Assembly (NCBI GenBank): GCA_947497145.1
Contig: CANMFQ010000012.1
Location: 1-64,000 of the forward strand
Direction: 5' to 3'
DNA from: an uncultured Flavobacteriaceae bacterium
GTDB lineage: Bacteria > Bacteroidota > Bacteroidia > Flavobacteriales > Flavobacteriaceae
DNA length: 64,000 nt
Below the pieces are notes generated by a model, which was not told the DNA's origin, searched no databases, and worked only from the letters and a program-made list of their open reading frames with translations. This document shows positions 1 to 64,000 of this stretch, piece by piece. The position numbers and the translations under genes are program-made. Each line of letters opens with the position of its first letter. Within the stretch, counting starts at the first letter, position 1.

Positions 1-77
1 CAAGAGCCGTATGATGGGAGACTATCACGTACGGTTCTGTGAGAGACTTGGGGTGAAATTCCCCTTGTCTACTCGAT
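1..77 (+). mobile_element. Group II intron 3' end (domains V and VI), left copy
   Basis: Positions 4-37 form a 34-nt hairpin that starts GAGCCGTATG and ends CGTACGGTTC, the layout of group II intron domain V. It is followed at about 40-77 by a domain VI-like hairpin (GGGGTGAAATTCCCC) and ends ACTCGAT, fitting the AY 3' terminus of these introns. The exon junction is therefore placed after 77. The intron body lies left of the window, so its reverse transcriptase cannot be seen. A near-identical 3' end lies in the opposite orientation at 614-689. Confidence 0.85.
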
Positions 78-104
78 TACATCAACGTTGTAAGACATTT
101 AAAA

Positions 105-602
105 ATGAATATAGTCGGACTAGAAAAATATCTTTCCAATAAACAAAAGATGTTCTTGCTATATTTCGTTGTAACCCTTCTTTTTGGAACAATTCAAATG
201 TTTGGAAATGGAAACAAAATTGCAGGACTATTATGTTTTATAGGTCTGGTCGTTACAGTTTCATTATTGTTTGCAAAAAAAGGTTTGATTTCAAACTCAA
301 ATGGAATTTATCAAGGACTGATTCTAGAAAAAATTGTTCTGTACAAACAGAAAATAGATATAGACACTTATAAACAAATTTTAATATTTGAAAATAACGC
401 ACCGCAAAACATACCTTGGTGGACGGACTTGACAATCGATATGTTCATCAATGATAACGCCTATACTTTTTATCTAGCTAACGAAGAATTGAAAAAGAAA
501 AAATACTTAATGTCGTTCAAAGAGAAAGATTCAATGGACAATGGACTTAGATTTTTTCGTAATTATACTAAACTGAAGCTGGAGTTTATCGAAGCGGCAT
601 AA
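105..602 (+). CDS. Small two-helix membrane protein, unknown function
   Basis: This 165-residue protein is not recognised. It has two hydrophobic segments near the N-terminus (about residues 17-33 and 40-58), then a soluble part of about 105 residues rich in Lys, Asn and Asp, probably cytoplasmic. The gene is tightly boxed in: its ATG lies 27 bases after the left intron end and its stop lies 11 bases before the end of the inverted right copy. The leader contains CAACGTTGTAAG. The position suggests an accessory gene. The long open frame and sensible topology support it as real, but no role can be given. Confidence 0.7.
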   Translation: MNIVGLEKYLSNKQKMFLLYFVVTLLFGTIQMFGNGNKIAGLLCFIGLVVTVSLLFAKKGLISNSNGIYQGLILEKIVLYKQKIDIDTYKQILIFENNAPQNIPWWTDLTIDMFINDNAYTFYLANEELKKKKYLMSFKEKDSMDNGLRFFRNYTKLKLEFIEAA

Positions 603-613
603 AACTGCTTACA

Positions 614-730
614 GTCGAGTAGGTAAAGGGGAATTTCACCCCTAAATGGCTCACAGAACCGTACGTGATAGTCTCCTATCATACGGCTCTTGTTGTACAG
701 TCTTTGGTTTAAGTTCTAATAAACTTGAAC
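614..730 (-). mobile_element. Group II intron 3' end, right copy (inverted, 5'-truncated)
   Basis: Read on the minus strand, 689-656 is a 34-nt domain V differing from the left copy at one base (GATAGG instead of GATGGG). Domain VI follows, ending ACTCGAC at 614. Upstream on the same strand lies a decayed reverse-transcriptase C-terminus, so this was a protein-coding intron. No convincing GUGYG-type 5' end is seen between 850 and 1130, so the copy looks truncated. Its 3' end faces that of the left copy across the gene at 105-602. Confidence 0.83.
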
Positions 731-854
731 CCAGCTGCCAGTGATACAACAAGTTGGGTTCTATTTTGAGTATGCTCCGAAGCCATTTTACTGCTTTATG
801 CTTACTCCCTTTAAATAGCTTATACTTGTTTAACACCCATTTGATGATTCGGTG
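651..854 (-). pseudogene. Remnant of group II intron reverse transcriptase/maturase C-terminus
   Basis: On the minus strand the frame reads RIIKWVLNKYKLFKGSKHKA followed by a KWLR...LLYHWQLG stretch (about 854-729). This matches the conserved end of many bacterial intron-encoded proteins (K-Y-K-R-F-R, then WL, then FxHWxxG). A TAG at 857-855 interrupts the frame upstream, and the frame then reads on into the intron's own domain V. No HNH endonuclease motif follows the HW motif, which would fit a class lacking that domain. Only this tail survives, so it is a broken gene and not a functional ORF. Confidence 0.65.
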
Positions 855-1133
855 CTATAGCTGATAGCATACTAGCGAAAGACTCCTTATGCTAACTTTA
901 CCATAATAATTTACCCAACCGCTAATTTTAGGATTTAGCAAGCTAGTAGCTAATTTTAAGCCAATCAACAACTTCTACTTAAAGGTACGAAATACGCTTC
1001 AGAAAAAACACTTTTTGATTTCTAAGCAAACCTAGGAATTAAACCCTTGGCTATCGATTAAAAAACACACAGCCTCCAGTTCAACCACCAATCATATATA
1101 ACTGTACGCGTATTTGTCTATTTCAACAATACG
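855..1133. other. Non-coding stretch between intron remnant and J-domain gene
   Basis: No open frame or clear hairpin terminator was found here. The left part may be decayed intron body. The right part lies just downstream of the stop of the J-domain gene, and no U-tract hairpin is evident. Confidence 0.4.
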
Positions 1134-1583
1134 CTATGCTTCTTGCAGGGTACGTTTTGATTTTCTGTAGGTGTAGTTAGGGTAAATGGAGCGCTTAGCA
1201 AAACGATTTAATTTATTAGAATTAATCATCTTTAAATATACCGGCTTGGTTACACCAAAATACTCATAAGTGGTTCCATCTAAAAAAGTAATTTCTAACA
1301 ACAAACCTTTGTGCATGTAATCTGCTATTCCTGATTTTGTTATGGTTTCTGTATAGGCTGCTGAGTTTGCAGCAATGGTTTCAGGAGCAATACTTACCAA
1401 AAAATGATAACCGTCAATTATAGTCCTACTTTGTACCTCAGCTTCTTCGCGTTTAGGGTCGCCCTCTTGAAACTTATCAGGATGCCATTCTTTTACTAAA
1501 TTACGGTATGTAGTTTTGAGTGTTTTAAGCTCAATCTCCTTTTCTACATTAAATAGCTTCTTATACTGATTTATGCGTTTCAT
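1134..1583 (-). CDS. J-domain protein with C-terminal KTSC domain
   Basis: The 149-residue protein starts with a J-domain: helix II ends in WHPDK with the diagnostic HPD at residues 34-36, so it could stimulate an Hsp70 (DnaK) ATPase. Residues about 82-143 look like a KTSC domain (a small lysyl-tRNA-synthetase-C-terminal-like fold, here with EITFLDGTTYEYFGV and a YRKSKR tail), which may bind nucleic acid. It lacks the G/F region, zinc fingers and C-terminal domains of full DnaJ, so it is a specialised co-chaperone at most. It is a single gene, separated by a terminator from the lipoprotein gene upstream. Confidence 0.8.
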   Translation of the reverse strand: MKRINQYKKLFNVEKEIELKTLKTTYRNLVKEWHPDKFQEGDPKREEAEVQSRTIIDGYHFLVSIAPETIAANSAAYTETITKSGIADYMHKGLLLEITFLDGTTYEYFGVTKPVYLKMINSNKLNRFAKRSIYPNYTYRKSKRTLQEA

Positions 1584-1701
1584 AGAACTGTTTTTTTAAC
1601 AAGCGGCGAAACTACATCTTTATTTTGGTTAGTTAGGGTATTATGAACAGTACTTTATTTTTAGACAACAAAGCCCTTACATAATTATACGTTGGCAATA
1701 G

Positions 1702-1740
1702 AAAATGCCTTTTTGAAGGAGACTTCAAAAAGGCATTTTT
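1702..1740 (-). terminator. Rho-independent terminator after the lipoprotein gene
   Basis: The inverted repeat AATGCCTTTTTGAAG / CTTCAAAAAGGCATT has a very short loop and T/A runs on both sides. It lies 47 bases past the stop of the gene at 1787-3190 and could act in both directions. Confidence 0.8.
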
Positions 1741-1786
1741 GCTATGGTATAGTAAGCTACAAAAGTAGCTTTTAATGGCTGTTACA

Positions 1787-3190
1787 TTAATAAATACCGA
1801 TATATGTTCCTTCGGCTAAATTGTTTAAGGTAGCGCCCAAAGTGAATCCGTCTGCACTTTCTGATGTGGTATCAAAAATATACACATTTCCATTCTCTCC
1901 TGTTGGGGTAATTGCCATATAGAATTTGCCATCTTTTACTACCCCGCTTTGGTATTGTGTTAGCCATAGGCTTTCAGGTAAATTCATTTTAATAGCTGTA
2001 CCATTATATAAATCTACACGAGCAACAGACCAATTAGAATCACTGCTACTAGCAGTCTCATCGGTTCTTAGGTAAGGCACATAACCAATTCCATCACCAA
2101 CATAAAACCAGCCATAGGATTTTGTGTTTTCGCCCAACAGTTCTGATAGATTAAAGCGAAATGATTCATCATAAGTACCATCAGAAATTTTAAGAATATA
2201 GGTGTCGTATGTGTTGTCTGGCACGGTAATAATCTGATACACATCTCCTTTTTCGTCTAAATAAGAAACAGGCGTTCTATACCCGTTAGTTGCACCAGCA
2301 GCCATTTCTGTAGCAATAATTCTTGGATTGGTTAATGACGGATAATCTAAGACCAAGGTCTCTGTATTGGTATACACCGCTTTTGGACAACCTCTTCCGC
2401 TACAAGGATTTTCAGGATCATAAGCACTTTTAGACAAACCATAATAAATTTTGTCTCCCGCAATAACAGGAGCATCTACTCTACCAACATAATTATGTGA
2501 TGCTAAGTCTGTATCACTAACGGGAATAGTAATTTCTTCAATAGAACCAAATGACAAATCTTCTAAACCTACGGTCATCACCCTAAGTGTAACGTCTGAA
2601 CGTACAAAAGTAGAATCGGTATAAACATAATTACCTTCTACAAGGGTGCTATCAGTATATTGATAAACCCTTCTGGCATTAGAGCCATCTGCATAATGAA
2701 TTGATGCCGATGCTTCATTCGCTTTAGTCCATCTAGGGTAGGCAGTACCCATAGCAAATTCTACATTTTTTTCTGTTTGCAACTGATAATCTTCACCACC
2801 GTCTACCGAAAATTTATAAACCCTTCCTCCACCATAGTCAAGGTTATATACCGATGTACCATCTTGCGAAGAAAAAATTCTTGCCGTTCTTGTAGAAGGC
2901 ATCTCATACCCCACTCCATCATAACTTACCACTACACCTGCACCAACGTCTTCCAGTGCTTGGGTATATACTTTGGTTTCTCCAGTGGGACTTGCCGATA
3001 AAGCCAGCGTAAATAGTTGTCTTGAATCTCCTTCTTCCGCTGTAGAATCATCAGTATTTCCTTCCTCAGTATTGGGCTCAGCCACTGGATCTACAGGATT
3101 ATCCTTACCGCAAGAAGCAAGTAATAGCAATGTAAATGCGCTTATTATTAGCGACTTTTTCGATGAAATTTCAGTGTTTAAACGAATCAT
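1787..3190 (-). CDS. DUF4374-like outer lipoprotein of the TonB receptor locus
   Basis: The 467-residue protein begins with a lipoprotein signal (hydrophobic run, then LLLLASC with Cys at about 27), followed by an acidic Glu/Asp/Thr linker. The mature part is beta-rich with repeated YxLxYGGG-like and 'VY.FD..' strands, resembling a beta-propeller. It most resembles the DUF4374 family, which in Bacteroidota is found beside siderophore-type TonB receptors. Its gene lies 30 bases downstream of such a receptor, so the two are probably co-transcribed. A role in ligand capture at the cell surface is inferred from context only. A CGRGC pair of cysteines occurs in the middle of the chain. Confidence 0.65.
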   Translation of the reverse strand: MIRLNTEISSKKSLIISAFTLLLLASCGKDNPVDPVAEPNTEEGNTDDSTAEEGDSRQLFTLALSASPTGETKVYTQALEDVGAGVVVSYDGVGYEMPSTRTARIFSSQDGTSVYNLDYGGGRVYKFSVDGGEDYQLQTEKNVEFAMGTAYPRWTKANEASASIHYADGSNARRVYQYTDSTLVEGNYVYTDSTFVRSDVTLRVMTVGLEDLSFGSIEEITIPVSDTDLASHNYVGRVDAPVIAGDKIYYGLSKSAYDPENPCSGRGCPKAVYTNTETLVLDYPSLTNPRIIATEMAAGATNGYRTPVSYLDEKGDVYQIITVPDNTYDTYILKISDGTYDESFRFNLSELLGENTKSYGWFYVGDGIGYVPYLRTDETASSSDSNWSVARVDLYNGTAIKMNLPESLWLTQYQSGVVKDGKFYMAITPTGENGNVYIFDTTSESADGFTLGATLNNLAEGTYIGIY

Positions 3191-3220
3191 AAAATAGTTA
3201 TTTATTTATTAATAGTGTTT

Positions 3221-5653
3221 TTAAAATAGGGTGTAATTGATTTTTGCGTAAAATGCTCGCCCTGGTTTTTGCAGCGCATAATTATCAAAAACCTGTTTGT
3301 CTAAAATATTTCTGACATCTAAGGCTAGGGTTAATTTTTTATTTGGAAATGTGTAGGCTACGCCCAAATCAAATACCAATTGGGTAGGTATAATATCTTT
3401 ACCCATCCCCCCTAGAGATTCCCAATCTCTATAAAACCAATGTACATAAGACAAATTGGAAGAAAATGTAGTATTCGATTCTTTTTGAAAGAGGTGTACA
3501 AGCTTATACCTAAGGTTTCCATTAGCTGTAAAAAAAGGAGCATTACGTTCTCGGTCTCTATACCAATCATACTGCAAACCGGTTTCGTCAAATTGGGTAT
3601 TAAAACGAGAATTAAAGACAGATACATTCCCCGTAAAATCTAGTTTTTCATCATACGAGTAGAATACATCAATATCAAAACCCTTACTTATATAACTGTC
3701 ATCATTGATATATTCTGTAGTTTCATCCGTATCATCTTCTCGTACATTTCGTTTAATTTTATCTTTAGTATCACGAATAAATGTGTTGATTTTGAGTTTA
3801 GCCTCATGTTTGCCAAACTGGTAGCTACCAAGCGTAATTCCTAGGTTTAAATTTTTACTTCGCTCAGGTTGTAGTGCATAATTGGGCTCTAAATTTTCGG
3901 CTACATTTCCAAATAACTCATGGGCTACTGGTAGTCTAAAAGAGTTTTCTGCTGATGTCATTAAAAGCACATTAGCAAATAGCTCATAGGCTAGTGTAAA
4001 ACCGTATCCATTAGCAGCTACATCTCTTTGTACATCATTTAATTGAACCGCTGCCGTAGCATTCTCCTTTTTGTATTCAATAATTCGAATACCTTGCTTG
4101 AAGTACTTGTAGAAAAGCGAAGCACTTAACTTATCATCCAATCCTTTAAAATCATAACCAGCACCAACAATACTTCTATTAGAGAATCGGGTGTCTTCTA
4201 AGTTTCGTATATCTACATGTCGAAGGGGGTCTTCTGAATCTCTTGTAAATCGTGTATGCAAGAAATTTGCTGTAAATTTATGATGCTGATCTACCCTATA
4301 ACTGCTGGTGGCACGACCAACATATACCTTCTCTATATTCTCTTGTAAAGTAGGATAACCGGCCTCTGCCCCACTAGCATGTTCATAGTAGCCAATTAGA
4401 TTGCCATCGGCATCAAACCTTTCTTTTCGTTTTCCATCCCAGTCATAGATAAAGGCTGTAGTATCAATAACATGTCTTTTTAAATGAGAATAAGAAGAAA
4501 AAAGGTTAAGACTCCATTTTTCTGATAAGAAACTGCGGTCTTTAAAGGAAATAGTAGCCAAGTTGGTTTGCTGATCAGCAGTTCTGTTTCCATAAACCGA
4601 TTCCATTGTTGCACCATGCTGAATATCTTTGTCTAAGGAAGAACTTACAACACCTACCATTAATTCATCTGCCCACTTTTTATTGGTAAAGCCAGCTGCT
4701 ACATCAAATCCACCTGAACTGTAGGTATCATGAAATCTTTTAGCTGTTACATAGGTGATATCTCCTGTTGTAGGAGCTGTAGTATACACTTGGTTTCCAT
4801 ATACCTTGTAATTATTATCTGAGTAATTATAAAAACCAGAAGCCCTAGCGGTAAATCCTGATTTATCATTGTAAAAACTCCCAGAAATAGCAGCTTGATG
4901 CGTATTAAAAGAACCAAAAGAATACGAGGCCGATAAGGTATTAGCAGCTATGTTTTCTTTTAAAACCACATTAATAGCTCCACCAAGTGCATCACCAGCC
5001 AAGGCTACAGGCACTACCCCTTTATACACTTCTATTCGCTCAATCATATTGGTAGGAATGCTACTTAAAGAGAATGAAGGACCATATGCCTGTATTGGGA
5101 TTCCGTTAATAAAAACTCTAATGGCATTTCCAGAGAGCCCGTTTATATTATACCTTACCCTTGACCCCAAGCCACCATTTTGCCGAATACGAACCCCTGA
5201 AGTACGGTCTAAAACCTCATTTGCCTGAATGGATTGTAATTGCACCTCTTTCATTGCTACAGCACTTACGGCAAAACCTTTTGTTTCTAGCTGTGTTATT
5301 TGTGATGTTCCTTTTACTACAACCTCGTTTAAATTTTCTACATTTTCCTTAAGCACAAAATCCAACGCTATCTTCTTCCCTGCTAAAGTTTTAGCAATTA
5401 CTAATTCTTTATAAACCGTTACAAACCCTAAATACGAAGCAATCACCGTATACCTACCAGCAGGAATAGTAGCAATAGTATACCTACCATTATCTTCTGC
5501 CTGAGCGCCAAGTGCTTTATCTTTAATAACAACTGTGGCTCCAAAAAGAGGTTCGCCAGTAGCAGCTACTACCTTACCTGTAAGTGTCGTTTGCGCTTGC
5601 AGTGCGATAGCTGTAGCAAAAATTAATAGTAATGAGAGTAGCTCTTTTTTCAT
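3221..5653 (-). CDS. TonB-dependent outer-membrane receptor (siderophore/iron type)
   Basis: The 810-residue receptor has a signal peptide (ending ALQAQ, about residue 21), a carboxypeptidase-regulatory-like beta-sandwich (about 22-105, TLTGKVVAATGEPLFGATVV), a plug domain (about 115-235, with the EVVVKG TonB-box-like start and DALGGAINVVL) and a beta-barrel ending in Phe (YTLF), as expected for outer-membrane insertion. A divergent AraC regulator and a DUF4374-like lipoprotein make up the rest of the locus, an arrangement typical of iron-siderophore uptake in Flavobacteriia. The substrate cannot be read from sequence. It lacks the SusC signature and has no SusD partner, so a carbohydrate role is less likely. 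Confidence 0.85.
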   Translation of the reverse strand: MKKELLSLLLIFATAIALQAQTTLTGKVVAATGEPLFGATVVIKDKALGAQAEDNGRYTIATIPAGRYTVIASYLGFVTVYKELVIAKTLAGKKIALDFVLKENVENLNEVVVKGTSQITQLETKGFAVSAVAMKEVQLQSIQANEVLDRTSGVRIRQNGGLGSRVRYNINGLSGNAIRVFINGIPIQAYGPSFSLSSIPTNMIERIEVYKGVVPVALAGDALGGAINVVLKENIAANTLSASYSFGSFNTHQAAISGSFYNDKSGFTARASGFYNYSDNNYKVYGNQVYTTAPTTGDITYVTAKRFHDTYSSGGFDVAAGFTNKKWADELMVGVVSSSLDKDIQHGATMESVYGNRTADQQTNLATISFKDRSFLSEKWSLNLFSSYSHLKRHVIDTTAFIYDWDGKRKERFDADGNLIGYYEHASGAEAGYPTLQENIEKVYVGRATSSYRVDQHHKFTANFLHTRFTRDSEDPLRHVDIRNLEDTRFSNRSIVGAGYDFKGLDDKLSASLFYKYFKQGIRIIEYKKENATAAVQLNDVQRDVAANGYGFTLAYELFANVLLMTSAENSFRLPVAHELFGNVAENLEPNYALQPERSKNLNLGITLGSYQFGKHEAKLKINTFIRDTKDKIKRNVREDDTDETTEYINDDSYISKGFDIDVFYSYDEKLDFTGNVSVFNSRFNTQFDETGLQYDWYRDRERNAPFFTANGNLRYKLVHLFQKESNTTFSSNLSYVHWFYRDWESLGGMGKDIIPTQLVFDLGVAYTFPNKKLTLALDVRNILDKQVFDNYALQKPGRAFYAKINYTLF

Positions 5654-5692
5654 TCTTTGCTTATTTCTTATTTAGATTAAATAAAAATAATA

Positions 5693-5700
5693 TATGTTTG
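5693..5700 (+). promoter_or_regulatory. Candidate -7 box for the AraC gene
   Basis: TATGTTTG matches the Bacteroidota -7 consensus TAnnTTTG and lies about 50 bases ahead of the preferred ATG of the AraC-family gene. No good TTG -33 element is seen at the right distance. Confidence 0.4.
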
Positions 5701-5732
5701 CAAAGGTAAAAATGAAAGGAAACCTCTTACAA
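5701..5732 (-). promoter_or_regulatory. Candidate -33/-7 promoter of the TonB receptor gene
   Basis: On the minus strand 5708-5701 reads TACCTTTG (TAnnTTTG) and a TTG -33 element lies at 5732-5730 with a 21-base spacer. The box is about 50 bases ahead of the receptor ATG. It abuts the plus-strand -7 box, giving TATGTTTGCAAAGGTA. Confidence 0.5.
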
Positions 5733-5749
5733 CGCAATTGGAAGTTATT

Positions 5750-6745
5750 ATGACGCAAAAGGAACAAATAAAGATGACCTTAAAAAGTCCTATTTATAAT
5801 GGTGGAAAATTGGTAAAATTTTTAAATGGCGACTTTTCATCCCCTACCCTTTTGGCAAAGAAATGGACATGGTCCAATGCAAATCAACAAGCTGTCATGA
5901 TTGATTATCAAGTAGATGGTGCCTTTATCTCCATACAACAACACACCGTATGTAACAAATACAGTGTTGAAACTAATTATGAGGGAGCTTGTCTTAATTT
6001 GCATTTTGAACTTGAAGGTGTACACTGCTGTCAATGGCCAAAAAAAGACACAGCCTTAATTTCTGAAGGCCTCTATAATTTATACTACTACCCCAATATA
6101 GGTGTTACTTCAACCTACACTGCAAAACCAAGATTCATTTTAGACATCTATTTTTGCAAACAGTTTTTACGAAAAATAATAGGAAAGGATGACTATCTAT
6201 TAGCCAACTTTAAAGAAGCTTTATCGCTAAAAAAACAATCGACCTTATGGATGCGTTGCCAATCCATTTCAAATGACCTAAAAATGTTAATGCTGCAAAT
6301 TACAAAGTGTGATTTACCCGATAGTCTAAAAAAATCATTTTTAGAAGCTAAGGTGGTAGAGCTTTTGGTACTTATTCTAACTAAAAAAACAAATAAGCAG
6401 TCTCCTATTATTGCTGTAGACGATGCCCATCACGATTATAACGCCATAAAAAAGGTAGAACGGTATATTCAAATGAATTTAAAAAATAAATTAACTATAC
6501 CACAGTTAGCACAGTTGGCAGGTTGTAACACCTCTAAACTGAAAAAAGAATTTAAACAGGAATTTAACACCACTATATTCAAGCACATCACCCAACTCCG
6601 TATGCAAGCCGCCAAAGAGTTGATTCTTAAAAAAAACTATACTATTTCTCAAGCATCCTATGAGGTTGGTTATAAGAATGCCCAACATTTTACTGTAGCA
6701 TTTAAAAAGACCTTTGGATTTCTACCACGAGAATTAAAGAAATAA
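5750..6745 (+). CDS. AraC-family transcriptional regulator (PchR-like)
   Basis: The last 100 residues hold two helix-turn-helix motifs of the AraC family (LTIPQLAQLAGCNTSKLKKE, then TISQASYEVGYKN...HFTVAFKKTFGFLPRE). The N-terminal two thirds is an effector or dimerisation domain with several cysteines. It is transcribed divergently from the TonB receptor, and regulators in this position generally activate the receptor in response to the imported siderophore (PchR type). The frame opens at a TTG at 5738, but the ATG at 5750 is the more likely start, giving 331 residues. The ligand is unknown. Confidence 0.85.
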   Translation: MTQKEQIKMTLKSPIYNGGKLVKFLNGDFSSPTLLAKKWTWSNANQQAVMIDYQVDGAFISIQQHTVCNKYSVETNYEGACLNLHFELEGVHCCQWPKKDTALISEGLYNLYYYPNIGVTSTYTAKPRFILDIYFCKQFLRKIIGKDDYLLANFKEALSLKKQSTLWMRCQSISNDLKMLMLQITKCDLPDSLKKSFLEAKVVELLVLILTKKTNKQSPIIAVDDAHHDYNAIKKVERYIQMNLKNKLTIPQLAQLAGCNTSKLKKEFKQEFNTTIFKHITQLRMQAAKELILKKNYTISQASYEVGYKNAQHFTVAFKKTFGFLPRELKK

Positions 6746-6808
6746 TGCTCCTGAAATAATAGGATTTAATTCGTCTATTTAAAACAGCCTTAAGCTGTAA
6801 TAAGTGCA

Positions 6809-7408
6809 CTAAGAAAGGTCAGAACCTATCAATTTTAAAAATTCATTTCGTGTTTCAATTTTTTCAAATTGCCCTCTAAAACCCGAAGTTGTGGTTACCG
6901 AGTTTTGTTTTTGAATGCCGCGCATCATCATACACATGTGTGAAGCTTCAATAACTACAGCAACTCCCTGTGGCTTTAAAGTGTCATTGATACACTCTAA
7001 AATATCGTGCGTTAACCGCTCTTGCACCTGTAAACGTCTTGCAAATACATCAACAATACGGGGTATTTTACTCAAACCTACTATATGACCGTTGGGAATA
7101 TAAGCTATATGTGCTTTCCCAAAAAATGGTAACATATGATGCTCACACAAAGAATACAATTCAATGCCCTTGATAATGACCATGTCGTCATAGTCTTCTT
7201 TAAACATAGCGCCTCGTAAAATTTCAGCGGCATCTTGTTGATAACCCTGCGTTAAAAATAACATCGCTTTGGCTGCACGTTCAGGGGTCTTTAACAAACC
7301 TTCTCGCTGTACATCTTCTCCTATCTCATCGATAATTGAAGAATAACGCTCTCTTACCTCATCTGTAATCTCTAAATTATATTCTTCTAAGTTTCTATAT
7401 GGCGACAT
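6809..7408 (-). CDS. folE: GTP cyclohydrolase I
   Basis: FolE converts GTP to 7,8-dihydroneopterin triphosphate, the first step of tetrahydrofolate and pterin synthesis, in the cytoplasm as a homodecamer. The 199-residue length is normal for the type I enzyme. The zinc ligands are visible: Cys88 and His91 in [12 protein letters not shown], and Cys159 in SHMCMMMRG. The [19 protein letters not shown] motif at 114-132 is diagnostic. It is a single gene, divergent from the LolD-type ATPase gene. Confidence 0.97.
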
Positions 7409-7444
7409 CTATATTTTGTTTATTCTTTTTTATTAACTATTAAA

Positions 7445-7452
7445 CAAAGTTA
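7445..7452 (-). promoter_or_regulatory. Candidate -7 box for folE
   Basis: The minus strand reads TAACTTTG, matching TAnnTTTG, 37 bases ahead of the folE ATG. No TTG -33 element is visible at the expected spacing. Confidence 0.35.
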
Positions 7453-7639
7453 CGTATAAATTATCAGTTCTCACCGATTAATTATGCTTAGCGAGCCGAA
7501 AGATAAGATATTGCCACGTAAAATCAATTGATATCCTAGGTACAGTTAAAAATTTAAGCATCTTAAATAGGAAGCATTATATGTTCTATTTTGTCATGTC
7601 CACCCTAATGTTTACTTTCATCCCATAAAAGAACATCGC

Positions 7640-8329
7640 ATGATAAAAGCCGTTAATATTCAAAAGCTTTATGGAGACCTTCAAGTTTTAAAAGGTGTTG
7701 ATTTGGTTATAAATAAAGGTGAAATTGTGACCATTGTTGGGGCTTCAGGAGCGGGAAAAACAACCCTATTACAGATTTTAGGTACTTTAGATACGCCTTC
7801 AAATAAAACAAGTAGCACACTCAAAATCAATGACATAGAAATTAATCATTTATCAGAGAAAGCGCTTGCAAAATTTAGAAATGAACATATCGGGTTTATT
7901 TTTCAATTTCACCAACTATTGCCTGAGTTTACAGCATTAGAAAATGTATGTATTCCTGCTTTTATCAAAAAAACGCCGAAAGCTGATGCCGAAAAACGAG
8001 GTAAAGAATTACTCGATTTTTTAGGACTTTCTGAGCGTTATCATCATAAACCAAACGAACTTTCGGGAGGAGAACAACAAAGAGTTGCTGTAGCAAGAGC
8101 CTTAATAAATAACCCTGCCATTATTTTTGCTGATGAGCCTAGTGGAAATTTAGATTCTGAAAGTGCCGATAACCTACACAAGCTATTTTTTCAATTACGT
8201 GACAACTTTGGGCAGACTTTTGTTATTGTTACCCACAATGAGCAATTAGCGAATTTAGCAGACAGAAAACTAGTTATGGTTGATGGGCGTATTACAAGTC
8301 ATGGAAAAGAAGTGATTGCTAATTTATAA
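7640..8329 (+). CDS. lolD: ABC transporter ATPase, LolD type
   Basis: The 229-residue stand-alone ATPase has Walker A GASGAGKT (34-41), signature [15 protein letters not shown] (141-155), Walker B IIFADEP (161-167) and the H-loop His199. Sequence and length fit the LolD/MacB/FtsE group, which powers MacB-fold permeases. LolD extracts mature lipoproteins from the inner membrane and passes them to LolA. No lolC/E permease is adjacent, so the partner is encoded elsewhere. LolD is the best guess within the group but is not proven. The stop lies 65 bases from the convergent Tm-1-like gene with no obvious terminator. Confidence 0.85.
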
Positions 8330-8394
8330 ATAGTGTGTGGTTAGAAATACCAAAAAAATAAATTTGTTTCTTTTTGCGCTTTTTCTATTTGATA

Positions 8395-9612
8395 CTAAAT
8401 GATCTTTAATAAGTGCGCTACCAATGCATTGGCAAAAGCTTCATCGTTAATATTAGCATCTATTTCTATTATCGGAATAGTAGAATTACAATGGGCATGA
8501 ATACTATCAAATAACGCTTTGTTAGCTTCAGGATCGTAAAAAACACCTCCTTCAGCATCTATTTGCGAAATTCCTTTTTTTGGTAATACAATAGTTACTG
8601 GAGTACGAGCTTTAGTAAGCTTATCTGCAATTATTTTACCTAGCATTTCATTTTCATTTTTATTGGTTCGCATTAATGTTACGTTCGGTGCCCAACTATA
8701 CAGTTTCCTTGAAGTATATTTTTCAGGAACGGTATCTAGATGTCCAAAATTCACCATATCGAGACAACCAGGCACAACTACTTGAGGTATCCCCATTTTT
8801 GAGGCTGCTGTCAGTCTATCAGGCCCTGCACTGAGCGTTCCTCCACAGAGTTCATCAGCCAATTCAGTGGTTGTAACGTCAAGTACCCCAGCAAATACCC
8901 CTTCATGAATTAATGATTCCATAGTAGCGCCACCCACACCAGTAGCATGAAAAACCATAACTTCATAGCCTTCTTCTTTTAATAGTTTAGAACATTTGTC
9001 TACGCATTTGGTTGTATTACCAAACATGCTAATGGCTATAGTTTTCTTTTTATCATCAGCTGGTTCACGCTGTACATTAGCCATACTACAAATAGCCGAA
9101 GCCGCCTGTTTAATGAGCAACCTACTGATACTATTGAGGCCTGCTACATCAACTACCGAAGACATTAAGGTAATATCCTTAACCCCAATGTATTTCGATA
9201 AATCCCAAGAAGCGATGGTAGACAAGCATAATTTTGGAATACCTAAAGACACTTCTTGCATTGCTGTTAGTGCCATATAGGTACCGCCACCACCGCCCAT
9301 ACCGATTACGCCTTTAATGGTGTCTTTTTTAACCAGCTCTGCCAGTACTTTGGCAGCACCATTACCCATAATTTCAACCGCCTTACCACGATCATTGGCT
9401 GCCTGAATAGCTAACAATGAGGTGCCTGTATGCTGCGCTACCACATCACTATCAAAATTGATGGGAAAATGAACATTGCTTTTCATCACACCGGTATTGA
9501 CGGTGATAATTTTTTCACCTTCACCTTGTAGGCTGTCATACAAATAGGTAAAATCTTCCCCTTTAGTATCAAAGCAGCCAATCATTACAATATGTTTATT
9601 TATAACGTTCAT
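8395..9612 (-). CDS. Tm-1-like ATP-binding protein (UPF0261)
   Basis: The 405-residue protein matches the UPF0261/Tm-1-like family: it starts IVMIGCFDTKGEDFTYL, has a glycine-rich GMGGGGGTYMALTAM nucleotide-binding stretch in the first half, and a second Rossmann-like half with FHATGVGGATMESLI and GGTLSAGPDRL. The plant relative Tm-1 binds ATP and inhibits a viral replicase; the bacterial role is not established. It is the last gene of a leftward run that starts with the DUF1080 protein (9633 and 9978 genes upstream, short gaps), so a link to the metabolism of that operon is likely. Confidence 0.85.
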   Translation of the reverse strand: MNVINKHIVMIGCFDTKGEDFTYLYDSLQGEGEKIITVNTGVMKSNVHFPINFDSDVVAQHTGTSLLAIQAANDRGKAVEIMGNGAAKVLAELVKKDTIKGVIGMGGGGGTYMALTAMQEVSLGIPKLCLSTIASWDLSKYIGVKDITLMSSVVDVAGLNSISRLLIKQAASAICSMANVQREPADDKKKTIAISMFGNTTKCVDKCSKLLKEEGYEVMVFHATGVGGATMESLIHEGVFAGVLDVTTTELADELCGGTLSAGPDRLTAASKMGIPQVVVPGCLDMVNFGHLDTVPEKYTSRKLYSWAPNVTLMRTNKNENEMLGKIIADKLTKARTPVTIVLPKKGISQIDAEGGVFYDPEANKALFDSIHAHCNSTIPIIEIDANINDEAFANALVAHLLKII

Positions 9613-9632
9613 AAACCTTTGTATGCTTTACA

Positions 9633-9929
9633 TTACACATTAAAATCAAATACAACCACTCTTTCTAATCTGGGAATTACCAAGTCTTTCACGGCTTCAT
9701 GTACAGGATGAGGCAGATAGGCTTCTCGTGCTTCGCGGCTTTCAAAAGTCATAATAAAGCCATGGGTATAACCATCACTGAGGCCTTCTGAACTATCGTA
9801 GGGTCCGTACTCCATAGCTAAAAAACCTGGAATTTTACCAATCATCCCTTTCATAGCTGTGAAACTTTCATCTATTTGGGCATCACTTACCCCTTCTTTA
9901 AACTGAAACATTCCAAAATGTCGTGTCAT
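9633..9929 (-). CDS. Dabb (stress-responsive A/B barrel) protein
   Basis: This 98-residue protein has the Dabb pattern: an N-terminal strand (RHFGMFQFKEG), a helix with Ala/Met (DESFTAMKGMIGKIPG), a MEYGPY turn, a GYTHGFIMTFESREAREAYL stretch and a final VHEAVKDLVIPRLERVVVFDF strand. These small ferredoxin-like dimers act as hydrolases, cyclases or stress proteins; no catalytic role can be assigned. It lies 20 bases upstream of the Tm-1-like gene and belongs to the same transcript. Confidence 0.85.
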   Translation of the reverse strand: MTRHFGMFQFKEGVSDAQIDESFTAMKGMIGKIPGFLAMEYGPYDSSEGLSDGYTHGFIMTFESREAREAYLPHPVHEAVKDLVIPRLERVVVFDFNV

Positions 9930-9977
9930 ACTCTAGGTTTCCCTGTTTTATATTTTCTATTACGTTAAGGTCTACTT

Positions 9978-12900
9978 TTAATCTAGGGTTTTTATATAGG
10001 CTAGTAAATTAGCAGCCTGTTCGTCTGAATAATTATCAATAAGCCCCTTTGGCATAAAAGAACGTCCTCCTAAAAAGCCTGCTGTTTTAATATCGTCCGT
10101 AGGAACAAAAACAGTACTGCCACCCATAAAAGCGATGGTGACTCCTCTATCATCTTTTTTTGACAGGTATCCTTCAATGGTATTTCCATCCTTTTTCACC
10201 AAACGATACAGGGTATAACTACTTTCCATTGCGGCATCAGGATTTAGTATTGCTGTTAAGAGTGCCTCATTTTCACGGTTTGCCGAACCGTCTAAAGCAG
10301 GAGCTATATCATACCCTTTGTTGCCCACACGATGACACTGAATGCAAGTTTGAAATAATTGCGCTCCTTTTTCTGCATCTCCACCTCCCTTTTCAGCAAT
10401 AGCCAGAAATCGTTTTAATTTAGCATCAAACGCCTTTTTCTCTTTTCCTAAACTAGCCATAACAGCCGCTAATAAAGTACGACCTACCGTATCTTCACTA
10501 TCGATATTATGTATTTGCTCGGCACTTGACAAGTCAAAGGCAGCATGGTTAATAATAGCATTCTGAAACAATTGTCGAAGTACTTTAGCGCCTTCTTCTG
10601 AGACTGAAACTACCTTAGTAATTTGGCGCTGTTGCAATTCATCCAATGTAGGCAACCATGTTTTTATGATATCATTTGCCACTGTACTTTCCTCTTTAGC
10701 CAATGCCCTTATTGCAAGGGCTCTAATAGTTACATCCAGATTTTCATTATTAGCAAATTCTGAAAGTACTTTTATATTCTTTTTTGCCTCTTGCTGTAAT
10801 ACTGAAATAACAAGGTTCATCGTTTTTTGGTCTGTCTTGTTTTTACCAATAGCCACCACAAGATCTCTACTATTTGTAATATGTAACTTGGCAGCTGCTT
10901 CAAGCCCAAGATATTGCTGTGATTCTTCTTTTGAAGACAGCAAAGTCTTAATGGGATTTTGAAGCATTTTTTCGAGAGCATCAGATTGTATTTGCCCCAA
11001 GAATTTAAGGGCCATACCCACATATCTTTCTGCATCTTTCTCACTACCTATGATTCCTTTAACCATTGCATAAACCTTTGGGTTATGCAACATATTCGCC
11101 ACCATAATAAAGGTAGATTCGTCAAACTCGGCATACCCTGCTTTGGAGTAAAAATCAATAAAAACCTGCTCTCTTTGGTGTTGCTCAGGGAGTGCTTGAC
11201 CTGCCCAAATATTATTTTTAGGAGGCGCTAAACGTCCTTGTGGTGATTTAATAAATGTTGCTAATTCGTAAGGGTAGTTTTCCAGTGCTTTTCGTGCTAG
11301 GTAGCGTTCAAAATTACGTTCATAAGCTCCTCCCATGGCGTTGCCATCTAATGCTGGCTTACAAGCATCAACCAATAAAGCGATTGTTTTTACATTGGCC
11401 CTACCTACTTCTTCCAAGGTTCTAATTACCTGAGCGCGAACCATAGGATTAGCATCTTGTACAGGCTTTTTTAATAAATCGGCCAAATCATCTGTGGGTA
11501 TGGCAAAAGAACCCAATGAACGCACCGCCTCTCTTCGTAGATTATCTGATTTGTCATTAAGTAAGGCTCTCATAATTTCAGCATCATAATGATGGATTCC
11601 TTCCAAAGACCAAAGCGCTACTATGCGGGTAATTTCATCAAGAGAAGCATCAGCAACCAATGCTAATAATTCTTTGTACAGTTCTTTAGTTTCTGCAATA
11701 GGACGATCACTTATTTGATGCCAAGCTGCTCTTTTAGTCCATAGGGATGGAGATTTTAAATAGCCTACAAGTTGACTGGTTTTTAACTCATAAAAATTGG
11801 GAATTTCTCGTGCTTGTTGTGATTTATGTCGGATACGCCAAATACGGCCGTGCGACTTATCACGGTCAGGATGTGTGGTTGGTAATTCATTATGCGAAAC
11901 AATTTTATTATACCAATCTGCAATATATAGGCAGCCGTCTGGACCAAACTCCATATTCACAGGGCGAAACCAATCATCTTTTGAGGTTAAAAAATCAGGG
12001 AGATGTTCTGCAGATACGCTGCCATCATTGTTCCGTACAATACGTACCGCATTGATATTACTAGCGATAGGGTTTGCTAAAAAAGCTACGTCTTTCCACT
12101 CTTTGGGAAAAGACCCCGTACTATCATCAGCAAACGCCAAGCCAGAAATACCCGTGCCACCTACACGAAACTCATGTAGTTGTGGCATTAAAGGTTGATA
12201 AGGACGTAAACGCTCATTGCCAATACCCGGGAAACCAGTACCCACTTCCATAGGCACTACGGAATAACCAAGGTCATTGGCCTCTGTGCCATACCATTGC
12301 CCGTTACCTCTTAGCTGAAAACCCCAAATATTATTAAGTCCCGCATTTACAAGTTCTAGTTTACGCGCATCTAAAGAAAACCTAGCAATTTTACTATAAT
12401 CAAGGCGTACCTTGGCATCACTTACCATTGACTTCACTTCACCTTTGTTAAGCGCACCTTGACTAAAGTGAATCCAATCTCCTGGGCCTCTTACCAAAAC
12501 ATGCGACATGGTATGCGTATCAGTAAAACCAAACCCTTGGAATAAAGGCGTACGCTTATCCCCTCTTCCGTCACCATTAGTATCACTTAAAAAGAACAGC
12601 TCTGAACCATGTGCCACATAAGCACCGTTTTTATATGGTAGAATGCTTTGCGGTATAGCAAGCCCATCAGCCCAAACAGTTGTCTTTACTTGAGCGTCAT
12701 TATACAGATTAGAAAGTACCAATATTTTATCATCGCCCTTTGTAATACCCCTATACAAATCAAGAATACGTTTAAAGTTTGGGTCTTTCTCCTGCGCTTT
12801 AGGGTCATTCATGAGTTTTAATAAATCTTGCCATTGAATATCAGCTACCGGGTCAAGAGGATACATAGAGCCTGTTTGTGTCCAAAGGCGTCCAGCATCA

Positions 12901-13166
12901 TCAAAAGTGATATCTATAGGATTAAAAACACCATCTTTTTCACTGGCAACCAACTCTACCACAAAACCTTCAGGTACGGTAAAACCAGCTAGCTGTTCTT
13001 CTGGTGAATAAAGTGCTGTTCTAGTAGATTGCGTCTTTCGCTCAAGCGGTACACTTTCTTTTGTCGTATCAATTTTGGTACTTGAGGTGGTAGTTTTCTC
13101 TTTACATCTAATACTGATAAGACCAATACCCAAGCAAAATGGCAAAAGCAATTTTTTAATATTCAT
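9978..13166 (-). CDS. PVC-type dehydrogenase with HEAT repeats and C-terminal cytochrome c
   Basis: The 1062-residue exported protein starts with a hydrophobic signal ending near SIRC, a weak lipobox. Residues about 55-450 form a PVC-type (TIGR02604-like) beta-propeller of the soluble glucose dehydrogenase kind (GFVVELVASE, DGCLYIADWYNKIV). HEAT-like helical repeats fill about 460-880. A cytochrome c domain near the end carries CIQCH (heme Cys941, Cys944, His945), with Met1038 a likely distal ligand. It probably oxidises a sugar or sugar derivative in the periplasm and passes electrons to the heme. It lies 31 bases downstream of the DUF1080 gene, in the same operon. Confidence 0.85.
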   Translation of the reverse strand: MNIKKLLLPFCLGIGLISIRCKEKTTTSSTKIDTTKESVPLERKTQSTRTALYSPEEQLAGFTVPEGFVVELVASEKDGVFNPIDITFDDAGRLWTQTGSMYPLDPVADIQWQDLLKLMNDPKAQEKDPNFKRILDLYRGITKGDDKILVLSNLYNDAQVKTTVWADGLAIPQSILPYKNGAYVAHGSELFFLSDTNGDGRGDKRTPLFQGFGFTDTHTMSHVLVRGPGDWIHFSQGALNKGEVKSMVSDAKVRLDYSKIARFSLDARKLELVNAGLNNIWGFQLRGNGQWYGTEANDLGYSVVPMEVGTGFPGIGNERLRPYQPLMPQLHEFRVGGTGISGLAFADDSTGSFPKEWKDVAFLANPIASNINAVRIVRNNDGSVSAEHLPDFLTSKDDWFRPVNMEFGPDGCLYIADWYNKIVSHNELPTTHPDRDKSHGRIWRIRHKSQQAREIPNFYELKTSQLVGYLKSPSLWTKRAAWHQISDRPIAETKELYKELLALVADASLDEITRIVALWSLEGIHHYDAEIMRALLNDKSDNLRREAVRSLGSFAIPTDDLADLLKKPVQDANPMVRAQVIRTLEEVGRANVKTIALLVDACKPALDGNAMGGAYERNFERYLARKALENYPYELATFIKSPQGRLAPPKNNIWAGQALPEQHQREQVFIDFYSKAGYAEFDESTFIMVANMLHNPKVYAMVKGIIGSEKDAERYVGMALKFLGQIQSDALEKMLQNPIKTLLSSKEESQQYLGLEAAAKLHITNSRDLVVAIGKNKTDQKTMNLVISVLQQEAKKNIKVLSEFANNENLDVTIRALAIRALAKEESTVANDIIKTWLPTLDELQQRQITKVVSVSEEGAKVLRQLFQNAIINHAAFDLSSAEQIHNIDSEDTVGRTLLAAVMASLGKEKKAFDAKLKRFLAIAEKGGGDAEKGAQLFQTCIQCHRVGNKGYDIAPALDGSANRENEALLTAILNPDAAMESSYTLYRLVKKDGNTIEGYLSKKDDRGVTIAFMGGSTVFVPTDDIKTAGFLGGRSFMPKGLIDNYSDEQAANLLAYIKTLD

Positions 13167-13197
13167 TTTGGTTGACTAATTTGTTGATTACATACCT

Positions 13198-13887
13198 TTA
13201 CAGCGGGGTAAGGGTTATATGTTTAAATTCTACTTTTGCATTTCCTCCGCTGTGTAATTGTAAGCCAATGACTCCTTCTGATGGAATATTCGTGTCTTTT
13301 TCAACATATTCAGATACCTTTACACCATTAATGTAGAGTTCGTGTTTATTGCCCTTGCATCGAACAATATAACTGTTCCACCCTGCCTCGTTTAAAACAT
13401 ATTTCAACGTACTCAAATCACCGCCTACGAGTTTTGCCCGCCGATGTTCATCATAAATATCTCCCCAGTAGCCTTTTCCTATATCTGCCTGATACCCTAT
13501 TATTTTGTTATCCTCAATTATAGAACGGTATTGCACACCACTATTAATTAAACCCAAATCATGATTCCCCGTAAGCCTAAAAAGAAATCGAAGTTCAAAA
13601 TCCTTGTATGTATCCGTAGTATGCAGGTATGTATTTGTTGGAATTTTAGTAACACCATCACCTCCAACAATAACGCTATCAATCACAGACCAATATGGGC
13701 TATTTTTGGCATTTACAACCGTCCAACCGTTGAGTGTTGTACCATTGAAAAGGGAAATTGTGCCAGTCGTTTTTTGAGCCGTACAACCCAGGGTATAAAG
13801 TATAGCACCATGAAAACATAGCCAAAATACAACATCTCGTACCCTCTTTTTGGTATTATACATGGTAATCATGTCTTTTTTCATCAT
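13198..13887 (-). CDS. DUF1080 (3-keto-disaccharide hydrolase-like) lipoprotein
   Basis: The 229-residue protein has a signal ending in the lipobox TLGC and then a DUF1080 domain from about residue 42: SLFNGTTLNGW, YWSVIDSVIVGG, DFELRFLFR and a final GVIGLQLHSGG...VEFKHITL. The fold is a concanavalin-like jelly roll, and members have been shown to cleave 3-keto-glycosides made by Gfo/Idh-type oxidoreductases. It leads the operon with the cytochrome dehydrogenase. Several ATGs are possible; the hydrophobic stretch after MYNTKKRV suggests the start at or close to the third Met. The substrate is unknown. Confidence 0.85.
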   Translation of the reverse strand: MMKKDMITMYNTKKRVRDVVFWLCFHGAILYTLGCTAQKTTGTISLFNGTTLNGWTVVNAKNSPYWSVIDSVIVGGDGVTKIPTNTYLHTTDTYKDFELRFLFRLTGNHDLGLINSGVQYRSIIEDNKIIGYQADIGKGYWGDIYDEHRRAKLVGGDLSTLKYVLNEAGWNSYIVRCKGNKHELYINGVKVSEYVEKDTNIPSEGVIGLQLHSGGNAKVEFKHITLTPL

Positions 13888-14126
13888 TATTTTGTCTCAA
13901 AATTGTTTAAGTAATTTCTATGTATGCTATGACTTATGTTTAAGGCCATTTTAGGCACTAGACATAGAATTGGTTCTTAAAAACACTTCAAAACATTTTG
14001 TTTTGAAGTGTTTTTATTTGGTCGTTGTGGGACTATGCTAAAATTAAGAAAAACTTTGTTTTATTATGCATTTAAATCTCATAATGAGGTTTTTATGCAT
14101 AAAAAGTGGAAAAAAGCAACAGATGG
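13888..14126. other. Intergenic stretch with a terminator
   Basis: Apart from the hairpin at 13980-14015 this stretch holds no gene or clear promoter. It borders the accessory patch to its right. Confidence 0.4.
13980..14015 (-). terminator. Bidirectional hairpin terminator left of the accessory patch
   Basis: AAAACACTTCAAAAC pairs perfectly with GTTTTGAAGTGTTTT around a 4-base loop, with A and T tracts on the two sides. It would end leftward transcripts from the gene at 14209-14793 before the DUF1080 operon. Confidence 0.75.
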
Positions 14127-14217
14127 AAAGCAATTTCCATAGTATCGGCAACGCAGTGGGTTCAGTCAACAGTGCCATTATGTTGGGTCGTACTGACCGC
14201 ATGGAGGTTTAGTTATT
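14127..14217 (-). repeat. 91-bp repeat R, copy A
   Basis: This copy is aligned base for base with 14968-15058 (same length, about 76% identity counted by eye). On the minus strand it begins AATAACTAA, so it includes the last two codons and stop of the gene at 14209-14793, and ends GCAATTTCC-side at GCTTT. The most conserved block is GTTGACTGAAC. A reading frame through both copies conserves a hydrophobic peptide around LTE...ILW.LL. Confidence 0.7.
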
Positions 14218-14793
14218 GTCTATAGTTTTTATTTCCGTTAATATTTTTCCTTCTCCATTCAGTTCATATTTGTAACCTTCCCAATCTATTAATTCAATTC
14301 TGTTCTCAACAATTTTAAATTCTGTTTTTCCGTTTGGATTTACAAAAATATCTCTCGCACTAAAATTCCATTTAGTATCACCATTTTTATCAATTCGGCT
14401 AACTTGAATTTCTCCGTGAACGATAAAATCTTCGTCAAATTCATAAATTCCGAAACAAGTTGCAACGTCATATTGATTTCTCCAATTAGCTGATAAGTCT
14501 GTTAAATTCAGAGAATATATTTGGTCAGAACAGCAAATGTAAATTCGGTCATTTTTAATTAGAAATGAATTTTTAGAAATTCCAGTCGCTCCTCCAGATT
14601 CCAATAATAATACGCTACACTTTTCAATTCCGTTTTCTGTTATTCGAATTCCGTGTTTTGAGGAAGGTTGACATTCCAATTTATGTCCTAAATCGGCTGG
14701 GTATTGTTTCATAAATCTCTGACCAAATTCCGCTGAATCTAAATCAGATTCATTTGTTATTTCAATTACGGAATTTTGATAGTTTACTTTCAT
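14209..14793 (-). CDS. Unknown 194-residue protein in recombinase-tail module A
   Basis: The protein is not recognised. It has no signal peptide or membrane segment and is rich in Asn, Ile and Glu. Its middle has short beta strands with SFLIKNDRIYICC, IYSLNLTDLSANW and VSRIDKNGDTKWNF, reminiscent of blades of a PQQ-like beta-propeller, but it is too short for a full one. Its stop codon lies inside repeat R copy A, and upstream (14835-14961) is a recombinase-tail remnant. Gene B at 15067-16458 has the same framing. This suggests an acquired cassette-like gene. No function is proposed. Confidence 0.65.
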   Translation of the reverse strand: MKVNYQNSVIEITNESDLDSAEFGQRFMKQYPADLGHKLECQPSSKHGIRITENGIEKCSVLLLESGGATGISKNSFLIKNDRIYICCSDQIYSLNLTDLSANWRNQYDVATCFGIYEFDEDFIVHGEIQVSRIDKNGDTKWNFSARDIFVNPNGKTEFKIVENRIELIDWEGYKYELNGEGKILTEIKTIDNN

Positions 14794-14834
14794 TTTGTTA
14801 GTTTGGTCAAATTGCGTAGAACAATTGTATATGG

Positions 14835-14901
14835 GTACTCAAGTACGTATATTTATCCTTAACGATTACTAATCTAAGGGATTTTTAATCGATTTAAAAG
14901 T
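14835..14901 (-). repeat. 67-bp direct repeat T, copy A (recombinase tail plus GTACTCAAGTAC)
   Basis: It matches 16486-16552 at 65 of 67 positions. It contains the last codons of the recombinase remnant, its stop, about 20 bases of spacer and, at the gene-proximal edge, the inverted repeat GTACTCAAGTAC, where similarity between the two copies ends. Confidence 0.85.
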
Positions 14902-14961
14902 ATTGATTGCTACATGGGTGTACATTTCTATTGTTTTAGATGAGTTATTATCTAAAAGCAC
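14869..14961 (-). pseudogene. C-terminal remnant of a tyrosine recombinase/integrase
   Basis: The minus strand encodes 30 codons and a stop: NNSSKTIEMYTHVA, then NTFKSIKNPLD. This matches the end of Bacteroidota XerD/integron-type recombinases (usual form GH-SSKTTEIYTHVS...IKNPLD), including the catalytic Tyr of YTH. The His of the usual GH box is replaced by Asn. Upstream on the minus strand the frame degrades into repeat R, so no catalytic domain is present. Confidence 0.75.
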
Positions 14962-14967
14962 TAAAAC

Positions 14968-15058
14968 AAAGCAATCCCCATAATATTGACCAAGCAGCCA
15001 GTTCAGTCAACACCGCCATCATGTTAGGTAGTACGGACCATACGAAGACTTAGTTATT
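14968..15058 (-). repeat. 91-bp repeat R, copy B
   Basis: Counterpart of 14127-14217. It starts on the minus strand about 8 bases after the stop of the gene at 15067-16458 and runs directly into the recombinase tail at 14961. It is neither a tRNA nor a simple hairpin. Confidence 0.7.
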
Positions 15059-15066
15059 AGCCTTTT

Positions 15067-16458
15067 TTATTTTATTCCAATATTAATATTTTCATTAATG
15101 ACCTCGTATACTTCTTCTCTCGGTAATTCTAGGTTATTCAAATCATCAAGGTCAACGTATAGTTTCTGTTTTTTTACAAAAGGAGTAATGTCCTGAATGC
15201 TCTGAATGATTTTTTGCCCAAATTCTTTAAGCGTATTTCCTTTAATTCCAATTTGAATAGCCCTTCGCTCAAGCTTATTTCCAAATGGATCATGGTCAGG
15301 ATCCCATTGGATTCGAACTTCACTTTGATTTAGCATACTTTTCCATTCATCATGACTTTTGTAAAGGTTTTTGTCAAAGGATGATAAAACTGCTTTTTCT
15401 AGAATAGATTCCCAATCCGATTTAAGTATTCTAATTGCTAAAATTCTTTCTTGATTCTCCTTTTTTGCCCAACCACTGCGATACATCATCCATAAATAGT
15501 TGGGTTTAATCCACGACATACGGTCATAACTAAAACTTGCTCCCCCCAGTTTTTGGTTTTCAACTGCATATTTAGCTATTGATTCTTTGTAGGCTTGATA
15601 AAGTACTATATGTTCATCAGTTTGATAAGCAATGATATTAGCTCCATTTTTTGGAATTCGACGCTCATAATCTTTATATTTTTCAAGTCTAATTCTTTCA
15701 GGGAAGGGTAGATGGCTCGAAATCATTCTTCCTTTTCTTGAAATTTCTTTGTTCCAATTGGTAAGCCTCTTATTTGCGAATTCTTGAACTTGTTCATCTT
15801 CACTTTTTGAAAGTTCTTTTAAACACTCTTTAGATTCATTAGTTCCGATATCGGCTAGAGCCCAAACTGCTTTTCGAGAAACAGGCTTGTATTCAAACTC
15901 AGGAATGTCACCAGACTTTATTTGCTCAAACAGAAAGCGAGTTAGGGAAGGGTGTTTTGACCATTGAAATCCACTAGCTAATTGATCATGGATTTTATGC
16001 CAGTCACCTCTAAAGAACATTTTGTCTATTTCCAATACTTCTATTTCAGTTAAGCATTCAGTATTAAGTTCCTCTAAATATTTCCAAGCATCTTGGGGAT
16101 TGTTTGAATCAATTATTAATCTGATATCGTTTAGAACACTTAATTCAGGTTTTATCCAATCTGGTTCATGTCCAACTTCACCTAATTCGATTTCACCTAC
16201 TTTATATCCTAAAATTTCTTGAGCTAATTTTTTAAAGTTAGATATCCAATTTATCCATTCCTCTTCCTGCATTAAAGCTTCAAAACATAATCCACTAGGT
16301 TCTTGACAAGCAGTAATATGCTTTTCTTTGTCAGACGTACTGAACCAATAACCAGATTCTCCTATCCAACCATCCATTTTTGAAAAAATTAACGGTACTC
16401 TGTATCCCCAAATTGGAAGCCAATAATATAGATTAAGATTTACGTAATGTCGTTTCAT
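15067..16458 (-). CDS. Fusion protein: unknown N-terminal region plus DUF4291
   Basis: The frame opens at a GTG at 16485, but ATG at 16458 (MKRHYVNLNLYYW) is the likelier start, giving 463 residues. Residues about 265-450 match the DUF4291 family: AYQTDEHIVLYQAYKESIA, DRMSWIKPNYLWMMYRSGWA and RILAIRILKSDW. DUF4291 proteins are usually only about 200 residues. Here about 250 extra residues precede it: an Asp/Glu/Trp-rich part (1-150) and a short HEAT-like pair near 190-235 (SRKAVWALADIG). The molecular function of DUF4291 is not known to me. The gene is framed by repeat T (upstream) and repeat R (downstream), as for gene A. Confidence 0.75.
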   Translation of the reverse strand: MKRHYVNLNLYYWLPIWGYRVPLIFSKMDGWIGESGYWFSTSDKEKHITACQEPSGLCFEALMQEEEWINWISNFKKLAQEILGYKVGEIELGEVGHEPDWIKPELSVLNDIRLIIDSNNPQDAWKYLEELNTECLTEIEVLEIDKMFFRGDWHKIHDQLASGFQWSKHPSLTRFLFEQIKSGDIPEFEYKPVSRKAVWALADIGTNESKECLKELSKSEDEQVQEFANKRLTNWNKEISRKGRMISSHLPFPERIRLEKYKDYERRIPKNGANIIAYQTDEHIVLYQAYKESIAKYAVENQKLGGASFSYDRMSWIKPNYLWMMYRSGWAKKENQERILAIRILKSDWESILEKAVLSSFDKNLYKSHDEWKSMLNQSEVRIQWDPDHDPFGNKLERRAIQIGIKGNTLKEFGQKIIQSIQDITPFVKKQKLYVDLDDLNNLELPREEVYEVINENINIGIK

Positions 16459-16485
16459 TTTATTGGTTATAAAAATTGTATACAC

Positions 16486-16552
16486 GTACTCAAGTACGTA
16501 TTTTTATCTTTAACGATTACTAATCTAAGGGATTTTTAATCGATTTAAAAGT
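16486..16552 (-). repeat. 67-bp direct repeat T, copy B
   Basis: Matches 14835-14901 except at two bases. It encodes only TFKSIKNPLD and a stop (16552-16520) from the recombinase; upstream of the ACT codon the sequence is unrelated to copy A. The GTACTCAAGTAC edge at 16486 lies directly against the gene module. Confidence 0.85.
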
Positions 16553-16690
16553 CCCTGTTGTGAAATAGGGTTCAATTTTCGTTGTTTCTGGAAAAGTTAA
16601 GCTCAACCCAAGCGTATACACTACTCCTAAAAAATAGCTTTATTGTGAGGAAAGTGCTGTAGCATTAAACCCTTGGCTTTTGCCCTGCGA

Positions 16691-17461
16691 TTAAAACCCT
16701 TCAAAAACGCCTAATCCAAACAAGGCAAAATCATATTTTACGGGATCTTTGGGGTCTAGTTTTCTCAGAGAGGCGTCAAGTTCAGCCAAAGCTTTACCAT
16801 CATTTTGCTTCCGTTTTAATAGGCCCAATTTTCTAGCAACATTGCCAGAATGCACATCTAAAGGACACGATAAACATGAGGCATCAACAGATTTCCAAAT
16901 ACCTAAATCTACCCCTGTAGTGTCTTTTCTGCAATTCCATCTAAGCCACATATTAATGCGTTTAGCGGCTGAGCCTTTTAAGGGGTCGCTAAGGTGCTTG
17001 GTTGTACGGGCTGGATGCGTTATTTCAAAAAAAACCTTTTTAAAGGCTGAAATTGCTTTTTGTGTAGAACCATTTGTCACGTTTTTCGAAATAACAGCTT
17101 CTAAACCATTATGATTTACGTAAATGTTTTTCAAACTTTTTATAAAGAAACTTAAATCTGTGCTATTGAAAGTTCTATGCACAAAACCGTCAAAGCGCTC
17201 AAGATCTTCATCAGTATGGCTCATCACAAAATCGTAGGGCGAATTTCCCATCAGCTCCATCATCTTATTTCCATTATTGATGATGCTTTTTCTGTTTCCC
17301 CAAGCAATCGTAGCCGCCAAGAAACCCGAAATTTCAATATCTTCTTTTAGCGCATAGCGATGTGGTATTTGGATGGGGTCAGAATCTATAAAATCTAAGG
17401 TATTGTATTGTGCTACTTTACTATCTAAAAATTCTTTAAGTGCTGCTTTTTTTAATTTCAA
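16691..17461 (-). CDS. TIGR02757 (DUF2400) family protein
   Basis: The 256-residue protein fits the TIGR02757/DUF2400 family throughout: an N-terminal LKEFLDSKVAQYN, DPIQIPHRY, GFLAATIAWGNRKSIINNG and a C-terminal LSCPLDVHSGNVARKLGLL, ending GLGVFEGF. The length is typical. The family is widespread in Bacteroidota as a soluble single-copy protein with an alpha-helical fold that has been compared to DNA glycosylases, but its role is unproven. It is a lone gene upstream of the accessory patch and looks native. Confidence 0.85.
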   Translation of the reverse strand: MKLKKAALKEFLDSKVAQYNTLDFIDSDPIQIPHRYALKEDIEISGFLAATIAWGNRKSIINNGNKMMELMGNSPYDFVMSHTDEDLERFDGFVHRTFNSTDLSFFIKSLKNIYVNHNGLEAVISKNVTNGSTQKAISAFKKVFFEITHPARTTKHLSDPLKGSAAKRINMWLRWNCRKDTTGVDLGIWKSVDASCLSCPLDVHSGNVARKLGLLKRKQNDGKALAELDASLRKLDPKDPVKYDFALFGLGVFEGF

Positions 17462-17575
17462 AATATAAGTTGATATTTTTTTACGAAAGTACTTAAAATG
17501 TATCCGTCTAAAAAAAACAATTTACCCCTACAATGGTGTTGGGTTGGGTGGTGTTTCTCACTTGCTCAAAATGCC

Positions 17576-18712
17576 TCAAGAAACAATACCCATAGCACCC
17601 AAATCTAAAGGAATGGTTTTACCTCCTTCACTTATCGATTTGTAAATAGCTTCTACAATAATCATATCACGCTTACCCATTTCGCCAGGGGCAAAATTGA
17701 TGCTTCCTGTCTTAATATGTTTCGTAAAATCATCCATTTGTCGCATTTGCTGACTTTGATGTGGAAATTTAATGTCTTTACCTTCCGATGTTCTTCCTGC
17801 CAAAGGCCCATAGGAATGACAAGGGTTTAATTCTGCCCATCCTTTTCTAAAATTCACAAACAAGCGATTGGCATTGGCATTATGACTTGTAAACAAATTA
17901 CCCACTACCCCATTTGGAAATTGCATCTGCGCGGTTATGGTTTCATCGGTATCTTTATAATATTCAGGCATGGTACTAAACTCTTGCGCGGCGACAGAAA
18001 TAGGATTCATTCCTACACCATAAATAGTACTTTGAATGGCATATACCCCCATATTCATGAGTGCTCCTCCCCCGGAAAGGGCACGGTTCAAACGCCATTG
18101 ATTAGGATTTCCTCTAGAAATATAGGCCGCATCTGAAGATACATAATGCACATCTCCAAAAGTTTTTTCACGCACCAAACGCTTAATTTCATTGGTATAC
18201 GGGTCTGATTGCATGCGGTAACCTACACTCAATTTTACGCCAGCCGTTGCACAGGCTTCAATAATTGCATCACATTCGGCTACGCTCACTGCCATTGGCT
18301 TTTCGCAAATTACATGCTTACCTGCCTTGGCTGCTCGTATACAAAACTCAGCATGCATACTGTTGGGTAACACCACGTACACAATATCAATAGCATCATT
18401 ATGGGCTATTTCATCAAAATTTTCATAGTTGTATACATTACTTTTAGGAATAGTATACTTCTTCATCCATTGTTTTTCTTTTGCTGGTGTACCGGTAACG
18501 ATTCCTGCTAAATAACAATGCTCTGCTTTCTCCAATCCTGGTGCAAGCTGCCCCCTGCTATAACTACCTAAACCCACTAAGGCAATACCAAGCTTCTTTT
18601 TGACTGAATATTTGCTCATACCAAACCCCAGCGGCATTCCTGATAATAAGGCTGTTCCTGCAAGACCTTGGCTGAGTTTTTTATGAAACACTCTTCTTGA
18701 TATCGTTTTCAT
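17576..18712 (-). CDS. Exported Gfo/Idh/MocA oxidoreductase (Tat-type signal)
   Basis: The 378-residue enzyme starts with a twin-arginine-like signal (SRRVFHKKL, then a hydrophobic stretch to about residue 30). A Rossmann domain follows (LGIALVGLGSYSRGQL, residues about 40-57) with the CEKPMAVS lysine motif of the family near 135-142. The C-terminal alpha/beta domain includes SGGGALMNMGVYAIQ. It resembles glucose-fructose oxidoreductases, which use a tightly bound NADP in the periplasm. It may oxidise a sugar to its keto form, which would suit the DUF1080 hydrolase at 13.2 kb, but they are not in one operon. Confidence 0.85.
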   Translation of the reverse strand: MKTISRRVFHKKLSQGLAGTALLSGMPLGFGMSKYSVKKKLGIALVGLGSYSRGQLAPGLEKAEHCYLAGIVTGTPAKEKQWMKKYTIPKSNVYNYENFDEIAHNDAIDIVYVVLPNSMHAEFCIRAAKAGKHVICEKPMAVSVAECDAIIEACATAGVKLSVGYRMQSDPYTNEIKRLVREKTFGDVHYVSSDAAYISRGNPNQWRLNRALSGGGALMNMGVYAIQSTIYGVGMNPISVAAQEFSTMPEYYKDTDETITAQMQFPNGVVGNLFTSHNANANRLFVNFRKGWAELNPCHSYGPLAGRTSEGKDIKFPHQSQQMRQMDDFTKHIKTGSINFAPGEMGKRDMIIVEAIYKSISEGGKTIPLDLGAMGIVS

Positions 18713-19027
18713 TTTTATTGCGGTATTGTTTTCTTGTTTCTAAAACTACAATTATTTTTCATTTCATTAAAGTACGATTACACCTTAGCACCCAATAAAT
18801 AATAACTTTTTAGCAATCATTTTAGCCCGTTGTTTATGAATACAAGTCCGTTTACATCAAATGGTGCACTATTTCTCTCGCACCGTACAGAATTACCTAC
18901 AAAGACTTATCAATAAAACCCGTACTATTTTTTCAATCAGGTAATTTCACCATAATACGACCCTTATTTTACCTTAAATATCCACAACTTTTTCCTATTT
19001 TTAGCAATCTAATTTTTAAATTTCCCC
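18713..19027. other. Divergent intergenic region
   Basis: It separates the leftward Gfo/Idh gene from the rightward S10 peptidase gene and must hold both promoters. No TAnnTTTG box, operator-like palindrome or small ORF is convincing. Confidence 0.4.
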
Positions 19028-20515
19028 ATGAAACAACTAGTACTTCTATTTACTATTTTAATTTTTAGTTTTAACTACATAGCTGCCCAAGGGCGAAAAC
19101 TTCCTATAGATACGGCCATCACCACCCAGCACAGTGTCACCATAAATGGAAAACCTATTAGTTATACTGCAAAAATTGGCACACAACCTGTATGGGACGA
19201 AATGGGCAAACCTATTGCTTCATTACATTATACCTATTACACCCGTAACAATGTTAAAGATCGTGCGTCTCGCCCTCTACTAATTTCCTTTAATGGTGGG
19301 CCTGGCTCTGGGTCTGTTTGGATGCATTTAGCCTATACAGGACCCCGAGTTTTAAAAATTGATGATGAAGGATACCCTGTACAACCCTACGGAGTTAAAG
19401 AAAACCCCTACTCGGTATTAGATGCTACCGATATTGTTTATGTAAACCCTGCAAACACGGGATATAGCCGTACTATTCCAGAAACAGGCAAAGAAGTCGA
19501 GCATGAAAAATTCTTTGGTATTAATGCCGATGTTAAATATTTAGCAGAATGGCTCACCACTTTTGTTACGCGTAACAACAGGTGGCGCTCCCCCAAATAC
19601 ATTATTGGAGAAAGCTATGGCGGTACTCGGGTTATGGGACTTTCACTGGCATTACAAGAGAATCAATGGATGTATTTAAATGGTGTGATTATGGTATCGC
19701 CTGCCGACTATAAGGTATATAGTACTGGTGGCGCTGTGGATATGGCGCTAAGTTTGCCGTATTATACCGCTGCAGCATGGCATCACAAGGCATTACCAAC
19801 AGCATTACAGTCAAAAGACTTGTTAGACATTTTGCCAGAAGCTGAAACATACACAATAAAAACGTTGATACCAGCTATTGCCAAAGGTGGTTTTATTAAT
19901 GAAGCTGAAAAAAATGCCGTTGCTGAAAAAATAGCCTACTATAGCGGACTTTCAAAACAGGAAATTCTCAATTTAAACCTCAGAGTACCTACCCAGTATT
20001 TTTGGAAAAACTTGCTCAAAGATCGTGGCTATACTATAGGAAGATTGGACAGTCGTTACCTAGGCATAGACAAGCAATTGTTTGGTGAAAAACCTGATTA
20101 CAATGCCGAGCTTAAATCATGGTTACACAGTTTTACCCCTGCTATCAATTACTATTTACAAGAAGAACTGAAATTTAAAACCGATGTTAAATACAATATG
20201 TTTGGGCCTGTTGACCCTTGGAATAAAGAAGATGATAACACGCGTGACAATCTGCGTTTAGCCATGGCACAAAACCCATATTTGAATGTTTTGGTGCAAT
20301 CGGGCTATTATGATGGTGCTACTACTTATTTTAATGCCAAATACACCATGTGGCAGGTTGACCCTAGCGGAAAAATGAAAGATCGGTTTGATTTTAAAGG
20401 ATACCGATCGGGGCATATGATGTACCTTAGACGTGAAGACCTTAAAAATGCCAACAATGATATTCGCGACTTTATAAAACGAACAACAACTAATGGAAAA
20501 AGCGCCAAATATTAG
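19028..20515 (+). CDS. Serine carboxypeptidase, peptidase family S10
   Basis: The 495-residue exported enzyme has a signal peptide (about 1-20, ending YIAAQ). Family S10 landmarks are present: the oxyanion-hole motif NGGPGSGS (89-96), YVNPANTGYSR, the nucleophile Ser196 in GESYGGTR, an Asp in SGYYDGATTYFNA, and His in YRSGHMMYL near the end. It removes C-terminal residues from peptides at acidic to neutral pH, here in the periplasm. It is a single gene followed by a strong terminator. Bacterial members are often misannotated as secreted septum or lipid hydrolases. Confidence 0.93.
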   Translation: MKQLVLLFTILIFSFNYIAAQGRKLPIDTAITTQHSVTINGKPISYTAKIGTQPVWDEMGKPIASLHYTYYTRNNVKDRASRPLLISFNGGPGSGSVWMHLAYTGPRVLKIDDEGYPVQPYGVKENPYSVLDATDIVYVNPANTGYSRTIPETGKEVEHEKFFGINADVKYLAEWLTTFVTRNNRWRSPKYIIGESYGGTRVMGLSLALQENQWMYLNGVIMVSPADYKVYSTGGAVDMALSLPYYTAAAWHHKALPTALQSKDLLDILPEAETYTIKTLIPAIAKGGFINEAEKNAVAEKIAYYSGLSKQEILNLNLRVPTQYFWKNLLKDRGYTIGRLDSRYLGIDKQLFGEKPDYNAELKSWLHSFTPAINYYLQEELKFKTDVKYNMFGPVDPWNKEDDNTRDNLRLAMAQNPYLNVLVQSGYYDGATTYFNAKYTMWQVDPSGKMKDRFDFKGYRSGHMMYLRREDLKNANNDIRDFIKRTTTNGKSAKY

Positions 20516-20541
20516 GCTATAAAATAACATCCTATTAAAAG

Positions 20542-20580
20542 CAAAACCGCAAAATCTAAACTCATGATTTTGCGGTTTTA
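20542..20580 (+). terminator. Rho-independent terminator of the S10 peptidase gene
   Basis: AAAACCGCAAAATC pairs with GATTTTGCGGTTTT around a short loop and ends in a T-tract, 27 bases past the stop. Confidence 0.82.
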
Positions 20581-20679
20581 TCATTTATTAGATACAACAA
20601 AAAAATAAAAATCAACAACTTACACACCAAATTGTAACAAAAGAGCATTTTTAACTACACATATACAAAGCAATGTACT

Positions 20680-20946
20680 ATGGGATATGCTGGTCAACCA
20701 ATGAAAGTCGTTAAAGCCAACAGGGCTTTATTAAGAAAGCGGAGTTTTAAAGACATTAAAAAGCTATATGCAGCATCTACTAGTACTACTGAGTTAAGTT
20801 TCAATGAAATATCTATAGAAGAATTAGCCCATATTAAAGACCAAATTCGCGCCAAAGCGAAAAAAGAAGCAAAACAAGAGATAGCTATCTATTGTATTTG
20901 CATTATACTTACGTTAGGATTTTTTTATTGGCTATTTTATTTATAA
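20680..20946 (+). CDS. Small tail-anchored membrane protein, tandem paralog 1
   Basis: This 88-residue protein has a basic N-terminal half (NRALLRKRSFKDIKKLY), a charged Lys/Arg/Ala helix (IRAKAKKEAKQE) and one C-terminal transmembrane helix (about 67-86). It is unrecognised by function, though similar short tandem genes occur in other Flavobacteriia. Its neighbour at 21032 is a paralog. The first 50 residues of the two share only about a third of positions, but DNA from 20833 to 20931 is identical to 21188-21286. Confidence 0.75.
   Translation: MGYAGQPMKVVKANRALLRKRSFKDIKKLYAASTSTTELSFNEISIEELAHIKDQIRAKAKKEAKQEIAIYCICIILTLGFFYWLFYL
20833..20931 (+). repeat. 99-bp perfect direct repeat, copy 1
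   Basis: Identical to 21188-21286 at every position, offset 355 bases. It covers the Lys-rich helix and membrane anchor of the paralog pair. Confidence 0.95.
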
Positions 20947-21031
20947 CCAATACTCCCTTAATAAGTGGGTAAATAGATTTGCTGAAGTCAATTAAAAACA
21001 ACTAGTACAAAACTACTAAAAAACACTGATT

Positions 21032-21301
21032 ATGACCGGGTTCGCTATGGATGCTATTAATGTTGTTAGAGGAAATCGGTTTTTGTTAAAAAAACGAAAA
21101 TTCAAAGAAATTAAAAGCCTTATCCTTGAAGTCTCGGGAAAAACTGGACTAACATTTAAAGAAGTATCCCCAGAAGAATTAACCAGCATTAAAGACCAAA
21201 TTCGCGCCAAAGCGAAAAAAGAAGCAAAACAAGAGATAGCTATCTATTGTATTTGCATTATACTTACGTTAGGATTTTTTTATTGGTTGTTCTTTATGTA
21301 A
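21032..21301 (+). CDS. Small tail-anchored membrane protein, tandem paralog 2
   Basis: This 89-residue paralog of the previous gene has the same layout: a basic N-terminal part (NRFLLKKRKFKEIKSL), then SIKDQIRAKAKKEAKQE and a C-terminal membrane helix. The pair is separated by 85 bases and read in the same direction. The N-terminus differs (MTGFAMDAINVV), so the two could have different partners but the same membrane anchor. No function is known to me. Confidence 0.75.
   Translation: MTGFAMDAINVVRGNRFLLKKRKFKEIKSLILEVSGKTGLTFKEVSPEELTSIKDQIRAKAKKEAKQEIAIYCICIILTLGFFYWLFFM
21188..21286 (+). repeat. 99-bp perfect direct repeat, copy 2
   Basis: Second copy of the segment at 20833-20931. Identity starts at ATTAAAGACC and stops at ATTGG, both inside the coding sequences. 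Confidence 0.95.
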
Positions 21302-21371
21302 AAGATGAAATTGGCTGCAGTAGTCTAGAGATAATTTTAAAAAAAGTATTTTAGAGAAATACAACACTCAT

Positions 21372-22292
21372 ATGAAAGTAAAAGTTGGCGTAATACAAGA
21401 AAGCCCCGTATTTTTTAACAAAGAGCAGACTTTAGACAAGCTAGCATCACTTGTGGCGACCTATGCCAAAGAAGGATGTGAACTACTAGTTTTCCCTGAG
21501 TCTTTCATACCGGGCTATCCCAGAGGTTTTGATTTTGGTGCAAAGGTTGGTAGTCGTTCCACAGCTGGTCGAGAGTTATATGCCCATTATGCTGCTAACA
21601 GTATTGACCTTGAAAGCGCTGATTGCTTACGTTTTGAAAAACTATCTAAAACCTACAAGGTATTTTTGGTCATCGGTATCACCGAAAAGCAGCATACCAA
21701 TGGTAGTCTTTATTGTAGTATGATTTATATTTCACCTACACATGGTTTATTGGGCGTGCATCGTAAAATAAAACCAACGGGTACAGAGCGTCTTATTTGG
21801 GCTGAAGCCGGAGGAGAAGGCTTAGTATCTTTTGACACAAAAATTGGTAAACTAGGCGGACTTATTTGCTGGGAAAATTACATGCCATTGGCACGCATGA
21901 GCATGTACCAAAAAGGTGTGGAAATTTACATTGCACCCACAGCAGATTCTCGCGATGAATGGACAGCCACCATGAAACATATAGCCCTTGAAGGACGCTG
22001 TTTTGTTCTGGGTTGTAATCAATATTACACAAAATCGATGTATCCAAAAAAATACCAAACAATGGTGCAAACGGCACCTGAAAATCTATGTAGCGGTGGT
22101 AGTATTATTGTATCACCTTTGGGTGAGGTTTTGGCAGGCCCCTTATTTGATAAAGCCGGAGTATTGATAGCCGAACTAGATTTAGAAGCGGTAACTAAAA
22201 GTAAACTTGATTTTGATGTAATAGGGCACTATGCCCGAAATGATATTTTTAAACTAAAAGTCAAAGGGCAACCAGCTATGAAAAAAGAATAA
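21372..22292 (+). CDS. Nitrilase (carbon-nitrogen hydrolase)
   Basis: The 306-residue enzyme has the Glu-Lys-Cys triad of the nitrilase superfamily: Glu43 in FPESFIPGYPRG, Lys132 in VHRKIKPT and Cys166 in ICWENYMPLARM. The CWEN form and the PGYPRG loop point to true nitrilases (nitrile to carboxylic acid plus ammonia) and not amidases or ureidopropionases. It is cytoplasmic, as no signal is seen. The EcsC-family gene follows after 25 bases, so they are probably co-transcribed. The natural nitrile is unknown. Confidence 0.92.
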   Translation: MKVKVGVIQESPVFFNKEQTLDKLASLVATYAKEGCELLVFPESFIPGYPRGFDFGAKVGSRSTAGRELYAHYAANSIDLESADCLRFEKLSKTYKVFLVIGITEKQHTNGSLYCSMIYISPTHGLLGVHRKIKPTGTERLIWAEAGGEGLVSFDTKIGKLGGLICWENYMPLARMSMYQKGVEIYIAPTADSRDEWTATMKHIALEGRCFVLGCNQYYTKSMYPKKYQTMVQTAPENLCSGGSIIVSPLGEVLAGPLFDKAGVLIAELDLEAVTKSKLDFDVIGHYARNDIFKLKVKGQPAMKKE

Positions 22293-22317
22293 AAAATTAG
22301 ATGTAAAAACGATAAAA

Positions 22318-23139
22318 ATGAGTGAAACAAGTCTTATTACGACCCTTTCAGGAGATGATTTACATGCCTTAAAAGATGCAAAAAAAAAGATGGAAGATAT
22401 TGGTTGGGCAATGAAAGGCCTTAACCGTATTGGCGGAGTACTAGAAACAGGTATTGACAAGCTACCAAAAAAGCAACAAAAATGGCTACAGCAAGCCACC
22501 CACAAAGTATTACTTAGCGTGGTAAAGGCAAATTTAAAGACCATGAAAAGCGAAAAATTGCAAACTCCTGCTTCAAATAATACCTACAAAGCCATTGTAA
22601 CGTCATCAGGTATTATAGGTGGTGCTTTTGGTGCTACAGCTTTTGTTTTAGATTTAACTTTAGCTACAAAATTTATGATGCGCTCCATTATGGATATTGC
22701 CCGCAGCGAAGGGGAAGACTTAGGTGTTTTTGACACCCAATTGGCGTGCCTTCAAGTGTTAGCTTTGGGTGGAAAATCTAAACATGATGATAACCTCGAT
22801 ACGGGATACTACGCTACCCGAATAGCCCTAAGTTCGGCAGTGAGAAATGCCACTTCATATGCCTCAAAACAAGGCCTAGGTACAATTTTACAAGGCAGTA
22901 GTAACCCATTATTAAAGCTTATTGGTGCTGTAGCATCGCGCTTTAGCATTCAAGTGTCTGAAAAATTTGTCGCTCAAGCCATACCTGTTATTGGTGCAGC
23001 AGGTGGTGGGTCAATAAACCTTGCTTTCATACATCATTTTCAGCATATGGCAAAAGCCCATTTTACCATCCGAAGACTCGAACGAAAGTATGGTTTAGAA
23101 GTTGTGCAAAAAGCTTATGAAAATACAAACATCAATTAG
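22318..23139 (+). CDS. EcsC family protein
   Basis: The 273-residue protein matches the EcsC family: a Lys-rich N-terminal helix, GGAFGATAFVLDLTLATKFM, RSIMDIARSEGEDL, VLALGGKS and the C-terminal GAAGGGSINLAFIHHFQHMAK. Two glycine/alanine-rich amphipathic helices suggest membrane association. The Bacillus namesake is encoded in the ecsABC ABC-exporter operon, but most Bacteroidota copies stand alone and have no known role. It lies 25 bases downstream of the nitrilase gene. Confidence 0.88.
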   Translation: MSETSLITTLSGDDLHALKDAKKKMEDIGWAMKGLNRIGGVLETGIDKLPKKQQKWLQQATHKVLLSVVKANLKTMKSEKLQTPASNNTYKAIVTSSGIIGGAFGATAFVLDLTLATKFMMRSIMDIARSEGEDLGVFDTQLACLQVLALGGKSKHDDNLDTGYYATRIALSSAVRNATSYASKQGLGTILQGSSNPLLKLIGAVASRFSIQVSEKFVAQAIPVIGAAGGGSINLAFIHHFQHMAKAHFTIRRLERKYGLEVVQKAYENTNIN

Positions 23140-23252
23140 TCTAAGTAATGGTTTAAAAACAGTATCTTTCCTAACAAATACATGCTAATTTTAACGCAAA
23201 ACCTAGCAAATAATCAAAACAAACGCCAATTTTCTACCTTAATTATTAAGCT

Positions 23253-23717
23253 ATGCAAGCAAAATCTATTTTAAAAACTTTATCGTTGATACACGCCGCC
23301 TGTTGTTCTGGATTACTTTTATGTGCTGGTGTTGTTTTTTTTCTAAATGGCAGTTTTTCTTCATCAATAGATAGTGATGATGTGTTTGTTTATGTGGTTC
23401 CTATCGTTGCAATGGCTGGGTATTTTGGTAGTGCCTTTCTATATAAAGAATTAATAAATAAGCTAACGAAAGACCAATCATTAGTACAAAGATTACGTCA
23501 ATATCAAACTGCCAATATCATAAAATATGCCCTAATAGAAGGCCCTGCTTTTCTAGCCATTGTTGCCTACTTTCAAAGCGGAAATGCATTATTTATGATG
23601 ATTGCAGCATGTTTAATTGCCTATTTAATTTTTCAAAGACCAACATTAGAAAAATTACAACAGGAAATACCTTTAAGTTTGGAGGATGAAAAAGAATTTG
23701 ATACTTTAAAGCCTTAA
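23253..23717 (+). CDS. Four-helix membrane protein, unknown function
   Basis: The 154-residue protein has four predicted transmembrane helices in two hairpins (about 8-30, 45-65, 88-105, 110-128) and a charged C-terminal tail with KLQQEIPLSLEDEKEF. The layout is common among small conserved Flavobacteriia proteins, but no domain is recognised. It is preceded by a 113-base gap and is probably its own unit. Confidence 0.75.
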   Translation: MQAKSILKTLSLIHAACCSGLLLCAGVVFFLNGSFSSSIDSDDVFVYVVPIVAMAGYFGSAFLYKELINKLTKDQSLVQRLRQYQTANIIKYALIEGPAFLAIVAYFQSGNALFMMIAACLIAYLIFQRPTLEKLQQEIPLSLEDEKEFDTLKP

Positions 23718-23784
23718 TTCATACTTCTCCCATTTTAAAGCCCGATTTAAAAAAATGGTTGGCGTATATTTAACCAAAAAACCA

Positions 23785-24471
23785 ATGAAAAATAATAGCT
23801 TTTTTATGATTATTATGTTTACAGCACTAGGTCTATCAAATATTGCAAAAGGACAAGACTGGCCAAACCTTGCTCAGTTTAAAGAAGCAAATGCAGCCTT
23901 ACCAGCTCCTACAGAAAATGAAGACCGTGTTGTTTTTATGGGTAATTCTATCACTATAGGATGGATAAACTCGCGGCCAGAATTCTTTGAAGGAAAACCG
24001 TGGATTAATAGAGGTATAAGCGGACAAACCACCCCTCAAATGCTCATTCGTTTTAGACAAGATGTTATTGACTTAAAACCCAAAGTAGTTGTTATACTAG
24101 CTGGAACAAATGATATTGCGGGTAATACAGGGCCTTCAACCATACCCATGATTATGGATAATATAAAGAGTATGGCAGAGATAGCTCATGCAAACAATAT
24201 CAAAGTAATCTTATCTTCTACCCTGCCCGCCTATGACTACCCCTGGAGACCAGGTTTAGAGCCTGCGCCGAAAATCATGGCACTAAATGCGTTGATGAAA
24301 ATATACTGTAAAGAAAAAGGACATATTTATTTAGATTATTTTTCTGCCATGGCCGATGAACGTAACGGGCTTCCAAAAAAATATGCTAGTGATGAAGTAC
24401 ACCCTACCAAAGAAGGCTATGCCGTAATGGAGCCTCTAGTAACTGCTGCTATTGCCAAAGCGCTAGAATAA
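23785..24471 (+). CDS. Secreted SGNH/GDSL-family hydrolase
   Basis: SGNH blocks are clear: block I FMGNSITIGW (nucleophile Ser), block II Gly in NRGISGQTTPQM, block III LAGTNDIAGN and block V DEVHPTKEGY with the Asp/His pair. The frame opens at an ATG at 23755, but the ATG at 23785 begins a proper signal peptide (MKNNSFFM to about NIAKGQ), giving 228 residues. Such enzymes act as esterases or acetyl-xylan-type deacetylases on exported or imported glycans. The substrate is undefined. A Gfo/Idh gene follows after about 170 bases. Confidence 0.9.
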   Translation: MKNNSFFMIIMFTALGLSNIAKGQDWPNLAQFKEANAALPAPTENEDRVVFMGNSITIGWINSRPEFFEGKPWINRGISGQTTPQMLIRFRQDVIDLKPKVVVILAGTNDIAGNTGPSTIPMIMDNIKSMAEIAHANNIKVILSSTLPAYDYPWRPGLEPAPKIMALNALMKIYCKEKGHIYLDYFSAMADERNGLPKKYASDEVHPTKEGYAVMEPLVTAAIAKALE

Positions 24472-24645
24472 AAAAATACTGCGTTTCAAGAATCAAGGCT
24501 TCTTTTTCTGTTAGTCTTGTTTCTTGCGGCGAATTATAGTGGCGTACTACGCTTTGACGAATTTCTGACTCAAGGCAATATTAAAACGCGTAACATGCCC
24601 TTATTAAATATGAAGTGAATGTATACCTTCAAAATTGTACTGTTA

Positions 24646-25779
24646 ATGAAATTCCCATTCCTTATTTTAATGGTAGCCCTACAAACGAGTACAGGCTGGT
24701 CACAAAAAGTAAACACCACACCAAAACCCCTTAGAATTGGCGTAGTTGGTATGACTCACGGGCATGTGCATGAAGTTTTGAGACGTGGCAAAAAAGGTGG
24801 CGATATTGAAATTGTAGGTTTTGTAGAACCCAATCGTGATTTGGTCCAGCGTCTTGTAAAACAATATGGATATTCGCCTAGGTTAATTTACAGTACCTTA
24901 GAAGCTATGATTACGGCTACAAAATCAGAAGCCGTTTCTGCTTTTAATAGCACCTATGAGCACCTAGAAACCGTGCGTTACTGTGCGCCTAGAGGAATTC
25001 ATGTAATGGTTGAAAAACCATTAGCGGTAAGTTGGGAGCATGCAAAAGAAATGATTGCCCTTGCTAAAAAGCATAAAATTCATTTGTTAACCAACTATGA
25101 AACTTCCTGGTATGGCAGTAATAAAAAAGCGTATCAATTTATCTATGAGGAAGAAAAAATAGGACCAATCAAAAAAGTAGTTTTTCGTACGGGTCATCCT
25201 GGCCCTATTGAAATAGGTTGTAATACAGAATTTTTGAATTGGTTGACAGATCCCGTTTTAAACGGAGGTGGAGCTCTTACCGATTTTGGATGTTATGGTG
25301 CTAATATAGCCACTTGGCTGATGCAAGGAGAAACCCCTATAGCTGTCACCTGTATCACACAGCAACTAAAACCTGAAAAATATCCAAAGGTAGATGATGA
25401 TGCTACTATTATTTTGAAATATCCAAAAGCCGAAATTATTATTCAAGCCTCATGGAACTGGCCGCATAATGTAAAAGACATGGAGATTTATGGCACAACA
25501 GGCTACGTTTTTTGTAAGAATAAATCAGATATGACACTTATGGAAAACGAAAAAGAAGGATCATACGATTTTACAGCAACACCCTTAAACAAAGGGTATG
25601 ACGACCCATTTTCTGTATTAAAAAAAATCATTCATAAGCAGTACAGCCTTGAAAAATATGACGTTACTTCGATAGAAAATAATGCCATTACCATGCAAAT
25701 ACTAGAAGCTGCCAAACAATCTTCAATGGAAGCCAAAACGATATTTTGGAGTGACCTTTACCCAAAAAAAACTAATTAG
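24646..25779 (+). CDS. Exported Gfo/Idh/MocA-family oxidoreductase
   Basis: The frame opens at an ATG at 24619, but ATG 24646 starts a good signal peptide (MKFPFLILMVALQTSTGWSQ). A Rossmann domain follows (LRIGVVGMTHGHVHEVLR), then the family motif MVEKPLAVSW with its lysine, and a C-terminal domain including GGALTDFGCYGANIATWLM. The GH-rich GMTHGHVHE in place of a standard GxGxxG is typical of exported Bacteroidota members. It may oxidise or otherwise modify a sugar in the periplasm. It is the second of three Gfo/Idh proteins in the window. Confidence 0.88.
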   Translation: MKFPFLILMVALQTSTGWSQKVNTTPKPLRIGVVGMTHGHVHEVLRRGKKGGDIEIVGFVEPNRDLVQRLVKQYGYSPRLIYSTLEAMITATKSEAVSAFNSTYEHLETVRYCAPRGIHVMVEKPLAVSWEHAKEMIALAKKHKIHLLTNYETSWYGSNKKAYQFIYEEEKIGPIKKVVFRTGHPGPIEIGCNTEFLNWLTDPVLNGGGALTDFGCYGANIATWLMQGETPIAVTCITQQLKPEKYPKVDDDATIILKYPKAEIIIQASWNWPHNVKDMEIYGTTGYVFCKNKSDMTLMENEKEGSYDFTATPLNKGYDDPFSVLKKIIHKQYSLEKYDVTSIENNAITMQILEAAKQSSMEAKTIFWSDLYPKKTN

Positions 25780-25976
25780 TGTGCCTGATGGGAAATAGAC
25801 AAATTTACTTTTTGAGCATTTCTTACCACACACTTATTCATGTGGTTGCAAGTTTTGCAAACTAAAAAAAGCTAAAACTTCGTTATAAGTCATTAAAGTG
25901 TCTGAAAACAATACAGTTTAAAAATAACTTCGTGTAGAAATCAGTAAGATACTTATCTAATTGTTAATTTCGCATT

Positions 25977-26717
25977 ATGATTAACGTGACTCTTGTAGGA
26001 AAGGGAAATATTTCATGGCATTTAAAGAAGGTGCTTTCACAAACCGATGGAGTGCAAGTACATGCAGTGCTCTCAAGCAGAGGAAATACCATTTCAGAAA
26101 CTTTAAACAGCGTAGCAGCAGATACTGATATCTATATTTTAGCTGTAAGTGATGATGCTATAGCTTCAGTTTCTGCGCTTTTTAAGGGTATCAGTAAACT
26201 GGTGGTTCATACTTCGGGAAGTGTTTCTATACATGCCTTACCTAAAGGCCTTAAGCGAGGCGTATTTTATCCTTTACAGACTTTTTCAAAAGGCAATGCA
26301 GTAAATTTTAAAACTGTCCCCATTTGTATTGAAGCTGAGAATGAAAAAGATATAATCCTCCTTAAAAAGTTAGCCAACCTTATTTCAGATACCGTTTATG
26401 AAATAACTTCAGAACAACGAAAATCACTGCATTTGGCTGCTGTCTTTGTAAACAATTTCGTCAATCACTTATATCATATTGGAGATGAACTATGTGAACA
26501 ACACCAAGTACCCTTTGCTATATTAAGACCTTTAATCGCTGAAACCGCAAAAAAAATCACCCACCTACCCCCTTTAAAAGCACAGACGGGTCCGGCAAAG
26601 CGGCAAGATTTACAAACGATACAAACACAATCGACACTTTTAAAAAACGATGAACACCAAAAAATATATAACGTACTCACCCAGTCAATTTTAAACACCT
26701 ATGGAAAAAAGCTATAA
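25977..26717 (+). CDS. Rossmann-fold DUF2520 protein
   Basis: The 246-residue protein has an N-terminal NAD(P)-binding-like fold (INVTLVGKGNISWHL, ILAVSDDAI, VVHTSGSVSIHAL) and a C-terminal DUF2520 helical domain (AVFVNNFVNHLYHIGDELC). The whole resembles ketopantoate or pyrroline-5-carboxylate reductases, but the substrate is unknown. Its end overlaps the start of the KdsC-like gene by 17 bases, and Maf follows 3 bases later, so the three form a tight operon conserved in Flavobacteriia. Confidence 0.88.
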   Translation: MINVTLVGKGNISWHLKKVLSQTDGVQVHAVLSSRGNTISETLNSVAADTDIYILAVSDDAIASVSALFKGISKLVVHTSGSVSIHALPKGLKRGVFYPLQTFSKGNAVNFKTVPICIEAENEKDIILLKKLANLISDTVYEITSEQRKSLHLAAVFVNNFVNHLYHIGDELCEQHQVPFAILRPLIAETAKKITHLPPLKAQTGPAKRQDLQTIQTQSTLLKNDEHQKIYNVLTQSILNTYGKKL

Positions 26718-27228
26718 AGAATACTTAACAGATATTACCACCTTTATTTTTGATGTAGATGGTGTCTTTACAGACGGCAGTCTATTAATAACCTCTGATG
26801 GCGAAATGCTACGTAAAATGAGTGTAAAAGATGGGTACGCTATTAAAACCGCAATACAAAAAGGATACCATGTTTGTATCATTACAGGAGGAACAAATGA
26901 TGGTGTTCGCAAGCGTTTAGAGGGCTTAGGCGTGACTAATATTTTCATGGGTGCTCATCACAAAGAAGACCCCCTACGTGAATTCATAACAAAGTACACT
27001 ATCGATTTAAAAAACACCCTTTATATGGGTGATGATATGCCCGATATTCCGCCCATGAAACTGGTAGGCCTACCTACTTGCCCACAAGATGCCATACCCG
27101 AAGTAAAGGCTGTGGCAAAATATGTGTCGCATAAAAAAGGAGGCGATGCCTGTGTACGTGATGTAATTGAACAGGTGCTAAAAGTAAGAGGAGATTGGTA
27201 TGATAACTACAGTGCATCAAATGACTAA
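26701..27228 (+). CDS. HAD phosphatase, KdsC-like (KDO-8-phosphate phosphatase)
   Basis: The 175-residue HAD-IIIC protein has the nucleophile and acid/base pair Asp18/Asp20 in FIFDVDGVFTDG, motif II Thr in IITGGTNDGV, Lys in HHKEDPL and motif III MGDDMPDIPPM. There is no cap domain, as expected of tetrameric KdsC, which makes KDO for lipopolysaccharide from KDO-8-phosphate. No kdsA/kdsB genes are adjacent, so a related sugar-acid phosphate is possible. It overlaps the DUF2520 gene by 17 bases. Confidence 0.9.
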   Translation: MEKSYKEYLTDITTFIFDVDGVFTDGSLLITSDGEMLRKMSVKDGYAIKTAIQKGYHVCIITGGTNDGVRKRLEGLGVTNIFMGAHHKEDPLREFITKYTIDLKNTLYMGDDMPDIPPMKLVGLPTCPQDAIPEVKAVAKYVSHKKGGDACVRDVIEQVLKVRGDWYDNYSASND

Positions 27229-27231
27229 GCT

Positions 27232-27819
27232 ATGCTGCATGATAAACTAAAAGCGTATCACATCATTCTAGCTTCGGGTTCTCCCAGAAGGCAACAATTC
27301 TTTAAAGAACTTCAAATTAATTGTGAAATTCGACTAAAACCCGTTGAAGAAGTGTACTCAGAAGCATTACAAGGAAGTGAAATATCAGACTTTCTTGCCC
27401 AATTAAAAGCATCAGCTTTTGCAAATGAATTAAACCCTCAAGAAATACTTATAACTTCTGATACCGTTGTTTGGCACAAAAACAAATCTTTGGCAAAGGC
27501 AGCTGATGCCAACGAGGCATATCAAATGCTGTGTACGCTATCGGGTGATTGGCATGAAGTAATTACCTCAGTATGTTTCACCACTTCGAAGACTCAGAAA
27601 ATAGTAAATCACAGTACCAAAGTAAAATTCAAAAAACTCTCCGATGACGAAATTTGGTTTTACATCAACACGTACAAACCTTATGATAAAGCAGGTGCTT
27701 ACGGCATACAAGAGTGGATTGGTTTAATAGGTATAGAAGAAATTAAAGGCTCATACACCAATGTTGTTGGCCTACCTACGCAACTGGTTTACAAAACCTT
27801 ATCAGATATGGTTAGCTAA
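27232..27819 (+). CDS. maf: Maf-family nucleoside triphosphate pyrophosphatase
   Basis: The 195-residue protein starts with the Maf signature IILASGSPRRQQFFKEL (11-27), and contains ITSDTVVWHKN, the LSGDWHEVITSV motif and YDKAGAYGIQEW. Maf enzymes hydrolyse dTTP, UTP and modified pyrimidine nucleotides to monophosphates, and were once described as septum-formation inhibitors. It ends the DUF2520-KdsC-Maf operon, 3 bases after the KdsC-like stop. Confidence 0.93.
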   Translation: MLHDKLKAYHIILASGSPRRQQFFKELQINCEIRLKPVEEVYSEALQGSEISDFLAQLKASAFANELNPQEILITSDTVVWHKNKSLAKAADANEAYQMLCTLSGDWHEVITSVCFTTSKTQKIVNHSTKVKFKKLSDDEIWFYINTYKPYDKAGAYGIQEWIGLIGIEEIKGSYTNVVGLPTQLVYKTLSDMVS

Positions 27820-27822
27820 AAG

Positions 27823-27851
27823 CTTTTACGTAACTTTATACTACGTAAAAG
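27823..27851 (+). repeat. Perfect 10-bp inverted repeat after maf
   Basis: CTTTTACGTA and TACGTAAAAG flank a 9-base loop directly after the maf stop. There is no T-tract after it, so it is a weak terminator or possibly a protein-binding site. Confidence 0.45.
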
Positions 27852-28008
27852 ACAAGATATTTGTTTTGTCAGTACAAAAAAACAACAATCAGGCTTCAAG
27901 GAATGAGATTTGTTTTCTGAAAATATGTTTTTATTTTAAGGAAAGTCTCAAAAAATTAACCCTTGAGTACTAGTCCTGTGATTACCTAATTACTAAAATT
28001 CTATTGAT

Positions 28009-28947
28009 ATGAAATCAGTAAAATTCACACATTATTTTATGGCAATTGCCGCATTAGCAATTATTGCGTGTAAAGAAAAACCGGCTAAAATTGTAGCAAA
28101 CATCGCCATGGCATCAACAACCGATACCCCTCTTAGTAAAAAAGAAATTTCTAGTGATTTTAAACAATATTGGTATGCCGGTGAGGCTGAAATTAGCTCA
28201 TATAAACTCGAACAAGCCCGCTATGGTGAAATGCGTGAAGGAAATGCGGTACTCATTTATGTAACAGAGCCTTTTCATAATACCAAACAAGTGAAGGCTG
28301 ACCAATTCCATAAAAATAATATCCCTGTACTTAAATTAAATACGACCAAAAATTATCTTACTGGTATATATCCATACGCCATTATGAGTAGCAGTTTTTA
28401 TCCAGTACATAATAACCAACATGCCCTTAAACTCGCATTCTCTTCACAAGAATGGTGCGGTCAAGTGTATGCACAATTAAACAATCGTAAAAAATTTGAT
28501 ATCGTATCACATTCTTATTTCGAATCAGAAGGTGACCAACACATAACCTTACAAAAACATACCCTTGAAAACGAACTATGGAACCAACTGCGTATCGATC
28601 CAAAATCACTTCCAACAGGGGCTATCAAGGTAATTCCTTCTTTAGAATATATAAGACTGTCTCACAAAACATTAAAAGCGTATTCGGCAACAGCTACTTT
28701 AAACAATGAAGCCGATATTTCCTCGTACAAAATAACCTATCCTGAACTAAATAGAGAGCTTACAATTAATTTCAAAACCACATTTCCATATACCATTGAA
28801 AGTTGGACAGAAAGCTTTAAAAGTGGCTTTGGTTCAAAGGCAAAAATAATGACTTCTACCGCTACCAAAATAAAAACGATAAAAAGTCCGTATTGGAAAA
28901 AGAACAGCAATAGTTATTTACCTTTGCGTGACACTTTGGGATTATAA
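28009..28947 (+). CDS. Lipoprotein of unknown function
   Basis: The 312-residue protein has a lipoprotein signal (AIAALAIIACKEK, Cys at about 21). The mature part is conserved in style among Flavobacteriia (YWYAGEAEISSYKLEQARYG, VLIYVTEPF, SSFYPVHNN, QEWCGQVYAQL) and looks mostly beta-stranded. Database entries for similar proteins are often labelled as septum formation inhibitor, but I see no Maf motifs, so that label is likely a carry-over from the neighbouring gene. Its stop is followed within 10 bases by the MscS gene's ATG. Confidence 0.75.
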   Translation: MKSVKFTHYFMAIAALAIIACKEKPAKIVANIAMASTTDTPLSKKEISSDFKQYWYAGEAEISSYKLEQARYGEMREGNAVLIYVTEPFHNTKQVKADQFHKNNIPVLKLNTTKNYLTGIYPYAIMSSSFYPVHNNQHALKLAFSSQEWCGQVYAQLNNRKKFDIVSHSYFESEGDQHITLQKHTLENELWNQLRIDPKSLPTGAIKVIPSLEYIRLSHKTLKAYSATATLNNEADISSYKITYPELNRELTINFKTTFPYTIESWTESFKSGFGSKAKIMTSTATKIKTIKSPYWKKNSNSYLPLRDTLGL

Positions 28948-28954
28948 TTGCTTT

Positions 28955-29545
28955 ATGGAAGATTTTTTCGCAGACTACAAGTCACAACTTGTATGGAGTA
29001 TAGTCACTGTTGTATTGGCTATGATTTTAAAATTTGCTTTAAGCCATACCGTACGTAAGGTTGGTAAAATGGGTGATTTTAACCCCGTTAGAACCAACCT
29101 AATTATCAAATATATTTCAGCAGCACTTATCATTATCGTTTTCGCCTCATTTACACTTATATGGGGTGTGAATTTTAAAGATTTAGCCGTTTTATTTTCG
29201 TCTGTCTTTGCCATAATAGGCGTGGCTTTATTTGCGCAATGGTCTATTTTAAGTAATATTACCGCAGGTGTAATTATATTTTTTTCGTACCCCTTTAGAA
29301 TAGGAAATATTATACGCATCATGGACAAAGAAATTAGCGATTCTGAAAACACCGATGAAAATATTTTTGTCATCGAAGATATTCGTGCTTTTCATTTGCA
29401 TTTACGCAAAAGAAACGGCGAAATGCTTACCTATCCTAATAACTTGGTTTTGCAAAAGGGCGTTGCTCTGTTATCTACCTTCAACGAAGAATTAGATGAT
29501 CAGTTTGAACAATATACGAATGAAAAAGAAACTGTTAATGATTAA
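28955..29545 (+). CDS. Small mechanosensitive channel (MscS family)
   Basis: The frame opens at a GTG inside the previous gene, but the ATG at 28955 (MEDFFADYKSQL) fits better, giving 196 residues. It has two or three transmembrane helices, with the pore-lining TM3-like helix ALFAQWSILSNITAGVIIFF and the beta-domain start YPFRIGNIIRI. The C-terminal domain is shortened compared with MscS (286 residues in E. coli). Such channels release solutes under hypo-osmotic shock. It is probably co-transcribed with the lipoprotein gene. Confidence 0.88.
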   Translation: MEDFFADYKSQLVWSIVTVVLAMILKFALSHTVRKVGKMGDFNPVRTNLIIKYISAALIIIVFASFTLIWGVNFKDLAVLFSSVFAIIGVALFAQWSILSNITAGVIIFFSYPFRIGNIIRIMDKEISDSENTDENIFVIEDIRAFHLHLRKRNGEMLTYPNNLVLQKGVALLSTFNEELDDQFEQYTNEKETVND

Positions 29546-29604
29546 AACTAGCTTGCGATTGTTAAAGAAGTTCTAAAACAATCTTAAAAAATACTTTATC
29601 TTTC

Positions 29605-29612
29605 TATCTTTG
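29605..29612 (+). promoter_or_regulatory. Candidate -7 box for the PIG-L gene
   Basis: TATCTTTG matches TAnnTTTG and lies 22 bases ahead of the PIG-L deacetylase ATG. A -33 TTG is not at the standard distance. Confidence 0.35.
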
Positions 29613-29634
29613 ATTTCCAACTTAAAAAACTGCA

Positions 29635-32154
29635 ATGCGGCGATATTCCTTATTACTGACCACTTTTCTTTTGTGCCCATATTTATTTTTTGCACAAGCA
29701 CCTAAAAAAAATACTTCTTCTGATATTTATCATGCCATTCAAAAATTAAACTTTTTGGGAAAGGCGTTATATATTGCAGCACACCCCGACGATGAAAACA
29801 CACGCTTAATAGCTTATTTATCAAATAACACCAAAGCTACTACCGCATATTTATCATTAACTCGTGGTGATGGTGGGCAAAATTTAATTGGCCCAGAATT
29901 AAGAGAAGCACTAGGGGTTTTACGAACACAAGAACTATTAGCTGCTAGGCGCGTAGATGGTGGGCAGCAGTTTTTTAGCCGAGCAAATGATTTTGGCTAT
30001 TCAAAAAACCCAGATGAAACCCTCAAAATATGGAATAAAAAACAAGTACTAAGTGATGTTGTTCGTATCATTCGAAATTTCAAACCTGATGTAATTATCA
30101 ACCGCTTTGACCATAGATCACCCGGAACTACTCACGGACACCATACTTCTTCAGCAATGCTTAGTTTTGAAGCTTTTGACTTAGTAAATGATCCCAATGC
30201 ATATCCAGAACACTTAAACACCACTGAAACATGGCAACCCAAACGCCTGTTTTTCAATACATCATGGTGGTTTTACGGTAGCCATGATAAATTTGAAAAA
30301 GCCGACAAATCATCCTTGCTTCATGTAGATATAGGCACCTACTACCCTACCCTAGGAGTATCAAATAATGAAATTGCTTCTTTGGCAAGTAGTCAACACC
30401 TGTGTCAAGGTTTTGGTAGAGTATCAACGCGAGGAAGCGAAAAAGAATATCTGGAATTACTAAAGGGTGATTTACCAAAAAACAAAAATAATCTCTTTGA
30501 GGGCATCAATACCACCTGGTCTAGAATTAATGGTGGTAACGCTATTGGAAAAATTTTATATGATGTAGAAAACAACTTTGATTTCACCAACCCCGCAAAA
30601 CACCTTTCACAATTATTGCAAGCTCATAAATTGATTAAATCTCTAGATAATAGCTACTGGAAAACGAGCAAATTGCAAGAAATTGAAGCTATCATTTTAG
30701 CCACCACAGGTATATATCTTGAAGCCTCTGCTACTGCCGCAAATAGTACGCCTGGCAACACAATCAAAGTAAACATAGAAACCTTAAATCGCAGCAATGC
30801 TACTGTAAAACTTCAAACAATAGCTATTACAAATAGTGCTGCCAGCCTTCGTCCTGAAACAATTTTAGAAAATAATAAAAAGCACACTTTTCAAATAGAT
30901 TTACAAATACCAAAAAACACCAGCTATACCAGTCCATACTGGCTTCATGAAAAAGGAACTTTAGGCATGTATAAAGTTGCAGATGCTAGTTTAATTGGAA
31001 AACCAGAAACACCAAGAGCTTTTAATACCGATTTTGTATTAGATTTTGATGGGTATCCCATAACGTTTACAAAACCTATTATTTACCGGTATGCACGAAA
31101 TGATAAAGGAGAATTATACGAACCTTTTGAAATTTTACCCGATGCTACTGCACGCTTTAAAGATAAAGTCTTAATTTTTGCTGACGGAAAACCCAAACAA
31201 GTACCTGTTACCGTAAAAGCCCATAAAGACAATTTAAAAGGAGAAGTGCAATTTTGCTATGCCGAAGGATGGAAAGTAGACCAAGAAACAAAACCTTTTA
31301 CAATTGAAAAAAAAGGTGATGAACAAATTATCATGTTTACCCTTACGCCTCCAAAAAATGAAGATGCAAGTTATATTTCTCCCATTGTTAAGGTTAATGG
31401 GAAAGAGATTACCAAAGAACTGGTAACGATCTCCTATGATCATGTTCCTACTCAATCTATTTTATTGCCTGCCGAAACAAAGGTAGTTCGGTTAAACATA
31501 AAACGAAGCGGTGAAAATATTGGGTATATCGTTGGCGCAGGAGATGATGTACCTACAAGCCTCAAACAAATAGGCTATAATGTGGTAATTGTAGACCCCA
31601 ACAGCATTCAAGAAGGTAGCCTCGACAAATTTGATGCAGTTGTTGTGGGTATACGGGCATACAATGTTGTAAAAGAACTACAATTCAAACAACGCTACTT
31701 ACTATCATACGTAAAAAACGGGGGTAACCTCATTATACAATACAATACAACCAGCAGACGCAATAAACAATTCGCCAATTTAGCACCTTATAACTTAAAA
31801 TTGTCGCGTGATAGAGTTACTGATGAAAATGCCGAGGTGCGTATTTTAGCAAAAAATCATGCATTAGTAACGTTCCCCAATAAAATAACTCAGAAAGATT
31901 TTGAGGGATGGGTACAAGAGAGAGGTTTATATTTTCCAAATGAATGGGATGATGCTTTCACGCCTATTCTTTCTATGAATGACAAAAATGAACCTGAAAG
32001 AAAAGGAAGCCTATTAATAGCGCCTTACGGCAAAGGGAATTATATTTATACGGGGATTAGCTTTTTTAGAGAGCTACCAGCAGGCGTATCTGGTGCCTAT
32101 AAACTATTTGCCAATATGTTATCAGTAGGGAAAGAAAATAAGAAATCAAATTAG
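29635..32154 (+). CDS. PIG-L family deacetylase, long exported form
   Basis: The 839-residue protein has a signal peptide (about 1-20), then a GlcNAc-PI-type deacetylase domain to about residue 280 with the metal motif AAHPDDE (48-54) and THGHH (166-170). Zinc-dependent N-deacetylation of an amino sugar is the family reaction. About 400 residues of beta-sandwich follow, then a C-terminal class I amidotransferase-like fold (VVVGIRAYN, YVKNGGNLIIQYN) without an evident catalytic Cys. Long forms of this kind sit next to sodium:solute symporters in many Bacteroidota. The 33-codon ORF and the symporter follow within 110 bases. Confidence 0.88.
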   Translation: MRRYSLLLTTFLLCPYLFFAQAPKKNTSSDIYHAIQKLNFLGKALYIAAHPDDENTRLIAYLSNNTKATTAYLSLTRGDGGQNLIGPELREALGVLRTQELLAARRVDGGQQFFSRANDFGYSKNPDETLKIWNKKQVLSDVVRIIRNFKPDVIINRFDHRSPGTTHGHHTSSAMLSFEAFDLVNDPNAYPEHLNTTETWQPKRLFFNTSWWFYGSHDKFEKADKSSLLHVDIGTYYPTLGVSNNEIASLASSQHLCQGFGRVSTRGSEKEYLELLKGDLPKNKNNLFEGINTTWSRINGGNAIGKILYDVENNFDFTNPAKHLSQLLQAHKLIKSLDNSYWKTSKLQEIEAIILATTGIYLEASATAANSTPGNTIKVNIETLNRSNATVKLQTIAITNSAASLRPETILENNKKHTFQIDLQIPKNTSYTSPYWLHEKGTLGMYKVADASLIGKPETPRAFNTDFVLDFDGYPITFTKPIIYRYARNDKGELYEPFEILPDATARFKDKVLIFADGKPKQVPVTVKAHKDNLKGEVQFCYAEGWKVDQETKPFTIEKKGDEQIIMFTLTPPKNEDASYISPIVKVNGKEITKELVTISYDHVPTQSILLPAETKVVRLNIKRSGENIGYIVGAGDDVPTSLKQIGYNVVIVDPNSIQEGSLDKFDAVVVGIRAYNVVKELQFKQRYLLSYVKNGGNLIIQYNTTSRRNKQFANLAPYNLKLSRDRVTDENAEVRILAKNHALVTFPNKITQKDFEGWVQERGLYFPNEWDDAFTPILSMNDKNEPERKGSLLIAPYGKGNYIYTGISFFRELPAGVSGAYKLFANMLSVGKENKKSN

Positions 32155-32156
32155 GC

Positions 32157-32258
32157 ATGCAAGAGAAACCGATTTGGAAAAGAGAGTATTCGCTGGTGCT
32201 GCTACTAAACATCATCTATCTTTTAATTTTTTCATATCTAATGACATCCTTTACTTAA
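32157..32258 (+). CDS. 33-residue single-helix membrane microprotein (candidate)
   Basis: ATG at 32157 opens a 33-codon frame that ends TAA at 32256-32258. The product starts MQEKPIWKREY and continues as one hydrophobic helix with LLLNIIYLLIF. It lies 2 bases after the PIG-L stop, and the symporter ATG begins 1 base after its TAA, so translational coupling is likely. A charged-aromatic N-terminus plus one helix recalls small partner subunits of sodium:solute symporters, but it is far shorter than the known small-subunit family DUF4212. Confidence 0.6.
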   Translation: MQEKPIWKREYSLVLLLNIIYLLIFSYLMTSFT

Positions 32259-32259
32259 T

Positions 32260-34005
32260 ATGGAAGCTATAGATTGGATTATATTAGCTGGCACGCTTTT
32301 GTTCATTGTGAGCTACGGAGTTTGGAAAACCAAAGGAAGTCAGAATGTACAAGACTATGTGGGTGGCGGAAGATCATCAAAATGGTGGACAATTGGTTTG
32401 TCAGTAATGGCAACACAAGCAAGCGCTATTACCTTTTTATCTACTCCAGGGCAAGCTTTTCATGATGGAATGGGGTTTGTTCAATTCTATTTCGGGCTTC
32501 CTATAGCCATGATTATTATCTGTTTAGTGTTTATTCCCATTTACCACAGATTGAAGGTATATACTGCGTACGAATTTTTAGAAAACAGATTTGATTTAAA
32601 AACAAGGTCATTAGCCGCTATTTTATTTCTAATTCAGCGCGGATTAGCCGCAGGAATAACCATTTTTGCTCCCGCTATTATTCTCTCTGCCATTTTGGGT
32701 TGGCAGCTTTGGATACTCAATATTTTCATCGGTATCTTGGTAATCATCTACACAGTATCAGGTGGTACAAAAGCAGTAAATGTCACGCAAAAACAGCAGA
32801 TGTTTGTTATCATGACAGGGATGTTTGTTACCTTTTTCTTTATTTTGAACAACCTACCACAAGACATTTCGTTTAGCAAAGCCTTAAAAATAGCAGGAGC
32901 TAGCGACAAATTAAACATTCTTGATTTTAGTTTTAATACCTCAAGCAGATACACCTTTTGGAGCGGAATAACAGGAGGTCTATTTTTAGCCTTAGCCTAC
33001 TTTGGAACAGACCAAAGTCAAGTACAGCGTTATTTATCAGGAAAATCGGTAAGAGAAAGTCAATTGGGTTTAATATTTAACGGCATTTTAAAAATCCCCA
33101 TGCAGTTTTTTATACTTCTTGTAGGGGTTATGGTTTTTGTTTTTTACCAATATAATGCGGCTCCTTTAAATTTTAATCCTGCGGCTACACAAACAATCAT
33201 GGCATCAGATCAAGCAGCTGAATATAGCCAATTGCAAAAAGAACAACTTGCTCTTGAAGTAGAAAAAAAAATGGCGCAGAACAAATTCTCTGCCGCTCTA
33301 GAATTAAAAGAATACAATGCCATAAACGAGGCTAAGCAGCAAATTATTAAAACAAATAAAAAAGATAGTGTTCATAGAATAACTGCAAAAGCACTCATCA
33401 AAAAAGCATACGAAAGTGAAAACAAAAAGCCTGAAACCAATGATAAAGACTATGTTTTTATTCATTTTATTTTAACCAATTTGCCAAATGGTCTTATTGG
33501 TTTACTATTAGCCGTGATACTCTCGGCGGCAATGTCGTCAACAGCCTCTGAACTCAATGCCCTAGGCACCATTACCGCCCTTGACATTTACAAACGAAAT
33601 AAAAAAGGCGCTTCCACAGACAAACAGGATGTTTTTATTTCAAAACTTTTCACCTTAGCCTGGGGTATTGTAGCCATTTTAATTGCCTGTATTGCTGATC
33701 TCTTTGATAATCTTATTCAATTAGTGAACATTATTGGCAGTATTTTCTATGGTAATGTTTTAGGCATTTTTATTCTTGCTTTCTTTTTTAAATTCATTAG
33801 AGGTAACGCTGTATTTTATGCCGCAGTAATTACGCAAGTAGTGGTATTTATTATCTATTACATGCTCATACACATCTACCCGTCAGGTCAAGAAAAATTA
33901 GGTTATTTATGGTTAAATTTTATTGGCTCGGCATTAGTAATTGCAATGGCTATTATTTTTGAAGGAATAGAACGTCTATTAAAACCTCCTGTAGTAAAAA
34001 CCTAA
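32260..34005 (+). CDS. Sodium:solute symporter (SSS family)
   Basis: The 581-residue inner-membrane protein has about 13 transmembrane helices and SSS landmarks: GGRSSKWWTIGLSVMATQAS near residues 37-56, TPGQAF, and AYFGTDQSQVQRYLSGKS near 245. A charged, coiled-coil-like loop of roughly 80 residues (about 320-400, QLQKEQLALEVEKKMAQ) interrupts the helices, as in Flavobacteriia relatives. The family imports sugars, amino acids or organic acids with Na+. Its position after a PIG-L deacetylase suggests a deacetylated amino-sugar or sugar-acid product. Confidence 0.92.
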   Translation: MEAIDWIILAGTLLFIVSYGVWKTKGSQNVQDYVGGGRSSKWWTIGLSVMATQASAITFLSTPGQAFHDGMGFVQFYFGLPIAMIIICLVFIPIYHRLKVYTAYEFLENRFDLKTRSLAAILFLIQRGLAAGITIFAPAIILSAILGWQLWILNIFIGILVIIYTVSGGTKAVNVTQKQQMFVIMTGMFVTFFFILNNLPQDISFSKALKIAGASDKLNILDFSFNTSSRYTFWSGITGGLFLALAYFGTDQSQVQRYLSGKSVRESQLGLIFNGILKIPMQFFILLVGVMVFVFYQYNAAPLNFNPAATQTIMASDQAAEYSQLQKEQLALEVEKKMAQNKFSAALELKEYNAINEAKQQIIKTNKKDSVHRITAKALIKKAYESENKKPETNDKDYVFIHFILTNLPNGLIGLLLAVILSAAMSSTASELNALGTITALDIYKRNKKGASTDKQDVFISKLFTLAWGIVAILIACIADLFDNLIQLVNIIGSIFYGNVLGIFILAFFFKFIRGNAVFYAAVITQVVVFIIYYMLIHIYPSGQEKLGYLWLNFIGSALVIAMAIIFEGIERLLKPPVVKT

Positions 34006-34243
34006 TCTTAAATCTATTGAATCTGAATTTTATTTTATCATTAGCGAATAAAAGTTGACAAAATAGCTTTTATGTAATGACGATCACTAAGATGTTCACA
34101 TCAGTAAGAATTAGCTATATTAGCAAGAAATTCAAAAAATAAAAAACGCATATTTATATATTTTAACCCAAATTGCATTAGAAAATCTATTATCAATCTC
34201 TAATGCATAATGATAGTTTAAGCTAAGTTTCCTATACCAACCT

Positions 34244-35278
34244 ATGGAAAAAAAGTATACGATTAAAGACATTGCAGCATTAGCAGGTGTATCTAAAGGC
34301 ACTGTAGATAGAGTATTACATAGACGGGGAAAGGTTTCTGAAAAAGCCCAAGCTAGTGTTGAAAAAGTACTAAAGGAAATTGACTACCAACCCAATCCCA
34401 TAGCACGAAATCTAAAAAACAATAAGGTTTACAATATAAGTGTACTCATACCAGACCCAAAAAAGGATTCTTATTGGCGTCCTGCCATGCAAGGTATAAA
34501 AGAAGCTGCCAAAGAATTTAAACCCTTCGGAATTTTGGTAAAAAAATATTACTACAATCCTATCGATAAAGCATCGTTTGTAGAAACAGCCAAAGAGGCA
34601 TTAAAAAAAACACCCGATGTGCTTTTGACTGCGGCTCTTTTTCAAAATGAAGCGCTTAAAATATTTGCAGAATGCCAAGAAAAAAATATTCTGGTAGCGC
34701 TATTTAACAACTATATAAACACATTTACATCTGAAAAATTTATAGGACAAGATTTATATCAAACGGGGCGTGTTGCCGCTAGCCTTATTGACAAAATGGT
34801 AAAACCCAATGCAGCCATTGCCATACTTCATTTAGATATGGAAATGCACATGCAACTAAAAGAAAATGGTTTTAAAGCTTATTTTGAAGAAAAAAATGCA
34901 TCTCAAAAAATTGTAACCTATAGTTTACAAACAACTGATCAAACTGATTTAAAACAAACAACTGCAAGACTCTTTAAAAACCATAAAGATATTGAAGCCG
35001 TTTTTGTAACAAACTCAAAAGCATACCTCTTTATAAAAGCAATAAATAACCTAGACAAAAACATTACCGTTGTAGGTTATGATTTACTTGAACAAAATAT
35101 AGCCCACTTACACGAAGGTCACATTGATTTTTTAATACATCAAAAACCAAAACGCCAAGCCTATTTAGGAATAGGTTGTGTTGCAGAGCACCTGCTCTTT
35201 GGAAAAGAAATTCCTGACCAAAATTTACTCCCAATAGACATTATCACTACTGAAAACGTACAATATTATTTGGATTAA
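34244..35278 (+). CDS. LacI-family transcriptional regulator
   Basis: The 344-residue repressor has the LacI helix-turn-helix and hinge (TIKDIAALAGVSKGTVDRVL, residues 6-25; IDYQPNPIARNL) and a periplasmic-binding-protein-like effector domain (VYNISVLIPDP onwards) that would bind a sugar or sugar phosphate. It lies between the symporter gene and SusC in the same direction. A perfect palindrome of LacI type at 35593-35610 is a likely operator. The use of VDRVLHRRG in the recognition helix is typical of Bacteroidota members. Confidence 0.92.
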   Translation: MEKKYTIKDIAALAGVSKGTVDRVLHRRGKVSEKAQASVEKVLKEIDYQPNPIARNLKNNKVYNISVLIPDPKKDSYWRPAMQGIKEAAKEFKPFGILVKKYYYNPIDKASFVETAKEALKKTPDVLLTAALFQNEALKIFAECQEKNILVALFNNYINTFTSEKFIGQDLYQTGRVAASLIDKMVKPNAAIAILHLDMEMHMQLKENGFKAYFEEKNASQKIVTYSLQTTDQTDLKQTTARLFKNHKDIEAVFVTNSKAYLFIKAINNLDKNITVVGYDLLEQNIAHLHEGHIDFLIHQKPKRQAYLGIGCVAEHLLFGKEIPDQNLLPIDIITTENVQYYLD

Positions 35279-35705
35279 GCATACAAATCAAATAATGTCT
35301 TGGATGGTGGAGACATATTTTTTTCAAAAAAATCATACTATACACTTTATACTTTCAAACTTCGTCACTAACCCCATTAATTAAATTTTCTACTATATGA
35401 ATCAGGAGACATACCACATTCATAACGTATTACATGAATCAATGCTATTATAATGTTTTAGTAAGGAATAAAATTGATTATTCTCTTGAAACACAAAAAC
35501 ATGTTAAAAAATTGGCACTTCATAAAATGACAATTTTCACTTCAAAAATCAATAAAATTTTAATTTCAGTATTCAAAAACTAACTAAAACATAATGTGTT
35601 CGAACACATTTTTATGATTAAAAAGTTTTTGTACTTGAAAAAAAACAGTATTTTCACATAATATTAACTCTTTTAAACTAACAATTTATTTCAAAAAATT
35701 AAATT
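35279..35705. other. Long leader region of the SusC operon
   Basis: It is 427 bases with no ORF. It holds the palindromic operator at 35593-35610 about 95 bases ahead of the SusC ATG. A TAnnTTTG box is not clear. Confidence 0.5.
35593..35610 (+). promoter_or_regulatory. Perfect 18-bp palindrome, likely LacI operator
   Basis: AATGTGTTCGAACACATT is its own reverse complement, with the central CG step typical of LacI-family sites. It lies between the lacI-type gene and susC. Confidence 0.65.
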
Positions 35706-38700
35706 ATGACTAAAAAACTGCTCGTATTTCTTGTGCTTGTTTTAGGGACATACCCTTTACTGGCACAATCAAAAACAGTGACAGGAATTGTTACTGACGC
35801 TTCAGACGGCTCCCCACTCCCCGGAGTGAACGTTCTTGTTCAAGGAACAACTAATGGTACACAAACTGATTTTGATGGTAATTATAGCATTGAAGCCAGC
35901 CAAGGTGACGTATTGGTATTTTCCTATATTGGTACTTCAACACAAACGGTTACCGTTGGGGCTTCAAATAGTATTAATGTGGCAATGCAAGAAGATGCCA
36001 GCCAACTAGATGAAGTTGTTGTGACTGCTTTGGGGATTAAAAGAAAGGAAAAAACACTTACCTACGCACAGCAAACGGTTGGAGGTGATGACCTAACCCA
36101 AACTAGAGATGTTAATTTCGTAAACAGTATGTCTGGTAAGGCTGCTGGTGTAGAAATTAGAAAAAGTAGTTCCGGTCCTGGTGGATCTACCAAAATTCAA
36201 ATAAGAGGTAGTAAATCTTTAAGTGGAGATAGCTCTCCCTTATTCGTGATTGATGGTATCCCCATGGTAAATAATAGAGGTGATCAACCTGGTTTATGGG
36301 ATGGCGTGGATCAAGGAGATGGTTTATCACAATTAAACCCTGATGATATTGAGAGTATGAGTATCTTAAAAGGTGCAAATGCAGCCATTCTTTATGGTAG
36401 TCAAGGTGCAAACGGGGTCGTAATTATTACCACTAAAAGCGGAAAACAAGGTACGGCAACTGTTCAAGTAAATTCAGGTATTACGCTTGAAAGCATAATT
36501 GAAACTCCAGAATTACAATTCAGATATGGATCTGAAGGGGGTACAAAAGAAAGCTGGTCATACACTCCTGGTGATTATGATGATAGTTATGTAAATGATT
36601 ACTTTAATACGGGTGGACAATATTTCAACTCCGTTTCCGTAAGTGGTGGTAATGAAAAAACACAGGCGTATTTTTCATATGCAAATACCTCTGCAACTGG
36701 TATTACCCCAGGTAATAAATATGGAAAAAATAACCTCACATTTAAACAGTCAACAAAATTGTTTAATGACAAGGTAAAAATAACATCCAACATTATTTTG
36801 GCTCAGGAAAAGACTGATGGCAGAAGCCGTTCAGGATACTACAACAACCCTCTAACGGGCTTATATTGGTTTCCTAGAGATCGTAATTTTAATGATTTCA
36901 AAAATAACTACAGCGTTTTAAATGAAGCACGAAACGTAGAAGAACAAAACTGGTTTATTGCTGACCACTTGCAGTCTAACCCCTATTGGATTTTGAACAA
37001 AGAATCACAAGAGGATAGAACGAACAGGGTTATAGCAAGTTTAAATATAGAGTATAGTATTACGGAGCAATTAAAATTTCAAGCACGTGGTAATTATGAC
37101 TATTCTGTGAAACAATATGACACTAAGCGTCAAGGTGGTGGTAATACAACTACAGTAGCTCCTAACGGTAACTGGAGACATCAAAAATTTGATGACACCA
37201 GTTCTTACTTGGATGGTATTTTAAGTTATAATAATAATTTTGGTGACTTCTCTGTGAGCTTACTTGGAGGGGCAACCTACCAAAAAACTGTTTTTGGAAA
37301 TGGTGTATCCGTAATTCCTGGAGCTGCTCAAAAACAACTACTTTATGCGAATGAGTTCAATTTCAATAATTTAACACCAATCATTCAAGTAAAATCAACA
37401 CTAAACAGTGAAATAGAAAAACAATCTTTATTCGCAAATGCAACGCTTGGTTTTAAAGAAATGTTATTTTTAGACATTGCAGGTAGAAATGACTGGGCTT
37501 CTACCTTAGCTTTAACAGGAAATGATTCGTATTTCTATCCTTCATTTGGACTTACCGCGATTGTAAGTGAAATGTTTACGATGCCTGAGTTCATTAGTTT
37601 TGCAAAATTAAGAGGATCATATGCTAATGTTGGTAATGAAGTACCTTACAATAGAATTTTCCCAAGACATACAATTAATGCAGATGGCTCCGTTAGATTT
37701 AATACCGTAAAACCATTTACCGATGCAAAACCTGAAATAATTACAACCTCAGAATTTGGAGTTGATTTGAGGTTTTTTAATAATAGATTAGGTATAGATT
37801 TAACGCTTTATGACATCAATAGTCAAGATCAGTTTATTCAAATAAATCAGCCAATTGAAGATTATACTTCTTTCTTTGTAAATGCTGGTGAAATAACCAA
37901 CAAAGGAACTGAAGTAACATTAACAGGTAAGCCTATTGTGAATGAAAACTTTTCTTGGTCTACTGCTTTCAACTATTCTAAAAACAAAAACACCATTGTA
38001 GAATTGCACCCAGACACACAAGAAATTGGTCAAGGTGGCGCAGAAGGAATTCAGATTAAACTAGTCGAAGGAGGTTCAATAAGTGATATTTGGGCATTTA
38101 AATTCTTAAGAGATGATCAGGGTAGAATCATCCTTGATGATGAAAGTGGAAGACCAAGAAAAACAGCCTTAAGAGAATTAATTGGAAACGCTGAACCTGA
38201 TTATATTTTAGGTTGGAGCAACTCATTCAATTACAAATCACTTTCTCTTAATTTACAAGTTAACGGTAAGTTTGGAGGTTTTGTTGCTAGCCAGACTGAA
38301 GCACTACTAGATGGTTATGGTGTATCTGAACGATCGGCTTTAGCAAGAGATAGAGGTTTTGAATTTATTAATGCTGTTCAAAACGGTTCAGCTGTTAGCC
38401 AAATAGACCCTTTCACATATTATGATGCCATTGGAGGAAGAAACGGTATTGATGAAACGCATATTTATGATAGAACAAGCGTTCGCCTTTCTCAGTTAGC
38501 TCTTTCTTATCAAATCAATGTAAGTAAAGTTGATTTCATAAAAAATGCCTCCATTTCTTTAATTGGAAACAATCTTTTTTACTTTTATAAAAAAGCTCCT
38601 TTTGATCCTGAATTACAACAGGCAACAGGTAGAGATAACGCTGGTATTGATAATTACAATTTACCATCAACTAGAACAATTGGTTTGAACGTAGGTTTAA

Positions 38701-38708
38701 CATTTTAA
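35706..38708 (+). CDS. SusC/RagA-type TonB-linked outer-membrane transporter
   Basis: The 1000-residue receptor has a signal peptide (ending LLAQS), a carboxypeptidase-like domain (about 22-100, VTGIVTDASDGSPLPGVNVL), the EVVVTALGIKR plug start, FVIDGIPM, and the SusC signature ANGVVIITTKSG near 235-246. The barrel ends LNVGLTF with the terminal Phe. It imports oligosaccharide or peptide-like ligands across the outer membrane together with the SusD lipoprotein encoded 9 bases downstream. It is likely controlled by the LacI protein upstream. Confidence 0.96.
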   Translation: MTKKLLVFLVLVLGTYPLLAQSKTVTGIVTDASDGSPLPGVNVLVQGTTNGTQTDFDGNYSIEASQGDVLVFSYIGTSTQTVTVGASNSINVAMQEDASQLDEVVVTALGIKRKEKTLTYAQQTVGGDDLTQTRDVNFVNSMSGKAAGVEIRKSSSGPGGSTKIQIRGSKSLSGDSSPLFVIDGIPMVNNRGDQPGLWDGVDQGDGLSQLNPDDIESMSILKGANAAILYGSQGANGVVIITTKSGKQGTATVQVNSGITLESIIETPELQFRYGSEGGTKESWSYTPGDYDDSYVNDYFNTGGQYFNSVSVSGGNEKTQAYFSYANTSATGITPGNKYGKNNLTFKQSTKLFNDKVKITSNIILAQEKTDGRSRSGYYNNPLTGLYWFPRDRNFNDFKNNYSVLNEARNVEEQNWFIADHLQSNPYWILNKESQEDRTNRVIASLNIEYSITEQLKFQARGNYDYSVKQYDTKRQGGGNTTTVAPNGNWRHQKFDDTSSYLDGILSYNNNFGDFSVSLLGGATYQKTVFGNGVSVIPGAAQKQLLYANEFNFNNLTPIIQVKSTLNSEIEKQSLFANATLGFKEMLFLDIAGRNDWASTLALTGNDSYFYPSFGLTAIVSEMFTMPEFISFAKLRGSYANVGNEVPYNRIFPRHTINADGSVRFNTVKPFTDAKPEIITTSEFGVDLRFFNNRLGIDLTLYDINSQDQFIQINQPIEDYTSFFVNAGEITNKGTEVTLTGKPIVNENFSWSTAFNYSKNKNTIVELHPDTQEIGQGGAEGIQIKLVEGGSISDIWAFKFLRDDQGRIILDDESGRPRKTALRELIGNAEPDYILGWSNSFNYKSLSLNLQVNGKFGGFVASQTEALLDGYGVSERSALARDRGFEFINAVQNGSAVSQIDPFTYYDAIGGRNGIDETHIYDRTSVRLSQLALSYQINVSKVDFIKNASISLIGNNLFYFYKKAPFDPELQQATGRDNAGIDNYNLPSTRTIGLNVGLTF

Positions 38709-38717
38709 AAAAAAAAC

Positions 38718-40301
38718 ATGAAAAAAATAACATATATATGTTTTGTCGTACTGCTAGCCCTTAGCTCATGTACGGAAGACTTCGTTGAACTCAATCAGAA
38801 TCCCAATGAGGTAACTGATGAGTCATTAAAACAAGATTTTAATAATGTAGGTGCTTTCTTTCCTCCGATGTTAAAAAACCTGTTTGGCCATCAAATCGAA
38901 CACAACCTTTCTCATGATTCATGGGTACGGCATTTAGCGACTCCTACTCCATTTACTGGAGGAATTAATAACACCACATATTACATTCGTTGGAATACAT
39001 ATTGGAATCGTATTTATGGGCAAATCATGTCTCCAGCTACCTTAGTGAAAAAGGTAGCAGTAGCGGAAGATTACCCAGTTTTTGTTGAATGGGCCAAACT
39101 AATTCAAATACTTGGTGCATCAAGATTAACGGCATATCATGGTCCTATAATTTTCACCAAGTTTGGAGAAGAACCAGCTAAATATGATTCTGAACCTGTT
39201 CTCTATAACGCATTCTTTACCCAATTAGACGAAATTCAAGCTGTTTTTGCTGCAAATCAAGACTATACTGGCTTAGGTAAATTTGATGCCAGTTATGAAG
39301 GTAGCATTCCAAAATGGAGTAAATTGGTAAATAGTATGCGTTTAAGATTGGCTATTAGACTCTCGAAAGTTGACCCTGCTTTAGCGAAAACTCAAGGAGA
39401 AAAAGCTCTTAGTGATCCAGCTGGTTTAATTGAAAGTAATGAAGATAATTTTCTGGTTTCTCTTTATGGTGATGTTTTTCCTCCTGTAACTATTAGTTTT
39501 GGTTGGGGAGATACAAGAATGAGTGCTACAATGGAATCTGTGCTAATTGGATATGATGACCCTCGTATTTCCAAATTTTTCGACCCTGTTACTCAAAATG
39601 ATCTTGGTGAAACTCCTGATATTTCAGACCACCCTGAGTATCCATATAAGGGTATTAGAAATGGTGCTGAATTAGTAGCTAAAGGAGACCGGTTATTCTA
39701 TTCAAATATTAGCTCTGATTTCAAAAAAGTTGAAAATCGTCGTTTTTTCACAGCAGCTGAAGTTCAGTTTTTAAAGGCAGAAGCTGCCTTAAGAGGTTGG
39801 GCTGGTACTGGTTCTGCGAGAGAACACTATGAAATGGGTGTAAATTTATCTTTTGCAGATTGGGGTGCTGGTAGTGCAGATGCTTATTTAGCAAATGATA
39901 CTGGCTTACCTATAGACTATAACGACCCGCAAGCAGAAGGTGATGTTAATGATTTTGTAAGTCGTATTACCAGTACTGTAGCATGGGATGATGCAGCAGA
40001 TAATGAAGCTAAACTCGAAAAAATCATCACGCAAAAATGGATTAATGGTTATACAAATTCTATTGAGCCATGGGTAGATCATCGTAGAACAGATTACCCT
40101 AAACTACCTTTCAACTACAAAAATGATAGTAATGCTGATTGGGGTGTGATACCAGCAGATGGATTCTTAAGAAGACAAGTATTTGTACAAAGCCAGCGTG
40201 AAAACAATGCAGCTTCTGTTGCAGAAGCCACTAGTTTCCTTGGAGGTCCTGATGAAATAGGCACAAGATTATGGTGGGATGTAGAAGGTCCTAACTTCTA
40301 A
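38718..40301 (+). CDS. SusD/RagB-type surface lipoprotein
   Basis: The 527-residue protein has a lipoprotein signal (LLALSSCTEDF, Cys at about 18) and then FVELNQNPNEVTD, the start of the SusD-like_2 group. TPR-type helices that contact SusC follow (RRFFTAAEVQFLKAEAALRG). It acts as the ligand-binding lid of the SusC channel on the cell surface. A strong terminator follows at 40328, though the next gene may still be read through. Confidence 0.93.
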   Translation: MKKITYICFVVLLALSSCTEDFVELNQNPNEVTDESLKQDFNNVGAFFPPMLKNLFGHQIEHNLSHDSWVRHLATPTPFTGGINNTTYYIRWNTYWNRIYGQIMSPATLVKKVAVAEDYPVFVEWAKLIQILGASRLTAYHGPIIFTKFGEEPAKYDSEPVLYNAFFTQLDEIQAVFAANQDYTGLGKFDASYEGSIPKWSKLVNSMRLRLAIRLSKVDPALAKTQGEKALSDPAGLIESNEDNFLVSLYGDVFPPVTISFGWGDTRMSATMESVLIGYDDPRISKFFDPVTQNDLGETPDISDHPEYPYKGIRNGAELVAKGDRLFYSNISSDFKKVENRRFFTAAEVQFLKAEAALRGWAGTGSAREHYEMGVNLSFADWGAGSADAYLANDTGLPIDYNDPQAEGDVNDFVSRITSTVAWDDAADNEAKLEKIITQKWINGYTNSIEPWVDHRRTDYPKLPFNYKNDSNADWGVIPADGFLRRQVFVQSQRENNAASVAEATSFLGGPDEIGTRLWWDVEGPNF

Positions 40302-40327
40302 TATAACCACATAGAATAAATAGATGG

Positions 40328-40364
40328 AAAAGGGTTGTTTTATTTATAAAACAACCCTTTTTTC
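40328..40364 (+). terminator. Rho-independent terminator after susD
   Basis: AAAGGGTTGTTTTA pairs with the mirrored AAAACAACCCTTT around a short loop and is followed by a T-tract, about 27 bases past the SusD stop. Confidence 0.85.
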
Positions 40365-40441
40365 CTTTTACTTACTATCAACTACAACTCTCTGTTTATC
40401 TATCCCCAAACTTTCTTATTTTTATGCAAATTCTTTATATT

Positions 40442-43400
40442 ATGATAAACACCTGTCAGCATTTTATTTCATGCCTTATTTTAGTTTTAACCTTATACAG
40501 TTGTCAGCAAGAAAATATTACCACCGTAAAAACTACCACAGAAAAAAAGTTATTTTCATTAGTTGATAAAAATCACTCTAATTTAATTTTTATAAATCAG
40601 GTAAAACAAACGAAAGAAAACAACCATATGATAAACTCCGCTTTTATTTCTGGAGGAGGAGTTGCAGTAGCAGATATAAACAATGATGGCTTACAAGACG
40701 TTTTTTTTACAGGAAATCAAGTTCAAGACAAACTATTCTTAAACAAAGGAGATCTTACATTTGAAGATATCACTTCCAAAGCTGGTATTACTAAAGATGC
40801 TAATTGGTCATCAGGCGTCACTTTTGTAGATATAGATAATGATGGTGATCAAGATATATATGTTTGTCGTTTTACCTATCTAGAAAATGACAAAAGTGCG
40901 AATCAACTATATATCAATAACGGTGATCTTACCTTCACCGAAAAAGCTGAAGCATTTGGTCTGGCAGATAAAGGTTTTTCAATACAAGCAAATTTTTTCG
41001 ATTTTGACAATGATGGTCTATTAGATGTTTATGTCGTGAATCAACCTCCAAGTATACCCAACCTTGGATACAAACTCAATTTTAATCAATTTTCCGATAT
41101 ATTATTTAGTGATCGGCTCTACAGAAATACTGGTAATGGGAAGTTTGTAGATTATACTGAAGCAGCAAACGTTAGAAATTTTGGTTTCGGACTTTCAGCT
41201 AGTACTAGTGACCTTAATAACGACGGTTGGCAAGATATCTATGTTACCAATGATTTCGATGCCCCTGACCATATGTACATCAATCAACAAAATGGGACTT
41301 TCAAAAATGTCATCGATCAATCCACAAAACATATTTCAAACTTCAGTATGGGTAGTGATATTGCAGATTACGATAATGACGGAAATACAGACCTAATTGT
41401 TCTAGATATGATGGCTGATGATCATAAAAGAATAAAAACCAATATGGGCAGTATGAAACCTGAAGTTTTTTGGCAAGCGGTAAACGATGGCAAACACTAC
41501 CAATATATGTTTAATACCCTACAAAGAAACAATGGCAATGGCACTTTTAGTGATATTGCTCAATTAGCAGGTGTTAGTAGTACTGATTGGAGTTGGACTC
41601 CGTTACTAGCAGATTTTAACAACGACGGTTATAAAGATTTATTTGTTACCAACGGCGTAAAGAGCAATAACAGGAACAGTGATCTTGTTTCTGCCTATGA
41701 GAAAAAATTGGATAGTATTAGAAAACTAGCAAGACAAAAAGGTTTAAATCCAAATACAATGATAAATGTGATGGATTTTGTAGACTTGGCCCCTACCGAC
41801 AAATTATCGAATTTCATATACAAAAATAATGGTGACCTAACATTTACTGACAAAACCAACGATTGGGGTATTAAGATTCCTACACTATCCAACGGGGCAG
41901 CATATGCAGATTTTGACAACGATGGTGATTTAGATCTTATTATGAATAATATAGATGAAAATGCCATGCTTTTTAAAAATAATACTGTTGAGTCTGGTGA
42001 AGGCAATTTTTTACGATTTCATATCACCTCAAGCGATCACAATCCGTTATACGGTACCAAAATCACTTTACAAAAAGATAACAAACTCTGGCAAGTAGCT
42101 GAATTAGAAAACGCTAGGGGATATATGTCAAAGAGTGAAAATCTAGTGCATTTTGGTGTTGGCGATCACACTAAAATAGAAAAGGCCATTATTCAATGGA
42201 ACGATGGCTCTGAAACAGCCTTACAGAACCTTAACATCAATCAAGTTCTTGAAATAGATAAATCTAATATTGACGCCAAATCGAAGCTAGCAAATTCATC
42301 AAATAAACCCCTATTTAAAGATATAAGTAATCCGCTAGGCATCGGTGAAATTGCACATCAAGAAAACGAATATGATGATTATTCTCGTGAATTATTACTA
42401 CCACATAAAATGTCTCAATTTGGTCCTTCTATAGCGGTGGGAGATGTAAATGGTGATGGCAGAGAAGATTTTTTCATGGGTGGAGCCGCAGGTTTTTCTG
42501 GTCGTTTATTTATTCAAAATACAAAAGGTAAATTTGATACAACCTCCAAAGGTCCCTGGAATCAAGATAAAGCGAGTGAAGATATGGGCATAGCCTTAGT
42601 TGATATTGATAATGATAATGATTTAGACCTTTTTGTTGTTAGCGGGGGGAATGAATTTGAACCAACAGACAAAGCACTTCAAGATAGACTGTATATTAAC
42701 AATGGAAATGGCGTATTTACCGAAAAAATGAATGCTGTTCCAAACTACTTAACTAGTGGGTCTTGCGTAATCCCAACTGATTTTGATGCAGATGGCGATA
42801 TTGACCTATTTATTGGAGGAAGATTAATCCCTGGTAAATACCCACATTCACCTGATAGTCATCTTCTAGAAAATAGAAATGGGTCATTTGTAGATATATC
42901 CAAAGAAAAAGCGCCTGATTTAATGAACCTAGGTATGGTAACGTCAGCCAGCTGGACTGATTATAACAAAGATGGAAAAAAAGATTTGATTGTTGTTGGT
43001 GAATGGATGCCAATAACATTATTTACACAAACAACCGCTGGTAAATTTAAAAAAACGACGATCAAAGATAGTGAGGGATGGTATTATTCTATTAAAACAA
43101 ATGATATGGATAATGATGGAGATGATGATTTTATTGTAGGTAATCTAGGTTTAAACTATAAATACAAAGCCTCTAAAGAAGAACCCTTTGAAGTTTATTG
43201 TGATGATTTTGATGGAAATGGAAAACTAGACATTGTACTCAGTTATTACGAACATGGAATTTCTTTCCCCGTTAGAGGGAGAAGTTGTTCTTCTGAGCAA
43301 ATCCCTTCTTTAAAAGAGAAATTTCCATCATATGAAGAATTTGGCAATTCTAATTTAACTAACATTTATGGAGAATCATTAAAAACAGCCTTTAATTTAA

Positions 43401-43792
43401 AGGCTAAAACTTTTAGCTCTGCTTATATCGAAAATCTAGGTGGAGGTAAGTTCAATATAAAACCTTTACCTAAAATAGCTCAAATATCATCAATAAACGA
43501 CATTTTAATAGATGACTATGATAATGACGGAAACAAAGATTTACTTATATCTGGGAACCTGTATACTTCTGAGATTGAAACCCCAAGAAACGATGCAGGT
43601 ACAGGGCTATTTTTAAAGGGTAATGGAAAAGGACGTTTTACACCTGTCTCCATTAAAGAAAGTGGATTTTTTACGCCAAATGACGTAAAAGATTTAAAAA
43701 AGATACAAATAGGAGACAAACAAATTATCCTTGTAGCAAACAATAATGATTATCTTCAAGCTATTGAATATATTTCGACAGCAATTAATTAA
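40442..43792 (+). CDS. CRTAC1-type lipoprotein with FG-GAP/VCBS repeats and ASPIC/UnbV domain
   Basis: The frame opens at 40424, but ATG 40442 gives a lipoprotein signal (LVLTLYSCQQE), so the protein has 1116 residues. More than ten FG-GAP repeats with calcium-binding DxDxDG-type loops are visible (ADINNDGLQD, VDIDNDGDQD, ADFNNDGYKD, ADFDNDGDLD). An ASPIC/UnbV domain lies at about 525-600 (LRFHITS...GTKITLQKD, IQWNDGSE), after which the propeller pattern repeats. Such proteins are encoded with SusC/SusD pairs of this type and may bind glycans or proteins at the surface. No enzyme activity is established. Confidence 0.9.
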   Translation: MINTCQHFISCLILVLTLYSCQQENITTVKTTTEKKLFSLVDKNHSNLIFINQVKQTKENNHMINSAFISGGGVAVADINNDGLQDVFFTGNQVQDKLFLNKGDLTFEDITSKAGITKDANWSSGVTFVDIDNDGDQDIYVCRFTYLENDKSANQLYINNGDLTFTEKAEAFGLADKGFSIQANFFDFDNDGLLDVYVVNQPPSIPNLGYKLNFNQFSDILFSDRLYRNTGNGKFVDYTEAANVRNFGFGLSASTSDLNNDGWQDIYVTNDFDAPDHMYINQQNGTFKNVIDQSTKHISNFSMGSDIADYDNDGNTDLIVLDMMADDHKRIKTNMGSMKPEVFWQAVNDGKHYQYMFNTLQRNNGNGTFSDIAQLAGVSSTDWSWTPLLADFNNDGYKDLFVTNGVKSNNRNSDLVSAYEKKLDSIRKLARQKGLNPNTMINVMDFVDLAPTDKLSNFIYKNNGDLTFTDKTNDWGIKIPTLSNGAAYADFDNDGDLDLIMNNIDENAMLFKNNTVESGEGNFLRFHITSSDHNPLYGTKITLQKDNKLWQVAELENARGYMSKSENLVHFGVGDHTKIEKAIIQWNDGSETALQNLNINQVLEIDKSNIDAKSKLANSSNKPLFKDISNPLGIGEIAHQENEYDDYSRELLLPHKMSQFGPSIAVGDVNGDGREDFFMGGAAGFSGRLFIQNTKGKFDTTSKGPWNQDKASEDMGIALVDIDNDNDLDLFVVSGGNEFEPTDKALQDRLYINNGNGVFTEKMNAVPNYLTSGSCVIPTDFDADGDIDLFIGGRLIPGKYPHSPDSHLLENRNGSFVDISKEKAPDLMNLGMVTSASWTDYNKDGKKDLIVVGEWMPITLFTQTTAGKFKKTTIKDSEGWYYSIKTNDMDNDGDDDFIVGNLGLNYKYKASKEEPFEVYCDDFDGNGKLDIVLSYYEHGISFPVRGRSCSSEQIPSLKEKFPSYEEFGNSNLTNIYGESLKTAFNLKAKTFSSAYIENLGGGKFNIKPLPKIAQISSINDILIDDYDNDGNKDLLISGNLYTSEIETPRNDAGTGLFLKGNGKGRFTPVSIKESGFFTPNDVKDLKKIQIGDKQIILVANNNDYLQAIEYISTAIN

Positions 43793-43820
43793 AAAATTCA
43801 ACCTTTATCAACCAAATAAA

Positions 43821-46800
43821 ATGAAAAACTATTCCGCACAACAAAACACCTATCGTCTCCTTATAATTTTATGGCTATTGCTTTCGTTTACCACAGGAAG
43901 GTCTCAATCCATAACAATAAAAGAAGAAGTAATTTCAATACCTACCTATGATTTTGGAAAAGGAAACCCTGTTCCTATTTTGGCTGAAAATCCCAAAATA
44001 TATCCCTACTTCAAATTTGAAACTTACGAACAGGTTTCAAAAAATAAAGATTGGAAGGTAGTTACCCTTGAAAACGATTATATCAAAGTAATGGTATTAC
44101 CGGAGATTGGCGGTAAGGTGTGGGGTGCTATTGAAAAAAGTACAGGTGAAGAGTTTTTATATAAGAATGAGGTGGTTAAATTTAGGAATATCGCCATGCG
44201 TGGCCCATGGACATCTGGGGGTATTGAATTTAATTTTGGTATTATCGGTCACCATCCATCTACAGCTACTCCTGTTGATTTTATAACCCGAACAAACGCC
44301 GATGGCAGTGTAAGTTGTATTGTTGCTAACACCGATTTACCGTCCAATACCAATTGGACTGTTGAAATACGCTTAGAAAAAGACAAGGCTTATTTTGAAA
44401 CCAATGCCTCTTGGTATAATGCCTCTCCCCTAACCGAGTCTTATTACAATTGGATGACTGCTGCAGCTGTAGCCTCTAATGATTTAGAATTTTTTATTCC
44501 CGGCAATGCGTATGTAGAACATGGCGGAAATGCTCACTCATGGCCTATTGACGACAAAAACAGAGATCTTTCTCTCTATAAAAACAATAATTTTGGCCCT
44601 TCTAAATCATACCATATCGTTGGCGAATACAATGATTTCTTTGGAGGGTATTATCATGATCGAAAATTTGGGTTTGGGCAATGGGCGCCTTACGAAGAAA
44701 TGCCAGGACAAAAATTATGGCTTTGGGCCTTGTCACGTGCGGGAGGTATTTGGGAAGACTTACTAACCGATAGCGACGGACAGTACATAGAATTTCAAGC
44801 AGGACGTCTCTTTGATCAATATTTCCCCGGAGATATAAACCCTATAAGTCAAGTTGGTTTTGACCCCTTTGTGATGGATCGTTGGAGTGAAATTTGGTTT
44901 CCGTACAAAGAAATTGGAGGTATGGAAGATGCCTCTAAACACGGGGTTTTAAATGTAGAAACAAACAACGGAGCAACTACAGTTGGTATTAATGCCCTTC
45001 AACAATTAAACACAAAGTTACACGTGAAAATTGATGGTCAAACCTATACTGAAAATCTTGCACTACAACCAATGCAAGTATTCACCAAAAAGTTTCCTGC
45101 CAGCACTACGGCCAAAATTGAGGTTTCTGTTGATGGCACTGAACTTTCCTATACAAATGATCCTGAAGCAAATGCTATTAAAAGACCTTTTCATCCAGAC
45201 GAAAACTTAAAAATATCGCAAAGTGAACAACTTTACTTTGATGGGTGTGAGGCTTTAGAATACAGAGCATATGCGTTGGCTCATAAAAAACTAAGTGAAC
45301 TAATAACACTCGACCCTTCGCACCAAGCTGGCCTTGTAAAATTAGCTGAACTAGAATATAGAAGAACTAATTATGATAGGGCTTTGGAACTGGCAAATAC
45401 CGTATTACGTATGGACACTTACAATTCAGGTGCCAATTATATGGCTGGTATTGCCTATAGAGCAAAAAAAGATACTATAAATGCTCTAGAATCACTGGGC
45501 TGGGCAGCTCGTGATATCAAATACAGATCAGTAGCCTTTGCACAAATGGCAGCACTATATTTGGCGGACAAAAACTACGATAGAGCACAAATTTATGCGC
45601 ATAAAGCCTTAGATTTCAACACCTATAACATGAATGCTAGGCAGGTATTACTATTAACACATAGTACATTAAACAACAAAGAAGCATTTAAAAAAGCTGC
45701 TGATGACATCTTAACAATTGAACCTATAAACCATTTTGTTTCACTCGAAAGAGGTCGCGTTGGAGATTTAAATAAAACTACCGCTGTTTCAAACATTCAA
45801 AATGAATTTAAGGAAGAAACTCTTTTATCTAATGCCCTTCGATACAGGGAACTTGGTTTTAGCCAGGCAGCTTTAGAAACCCTTTCATTAGGTTTTGAAA
45901 GTCCAAAAAATATGCTATGGAAAGCCTATTTAATTAAAGAACAAAAACCTGAAGAAAGTACCGCATTACTTTCTAAAATGTTGCAAAAAAGTGTCGATTT
46001 TGTGTTTCCATATCGTCGTGAGACCATTCCTGTTCTTGAATGGGCAATTAGCATCAACCCCCATTGGAAATTACAATACTATTTAGCGCAAAATTATATT
46101 GCTGTTGGATTAAAAGATAAAGGAACTCGCATATTAAACGCACTAGAAAACACTCCAGATGCAGCCGTATTTTATCGATTTAGAGCACAAATGGCTACCG
46201 CCAATACAGAAATTAAGTTTCCTGATGCTCATATAGATTTAAAAAGAGCCTTAGAGCTAAGCCCGAATGACTGGAAAATTTGGGAAGAAAATATTCTTTT
46301 AAACAATGATATAGGCAATTATGAAGTGGCCTACAGCCTATCAAAAAAAGCCTATAAAAAATATCCTAAAAATTATGCTATAGGCTTGGCTCATGCTAAA
46401 TCACTACTAAACAATCAACGGTACGCTGAAATTTTAGACGTGATGGCTAATATCAATGTATTACCTTATGAGCATGCCAATGAAAGTCGTGAAATTTACG
46501 AAAGGGCGCATTTGAGTGTTGCTTTAGCGCAAATCAACAAAAAGAAATATCAAAAGGCATTGACTGTTTTAGAAAAAGCTAAGCAATGGCCAGAACATAT
46601 TGGTGTTGGCAAACCTTATGATGCTGATGAGCGTGCTGTTGACTACCTAAGAGCCGTAGTACTGGAAAAATTAGGGAAGCCAGCAGAAAGTAAAAACCTT
46701 TTGACAGCAATCGTTGACTTTACCGCTAAGCATGCCGATCGAAATACACCAAACCATTTATTTGGTCTTTTGGCTGCAAAAAAAACAGGAAAAGAAACGC

Positions 46801-46955
46801 AACAAATAGAACAAAAACTATCAATGAAGGCCGAAAAAAATACACGAACACAAATAGCGTTGGATATTTTTAACAAAAAAACAAATACTATGAAATCAAC
46901 TGATGAATTACCAGTTGATGTACGCAATCTTTTATTGGCTGCGCAATCATTATAG
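43821..46955 (+). CDS. Exported DUF5107 protein with TPR repeats
   Basis: The frame opens at 43746 inside the previous gene, but ATG 43821 begins a signal peptide (MKNYSAQQNTYRLLIILWLL), so the protein has 1044 residues. A DUF5107 domain follows at about 45-330 (ENDYIKVMVLPEIGGKVWGA, GGIEFNFGIIGHHPS), a beta-sandwich resembling the galactose-mutarotase superfold, hence probably sugar-binding. From about 430 to the end it has many TPR helices. It is the last gene of the SusC/D locus, 28 bases after the CRTAC1-type gene. The catalytic role is unknown. Confidence 0.85.
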   Translation: MKNYSAQQNTYRLLIILWLLLSFTTGRSQSITIKEEVISIPTYDFGKGNPVPILAENPKIYPYFKFETYEQVSKNKDWKVVTLENDYIKVMVLPEIGGKVWGAIEKSTGEEFLYKNEVVKFRNIAMRGPWTSGGIEFNFGIIGHHPSTATPVDFITRTNADGSVSCIVANTDLPSNTNWTVEIRLEKDKAYFETNASWYNASPLTESYYNWMTAAAVASNDLEFFIPGNAYVEHGGNAHSWPIDDKNRDLSLYKNNNFGPSKSYHIVGEYNDFFGGYYHDRKFGFGQWAPYEEMPGQKLWLWALSRAGGIWEDLLTDSDGQYIEFQAGRLFDQYFPGDINPISQVGFDPFVMDRWSEIWFPYKEIGGMEDASKHGVLNVETNNGATTVGINALQQLNTKLHVKIDGQTYTENLALQPMQVFTKKFPASTTAKIEVSVDGTELSYTNDPEANAIKRPFHPDENLKISQSEQLYFDGCEALEYRAYALAHKKLSELITLDPSHQAGLVKLAELEYRRTNYDRALELANTVLRMDTYNSGANYMAGIAYRAKKDTINALESLGWAARDIKYRSVAFAQMAALYLADKNYDRAQIYAHKALDFNTYNMNARQVLLLTHSTLNNKEAFKKAADDILTIEPINHFVSLERGRVGDLNKTTAVSNIQNEFKEETLLSNALRYRELGFSQAALETLSLGFESPKNMLWKAYLIKEQKPEESTALLSKMLQKSVDFVFPYRRETIPVLEWAISINPHWKLQYYLAQNYIAVGLKDKGTRILNALENTPDAAVFYRFRAQMATANTEIKFPDAHIDLKRALELSPNDWKIWEENILLNNDIGNYEVAYSLSKKAYKKYPKNYAIGLAHAKSLLNNQRYAEILDVMANINVLPYEHANESREIYERAHLSVALAQINKKKYQKALTVLEKAKQWPEHIGVGKPYDADERAVDYLRAVVLEKLGKPAESKNLLTAIVDFTAKHADRNTPNHLFGLLAAKKTGKETQQIEQKLSMKAEKNTRTQIALDIFNKKTNTMKSTDELPVDVRNLLLAAQSL

Positions 46956-46975
46956 CCCTTATTAACTTTAACCTA

Positions 46976-47021
46976 AAATGCCTTAAAACATCATAATTTT
47001 ATGATGTTTTAAGGCATTTTT
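46976..47021 (+). terminator. Bidirectional terminator between the DUF5107 gene and ettA
   Basis: AATGCCTTAAAACATCATAA pairs with its mirror TTATGATGTTTTAAGGCATT around a very short loop, flanked by A- and T-tracts. It serves both convergent genes. Confidence 0.88.
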
Positions 47022-47043
47022 AATACTGTTACTTACAAAAAAC

Positions 47044-48735
47044 TTATCGAATAAGTTTTTTATACTTAATACGTTTTGGCATTAAATCACCACCAAGACG
47101 TTTCTTCTTATTCTCTTCATAGTCTGAGAAAGAACCTTCAAAGAAATATACTTGTGAATCCCCTTCAAAAGCAAGAATGTGTGTACAAATACGATCTAAA
47201 AACCAGCGATCATGCGAAATAACTACGGCGCAACCAGCAAAATTCTCTAAACCTTCCTCTAAAGCCCGTAAGGTATTAACATCCAAATCATTAGTAGGCT
47301 CATCCAACAGCAATACATTGCCTTCTTCTTTAAGTGTCATTGCCAAATGCAAGCGATTTCGCTCTCCCCCTGAGAGCATGCTTACCTTCTTATTCTGTTC
47401 GCTTCCTGAGAAATTAAAACGGCTTAAATAAGCTCTTGAATTGACCTGACGTCCACCCATCATTACCATTTCTTGTTCATCACTAAAGTTTTGCCAAATG
47501 GTTTTCTCGGGGTCAATGTTTGAATGACTTTGGTCTACATAAGCTATTTTAGCGGTTTCACCTACTTCAAATTCTCCTTTATCTGGCGTTTCTTCGCTCA
47601 TTATCATTCTAAAAATGGTGGTTTTACCAGCGCCATTAGGACCTATAATACCTACAATACCAGCTTGAGGTAAATTAAAGTTTAAGTCTTCATAGAGCAA
47701 CTTATCTCCGTAAGCCTTACTAACCCCCTTACATGCTATCACATTGGTACCTAAACGCGGTCCGTTGGGAATGTATATTTCTAACTTTTCGTCAAGTTGT
47801 TTTTGATCTTGACTCATCAGTTTGTCATAATTTTTCAAACGTGCCTTTTGCTTGGTTTGTCTTCCTTTCGCTCCTTGTCGTACCCATTCGAGCTCTCGCT
47901 CCAGTGTTTTCTGACGCTTAGAAGCAGACTTATTCTCTTGCGCTAATCGTTTCGATTTTTGATCAAGCCAGCTAGAGTAATTTCCCTTCCAAGGTATGCC
48001 TTCTCCCCTATCTAATTCTAATATCCATCCCGCAACATTATCTAAGAAATACCTATCGTGGGTAACGGCAATTACCGTTCCTTTGTATTGTGCTAAATGA
48101 TGCTCTAACCAATGTACAGATTCTGCATCTAAGTGGTTGGTAGGCTCATCAAGTAAAAGAATTTCGGGTTCTTGAAGCAATAGCCTACACAACGCTACTC
48201 GTCTTCTTTCACCGCCAGATAATACGCCTATTTTTTTATCAGAATCTGGCGTACGTAGTGCATCCATGGCAATTTCTAACTTGGTATCTAGTTCCCAAGC
48301 ATTTGAAGCATCTATTTGATCTTGTAATATTGCTTGCTTATCCATCAGCTTTTGCATCTTATCAGCATCTTCATACACTTCTGGCAAGCCAAACATATCA
48401 TTAATTTTGTTGTATTCATCAAGAATGGCAACCGTTTCGGCAACCCCTTCTTTAACGACTTCAAGCACCGTTTTATCCTCGTCTAATTGTGGTTCTTGCT
48501 CTAAATACCCTACTTTATATCCTGGAGAAAATACCACATCCCCTTGGTAATTTTTATCAATTCCCGCAATGATTTTTAATAAGGTAGATTTACCCGAGCC
48601 ATTAAGCCCCAAAATGCCAATTTTAGCACCATAAAAGAAACTTAAATATATATTTTTAAGAACAGGAGTGTTCGCCGATTTATAGGTCTTAGTAACCCCT
48701 GACATAGAAAAAATAACCTTCTTATCGTCAGACAT
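47044..48735 (-). CDS. ettA: Energy-dependent translational throttle protein EttA (ABC-F)
   Basis: The 563-residue protein has two ABC domains: Walker A GLNGSGKS (43-50) with LSGGERRRVALCRLLL and LLLDEPTNHLD, then GPNGAGKT (365-372) with LSGGERNRLHLA. The arm/linker between them (about 255-325, QKARLKNYDKLM) and the ABC-F layout with no membrane domain match EttA. It binds the ribosomal E-site and adjusts the first elongation step in response to the ATP/ADP ratio. It is a single gene. Confidence 0.95.
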   Translation of the reverse strand: MSDDKKVIFSMSGVTKTYKSANTPVLKNIYLSFFYGAKIGILGLNGSGKSTLLKIIAGIDKNYQGDVVFSPGYKVGYLEQEPQLDEDKTVLEVVKEGVAETVAILDEYNKINDMFGLPEVYEDADKMQKLMDKQAILQDQIDASNAWELDTKLEIAMDALRTPDSDKKIGVLSGGERRRVALCRLLLQEPEILLLDEPTNHLDAESVHWLEHHLAQYKGTVIAVTHDRYFLDNVAGWILELDRGEGIPWKGNYSSWLDQKSKRLAQENKSASKRQKTLERELEWVRQGAKGRQTKQKARLKNYDKLMSQDQKQLDEKLEIYIPNGPRLGTNVIACKGVSKAYGDKLLYEDLNFNLPQAGIVGIIGPNGAGKTTIFRMIMSEETPDKGEFEVGETAKIAYVDQSHSNIDPEKTIWQNFSDEQEMVMMGGRQVNSRAYLSRFNFSGSEQNKKVSMLSGGERNRLHLAMTLKEEGNVLLLDEPTNDLDVNTLRALEEGLENFAGCAVVISHDRWFLDRICTHILAFEGDSQVYFFEGSFSDYEENKKKRLGGDLMPKRIKYKKLIR

Positions 48736-48819
48736 AATAAAAATAATAGATTAATAAATTAATGAAAAGGCATTTTTCTTTCGAAAAAATCACTGCCTAT
48801 GTTTTATATTTTGAAGCTT

Positions 48820-49002
48820 TTAAACCCTACCTTTTAGTGCATTAAACACCCAAGCAATAGCAAAAAAACCAAAGCCTACTGCGGCAAAACCCCAACCAGC
48901 GACATCGTCATAACGAAAGGCTCCTAATGCAATAAGTGCACAACCAACAAAAATCATTATAAAGGTTGCCCAAGCAAGTACCGTATTTTTATTCATTCCC
49001 AT
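48820..49002 (-). CDS. Small two-helix membrane protein (CAL67264 type)
   Basis: The 60-residue protein (MNKNTVLAWATFIMIFVGC, then ALGAFRYDDVAGWGFAAVGF) has two transmembrane helices and a short basic tail. It resembles a highly conserved Flavobacteriaceae family known by the locus tag CAL67264; the assignment is from memory. The role is unknown. It lies upstream of ettA, 85 bases away, in the same direction, and may be co-transcribed. Confidence 0.75.
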   Translation of the reverse strand: MGMNKNTVLAWATFIMIFVGCALIALGAFRYDDVAGWGFAAVGFGFFAIAWVFNALKGRV

Positions 49003-49080
49003 AGTTTCAATTTAATTTGGTTTTTTCGCAAGGTCAAATATCGGAAAAAATAGATGAACTACTAACCTCATTTGGCAACT

Positions 49081-50064
49081 TTATCTTTCAAAAGGAAAAA
49101 CAACTCCCGAACAGGAACGTACCTCATCTAAAAGCCTAATCAAATCAATACTATTTTGATGAGACCACAAGGCACTCTCCAATTTTTGTGCTTGTAAGCA
49201 TTTGTGCGTCTCTTCAATTTCATAGGTGTAACCAAACCCCTGTGTGGGTAAATCATATCTTTCTTGCTTATCACCAACATGCAATGTAAAACCCTCCGCC
49301 TCGTGCCATCGAGGGTCGATGAAAATAGCACCTTTTTCTCCTTGTATTTCAGCTTCCATCTTTGAATTTGACGTCAGCCCGCTATACAAAATTGCCTGCG
49401 CCTCTTCATAATCAAAAATCATGGACGTTTGTACCTCAACACCTGTTTTATAAAAATTTGACTTAGACTGAATACTACGAGGCTTTCCTAAGATCAAATA
49501 GGCTAAAAAAATAGGATATATACCAATATCTAAAATGGAGCCCCCAGCCAAATCTGGATTCAAAATTCGCCCCTCTTCTGCCCTGTCCAATCCGTAAAAA
49601 GCAAAATCTGCATGTATATATCCCACTTTACCTAGTTGGCCTTCCTCAATAATTTGCTTTATTTTAAATATCGAAGGATTAAACCTACTCCACAACGCCT
49701 CCATTAAAAACACCTTATTTTCTTTGGCTACAGCAATCATTTCCTGCACCTCAGTTAAATTGATTCCAAGCGGTTTTTCGCACAAAACATGCTTACCGCT
49801 TTGCATGGCTTTTATAGCCCACTCTTTATGCCCTATGTGCGGTGTGGCGATGTAAATCACTGATACAGCATCACAGTTAAAAAGAGCTTCGTAGCTTCCA
49901 AAAACCTCCTCAACTTCATATTCCTTAGCAAAGGCCTGAGCCCGTTCTATGTTACGAGATGCTACCGCTACAAGTTTACCGTCTTTGGACAATTTTAAAT
50001 CGTTGGCAAATTTTCTTGCTATATTACCGGGCCCTAGTATACCCCAACCAATTGTATCTTTCAT
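49081..50064 (-). CDS. Cytoplasmic Gfo/Idh/MocA-family oxidoreductase
   Basis: The 327-residue enzyme has a Rossmann domain (IGWGILGPGNIARKFANDL), the LCEKPLGINL lysine motif and C-terminal GGSILDIGIYPIFLAYLIL. No signal peptide is present, so unlike the two other Gfo/Idh proteins here it acts in the cytoplasm. It resembles dihydrodiol or xylose dehydrogenases (NADP-dependent), but the substrate is not readable. The 330-base region to the right separates it from the divergent carboxylase gene. Confidence 0.88.
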   Translation of the reverse strand: MKDTIGWGILGPGNIARKFANDLKLSKDGKLVAVASRNIERAQAFAKEYEVEEVFGSYEALFNCDAVSVIYIATPHIGHKEWAIKAMQSGKHVLCEKPLGINLTEVQEMIAVAKENKVFLMEALWSRFNPSIFKIKQIIEEGQLGKVGYIHADFAFYGLDRAEEGRILNPDLAGGSILDIGIYPIFLAYLILGKPRSIQSKSNFYKTGVEVQTSMIFDYEEAQAILYSGLTSNSKMEAEIQGEKGAIFIDPRWHEAEGFTLHVGDKQERYDLPTQGFGYTYEIEETHKCLQAQKLESALWSHQNSIDLIRLLDEVRSCSGVVFPFER

Positions 50065-50394
50065 TACAGTGTGTTATTTTCATTTTAAAAACTCCAAATT
50101 GCCCTCTTATTTATTTCAATTTGTTTAAACCCGCTTTGTGTAATAGAAATTCTATTGCGAAGATCCAAATCATAATCCAGGTTAAAAGTAATCATTTTAG
50201 CTGTTTTAATTTATAAGGAATGCCAAACCTCTTGTAATTTAAGGCAATACCCACACTTGACATGACATCTTACGTATAATTATTAGCATGCTATACTATG
50301 AAAAATTACGTTTTATATGGATAATTTAGGTTCAAAGTGTGTTTCCATTATTCACGTTACTTATCTTTATGCCATAAATTGAAACAACACATCT
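50065..50394. other. Divergent intergenic region
   Basis: It lies between the Gfo/Idh gene and the acyl-CoA carboxylase gene. No ORF or terminator was found. TTATCTTTATG near 50370 resembles a -7 box with one mismatch. Confidence 0.35.
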
Positions 50395-52023
50395 ATGGAT
50401 CTTAACTTCAACAAAAACGAAGATCACAATAAATTACTAGTATCTGAACTTAAAAAACGACTTGCCCAAGTAAAATTAGGTGGTGGTAAAAGTCGTATTG
50501 AAAAACAACACGCAAAGGGTAAAATGAGTGCTCGAGAGCGTACTGCTTATCTGCTAGATGACGATGCCGAAAGTGTAGAAATAGGCGCCTTTGTTGGAGA
50601 TGGAATGTATGAAGAGCATGGCGGGTGCCCTTCTGGTGGTGTGGTAGTAAAAATAGGCCATATAAAAGGCAAGCAGTGTATTGTAGTAGCCAATGATGCT
50701 ACTGTAAAAGCCGGTGCATGGTTTCCTATTACGGCTAAGAAAAATTTAAGAGCACAAGAAATTGCTATAGAAAATAGATTACCAATTATTTATTTAGTTG
50801 ATAGCGCAGGAGTATATCTACCTATGCAGGATGAAATTTTTCCGGACAAAGAGCATTTTGGGCGTATTTTTAGAAACAATGCCGTAATGAGCAGTATGGG
50901 AATTACCCAAATTTCTGCTGTTATGGGAAGCTGCGTCGCAGGAGGTGCTTACCTGCCTATTATGAGCGACGAAGCCTTAATTGTTGACAAAACCGGAAGT
51001 ATTTTCTTAGCGGGAAGTTATCTGGTAAAGGCTGCTATAGGCGAGTCTATTGATAATGAAACCTTAGGTGGTGCCACTACACACTGCGAAATTAGTGGCG
51101 TTACAGATTATAAGGCGAAAGACGATGCCGCCGCTCTAGATACTATTAAGAACATAGTAGGTAAGATTGGTGATTTTGACAAAGCAGGTTATAACCGTAT
51201 TGAAGCTGTAAAACCCAAAGAAAATCCTCAAGATCTCTATGGGGTGCTACCCAAACTGCGACATGAGCAATACGACATGTTGGAGATTATCAATAAATTG
51301 GTTGACAACTCAGATTTTGAAGAATATAAAAAAGACTACGGAAAAACCATACTTACGGGTTATGCACGTATTGATGGATGGGCAGTTGGTATTGTTGCCA
51401 ACCAACGCAAGGTGGTAAAAAATGCTAAAGGTGAAATGCAATTTGGAGGAGTGATTTACTCAGATTCAGCAGATAAAGCCACCCGATTTATTGCGAATTG
51501 TAATCAGAAAAAAATTCCGTTGGTTTTTTTACAAGATGTCACTGGGTTTATGGTAGGAAGCAAAAGTGAACACGGAGGCATTATAAAAGATGGAGCTAAA
51601 ATGGTGAATGCCGTGAGTAATTCTGTAGTACCAAAATTCACCGTTGTAATCGGAAACAGCTATGGAGCTGGAAACTATGCCATGTGTGGCAAGGCGTATG
51701 ACCCGCGTTTCATTGTAGCATGGCCAAGTGCAGAACTTGCTGTAATGAGTGGTAACTCTGCTGCTAAAGTACTCTTACAAATTGAAACAGCCTCATTAAA
51801 AAAGAAAGGCGAAACGATTACTCCAGAAAAAGAAGCCGAACTTTTTAATAAAATAAAAGACCGATACGACAAGCAAGTTTCTCCCTATTATGCAGCAGCT
51901 CGTTTATGGACCGATGCCATCATTGAACCCACAGAAACCCGCAAATGGATTGCTATGGGAATTGAGGCTGCCAACCATGCACCTATTGAAAAACCATTTA
52001 ATTTGGGCGTTTTGCAGGTGTAG
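50395..52023 (+). CDS. Acyl-CoA carboxylase beta subunit (carboxyltransferase)
   Basis: The 542-residue protein matches the propionyl-/methylcrotonyl-CoA carboxylase beta group over its full length: KMSARERTAYLLDDDA, the N-domain YLVDSAGVYLPMQ, oxyanion MGSCVAGGAYLPIMSDEAL, and the C-domain FLQDVTGFMVG and GNSYGAGNYAMCGKAY. It moves the carboxyl group from carboxybiotin to an acyl-CoA. The YLPMQ spacing and TGFMVG suit the methylcrotonyl-CoA (leucine degradation) subgroup slightly better than propionyl-CoA, but this is not decisive. The biotin-bearing alpha subunit is not adjacent. Confidence 0.92.
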   Translation: MDLNFNKNEDHNKLLVSELKKRLAQVKLGGGKSRIEKQHAKGKMSARERTAYLLDDDAESVEIGAFVGDGMYEEHGGCPSGGVVVKIGHIKGKQCIVVANDATVKAGAWFPITAKKNLRAQEIAIENRLPIIYLVDSAGVYLPMQDEIFPDKEHFGRIFRNNAVMSSMGITQISAVMGSCVAGGAYLPIMSDEALIVDKTGSIFLAGSYLVKAAIGESIDNETLGGATTHCEISGVTDYKAKDDAAALDTIKNIVGKIGDFDKAGYNRIEAVKPKENPQDLYGVLPKLRHEQYDMLEIINKLVDNSDFEEYKKDYGKTILTGYARIDGWAVGIVANQRKVVKNAKGEMQFGGVIYSDSADKATRFIANCNQKKIPLVFLQDVTGFMVGSKSEHGGIIKDGAKMVNAVSNSVVPKFTVVIGNSYGAGNYAMCGKAYDPRFIVAWPSAELAVMSGNSAAKVLLQIETASLKKKGETITPEKEAELFNKIKDRYDKQVSPYYAAARLWTDAIIEPTETRKWIAMGIEAANHAPIEKPFNLGVLQV

Positions 52024-52392
52024 TTGAACTCGTTTTATATGTTTGAATTCTATAGGAGATTTAAAAAGTCCATGAAATGTGATCTTTCCAAAGTTTAAGG
52101 GGCTATTACTAGTGTCTAAAAACCAAAATATCTATTTTCTAAACTTTAACATTAAACCGCTATTGTGGTAATTAAAAACCGCCAAGGAGTGGTTACTTTT
52201 TTAATGATTTTAAATGAATTTCATTTAACCTAGTAGAAATTATTAATTAAAAGCCCCTGAAAAACTAGGATTTTAATATTGTAAAAGTATATTTTTTTCT
52301 CTCTATTAATTCTTTAATTATTTTCGCAATAAGATATAAATCAGTACTTATTATACAGGATAGTTTTAAAAAACTAAAACACGAATTTAAAA
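52024..52392. other. Convergent intergenic region
   Basis: It is 369 bases between convergent stops. Only an imperfect hairpin near 52170-52200 (AACCGCC...GTGGTT) followed by a T-run could be a terminator. No ORF was found. Confidence 0.35.
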
Positions 52393-54567
52393 TTAGCGAA
52401 TAGGTATTTTTGTAATTATTCTTTCGTTATCAATATTATTAAAACGAAAAACTTCTTGTGTTTCATATTGCCCTGCTTGACCAAAATAATATTGAACAAC
52501 ACATTTAATGAATAACGGTTTACGCTCATTATTTGCAAAAGTTCTTACGTTAATATACCAATCTCCTTTCTGTGCGTTCGACAACAAAAACTCCTCTATT
52601 TGAAAGCCCTTTTGTAATTCCTTCTGAATACGATTACTATTCTCCTTTTTTGAATGTGACCATTTTGAAATTTTTTTATCTGGCGATATAAACTCAATCT
52701 CAAATTCAGTATTAGAATCATTCCATTCTAAAAGAACTCTAGCATCATACCTCACTTCAGTCTTATACTTATCAGATACCATTGATATATTTACATCTTT
52801 ACCATACCTATAAACAAAATTTTTAAGTTCAAGAGTCACAATATCCTTTAATGAAGGAATATCTAATGTAGGTTGAAAACCAGGTTTTAAAATTTTTAGA
52901 TACCAATTTAAACCATCTTTTAAATTTCCTACTTGAACATTGCTGTTGGCTACATTTCTATAAGATTGAAGTTTAGAACCATCTAATGATAATATTCTAG
53001 TATAAATATCAAGAGCTTCCTTATACCTACCAGCCTCTTGATGATAATATGCTATGATCGTCAATATTGAAATATCATCAGTAACATTTTCCAAAGCAGA
53101 GTTCAATATATCCCTTGCAAGTTCAGCATTCGCTACTTTAAAAAGATTATAAACATCAATAAAATAATAAGGGTCATTAATGTAACTATTACGCTGTTCT
53201 AAATATACTTTATAGGAATCAGAAACCGTTTCCTCTTGTTCCAATACTTTCAAATAATGTCTATTAAGCTTGTCCTTCTCAACAATAAGACTCCCTGTAA
53301 AGTTATTATCTCTTAAAAGTGCCCGATCATATACTTCTTTCCCTTCGCCTTTAGAAACAGCTGTCGTTCCATATCTTGTTTTAATTATAATAACTCCATT
53401 TGAACCTTCCCCTCCATATCTATTGGCAGCTGCCAATCCTTTAAGAACCTCCACCGAAACAATATCATTGGGATTTACCATTTTTAGAATATCAACATTA
53501 ATTTGAGTTGTTAAGCTAGAATTAGCCCTAGGCATTGGAGCTCCATCAACTATAATTAAGGGGTAGTTATTCTGAGTAATACTTGAAAATCCACGAATAA
53601 TAGCTCTACTTAATCCTTCTTTATTAGTTTGAACCCCTGAAAATTTACCAACAACCGATTCATTAACAGAACTTCCAATTATCGTAAAATCCTCATTATC
53701 AATTTTTTGCACCCCTCCATAGCTAAGTGTTTTTGCCTTTGGCAGCCACTTAATCTTTTCATTTCCTACAACAACAACCTCTTCTAAATTTTCTAGTGAC
53801 TCCTCTAAATTAATTTCTACAAAATTTGAAACATTCGCTACTGAAATTTCAACAGTTTGCTTTCCTAGTAATTTAACAACAAGAGTATCAGTATCTTCAG
53901 TCTCTATTGCAAACTCTCCGTTTTTATTAGTTAACGTACCTTTACTCTTTCCCTGAATAATAACTGCTGCATCTTCAACTGGACCATTTTCATCTTTAAC
54001 TAGACCATTTAACACCATAGTACTAGTATCTTTCATGTTGGCTTTAACTCCTATATTATCTTTACTTCTTTCTGGAACAAGCATATGATAATTACCATTA
54101 GAATACAAGGACAGCCTTTCCAGCTTGGCATTACAGTCTCCAGTTGCACAAACTATATCCATTTTAGATTTACCATAATGCAATTTAAGTTCCTGCAATC
54201 TCGAGTGTCCATCGGTAAAAAATACGGAAGGCACATCGCTATCTTCTGATAGCAAAAAACTAAAATCCGAAATACCTTCATAAGTCAAGTTTGATAAAAA
54301 TAGTTTTAGAGGTTGTAAATTCTTATCAACAACAGTAAATTCTTTAGTATCCCTTATTCTATTAGAAAAGGTTACTACAACGACCTCCTTTACATCATTT
54401 TGTTTAAAAAAAGTATCAAGAAACTTCAATTCCTTTTCTACATCTCTTTTTTCCATTGAAAAGGATACATCCCAGTACAACTTTACACTATTAAAATTGA
54501 TACTAGATTGGCTAAAAATGCAACAAGAGCATAAAGCAAAAAAGAAACTAACTACTAACTTTATCAT
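52393..54567 (-). CDS. Fusion of vWA-like, carboxypeptidase-like, TonB-plug, TPR and DUF2135-like domains
   Basis: The 724-residue exported protein has a signal peptide (about 1-20), a von Willebrand A-like domain (about 25-170) with the MIDAS motif DVSFS (Asp33, Ser35, Ser37), and a carboxypeptidase-like beta-sandwich (about 183-255, MVLNGLVKDENGPVEDAAVI). A TonB-plug domain (about 260-400) follows, with LEEVVVVGNEKI, LIIVDGAPM and the SusC-like SNGVIIIKT. TPR-like helices (about 465-575) and a C-terminal DUF2135-like domain (about 620-720) complete it. No beta-barrel follows the plug, so it cannot be a transporter by itself. It lies 10 bases downstream of the M24 peptidase gene. Confidence 0.8.
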   Translation of the reverse strand: MIKLVVSFFFALCSCCIFSQSSINFNSVKLYWDVSFSMEKRDVEKELKFLDTFFKQNDVKEVVVVTFSNRIRDTKEFTVVDKNLQPLKLFLSNLTYEGISDFSFLLSEDSDVPSVFFTDGHSRLQELKLHYGKSKMDIVCATGDCNAKLERLSLYSNGNYHMLVPERSKDNIGVKANMKDTSTMVLNGLVKDENGPVEDAAVIIQGKSKGTLTNKNGEFAIETEDTDTLVVKLLGKQTVEISVANVSNFVEINLEESLENLEEVVVVGNEKIKWLPKAKTLSYGGVQKIDNEDFTIIGSSVNESVVGKFSGVQTNKEGLSRAIIRGFSSITQNNYPLIIVDGAPMPRANSSLTTQINVDILKMVNPNDIVSVEVLKGLAAANRYGGEGSNGVIIIKTRYGTTAVSKGEGKEVYDRALLRDNNFTGSLIVEKDKLNRHYLKVLEQEETVSDSYKVYLEQRNSYINDPYYFIDVYNLFKVANAELARDILNSALENVTDDISILTIIAYYHQEAGRYKEALDIYTRILSLDGSKLQSYRNVANSNVQVGNLKDGLNWYLKILKPGFQPTLDIPSLKDIVTLELKNFVYRYGKDVNISMVSDKYKTEVRYDARVLLEWNDSNTEFEIEFISPDKKISKWSHSKKENSNRIQKELQKGFQIEEFLLSNAQKGDWYINVRTFANNERKPLFIKCVVQYYFGQAGQYETQEVFRFNNIDNERIITKIPIR

Positions 54568-54577
54568 ACGCTTAATT

Positions 54578-55924
54578 TTAATTCCCTTGATGCGCCTTAA
54601 CTCGTGGTATCAAAAGCAATTGTGTTTGCCTACCATTTACGTACCTAAAGCCATCTGGTCCATAAAAACCAGCTTCTTCAAGCATAATACGAATATCACG
54701 TTTCCATTCAGGAATGGTGATTGTAGTATTCAATTCAATAGCATAGACGGTGTTTGGATTAAGCGGATAATTCTCGCCATCATCTTTCATTACACCTCCC
54801 TGAGCGTCCCACATGCCAATGGTAGTACCCGCAGAGTGACCATACAAACCTAGTGGATGTGTATAAATTGAAGGTCGCAAGCCAGCAGCCTTAGCTTCTT
54901 GCAATGCCCTAGCTAATATTTCATTTCCTGTTCTGCCTGCTATCATATTTGTTGTTAAGAAATCTTGTACACGATTACCATCTTTTAGGCCATCTACCAA
55001 AAATTTAGGTGCTTCCTTTTCTTCGGGTTTTAATACATAAGCCAACTCTTGACAGTCGGTATTTAAACGCAAATAGGTAATTCCAAAATCACAATGCAAC
55101 AAATCACCTGGTACAATAACCATGTCCTCTGGTCGTCCAGAAAAAGAATAGAGGTGTGATACCAATTCCTCACTGGTACGCTGTACATCAACCGTTGGGT
55201 GAAACCAAGTTTCTAAGCCTAAATCGGTAACTTTTTGACGCATCCACCACTCTACTTCGGTGGTGGTGGTAATGCCTGGCGTAATTACCTTTTCTGAAAA
55301 TGCTTCGGCAATAATGTCATGAGTAATATCAACCAATTGGTTGTAAATAATCATCTCACGCTCTGTTCGTGTCTCTATCCATCGCACTGCCAATTGCTCT
55401 GCTGATACTACTTTTGAATGGGCTTTTTTGGGGAGGTACCGCATAAATTCATCGTAATCAGTTTTATCGAGGCCGTCAGCAATATTGTGGTCTTTAGAAA
55501 AATTCAATCCTATTTTCTTTGGATTTCGTTCTGCTATCAATTGCATCAACCTTTTCCATTGGTCGGGTTCTTTCTCCTTATCCCAAGCAGATTTTATCTC
55601 CTTTCCTACATCATACCGAGCTACGGCCAATTTTTCAATGGTATTTTTGGCCTTATCTCTATAAAATAATAAAATGGTTCGTCTACGCGCATTTAACCAA
55701 GTAGCGGGAAGCATGGTTCTTAAAACAGGGTCTTCGTTGTACTCTCGCGAAATAACAATCCACATATCAATTGCTGCTGCATCCATCAGTGAAGGAAGGA
55801 GTTTGTTAAAACGATCGTCTAATATTTCATCAACCACCCGTGCTCTTTCAACTTCTGAAAGAATTTGTTGGGCATTCATTACACTTGAAATACATAAAAT
55901 TACTACTAATAAAAGGGTTCTCAT
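54578..55924 (-). CDS. Exported M24-family metallopeptidase (Xaa-Pro aminopeptidase-like)
   Basis: The 448-residue protein has a signal peptide (about 1-18, SSVMNAQ), an N-terminal creatinase-like domain to about residue 185, and a pita-bread catalytic domain. The five metal ligands fit Asp279 (HCDFG), Asp290 (NTDCQ), His363 (YGHSAG), Glu397 (YAIELN) and Glu416 or 417 (MLEEAGF). It would remove N-terminal residues next to proline, in the periplasm. It probably shares a transcript with the vWA/plug fusion gene. Confidence 0.9.
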   Translation of the reverse strand: MRTLLLVVILCISSVMNAQQILSEVERARVVDEILDDRFNKLLPSLMDAAAIDMWIVISREYNEDPVLRTMLPATWLNARRRTILLFYRDKAKNTIEKLAVARYDVGKEIKSAWDKEKEPDQWKRLMQLIAERNPKKIGLNFSKDHNIADGLDKTDYDEFMRYLPKKAHSKVVSAEQLAVRWIETRTEREMIIYNQLVDITHDIIAEAFSEKVITPGITTTTEVEWWMRQKVTDLGLETWFHPTVDVQRTSEELVSHLYSFSGRPEDMVIVPGDLLHCDFGITYLRLNTDCQELAYVLKPEEKEAPKFLVDGLKDGNRVQDFLTTNMIAGRTGNEILARALQEAKAAGLRPSIYTHPLGLYGHSAGTTIGMWDAQGGVMKDDGENYPLNPNTVYAIELNTTITIPEWKRDIRIMLEEAGFYGPDGFRYVNGRQTQLLLIPRVKAHQGN

Positions 55925-56063
55925 AGTTTTTGGTTTTGCTTTACACTGAACTCATCTTGACTTTTTTTTTACCTAGGCAAAAAATGTCTAAAAATCCTGA
56001 ATTTCAAAGCGGCAGGAGCATAAAAATACAAAATTATAAAAGTAACATCCTTTATGCTGAGCG

Positions 56064-57182
56064 CTATATTTTAGAAGAAATAAGACGTAGATTCTTTTCG
56101 CGGTGTACTTTACCAGAATCTGTCTCTAAAAATTGTGGCAAACAATACACCTTTTTGGGTATTTCAAATCGTTCAAGGTTACCTTCATTTTGTAATTTTT
56201 GCAACAGCTCGTTTTCTTCAATCGTACCTTCTATCAATAAAACCAATTGTTGCCCAAATTTTTCATGGGGAAGTCCGGCTACAAAAAAACGGCTATTAAT
56301 AACCATTTCCAGTTTCGCTTCAATCTGTTCGGGCACTAGTTTTACCCCTCCAGAATTTATAATCGTATCAAAGCGTCCTAGCCATTCAAATTCACTTGCT
56401 GAAATTAAGGATACTAAATCATTTGTAATAATCTCCTCTTTTGCCACCTTAGGTGCATCAATTACCAAACATTGTCTTTCATCAATGGTAAAAGTGACGT
56501 TTGGCAATGCCTCAAATCTATTCGCATGTACGGAAGTAGTGGCAGTCAGTTCATTTGCTTTGGGGTCGCTATGGTTGATTCTTTTTACCGCAACATGTGT
56601 AATTGTCTCGGTCATGCCATAAGTTTCATAAATTTTGGTAGTTTTTGATTGCACCTTATGTATAAGGCGCTTCGACATTGGCGCACCACCAACTATTAAG
56701 GTTTTAATTTGCTCAATGTTGTGCAAAGCATTTTCAAGTTGTAAGGGTACCATAGCACAAAAATCATAGCCGTTTTCATCTCCAACTAAGGGAGTAGATA
56801 TAGGTTCACGACATTGCAATTGAAGGCCCAAGGTCATTGCCCGTACCAACATCATTTTCCCAGCAATAAATGCTACCGAAAGACACAATAGTGCTGTATC
56901 ACCTTCTTTTAGATTAAAATACGCGCCAGTTGCCACGGCCGAATTAATCATGTGCTGTTTTTGAAGTACGATTGTTTTTGGTTTTCCTGTAGAGCCGGAG
57001 GTATTTACAGATAAAAACGCCGAATCATCAAGCCAATTGAGCAAAAAATCACCTATTGTCCTTTCATAAGCTTTCCCTTCTTTAAGCCAATCGTAGGCTA
57101 ATTCTTTTAACCCCGATTTGGTGTACGAAAACCCGTTTAATTTGAATTTAGGATGAATATTAATTGGATTTTTTGTCATCAC
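56064..57182 (-). CDS. menE: o-Succinylbenzoate-CoA ligase
   Basis: The 372-residue acyl-adenylate-forming enzyme has the P-loop-like TSGSTGKPKTIVLQ (61-74), IYETYGMTETITHVA and the hinge/core WLGRFDTIINSGGVKL. It is shorter than E. coli MenE (451 residues) but typical of Bacteroidota ones, and it keeps the C-terminal lysine region (GKVHREKNL). It activates o-succinylbenzoate for menaquinone synthesis. It ends the operon menC-CPBP-menE, overlapping the CPBP gene by 23 bases. Confidence 0.92.
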   Translation of the reverse strand: MMTKNPINIHPKFKLNGFSYTKSGLKELAYDWLKEGKAYERTIGDFLLNWLDDSAFLSVNTSGSTGKPKTIVLQKQHMINSAVATGAYFNLKEGDTALLCLSVAFIAGKMMLVRAMTLGLQLQCREPISTPLVGDENGYDFCAMVPLQLENALHNIEQIKTLIVGGAPMSKRLIHKVQSKTTKIYETYGMTETITHVAVKRINHSDPKANELTATTSVHANRFEALPNVTFTIDERQCLVIDAPKVAKEEIITNDLVSLISASEFEWLGRFDTIINSGGVKLVPEQIEAKLEMVINSRFFVAGLPHEKFGQQLVLLIEGTIEENELLQKLQNEGNLERFEIPKKVYCLPQFLETDSGKVHREKNLRLISSKI

Positions 57183-58155
57183 TTAATTTTGAATAATCAT
57201 TCTGAACTAAGCTGTCATGTGAATTAGTATTCTCAACTACGACATCACCAAGGGGCGCTACCACCTTCCCTGTTAATCGTTCTTTCCAATTACTCCAATT
57301 GTATTTTTTTGCTAGCACAAATAAAATAACAGGAAAACTAATACAAACAGATATCAACATTTCTTGAACAACTCCACTAGAAGCACTTTCTGCTGTGTTT
57401 TTAAATAACGAATCAGTTTGTAGGGCAGACCAATCAGAAGAAATTAAGAGTGCTGCCATAAGGTTGTTGCCAAAATGAAAACCTAATGCAAGTTCTAGAC
57501 CTTCATCCATAAGTGTCATAATACCCATTAAAAGTCCAAAACCAATATAAAAAACCATGGTAATGTACCCCATTTCTGCAACCTCAGGATTTGCTGAGTG
57601 CATCACTCCAAAAAGTATCGAAGTCAATACAAGAGGAAACCATCTGTTTTTGACCAAAATTCCAATTTGTTGCATGAGATATCCTCTAAAAAGATACTCT
57701 TCAAAACCTATTTGAAAGGGAAACAAGATTAAACTCACTACTACAAGTAACGCAAATTTAACTGGCTTAAAATTCCACTCTATATTTTCAGGTTCCATGT
57801 AATAGCCTACAGCAAACATGGCAAGGGTAAGACCTATAATGAGGCATGCTGAAAATGCAATTCGCGAAAAATCAATCTTCTTTCGGGAAGTCGTTAAGGA
57901 TAAAAAACTACGTTGATGCAAAAACACGACCATAAGAATCAACAAAAGTACCAACACCACAAATGGCGCCAGATTAATAATTAAGTTGAGTAAAGGTGGA
58001 ATACTCTTCATCATTTCATAGGTCTTATCCAAATCTTCAGCAGATATAAATAGATATGTGATGAAGTTTACGATGAAAATACCTGTAGCTATTAAGGTTG
58101 TTAAAATAACCTTCCAGCCAGTGTTATCGCCTTTATACGCCTGTTCTATATACAT
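57160..58155 (-). CDS. CPBP-family intramembrane metalloprotease
   Basis: The 331-residue protein has about eight transmembrane helices and the CPBP (Abi/CAAX-like) motifs: FEEYLFRGYL with Glu152-Glu153 and Arg157, GVMHSANP with His186, and GFHFGNN with His227 and Asn231. These would form the membrane-embedded metal site. It overlaps both menC (by 10 bases) and menE (by 23 bases), so it is translated with them. The substrate is unknown; family members cleave prenylated proteins, bacteriocins or sigma-regulators. Confidence 0.9.
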   Translation of the reverse strand: MYIEQAYKGDNTGWKVILTTLIATGIFIVNFITYLFISAEDLDKTYEMMKSIPPLLNLIINLAPFVVLVLLLILMVVFLHQRSFLSLTTSRKKIDFSRIAFSACLIIGLTLAMFAVGYYMEPENIEWNFKPVKFALLVVVSLILFPFQIGFEEYLFRGYLMQQIGILVKNRWFPLVLTSILFGVMHSANPEVAEMGYITMVFYIGFGLLMGIMTLMDEGLELALGFHFGNNLMAALLISSDWSALQTDSLFKNTAESASSGVVQEMLISVCISFPVILFVLAKKYNWSNWKERLTGKVVAPLGDVVVENTNSHDSLVQNDYSKLSDDKKSN

Positions 58156-59198
58156 AATACTTCAATTAAATTTGGTTGCCATTTTTGATTATTGTCGTAA
58201 TATAAGTTTCCTTTAGCAACCGTCAAAGGGCTTTTTAAATTATTGGTATACAAACTTCCTGTTCCTAAACCTTGGGGCATGGTACTATGCAAAAGATATG
58301 TCCATTGCGCTATGGCATTTAAACCAATATTACTCTCTAAAGCACTGGTTATCCACCAGCCAATACCATACTTTTCTGCAAGGTCTATCCACTGTTTACT
58401 TCCTTTAAAACCACCTATCAAACTAGGTTTCAAAATGATGTATTGTGGTTGTATGGTTTGCAGTAAAGTTGCTTTTTTTTCTGTGTCAAACACACCTATT
58501 AGCTCTTCGTCTAAAGCAATAGGCAAAGGTGTTTTTGCACATAAAAATTGCATTGCTTGTGGGTTACCCGGTTTTATGGGTTGCTCTATGGAATGAATAT
58601 CTAAGCTAGCCAAAATTTCTAACTTTGCTAGAGCTTCTTCTACTGAAAAAGCACCATTTGCATCAACCCGAAGTTCTATTTGTTCACGGCTATAGGTACT
58701 TCTGATGGACTTCAACATCGCTATTTCCCTTCCAAAATCTATAGCCCCTATTTTCATTTTAATACAACGAAAGCCCTGAGCTAATTTTTGAGCTATTTGC
58801 TCATGCATAAAAGCTTCGTCACCCATCCAAATAAGGCCATTTATTGGAATAGGATTTCCTTTTTCAATAAAATCAGAAGGAAATAACTCAAACGTTCTTT
58901 TTGCTTGTAAGGATAAAAAAGCTTGTTCTATGCCAAATTGAATACTCGGAAACTCTTTAAGCGCATGCCATAATGCCTCTTTCCCTAAGCGAATATTGCT
59001 ACATACCCATTGCAGCTTTGCTTCGTAATTGGGTACATCATCAATACTTAAGCCTCGTAATATCCCACATTCTCCAATACCCCTTTTACCTTGGTCTTCT
59101 ATGATTATAAACCAGGTCTCTTTTTGGGTTAATACCCCGCGAGAGGTTCCGCTTGGGCGTTTAAAATCTAATATGTACTTTTTATACGAAGCTTTCAT
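58146..59198 (-). CDS. menC: o-Succinylbenzoate synthase
   Basis: The 350-residue enolase-superfamily enzyme has the expected acid-base lysines Lys147/Lys149 in CIKMKIG, metal ligands Asp179 (VDANGAF), Glu205 (SIEQP) and Asp230 (ALDEEL), and Lys257 (LKPSLIGG). It dehydrates SHCHC to o-succinylbenzoate in menaquinone synthesis. It is first in the menC-CPBP-menE operon. A TAAATTTG box on the minus strand at 59216-59209 lies only 11 bases ahead of the ATG, so the mRNA may have a very short leader. Confidence 0.93.
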   Translation of the reverse strand: MKASYKKYILDFKRPSGTSRGVLTQKETWFIIIEDQGKRGIGECGILRGLSIDDVPNYEAKLQWVCSNIRLGKEALWHALKEFPSIQFGIEQAFLSLQAKRTFELFPSDFIEKGNPIPINGLIWMGDEAFMHEQIAQKLAQGFRCIKMKIGAIDFGREIAMLKSIRSTYSREQIELRVDANGAFSVEEALAKLEILASLDIHSIEQPIKPGNPQAMQFLCAKTPLPIALDEELIGVFDTEKKATLLQTIQPQYIILKPSLIGGFKGSKQWIDLAEKYGIGWWITSALESNIGLNAIAQWTYLLHSTMPQGLGTGSLYTNNLKSPLTVAKGNLYYDNNQKWQPNLIEVLCI

Positions 59199-59245
59199 AT
59201 GTTGGCGTCAAATTTAGCTATATTTTAGGTCTTAAATTAAAAGAT

Positions 59246-60034
59246 ATGAAGATTACAGGAAAAACTATTTGGATAACAGGAGCTTCTTCGGGAATTGGAG
59301 AAGCCCTAACCTACAGTTTAGCTAAAAGAAATTGTAATCTTATTATATCCTCACGAAAAAAAGAGGCTTTAGAAATAGTACGGAATAACTGTGAAAACCA
59401 AGAACGTATTAAAATAATTGTAGTAGACCTGAGTGATTTTGATGGGATGCCTTTAAAGGTAAAGGAAGCACTTGATGCTTTTGGTTCTATTGATGTACTA
59501 ATCAATAATGCAGGAATTAGCCAGCGCTCACTTATTGCTGATACAAATTTTGATGTATATAAAAAGTTAATCGACGTCAATTATTTGGGTACTGTTGCAG
59601 TAACCAAAGCGCTGCTGCCTCATTTTATAAATCAACAATCGGGAAAATTCGTGACGGTAACTAGTCTTATGGGGAAATTTGGTTCTCCCTATCGTTCCGG
59701 TTATTGCGGTGCTAAGCATGCGCTTCATGGTTTTTTTGATGTACTACGCATGGAGCATGAAAAAGATGGTATCAGCGTGACACTCATTTGCCCCGGTTTT
59801 GTACAAACAAAGATTGCCAAAAACGCCCTTACTGGTGATGGAACAACATTAAATAAGGAAGATAATGCTACTCAAAATGGATTAGCTGTTGAAGTATTTG
59901 CAAAAAAAATGATACGCGCTATTGAAAAAGATTCCTTTGAAACATATATAGGAAGAAAAGAAGTTTTAGGTGCGTATCTGAGATTATTTCCTAAAATACT
60001 ACATCGGTTAGTACTCAGAAGTACTGTACGTTAA
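59246..60034 (+). CDS. Short-chain dehydrogenase/reductase
   Basis: The 262-residue SDR has the cofactor motif TGASSGIG (11-18), the structural NNAGIS (87-92), and the catalytic Ser140, Tyr153 and Lys157 (TSLMGKFG...SGYCGAKHAL). It is of the classical type; the Arg-rich loop after the second strand (SSRKKEAL) suggests NADP(H). A basic C-terminus (PKILHRLVLRSTVR) resembles membrane-associated DHRS7-like members. The substrate is unknown. It converges with the sensor kinase gene with 7 bases between stops. Confidence 0.9.
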   Translation: MKITGKTIWITGASSGIGEALTYSLAKRNCNLIISSRKKEALEIVRNNCENQERIKIIVVDLSDFDGMPLKVKEALDAFGSIDVLINNAGISQRSLIADTNFDVYKKLIDVNYLGTVAVTKALLPHFINQQSGKFVTVTSLMGKFGSPYRSGYCGAKHALHGFFDVLRMEHEKDGISVTLICPGFVQTKIAKNALTGDGTTLNKEDNATQNGLAVEVFAKKMIRAIEKDSFETYIGRKEVLGAYLRLFPKILHRLVLRSTVR

Positions 60035-60041
60035 GCCACGT

Positions 60042-62009
60042 TTATTTAAAATTAAACCAAAAACGCACACCTTCAGTAGTATTATCAATATTCAGCGTTG
60101 ATTGCAATTGATTTACTAAACGATTCATTAAACGAATACCCATAGACGAATTGGTTCTATCATCAGAATCTTCAGGTAATCCTACGCCATTATCGGTATA
60201 CTCAAAAAAGCCAGCATTATCCTCAATTTTTCGTAAATGAATGTATATTTTTCCGTGTTCATCACTTTCAGGAAAAGCATATTTAAATGAATTTGAAACT
60301 AATTCATTTAATATAAGACCAAACGGAATTGCTCTATCAATATCAAGTTCTACACCTTCTGCATCAATAGTTATATTAATATTGTGCCCTCCTTTTTTAT
60401 AAACGGATTGTACGCTATTAATAAGACTTTCTATATATCCTTGCATTTCTATTACTGACAAATCATCATTTTGATATAACTTTTGATGAATTAAAGCCAT
60501 TGCCTTTACCCTACTTTTACCTTCTTCTAAAGCCTCAATAGCTGCTTTACTTCGGGTATTCTTGGTCTGAAGACTTAATAAACTTGAAACCATTTGGAGG
60601 TTATTTTTAACCCGATGGTGAATTTCTTTTAATAAAGAATCTTTTTCTACAAGTGCATTTTCAATAATATGTTTTTGTTCGGCAATAAGGCGTTGGTTTT
60701 TTATACTTTTTAAATAAGCATACACCAAGCCTGCAAAACCAAGAAGGGTAAAGATTAAAGATATAAATACCAACTGAATTTTATCCTCTTTATCTACCAT
60801 TGCAATTCTAGACAATTCGAGTTCTTCCTTTTGCTCTTTTATTCTAGATTTTGCGTACTCCATATCAGCAGCTATGACAGTACCTATTTGCTGATTTTGT
60901 ATTTCTGTACGATTTCTTTGAATAGAATCGATAATATGCATATTGCGTTTTAAATACGCAGCTTCGTTCTTAAAGTCACCAATTCTACCATAATAGGCTG
61001 CAAAAATCCTATTCTTTTTAAGGATATTTTCAGCTTTTTTTGGCATTAAATTATCACTGAGATATTCTGTTGTTTTTCTGAGGTCGTCTAAGTTCAAATA
61101 GCATTCGGCCATAGCCAGCTTATTTTCTATAAGATCATTAAAATACTTATCATCATTTAACTTTTTAAGGGTTGAAATACTGCTTTCTAAATGAGGAATA
61201 GCCTCCTCATAACGACCTAATAACGTATAACATTTTCCAACATTACCTTCAATCACTTTTTTTAAAACCTCAGTTTCTATTAATTTTTTTTCTGATTTTA
61301 TTTTGGTGACATCATTTAAATAAAGATTTATCCAACTAGATGCCTCTTTATAATAGTCCAATGCAGTTGGGTATGATTTGTCAAGCCTCAAATAATTTCC
61401 AACATTGTTATTAAAGATGGCTTTTGCAAAATAATCTTTTTCACCTATTTTCCTTAGTTCCTCGCCAATATAGTCATCCATAGCTTTCTTATGAAGACCG
61501 AGGTTAGAATATATGTCATAAAAAGTAACATTTGAGGTAATACCCAATTTCTTTTTTTCTTGTCTAATATCAATTTGTTTTGAGTAGAGCTTTAATCGAG
61601 AGTAAGTTTCATCCATTAAATCAAGTAAAATGGCTTTTGATGCTATATCCCAATCCTCCATATCTTTATAAAGTTCTTTAGAAATAGCTAAGCTTTTATC
61701 ATAATCGCCAAGATCATGATAAATTTGTGCTTGAATAGTCTTGTACTTGGTAATAGAAGTTGAATCTAAGAGTTTTTGAGCTTCATTAAGATAACCATTA
61801 ACGGTTTCTAACCAATCAAAACCAGAATTCTTATTATACCTATTGGGGGTATTAAAAAAGAAATCAAATCTTGCATTAGGATTTTCAATTTTACGAAATT
61901 CTTCGAAAAAATCTCGCTTAGTAGATATACCCTCTTGTGCTAAAAGTGGCATTACATCAAAAAAGCAGATAGCGAGTAAAACGATAATTTTGCCAAACAA
62001 TTTTTTCAT
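60042..62009 (-). CDS. TPR-containing sensor histidine kinase (HisKA_2 type)
   Basis: The 655-residue protein has a signal peptide, a periplasmic TPR region (about 70-350), a coiled coil (about 370-405), one transmembrane helix (about 411-433) and a HisKA_2 domain with EIHHRVKNNLQMVSSLLSLQ (462-481), the phosphoacceptor being His464 or His465. The HATPase domain has LNELVSNSFKYAF and a DNGVGLP box. This is the LytS-unlike, HWE-related group common in Bacteroidota. No response regulator gene is adjacent. Confidence 0.92.
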   Translation of the reverse strand: MKKLFGKIIVLLAICFFDVMPLLAQEGISTKRDFFEEFRKIENPNARFDFFFNTPNRYNKNSGFDWLETVNGYLNEAQKLLDSTSITKYKTIQAQIYHDLGDYDKSLAISKELYKDMEDWDIASKAILLDLMDETYSRLKLYSKQIDIRQEKKKLGITSNVTFYDIYSNLGLHKKAMDDYIGEELRKIGEKDYFAKAIFNNNVGNYLRLDKSYPTALDYYKEASSWINLYLNDVTKIKSEKKLIETEVLKKVIEGNVGKCYTLLGRYEEAIPHLESSISTLKKLNDDKYFNDLIENKLAMAECYLNLDDLRKTTEYLSDNLMPKKAENILKKNRIFAAYYGRIGDFKNEAAYLKRNMHIIDSIQRNRTEIQNQQIGTVIAADMEYAKSRIKEQKEELELSRIAMVDKEDKIQLVFISLIFTLLGFAGLVYAYLKSIKNQRLIAEQKHIIENALVEKDSLLKEIHHRVKNNLQMVSSLLSLQTKNTRSKAAIEALEEGKSRVKAMALIHQKLYQNDDLSVIEMQGYIESLINSVQSVYKKGGHNINITIDAEGVELDIDRAIPFGLILNELVSNSFKYAFPESDEHGKIYIHLRKIEDNAGFFEYTDNGVGLPEDSDDRTNSSMGIRLMNRLVNQLQSTLNIDNTTEGVRFWFNFK

Positions 62010-62624
62010 ATTCTAGTTGTGTACAAAATCAGAAATAAAAATGTTAACCCGATTTTGTTTTTTGTTTAAATATTCAAATTGATATCTTGTCTCATAAATA
62101 TCATTCAAATACAACAACAATTATTCTCATAAAATGTCATTTGCCCTGTAAAAGACTAACATAGCATTTGTAAGTTTCAAGTAAACACTGAAATTATTAT
62201 GTCAATGCATGCTTTTACTAATTAAAAATGTACAACTAGATTAAGAACTGAATAGGTAAGATAAGGCTTGGGTACCAAATACTCTTTCAAAATTATCATA
62301 TTGATGGTAATAAGACAGCTAATTGTTGTGTAATCATCGTTTTTTGTTGTGAAACGCAAGAACTAGTACAGGTAGTATGTAGATATCAAATTTTTACGTG
62401 TTTAATAAGCCATTATTAATTTTTGGCAGCATCTTATACTGGAGCTTTAATGGCTATATTTTGATGTTGTCTATTTCTGATATATGAAAGTTAAAACCGA
62501 TAAAACCTCAATTTTAAGATTGATTGCTATAGCTACACAATTATTTACTGAGATATCTTTTAAAATTTTAGGAATCGCTGTAAGGGTATTGAATTTATCC
62601 TGTACCTTGACTTGTCTAACCAAA
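62010..62624. other. Long intergenic stretch upstream of the sensor kinase gene
   Basis: These 615 bases carry no convincing gene. A 50-codon plus-strand frame at 62484-62636 gives a hydrophobic peptide, but it overlaps the end of the phosphopantetheinyl transferase gene in the opposite direction and no ribosome site is clear. The kinase promoter must lie near 62010-62100. No terminator hairpin was recognised. Confidence 0.4.
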
Positions 62625-63377
62625 TTAGGTTTTTAAGTCCTTATATTGTTTTAGTAATGCCATTGCAGTAACATCATTAATACATATTATTTTTTTGGGT
62701 ATACCCAATGTTGTAATAGCTGCAATATAATTTTTAAACGGCGTAAATGTATGTAAAGACCATTTTTGAGAAGATTTATTCTCATTGTTTGGTGATATTC
62801 TTGTGAATTTTGCCACTTCATCAGAATCCATGGTGACAGCAAAAGTCTTTAAAGGGTAAGACAAACCCTCACCTACTGCTTTAATAAAAGACTCTTTACG
62901 AGTCCAACACCTATAAAAAGCTTGGTATTGTTTTTTTTCATCAAAACTAGCAAGTGCCCTAATTTCTTCATCAGCAAAAAAATGTGTAGCAAGCGCTAAG
63001 GGATTAAAATCTCGCTTTATTTTTTCTACATCAACTCCTATGTCATTGGTATAAAAACCTATAATTATTATAGTTCCAGAATGTGATACGTTAAACTTAA
63101 TTTTAGGATGGTTTCTATAAAAGGGCTTTCCTTTATTATTATAGCTAAAGATAACTTCTTCTGGATTTTCCTGCAATACTAAACCAGATAAGGCTCTAAG
63201 CACCCAGCGGCAGGTTATATAGGTAGCATAATCTTTATGAAAACGAAACGTATTAGCTCTTTTTAGCTCCCCAATTGATAGTGTTTTTTTAAACGCTAAT
63301 AGTTTTTGGTCATCAAACTCCACAAAAAAAGACCAAATAATTGCGCTATCTTGCTTCAGCATATTTACAGCATGCAT
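62625..63377 (-). CDS. 4'-Phosphopantetheinyl transferase (Sfp type)
   Basis: The 250-residue enzyme has the Sfp-family motifs FNVSHS (95-100), GVDVEKI (114-120, Mg-binding Asp and Glu) and WTRKESFIKAVGEGL (158-172). It transfers phosphopantetheine from CoA to carrier domains of nonribosomal peptide or polyketide synthetases. Its start overlaps the end of the thioesterase-containing gene by 13 bases, so it is part of the biosynthetic operon and almost certainly activates that synthetase. An alternative start is Met6. Confidence 0.92.
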   Translation of the reverse strand: MHAVNMLKQDSAIIWSFFVEFDDQKLLAFKKTLSIGELKRANTFRFHKDYATYITCRWVLRALSGLVLQENPEEVIFSYNNKGKPFYRNHPKIKFNVSHSGTIIIIGFYTNDIGVDVEKIKRDFNPLALATHFFADEEIRALASFDEKKQYQAFYRCWTRKESFIKAVGEGLSYPLKTFAVTMDSDEVAKFTRISPNNENKSSQKWSLHTFTPFKNYIAAITTLGIPKKIICINDVTAMALLKQYKDLKT

Positions 63378-64000
63378 TCGTTAAGTTTTTCAGAGACAAA
63401 CCTAACATCTGGTTCTTCAAAAAGGGTTCTATGATTGCCTTTGGTATATAAGAGCTGTATTCCTCCTTTTGCTAATTTTTCCCAAGATTTAATAGTTTCT
63501 TTTTGTAGTAACTCATGCGGTTTTTCAGATAAAATTAATGTAATAGCACCGTCAAAAGACTGCCAGTTATAGGCGTTATAAAGCGTAATTAAATTGCCTT
63601 TTATAAGCGCATTATTCTTTTCTTGCTCGCTACCAATAAACGTATAAATAAAGGGCAGAATATATTTATGATAGCGATCATAAACCATAATACTAACAAC
63701 TTTTATTGGGTGTTTTACAAATCGTTTTACAAATCCAAAAACCCTCATTTTAAATCTTGCCTTGGTTAAATTTTCTTGCTCGGCCATAGTATCCATCACA
63801 ATTAACTTAGCCATATGCCCTTTGATTTTAAGCAATTTAATCATTTCTATCCCTACTGCTGTACTAAAACAATATACCATAAGGTTATAAGGCCCTTGGG
63901 GTTGTACACGCTGTATTTCGGTAGTATACGCTAAGGCCATATCTGCAATACTTTTATGCAATTTAGAACCATCAAAAATTCCTGTGGGTTGTAACGCAAA
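63365..64000 (-). CDS. C-terminal thioesterase domain of a probable nonribosomal peptide synthetase (partial)
   Basis: The frame is open to the window edge (13 more codons beyond a TTG at 63961, reading FALQPTGIFDG), so the gene starts outside. The 211 visible residues resemble a type I thioesterase: LQPTG, then SIADMALAYTTEIQRVQPQG, PYNLMVYCFSTAVG and a final GNHRTLFEEP with the catalytic His. The nucleophile position reads VYCFS instead of GxSxG, suggesting Cys. The domain would release the finished product from the assembly line. The downstream overlapping phosphopantetheinyl transferase gene supports a synthetase. Module content is unknown. Confidence 0.8.
   Translation of the reverse strand, partial: FALQPTGIFDGSKLHKSIADMALAYTTEIQRVQPQGPYNLMVYCFSTAVGIEMIKLLKIKGHMAKLIVMDTMAEQENLTKARFKMRVFGFVKRFVKHPIKVVSIMVYDRYHKYILPFIYTFIGSEQEKNNALIKGNLITLYNAYNWQSFDGAITLILSEKPHELLQKETIKSWEKLAKGGIQLLYTKGNHRTLFEEPDVRFVSEKLNECML

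Follow-up and report, generated by a model that had tools for sequence, protein, structure and literature searches.

In its known role, the Ton system supplies outer-membrane receptors with energy. SusC/RagA transporters carry an NTE (PF13715), a TonB-box-like motif and a plug, in this order, together with a barrel. In the SusC protein BT1763, the TonB box 81-VDEVVV-86 comes after the NTE and is flexible in solution, and its deletion or change to alanine results in levan growth defects like those of SusD deletion (PMC7782687). Single-molecule work, as reviewed in PMC11658791, indicates that the bond between TonB and the TonB box is stronger than half the plug, and that the ~50 residues after the TonB box unfold first. 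Oar of Myxococcus xanthus, which comprises an NTE, a TonB box, a plug and a predicted 22-strand barrel, represents a use of Ton beyond nutrient import (PMC6434023). Furthermore, vWA force transducers have been proposed on TolQR/ExbBD-like proton-driven motors, in Bacteroidetes too; these proteins are the transducer itself, with a TM helix, SHLS in many of them, and a vWA domain replacing the TonB-CTD (PMC12204202).

Here we describe P0001, a protein encoded in the window, that is, the whole stretch of 64,000 nucleotides of Flavobacteriaceae DNA that was analysed. P0001 shares with SusC/RagA transporters the NTE, the TonB-box-like motif and the plug in the same order, and its LEEVVV follows the NTE as the TonB box of BT1763 does; unlike these transporters and Oar, it has no barrel, and instead a vWA domain stands before the module and TPR and DUF2135-like domains after it. 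By comparison with the vWA transducers, P0001 has the ligand side (TonB box and plug), and the SHLS motif is absent from its sequence. VIT-vWA proteins of the inter-alpha-trypsin heavy-chain type (TIGR03788, TIGR04477) share VIT and vWA with the long forms of the P0001 family, whereas P0001 has no VIT domain by Pfam and has the TPR-DUF2135 end and the Ton module in addition; the scores of the scanned long forms against TIGR03788 and TIGR04477 lie far under the cut-offs. In YfbK fusions, a different vWA protein bears the captured module, in some genomes in the same neighbourhood; these fusions end in YfbK_C, whereas P0001, which has no Pfam match to YfbK_C (PF12034), ends in TPR-DUF2135. A search of open-access PMC articles for plug and VIT together, DUF2135 and barrel-less plug retrieved no published description of this architecture.

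Overall architecture of P0001

The ORF list and its translation define P0001 as one uninterrupted ORF (Table 1), and frame 1 of the plus strand of 52393-54567 contains many stops. The first-pass annotation had described a plug with a SusC-type SNGVIIIKT end and no barrel, preceded by a MIDAS-containing vWA domain and followed by TPR helices and a DUF2135-like end. This observation is right, and the protein is richer than first described: every named domain is present, and between the vWA domain and the plug lie an NTE domain and the TonB-box-like residues 261-266, both of which had been missed. The order is thus a signal-peptide-like start, vWA, SusC-type NTE, LEEVVV, plug, TPR and the DUF2135-like end. 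No lipobox is recognised by eye in the N-terminus.

Table 1. Coordinates of P0001, its parts and the upstream gene in the window
Feature	Residues	Position in window	Strand	Basis
P0001 ORF, barrel-less plug protein	724 aa	52393..54567	-	ATG start, stop counted in
Signal-peptide-like N-terminal segment	1-20	54508..54567	-	Sequence by eye; helix 2-20 in model
vWA, MIDAS-type DxSxS at D33-S35-S37	26-165	54073..54492	-	VWA_2 E 0.0045; 6pyx match
CarboxypepD_reg-like / SusC NTE domain	185-258	53794..54015	-	PF13715; 9hfj match
TonB-box-like LEEVVV	261-266	53770..53787	-	Sequence, predicted disorder, conservation, BT1763 likeness
TonB-dependent receptor plug	285-400	53368..53715	-	PF07715 2.3e-11; 6z9a chain B match
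TPR helices	436-591	52795..53262	-	Weak Pfam TPR hits; helical repeats in model
DUF2135-like beta domain	605-724	52396..52755	-	Alignment with PF09906-positive relatives
M24 peptidase gene, 10 bases upstream of P0001		54578..55924	-	PF00557 in ortholog at L022; synteny

Two Pfam models score above cut-off in P0001, CarbopepD_reg_2 (residues 187-266, 9.4e-14) and Plug (residues 286-392, 2.3e-11), and vWA (residues 33-101, 0.0045) and TPR models (0.006-0.14) score below it. Residues 186-402 align to the NCBIfam SusC model TIGR04056 with an E-value of 1.7e-42, short of the cut-off set for the whole protein, and the alignment covers only model positions 3-208 of 981, from which we conclude that P0001 has no barrel. 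Consistent with this, a C-terminal 22-strand beta-barrel is absent, since the complete ORF continues after the plug into helices and a small beta domain. DUF2135 itself gives no Pfam match in P0001 at E up to 1 and is detected in the aligned relatives only. A frameshift hiding a downstream barrel is excluded, as the next long downstream ORF (50395-52023) is convergent, and a truncated SusC is likewise rejected, the ORF being intact and the barrel-less architecture being shared by many relatives.

PADLOC models give no match at E up to 0.01 to P0001 or three relatives, and a known anti-phage defence protein was accordingly rejected as a candidate. One viral-contig search, with a short-form relative as the query, found no relative. 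The promoter and terminator scan returned 29 promoter-like sites against 20.9 (sd 4.1) in shuffles, and 3 terminator-like sites against 2.9, counts on which we base no reading.

Structural models of P0001

The AlphaFold2 model of whole P0001, built with 36 family sequences, has a pLDDT of 79.8 and a pTM of 0.63, and supports the vWA, NTE and TPR domains. The modelled vWA domain matches the vWA domain of CLCA1 (6pyx; Z 12.4, rmsd 3.3, 143 aligned) and also ITI heavy chain 1 (6fpy; Z 11.0, rmsd 3.5, 145 aligned), and the modelled NTE matches the SusC NTE 9hfj (Z 14.5, rmsd 1.7, 79 aligned). The TPR region forms helical repeats with pLDDT mostly >90, and TPR chains are among its structural matches. 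By comparison, residues 258-284, which include LEEVVV, have a pLDDT <50 and are predicted to be disordered.

Because vWA and TPR chains made up most of the structural matches to the whole model, the plug was compared from a separate model of NTE and plug only, in which it folds as a SusC-like plug and superposes on that of SusC BT1763 (6z9a chain B; rmsd 2.3 over 103 aligned, Z 11.6); its confidence is middling, with a ten-residue mean pLDDT of 53-76 in the whole model and 57-84 in the NTE-plug model. The NTE fold further matches chain E of 9n2d, the F. johnsoniae BAM complex (Z 10.8, rmsd 3.9, 80 aligned), and the BamP model scores 32.3 of 230 bits on residues 183-282, far under its cut-off.

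The family occurs in long, mid and short forms

Full-length relatives of P0001 at 28-29% identity are present in genomes G021, G002, G013 and G011. With an alignment of the TPR-DUF2135 part, P0001 among its sequences, as the query, a phylum-wide sample of 395 genomes contains the family in 36 at E <1e-50 (the window's genome counted in). With the threshold at 1e-40, a class-wide sample of 395 genomes contains it in 23, and 91 of 298 sampled Flavobacteriaceae genomes, representing 81 of 236 genera, have it too. P0001 is thus no assembly accident, because the family recurs across Flavobacteriaceae, often as tandem arrays at this locus.

Three forms can be distinguished. The long form (VIT-vWA-linker-TPR-DUF2135, 935-1220 aa) is defined by the presence of a VIT domain, and 65 long forms were analysed; the mid form (vWA-NTE-plug-TPR-DUF2135), to which P0001 belongs, is mostly 670-750 aa; and the short form (NTE-plug-TPR-DUF2135), mostly 580-620 aa, occurs in tandem arrays. 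Both NTE and plug are found in 178 of the 216 scored family proteins. The widespread form of this family of Bacteroidota envelope proteins is the long one, with a signal peptide ahead of VIT, and P0001 and its closest relatives have lost VIT. Alignment of P0001 with the long form L027 covers residues 26-160 (1.5e-17) and 186-723 (4.7e-52), and the vWA, TPR and DUF2135-like regions are homologous over their length to the long-form family.

A contig search with short forms as queries gave 176 confirmed matches, and the best 80 of these define 74 loci, in genera that include Maribacter, Flagellimonas/Allomuricauda, Robiginitalea, Croceivirga, Croceitalea and Muriicola. A tally of the ORFs at these 74 loci, in which partial ORFs are counted too, gives 112 with NTE-plug-TPR-DUF2135, 21 with two plug hits, 20 with vWA, 3 with vWA and no NTE, 6 with two NTEs, 32 double-NTE proteins, 4 plug-plug proteins and smaller classes besides. 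It also contains 12 NTE-plug ORFs without TPR; ten of them are of 693-713 aa, one of which, in L133, is the YfbK fusion that was scanned as L022:2720-4825, and the two of 275-285 aa look partial. A 1283-aa relative at L245:5531-9382, minus strand, has vWA and several copies of NTE and plug.

Conservation of the TonB box

The entropies of the TonB box, NTE and plug are 0.81, 2.34 and 2.16 bits, respectively, over 190 family rows, and 0.72, 2.07 and 1.93 bits over 28 random family rows (200 draws). The corresponding values for 28 SusCs (one from the window and the 27 that best match a single query), cut out by HMM, are 0.68, 1.47 and 1.59 bits. At the level of sequence, the barrel-less members therefore keep the TonB box as tightly as SusCs do while the NTE and plug are relaxed. 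The SusC set is, however, more alike than the family (44% versus 34% pairwise identity), and this alone reduces the entropies of its NTE and plug.

Of the 178 proteins that contain both domains, 148 have the strict motif (8/8 long, 20/22 mid and 120/148 short forms), and the 30 misses, for example LDNVTVT and LEGVTVT, all conform to L-x-[ENG]-[VI]-x-[VI], a looser pattern set after inspecting them. Among long forms, 29 of the 33 that have NTE and/or plug contain the core motif; of the 32 that have neither, 8 contain it, against 1.18 in shuffles; the stricter xGY form occurs in 7 of these 32, against 0.009 in shuffles (maximum 1), and nowhere else in those proteins. The other 24 of the 32, many of them from other families and classes, lack the core motif too. 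The TonB box thus persists in some proteins without NTE, plug or both. In the mid forms L152, L155 and L160, for instance, the NTE is lost and LEEVVV or LDEVVV is kept.

Turnover of SusC N-terminal pieces in the linker

Scored by HMMs, the linkers between vWA and TPR of the 65 long forms comprise 22 with both NTE and plug, 5 with a plug alone, 6 with an NTE alone and 32 with neither. On a quick tree of these 65 proteins, which was built without the linker and midpoint-rooted and which was flagged for three long branches and for sequence composition, plug presence requires at least 6 changes, all forced by starred branches, against 20.9 for shuffled labels. Pieces of the SusC N-terminus have therefore entered and left the linker repeatedly.

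The variety of these pieces is evident within one genus (g43), in which L098 has the TonB box and plug, L095 the TonB box and the C-terminal half of the plug, L093 and L097 the NTE, TonB box and first plug helix, and L091 and L092 no module. The compact linkers of L072, L073 and L221 retain the TonB box and first plug helix, and several long-form linkers contain half plugs or plug fragments only. The TonB box comes after the plug in two proteins. In L234 the plug lies ahead of it in the linker, and in L037, of the same genus, most of the plug is gone and ETEPELDEIVV is kept. One long form only, L068:5244-8480 on the minus strand, has a TonB C-terminal domain in its linker (residues 679-749; PF03544, 25.0 bits, just over the Pfam cut-off of 24.6).

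Candidate barrel-docking residues of the plug

Four plug positions were compared across 28 SusCs, 12 long, 26 mid and 152 short forms. K at position 376 is found in 28/28 SusCs, 26/26 mid and 10/12 long forms, and K or R in 7/152 short forms; R at position 387 in 24/28 SusCs, 7/12 long, 0/26 mid and 1/152 short forms; N at position 390 in 28/28 SusCs and 4/152 short forms; and R at position 325 in 25/26 mid and 137/152 short forms. The SusC plug residues K376 and R387 are thus rare in the array (short) forms. Judged by their motifs, positions 325 and 376 are presumed counterparts of FhuA R93 and R133. By analogy with FhuA R93/R133 (PMC11658791), such plug residues would meet the barrel.

Neighbouring genes and small relatives

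The gene directly upstream of P0001 encodes an M24 peptidase, located as the first-pass annotation had it. Of the 74 loci derived from the best 80 of 176 matches, 7 have no upstream gene; at 58 of the remaining 67, the gene directly upstream is an M24 gene in the same orientation, with gaps of -4 to 475 bases. It adjoins none of the 36 long forms examined, and in L026 it is three genes away. This gene is part of a syntenic block that also includes putative carboxylase and MenE-like genes. Because none of the 36 long forms adjoins M24, we read its position as synteny, perhaps co-transcription, and not as partnership. The long form stands between the carboxylase and MenE-like genes in L027 and L069 and beside the MenE-like gene in L026 and L070, which suggests that the tandem arrays arose from the long form at this locus.

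YfbK with the same module is a better partner candidate than M24; it is full-length in 3 of 59 genomes and adjoins a long form in L069. YfbK-type vWA proteins with N-terminal NTE-TonB box-plug are recognised by Pfam at L022:2720-4828 and L069:2785-4872, and by full-length likeness at L024:3039-5201 and L031:12182-14287. A YfbK-like protein in L180 has an NTE-like start and LEEIITV, with no plug seen.

Small relatives accompany the arrays. Secreted-looking proteins of ~207 aa consist of two partial plug cores (L175:729-1352, L120:4856-5476, L031 14298-14924, L125 4907-5530 and L152 3422-4042), and no NTE, TonB box or barrel was found in the two examined in full. Double-NTE proteins of ~377 aa (L022:16772-17905 and 32 ORFs in L103-L176) are often at the array end, and those checked have an LNEVIV-like motif after the first NTE and no plug.

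Discussion

Our best reading, which we consider about as likely as not, is that P0001 is a periplasmic protein offering TonB a handle, rather than a plug awaiting a barrel. The linker is a slot into which the SusC-type NTE, TonB box and plug have entered repeatedly without the barrel, and in P0001 and its closest relatives, VIT being gone, the module lies between vWA and TPR. On the mechanism that we find most likely, P0001 would be periplasmic, and its TonB box would be bound by the TonB C-terminal domain; ExbBD-driven pulling, or mere occupancy by TonB, would then shift or unfold the plug, which would alter what the vWA, TPR and DUF2135 modules bind. P0001 would thus be a TonB client or regulator and not a transporter. 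The data show the architecture, its recurrence, the coming and going of the module, and a tightly kept box between relaxed neighbours; that the protein resides in the periplasm, that TonB binds it, that force or occupancy acts as the signal, and that vWA or TPR partners are affected, we infer.

Contact with TonB, which the first-pass annotation had raised as an adaptor role, is favoured because the TonB box is the most constrained part of the module, at receptor level, and outlasts NTE and plug in several lineages; P0001 may also be a decoy for TonB. We count the TonB C-terminal domain (PF03544) in the L068 linker and the module on YfbK nearby for a TonB client. Several observations count the other way: the plug-plug proteins have no TonB box, so the plug core may have a role of its own; the motif of the double-NTE proteins, which have no plug, could be tied to the NTE; and 24 of the 32 module-less long forms lack the core motif. 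A neisserial plug reportedly keeps its structure without the barrel, going by the title of one paper cited in PMC12419801. In contrast, the FepA plug on its own behaved like an unfolded protein (Usher 2001, cited in PMC11658791), which we also count against a TonB client.

A serious rival, though on balance doubtful, is passive capture, in which a long linker tolerates SusC N-terminal DNA acquired by recombination with dozens of susC genes and has little or no TonB function. The window's own genome alone provides 66 module-like matches, turnover between close orthologs is fast, the tree requires a minimum of 6 gain or loss events, many linkers hold fragments only, and the g43 linkers differ from gene to gene, with L091 and L092 lacking the module, as neutral turnover predicts. 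Yet NTE and plug are kept together in most scored proteins, the module of the aligned family retains ~34% pairwise identity, and receptor-level constraint on the TonB box with relaxed flanks, together with a box that outlasts NTE and plug in several proteins, does not fit simple capture. Less probable still, and in our view unlikely, is that the module mimics the SusC N-terminus as a generic, TonB-independent interaction domain, its NTE and plug core binding assembly partners such as BAM, chaperones or receptors under construction. The 9n2d match of the NTE fold (the BamP hit being far under cut-off) and the small barrel-less plug-plug and NTE-NTE proteins at the same locus agree with such a role, as does BT1763, where NTE deletion blocks growth and the authors link this to biogenesis or cell function (PMC7782687); it gives no account, however, of why a stretch predicted to be disordered, the TonB box, is the best conserved one.

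That P0001 supplies a spare or decoy plug docking into another receptor's barrel, as had also been suggested, is improbable: its plug fold is SusC-like and the mid forms keep K376 and nearly always R325, but the SusC residues at 376, 387 and 390 are rare in short forms, and several long forms have half plugs. The M24 peptidase as a partner, proposed earlier, would make P0001 a processed or secreted factor working with it, a reading that draws on the 10-base spacing and the frequent upstream position at the arrays; we give it hardly any weight, as M24 adjoins no long form examined and belongs to the block with the carboxylase and MenE-like genes.

Returning to P0001 as a TonB client, the presence of a receptor front end, TonB handle included, in gate-less proteins hints that the TonB motor may act on non-transporters too. 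If barrel-less proteins bind TonB, the Ton system has soluble native clients, and Bacteroidota plug proteins without a barrel gain a testable role. More broadly, and only tentatively, there may be a new class of TonB clients, native to the periplasm and neither receptors nor imported toxins, in which the TonB box is pulled or sensed by ExbBD-TonB, whether or not a plug accompanies it as an unfoldable tether; the VIT-vWA-TPR-DUF2135 linker and the YfbK N-terminus would then be a general Ton docking slot, which in many homologs contains TonB box and plug and in one a TonB C-terminal domain. The natural deletions of the family (NTE lost, plug lost, plug moved, box kept) allow box and plug to be considered apart, and its divergent paralogs form arrays at one locus, some in named isolated strains. 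PF07715 matches should not be counted as transporters outright.

Genes ahead of the distant long forms

The distant long forms L077, L089, L099, L101, L079 and L094 follow a gene of 290-450 aa with Por_Secre_tail, a type 9 secretion sorting domain, the match in L099 being below the Pfam cut-off. A sigma-factor-like gene precedes the Por_Secre_tail gene in L077 and L089 (by Pfam) and in L099 and L101 (by eye). The Por_Secre_tail gene product is a possible anti-sigma factor whose outer part resembles a sorting domain.
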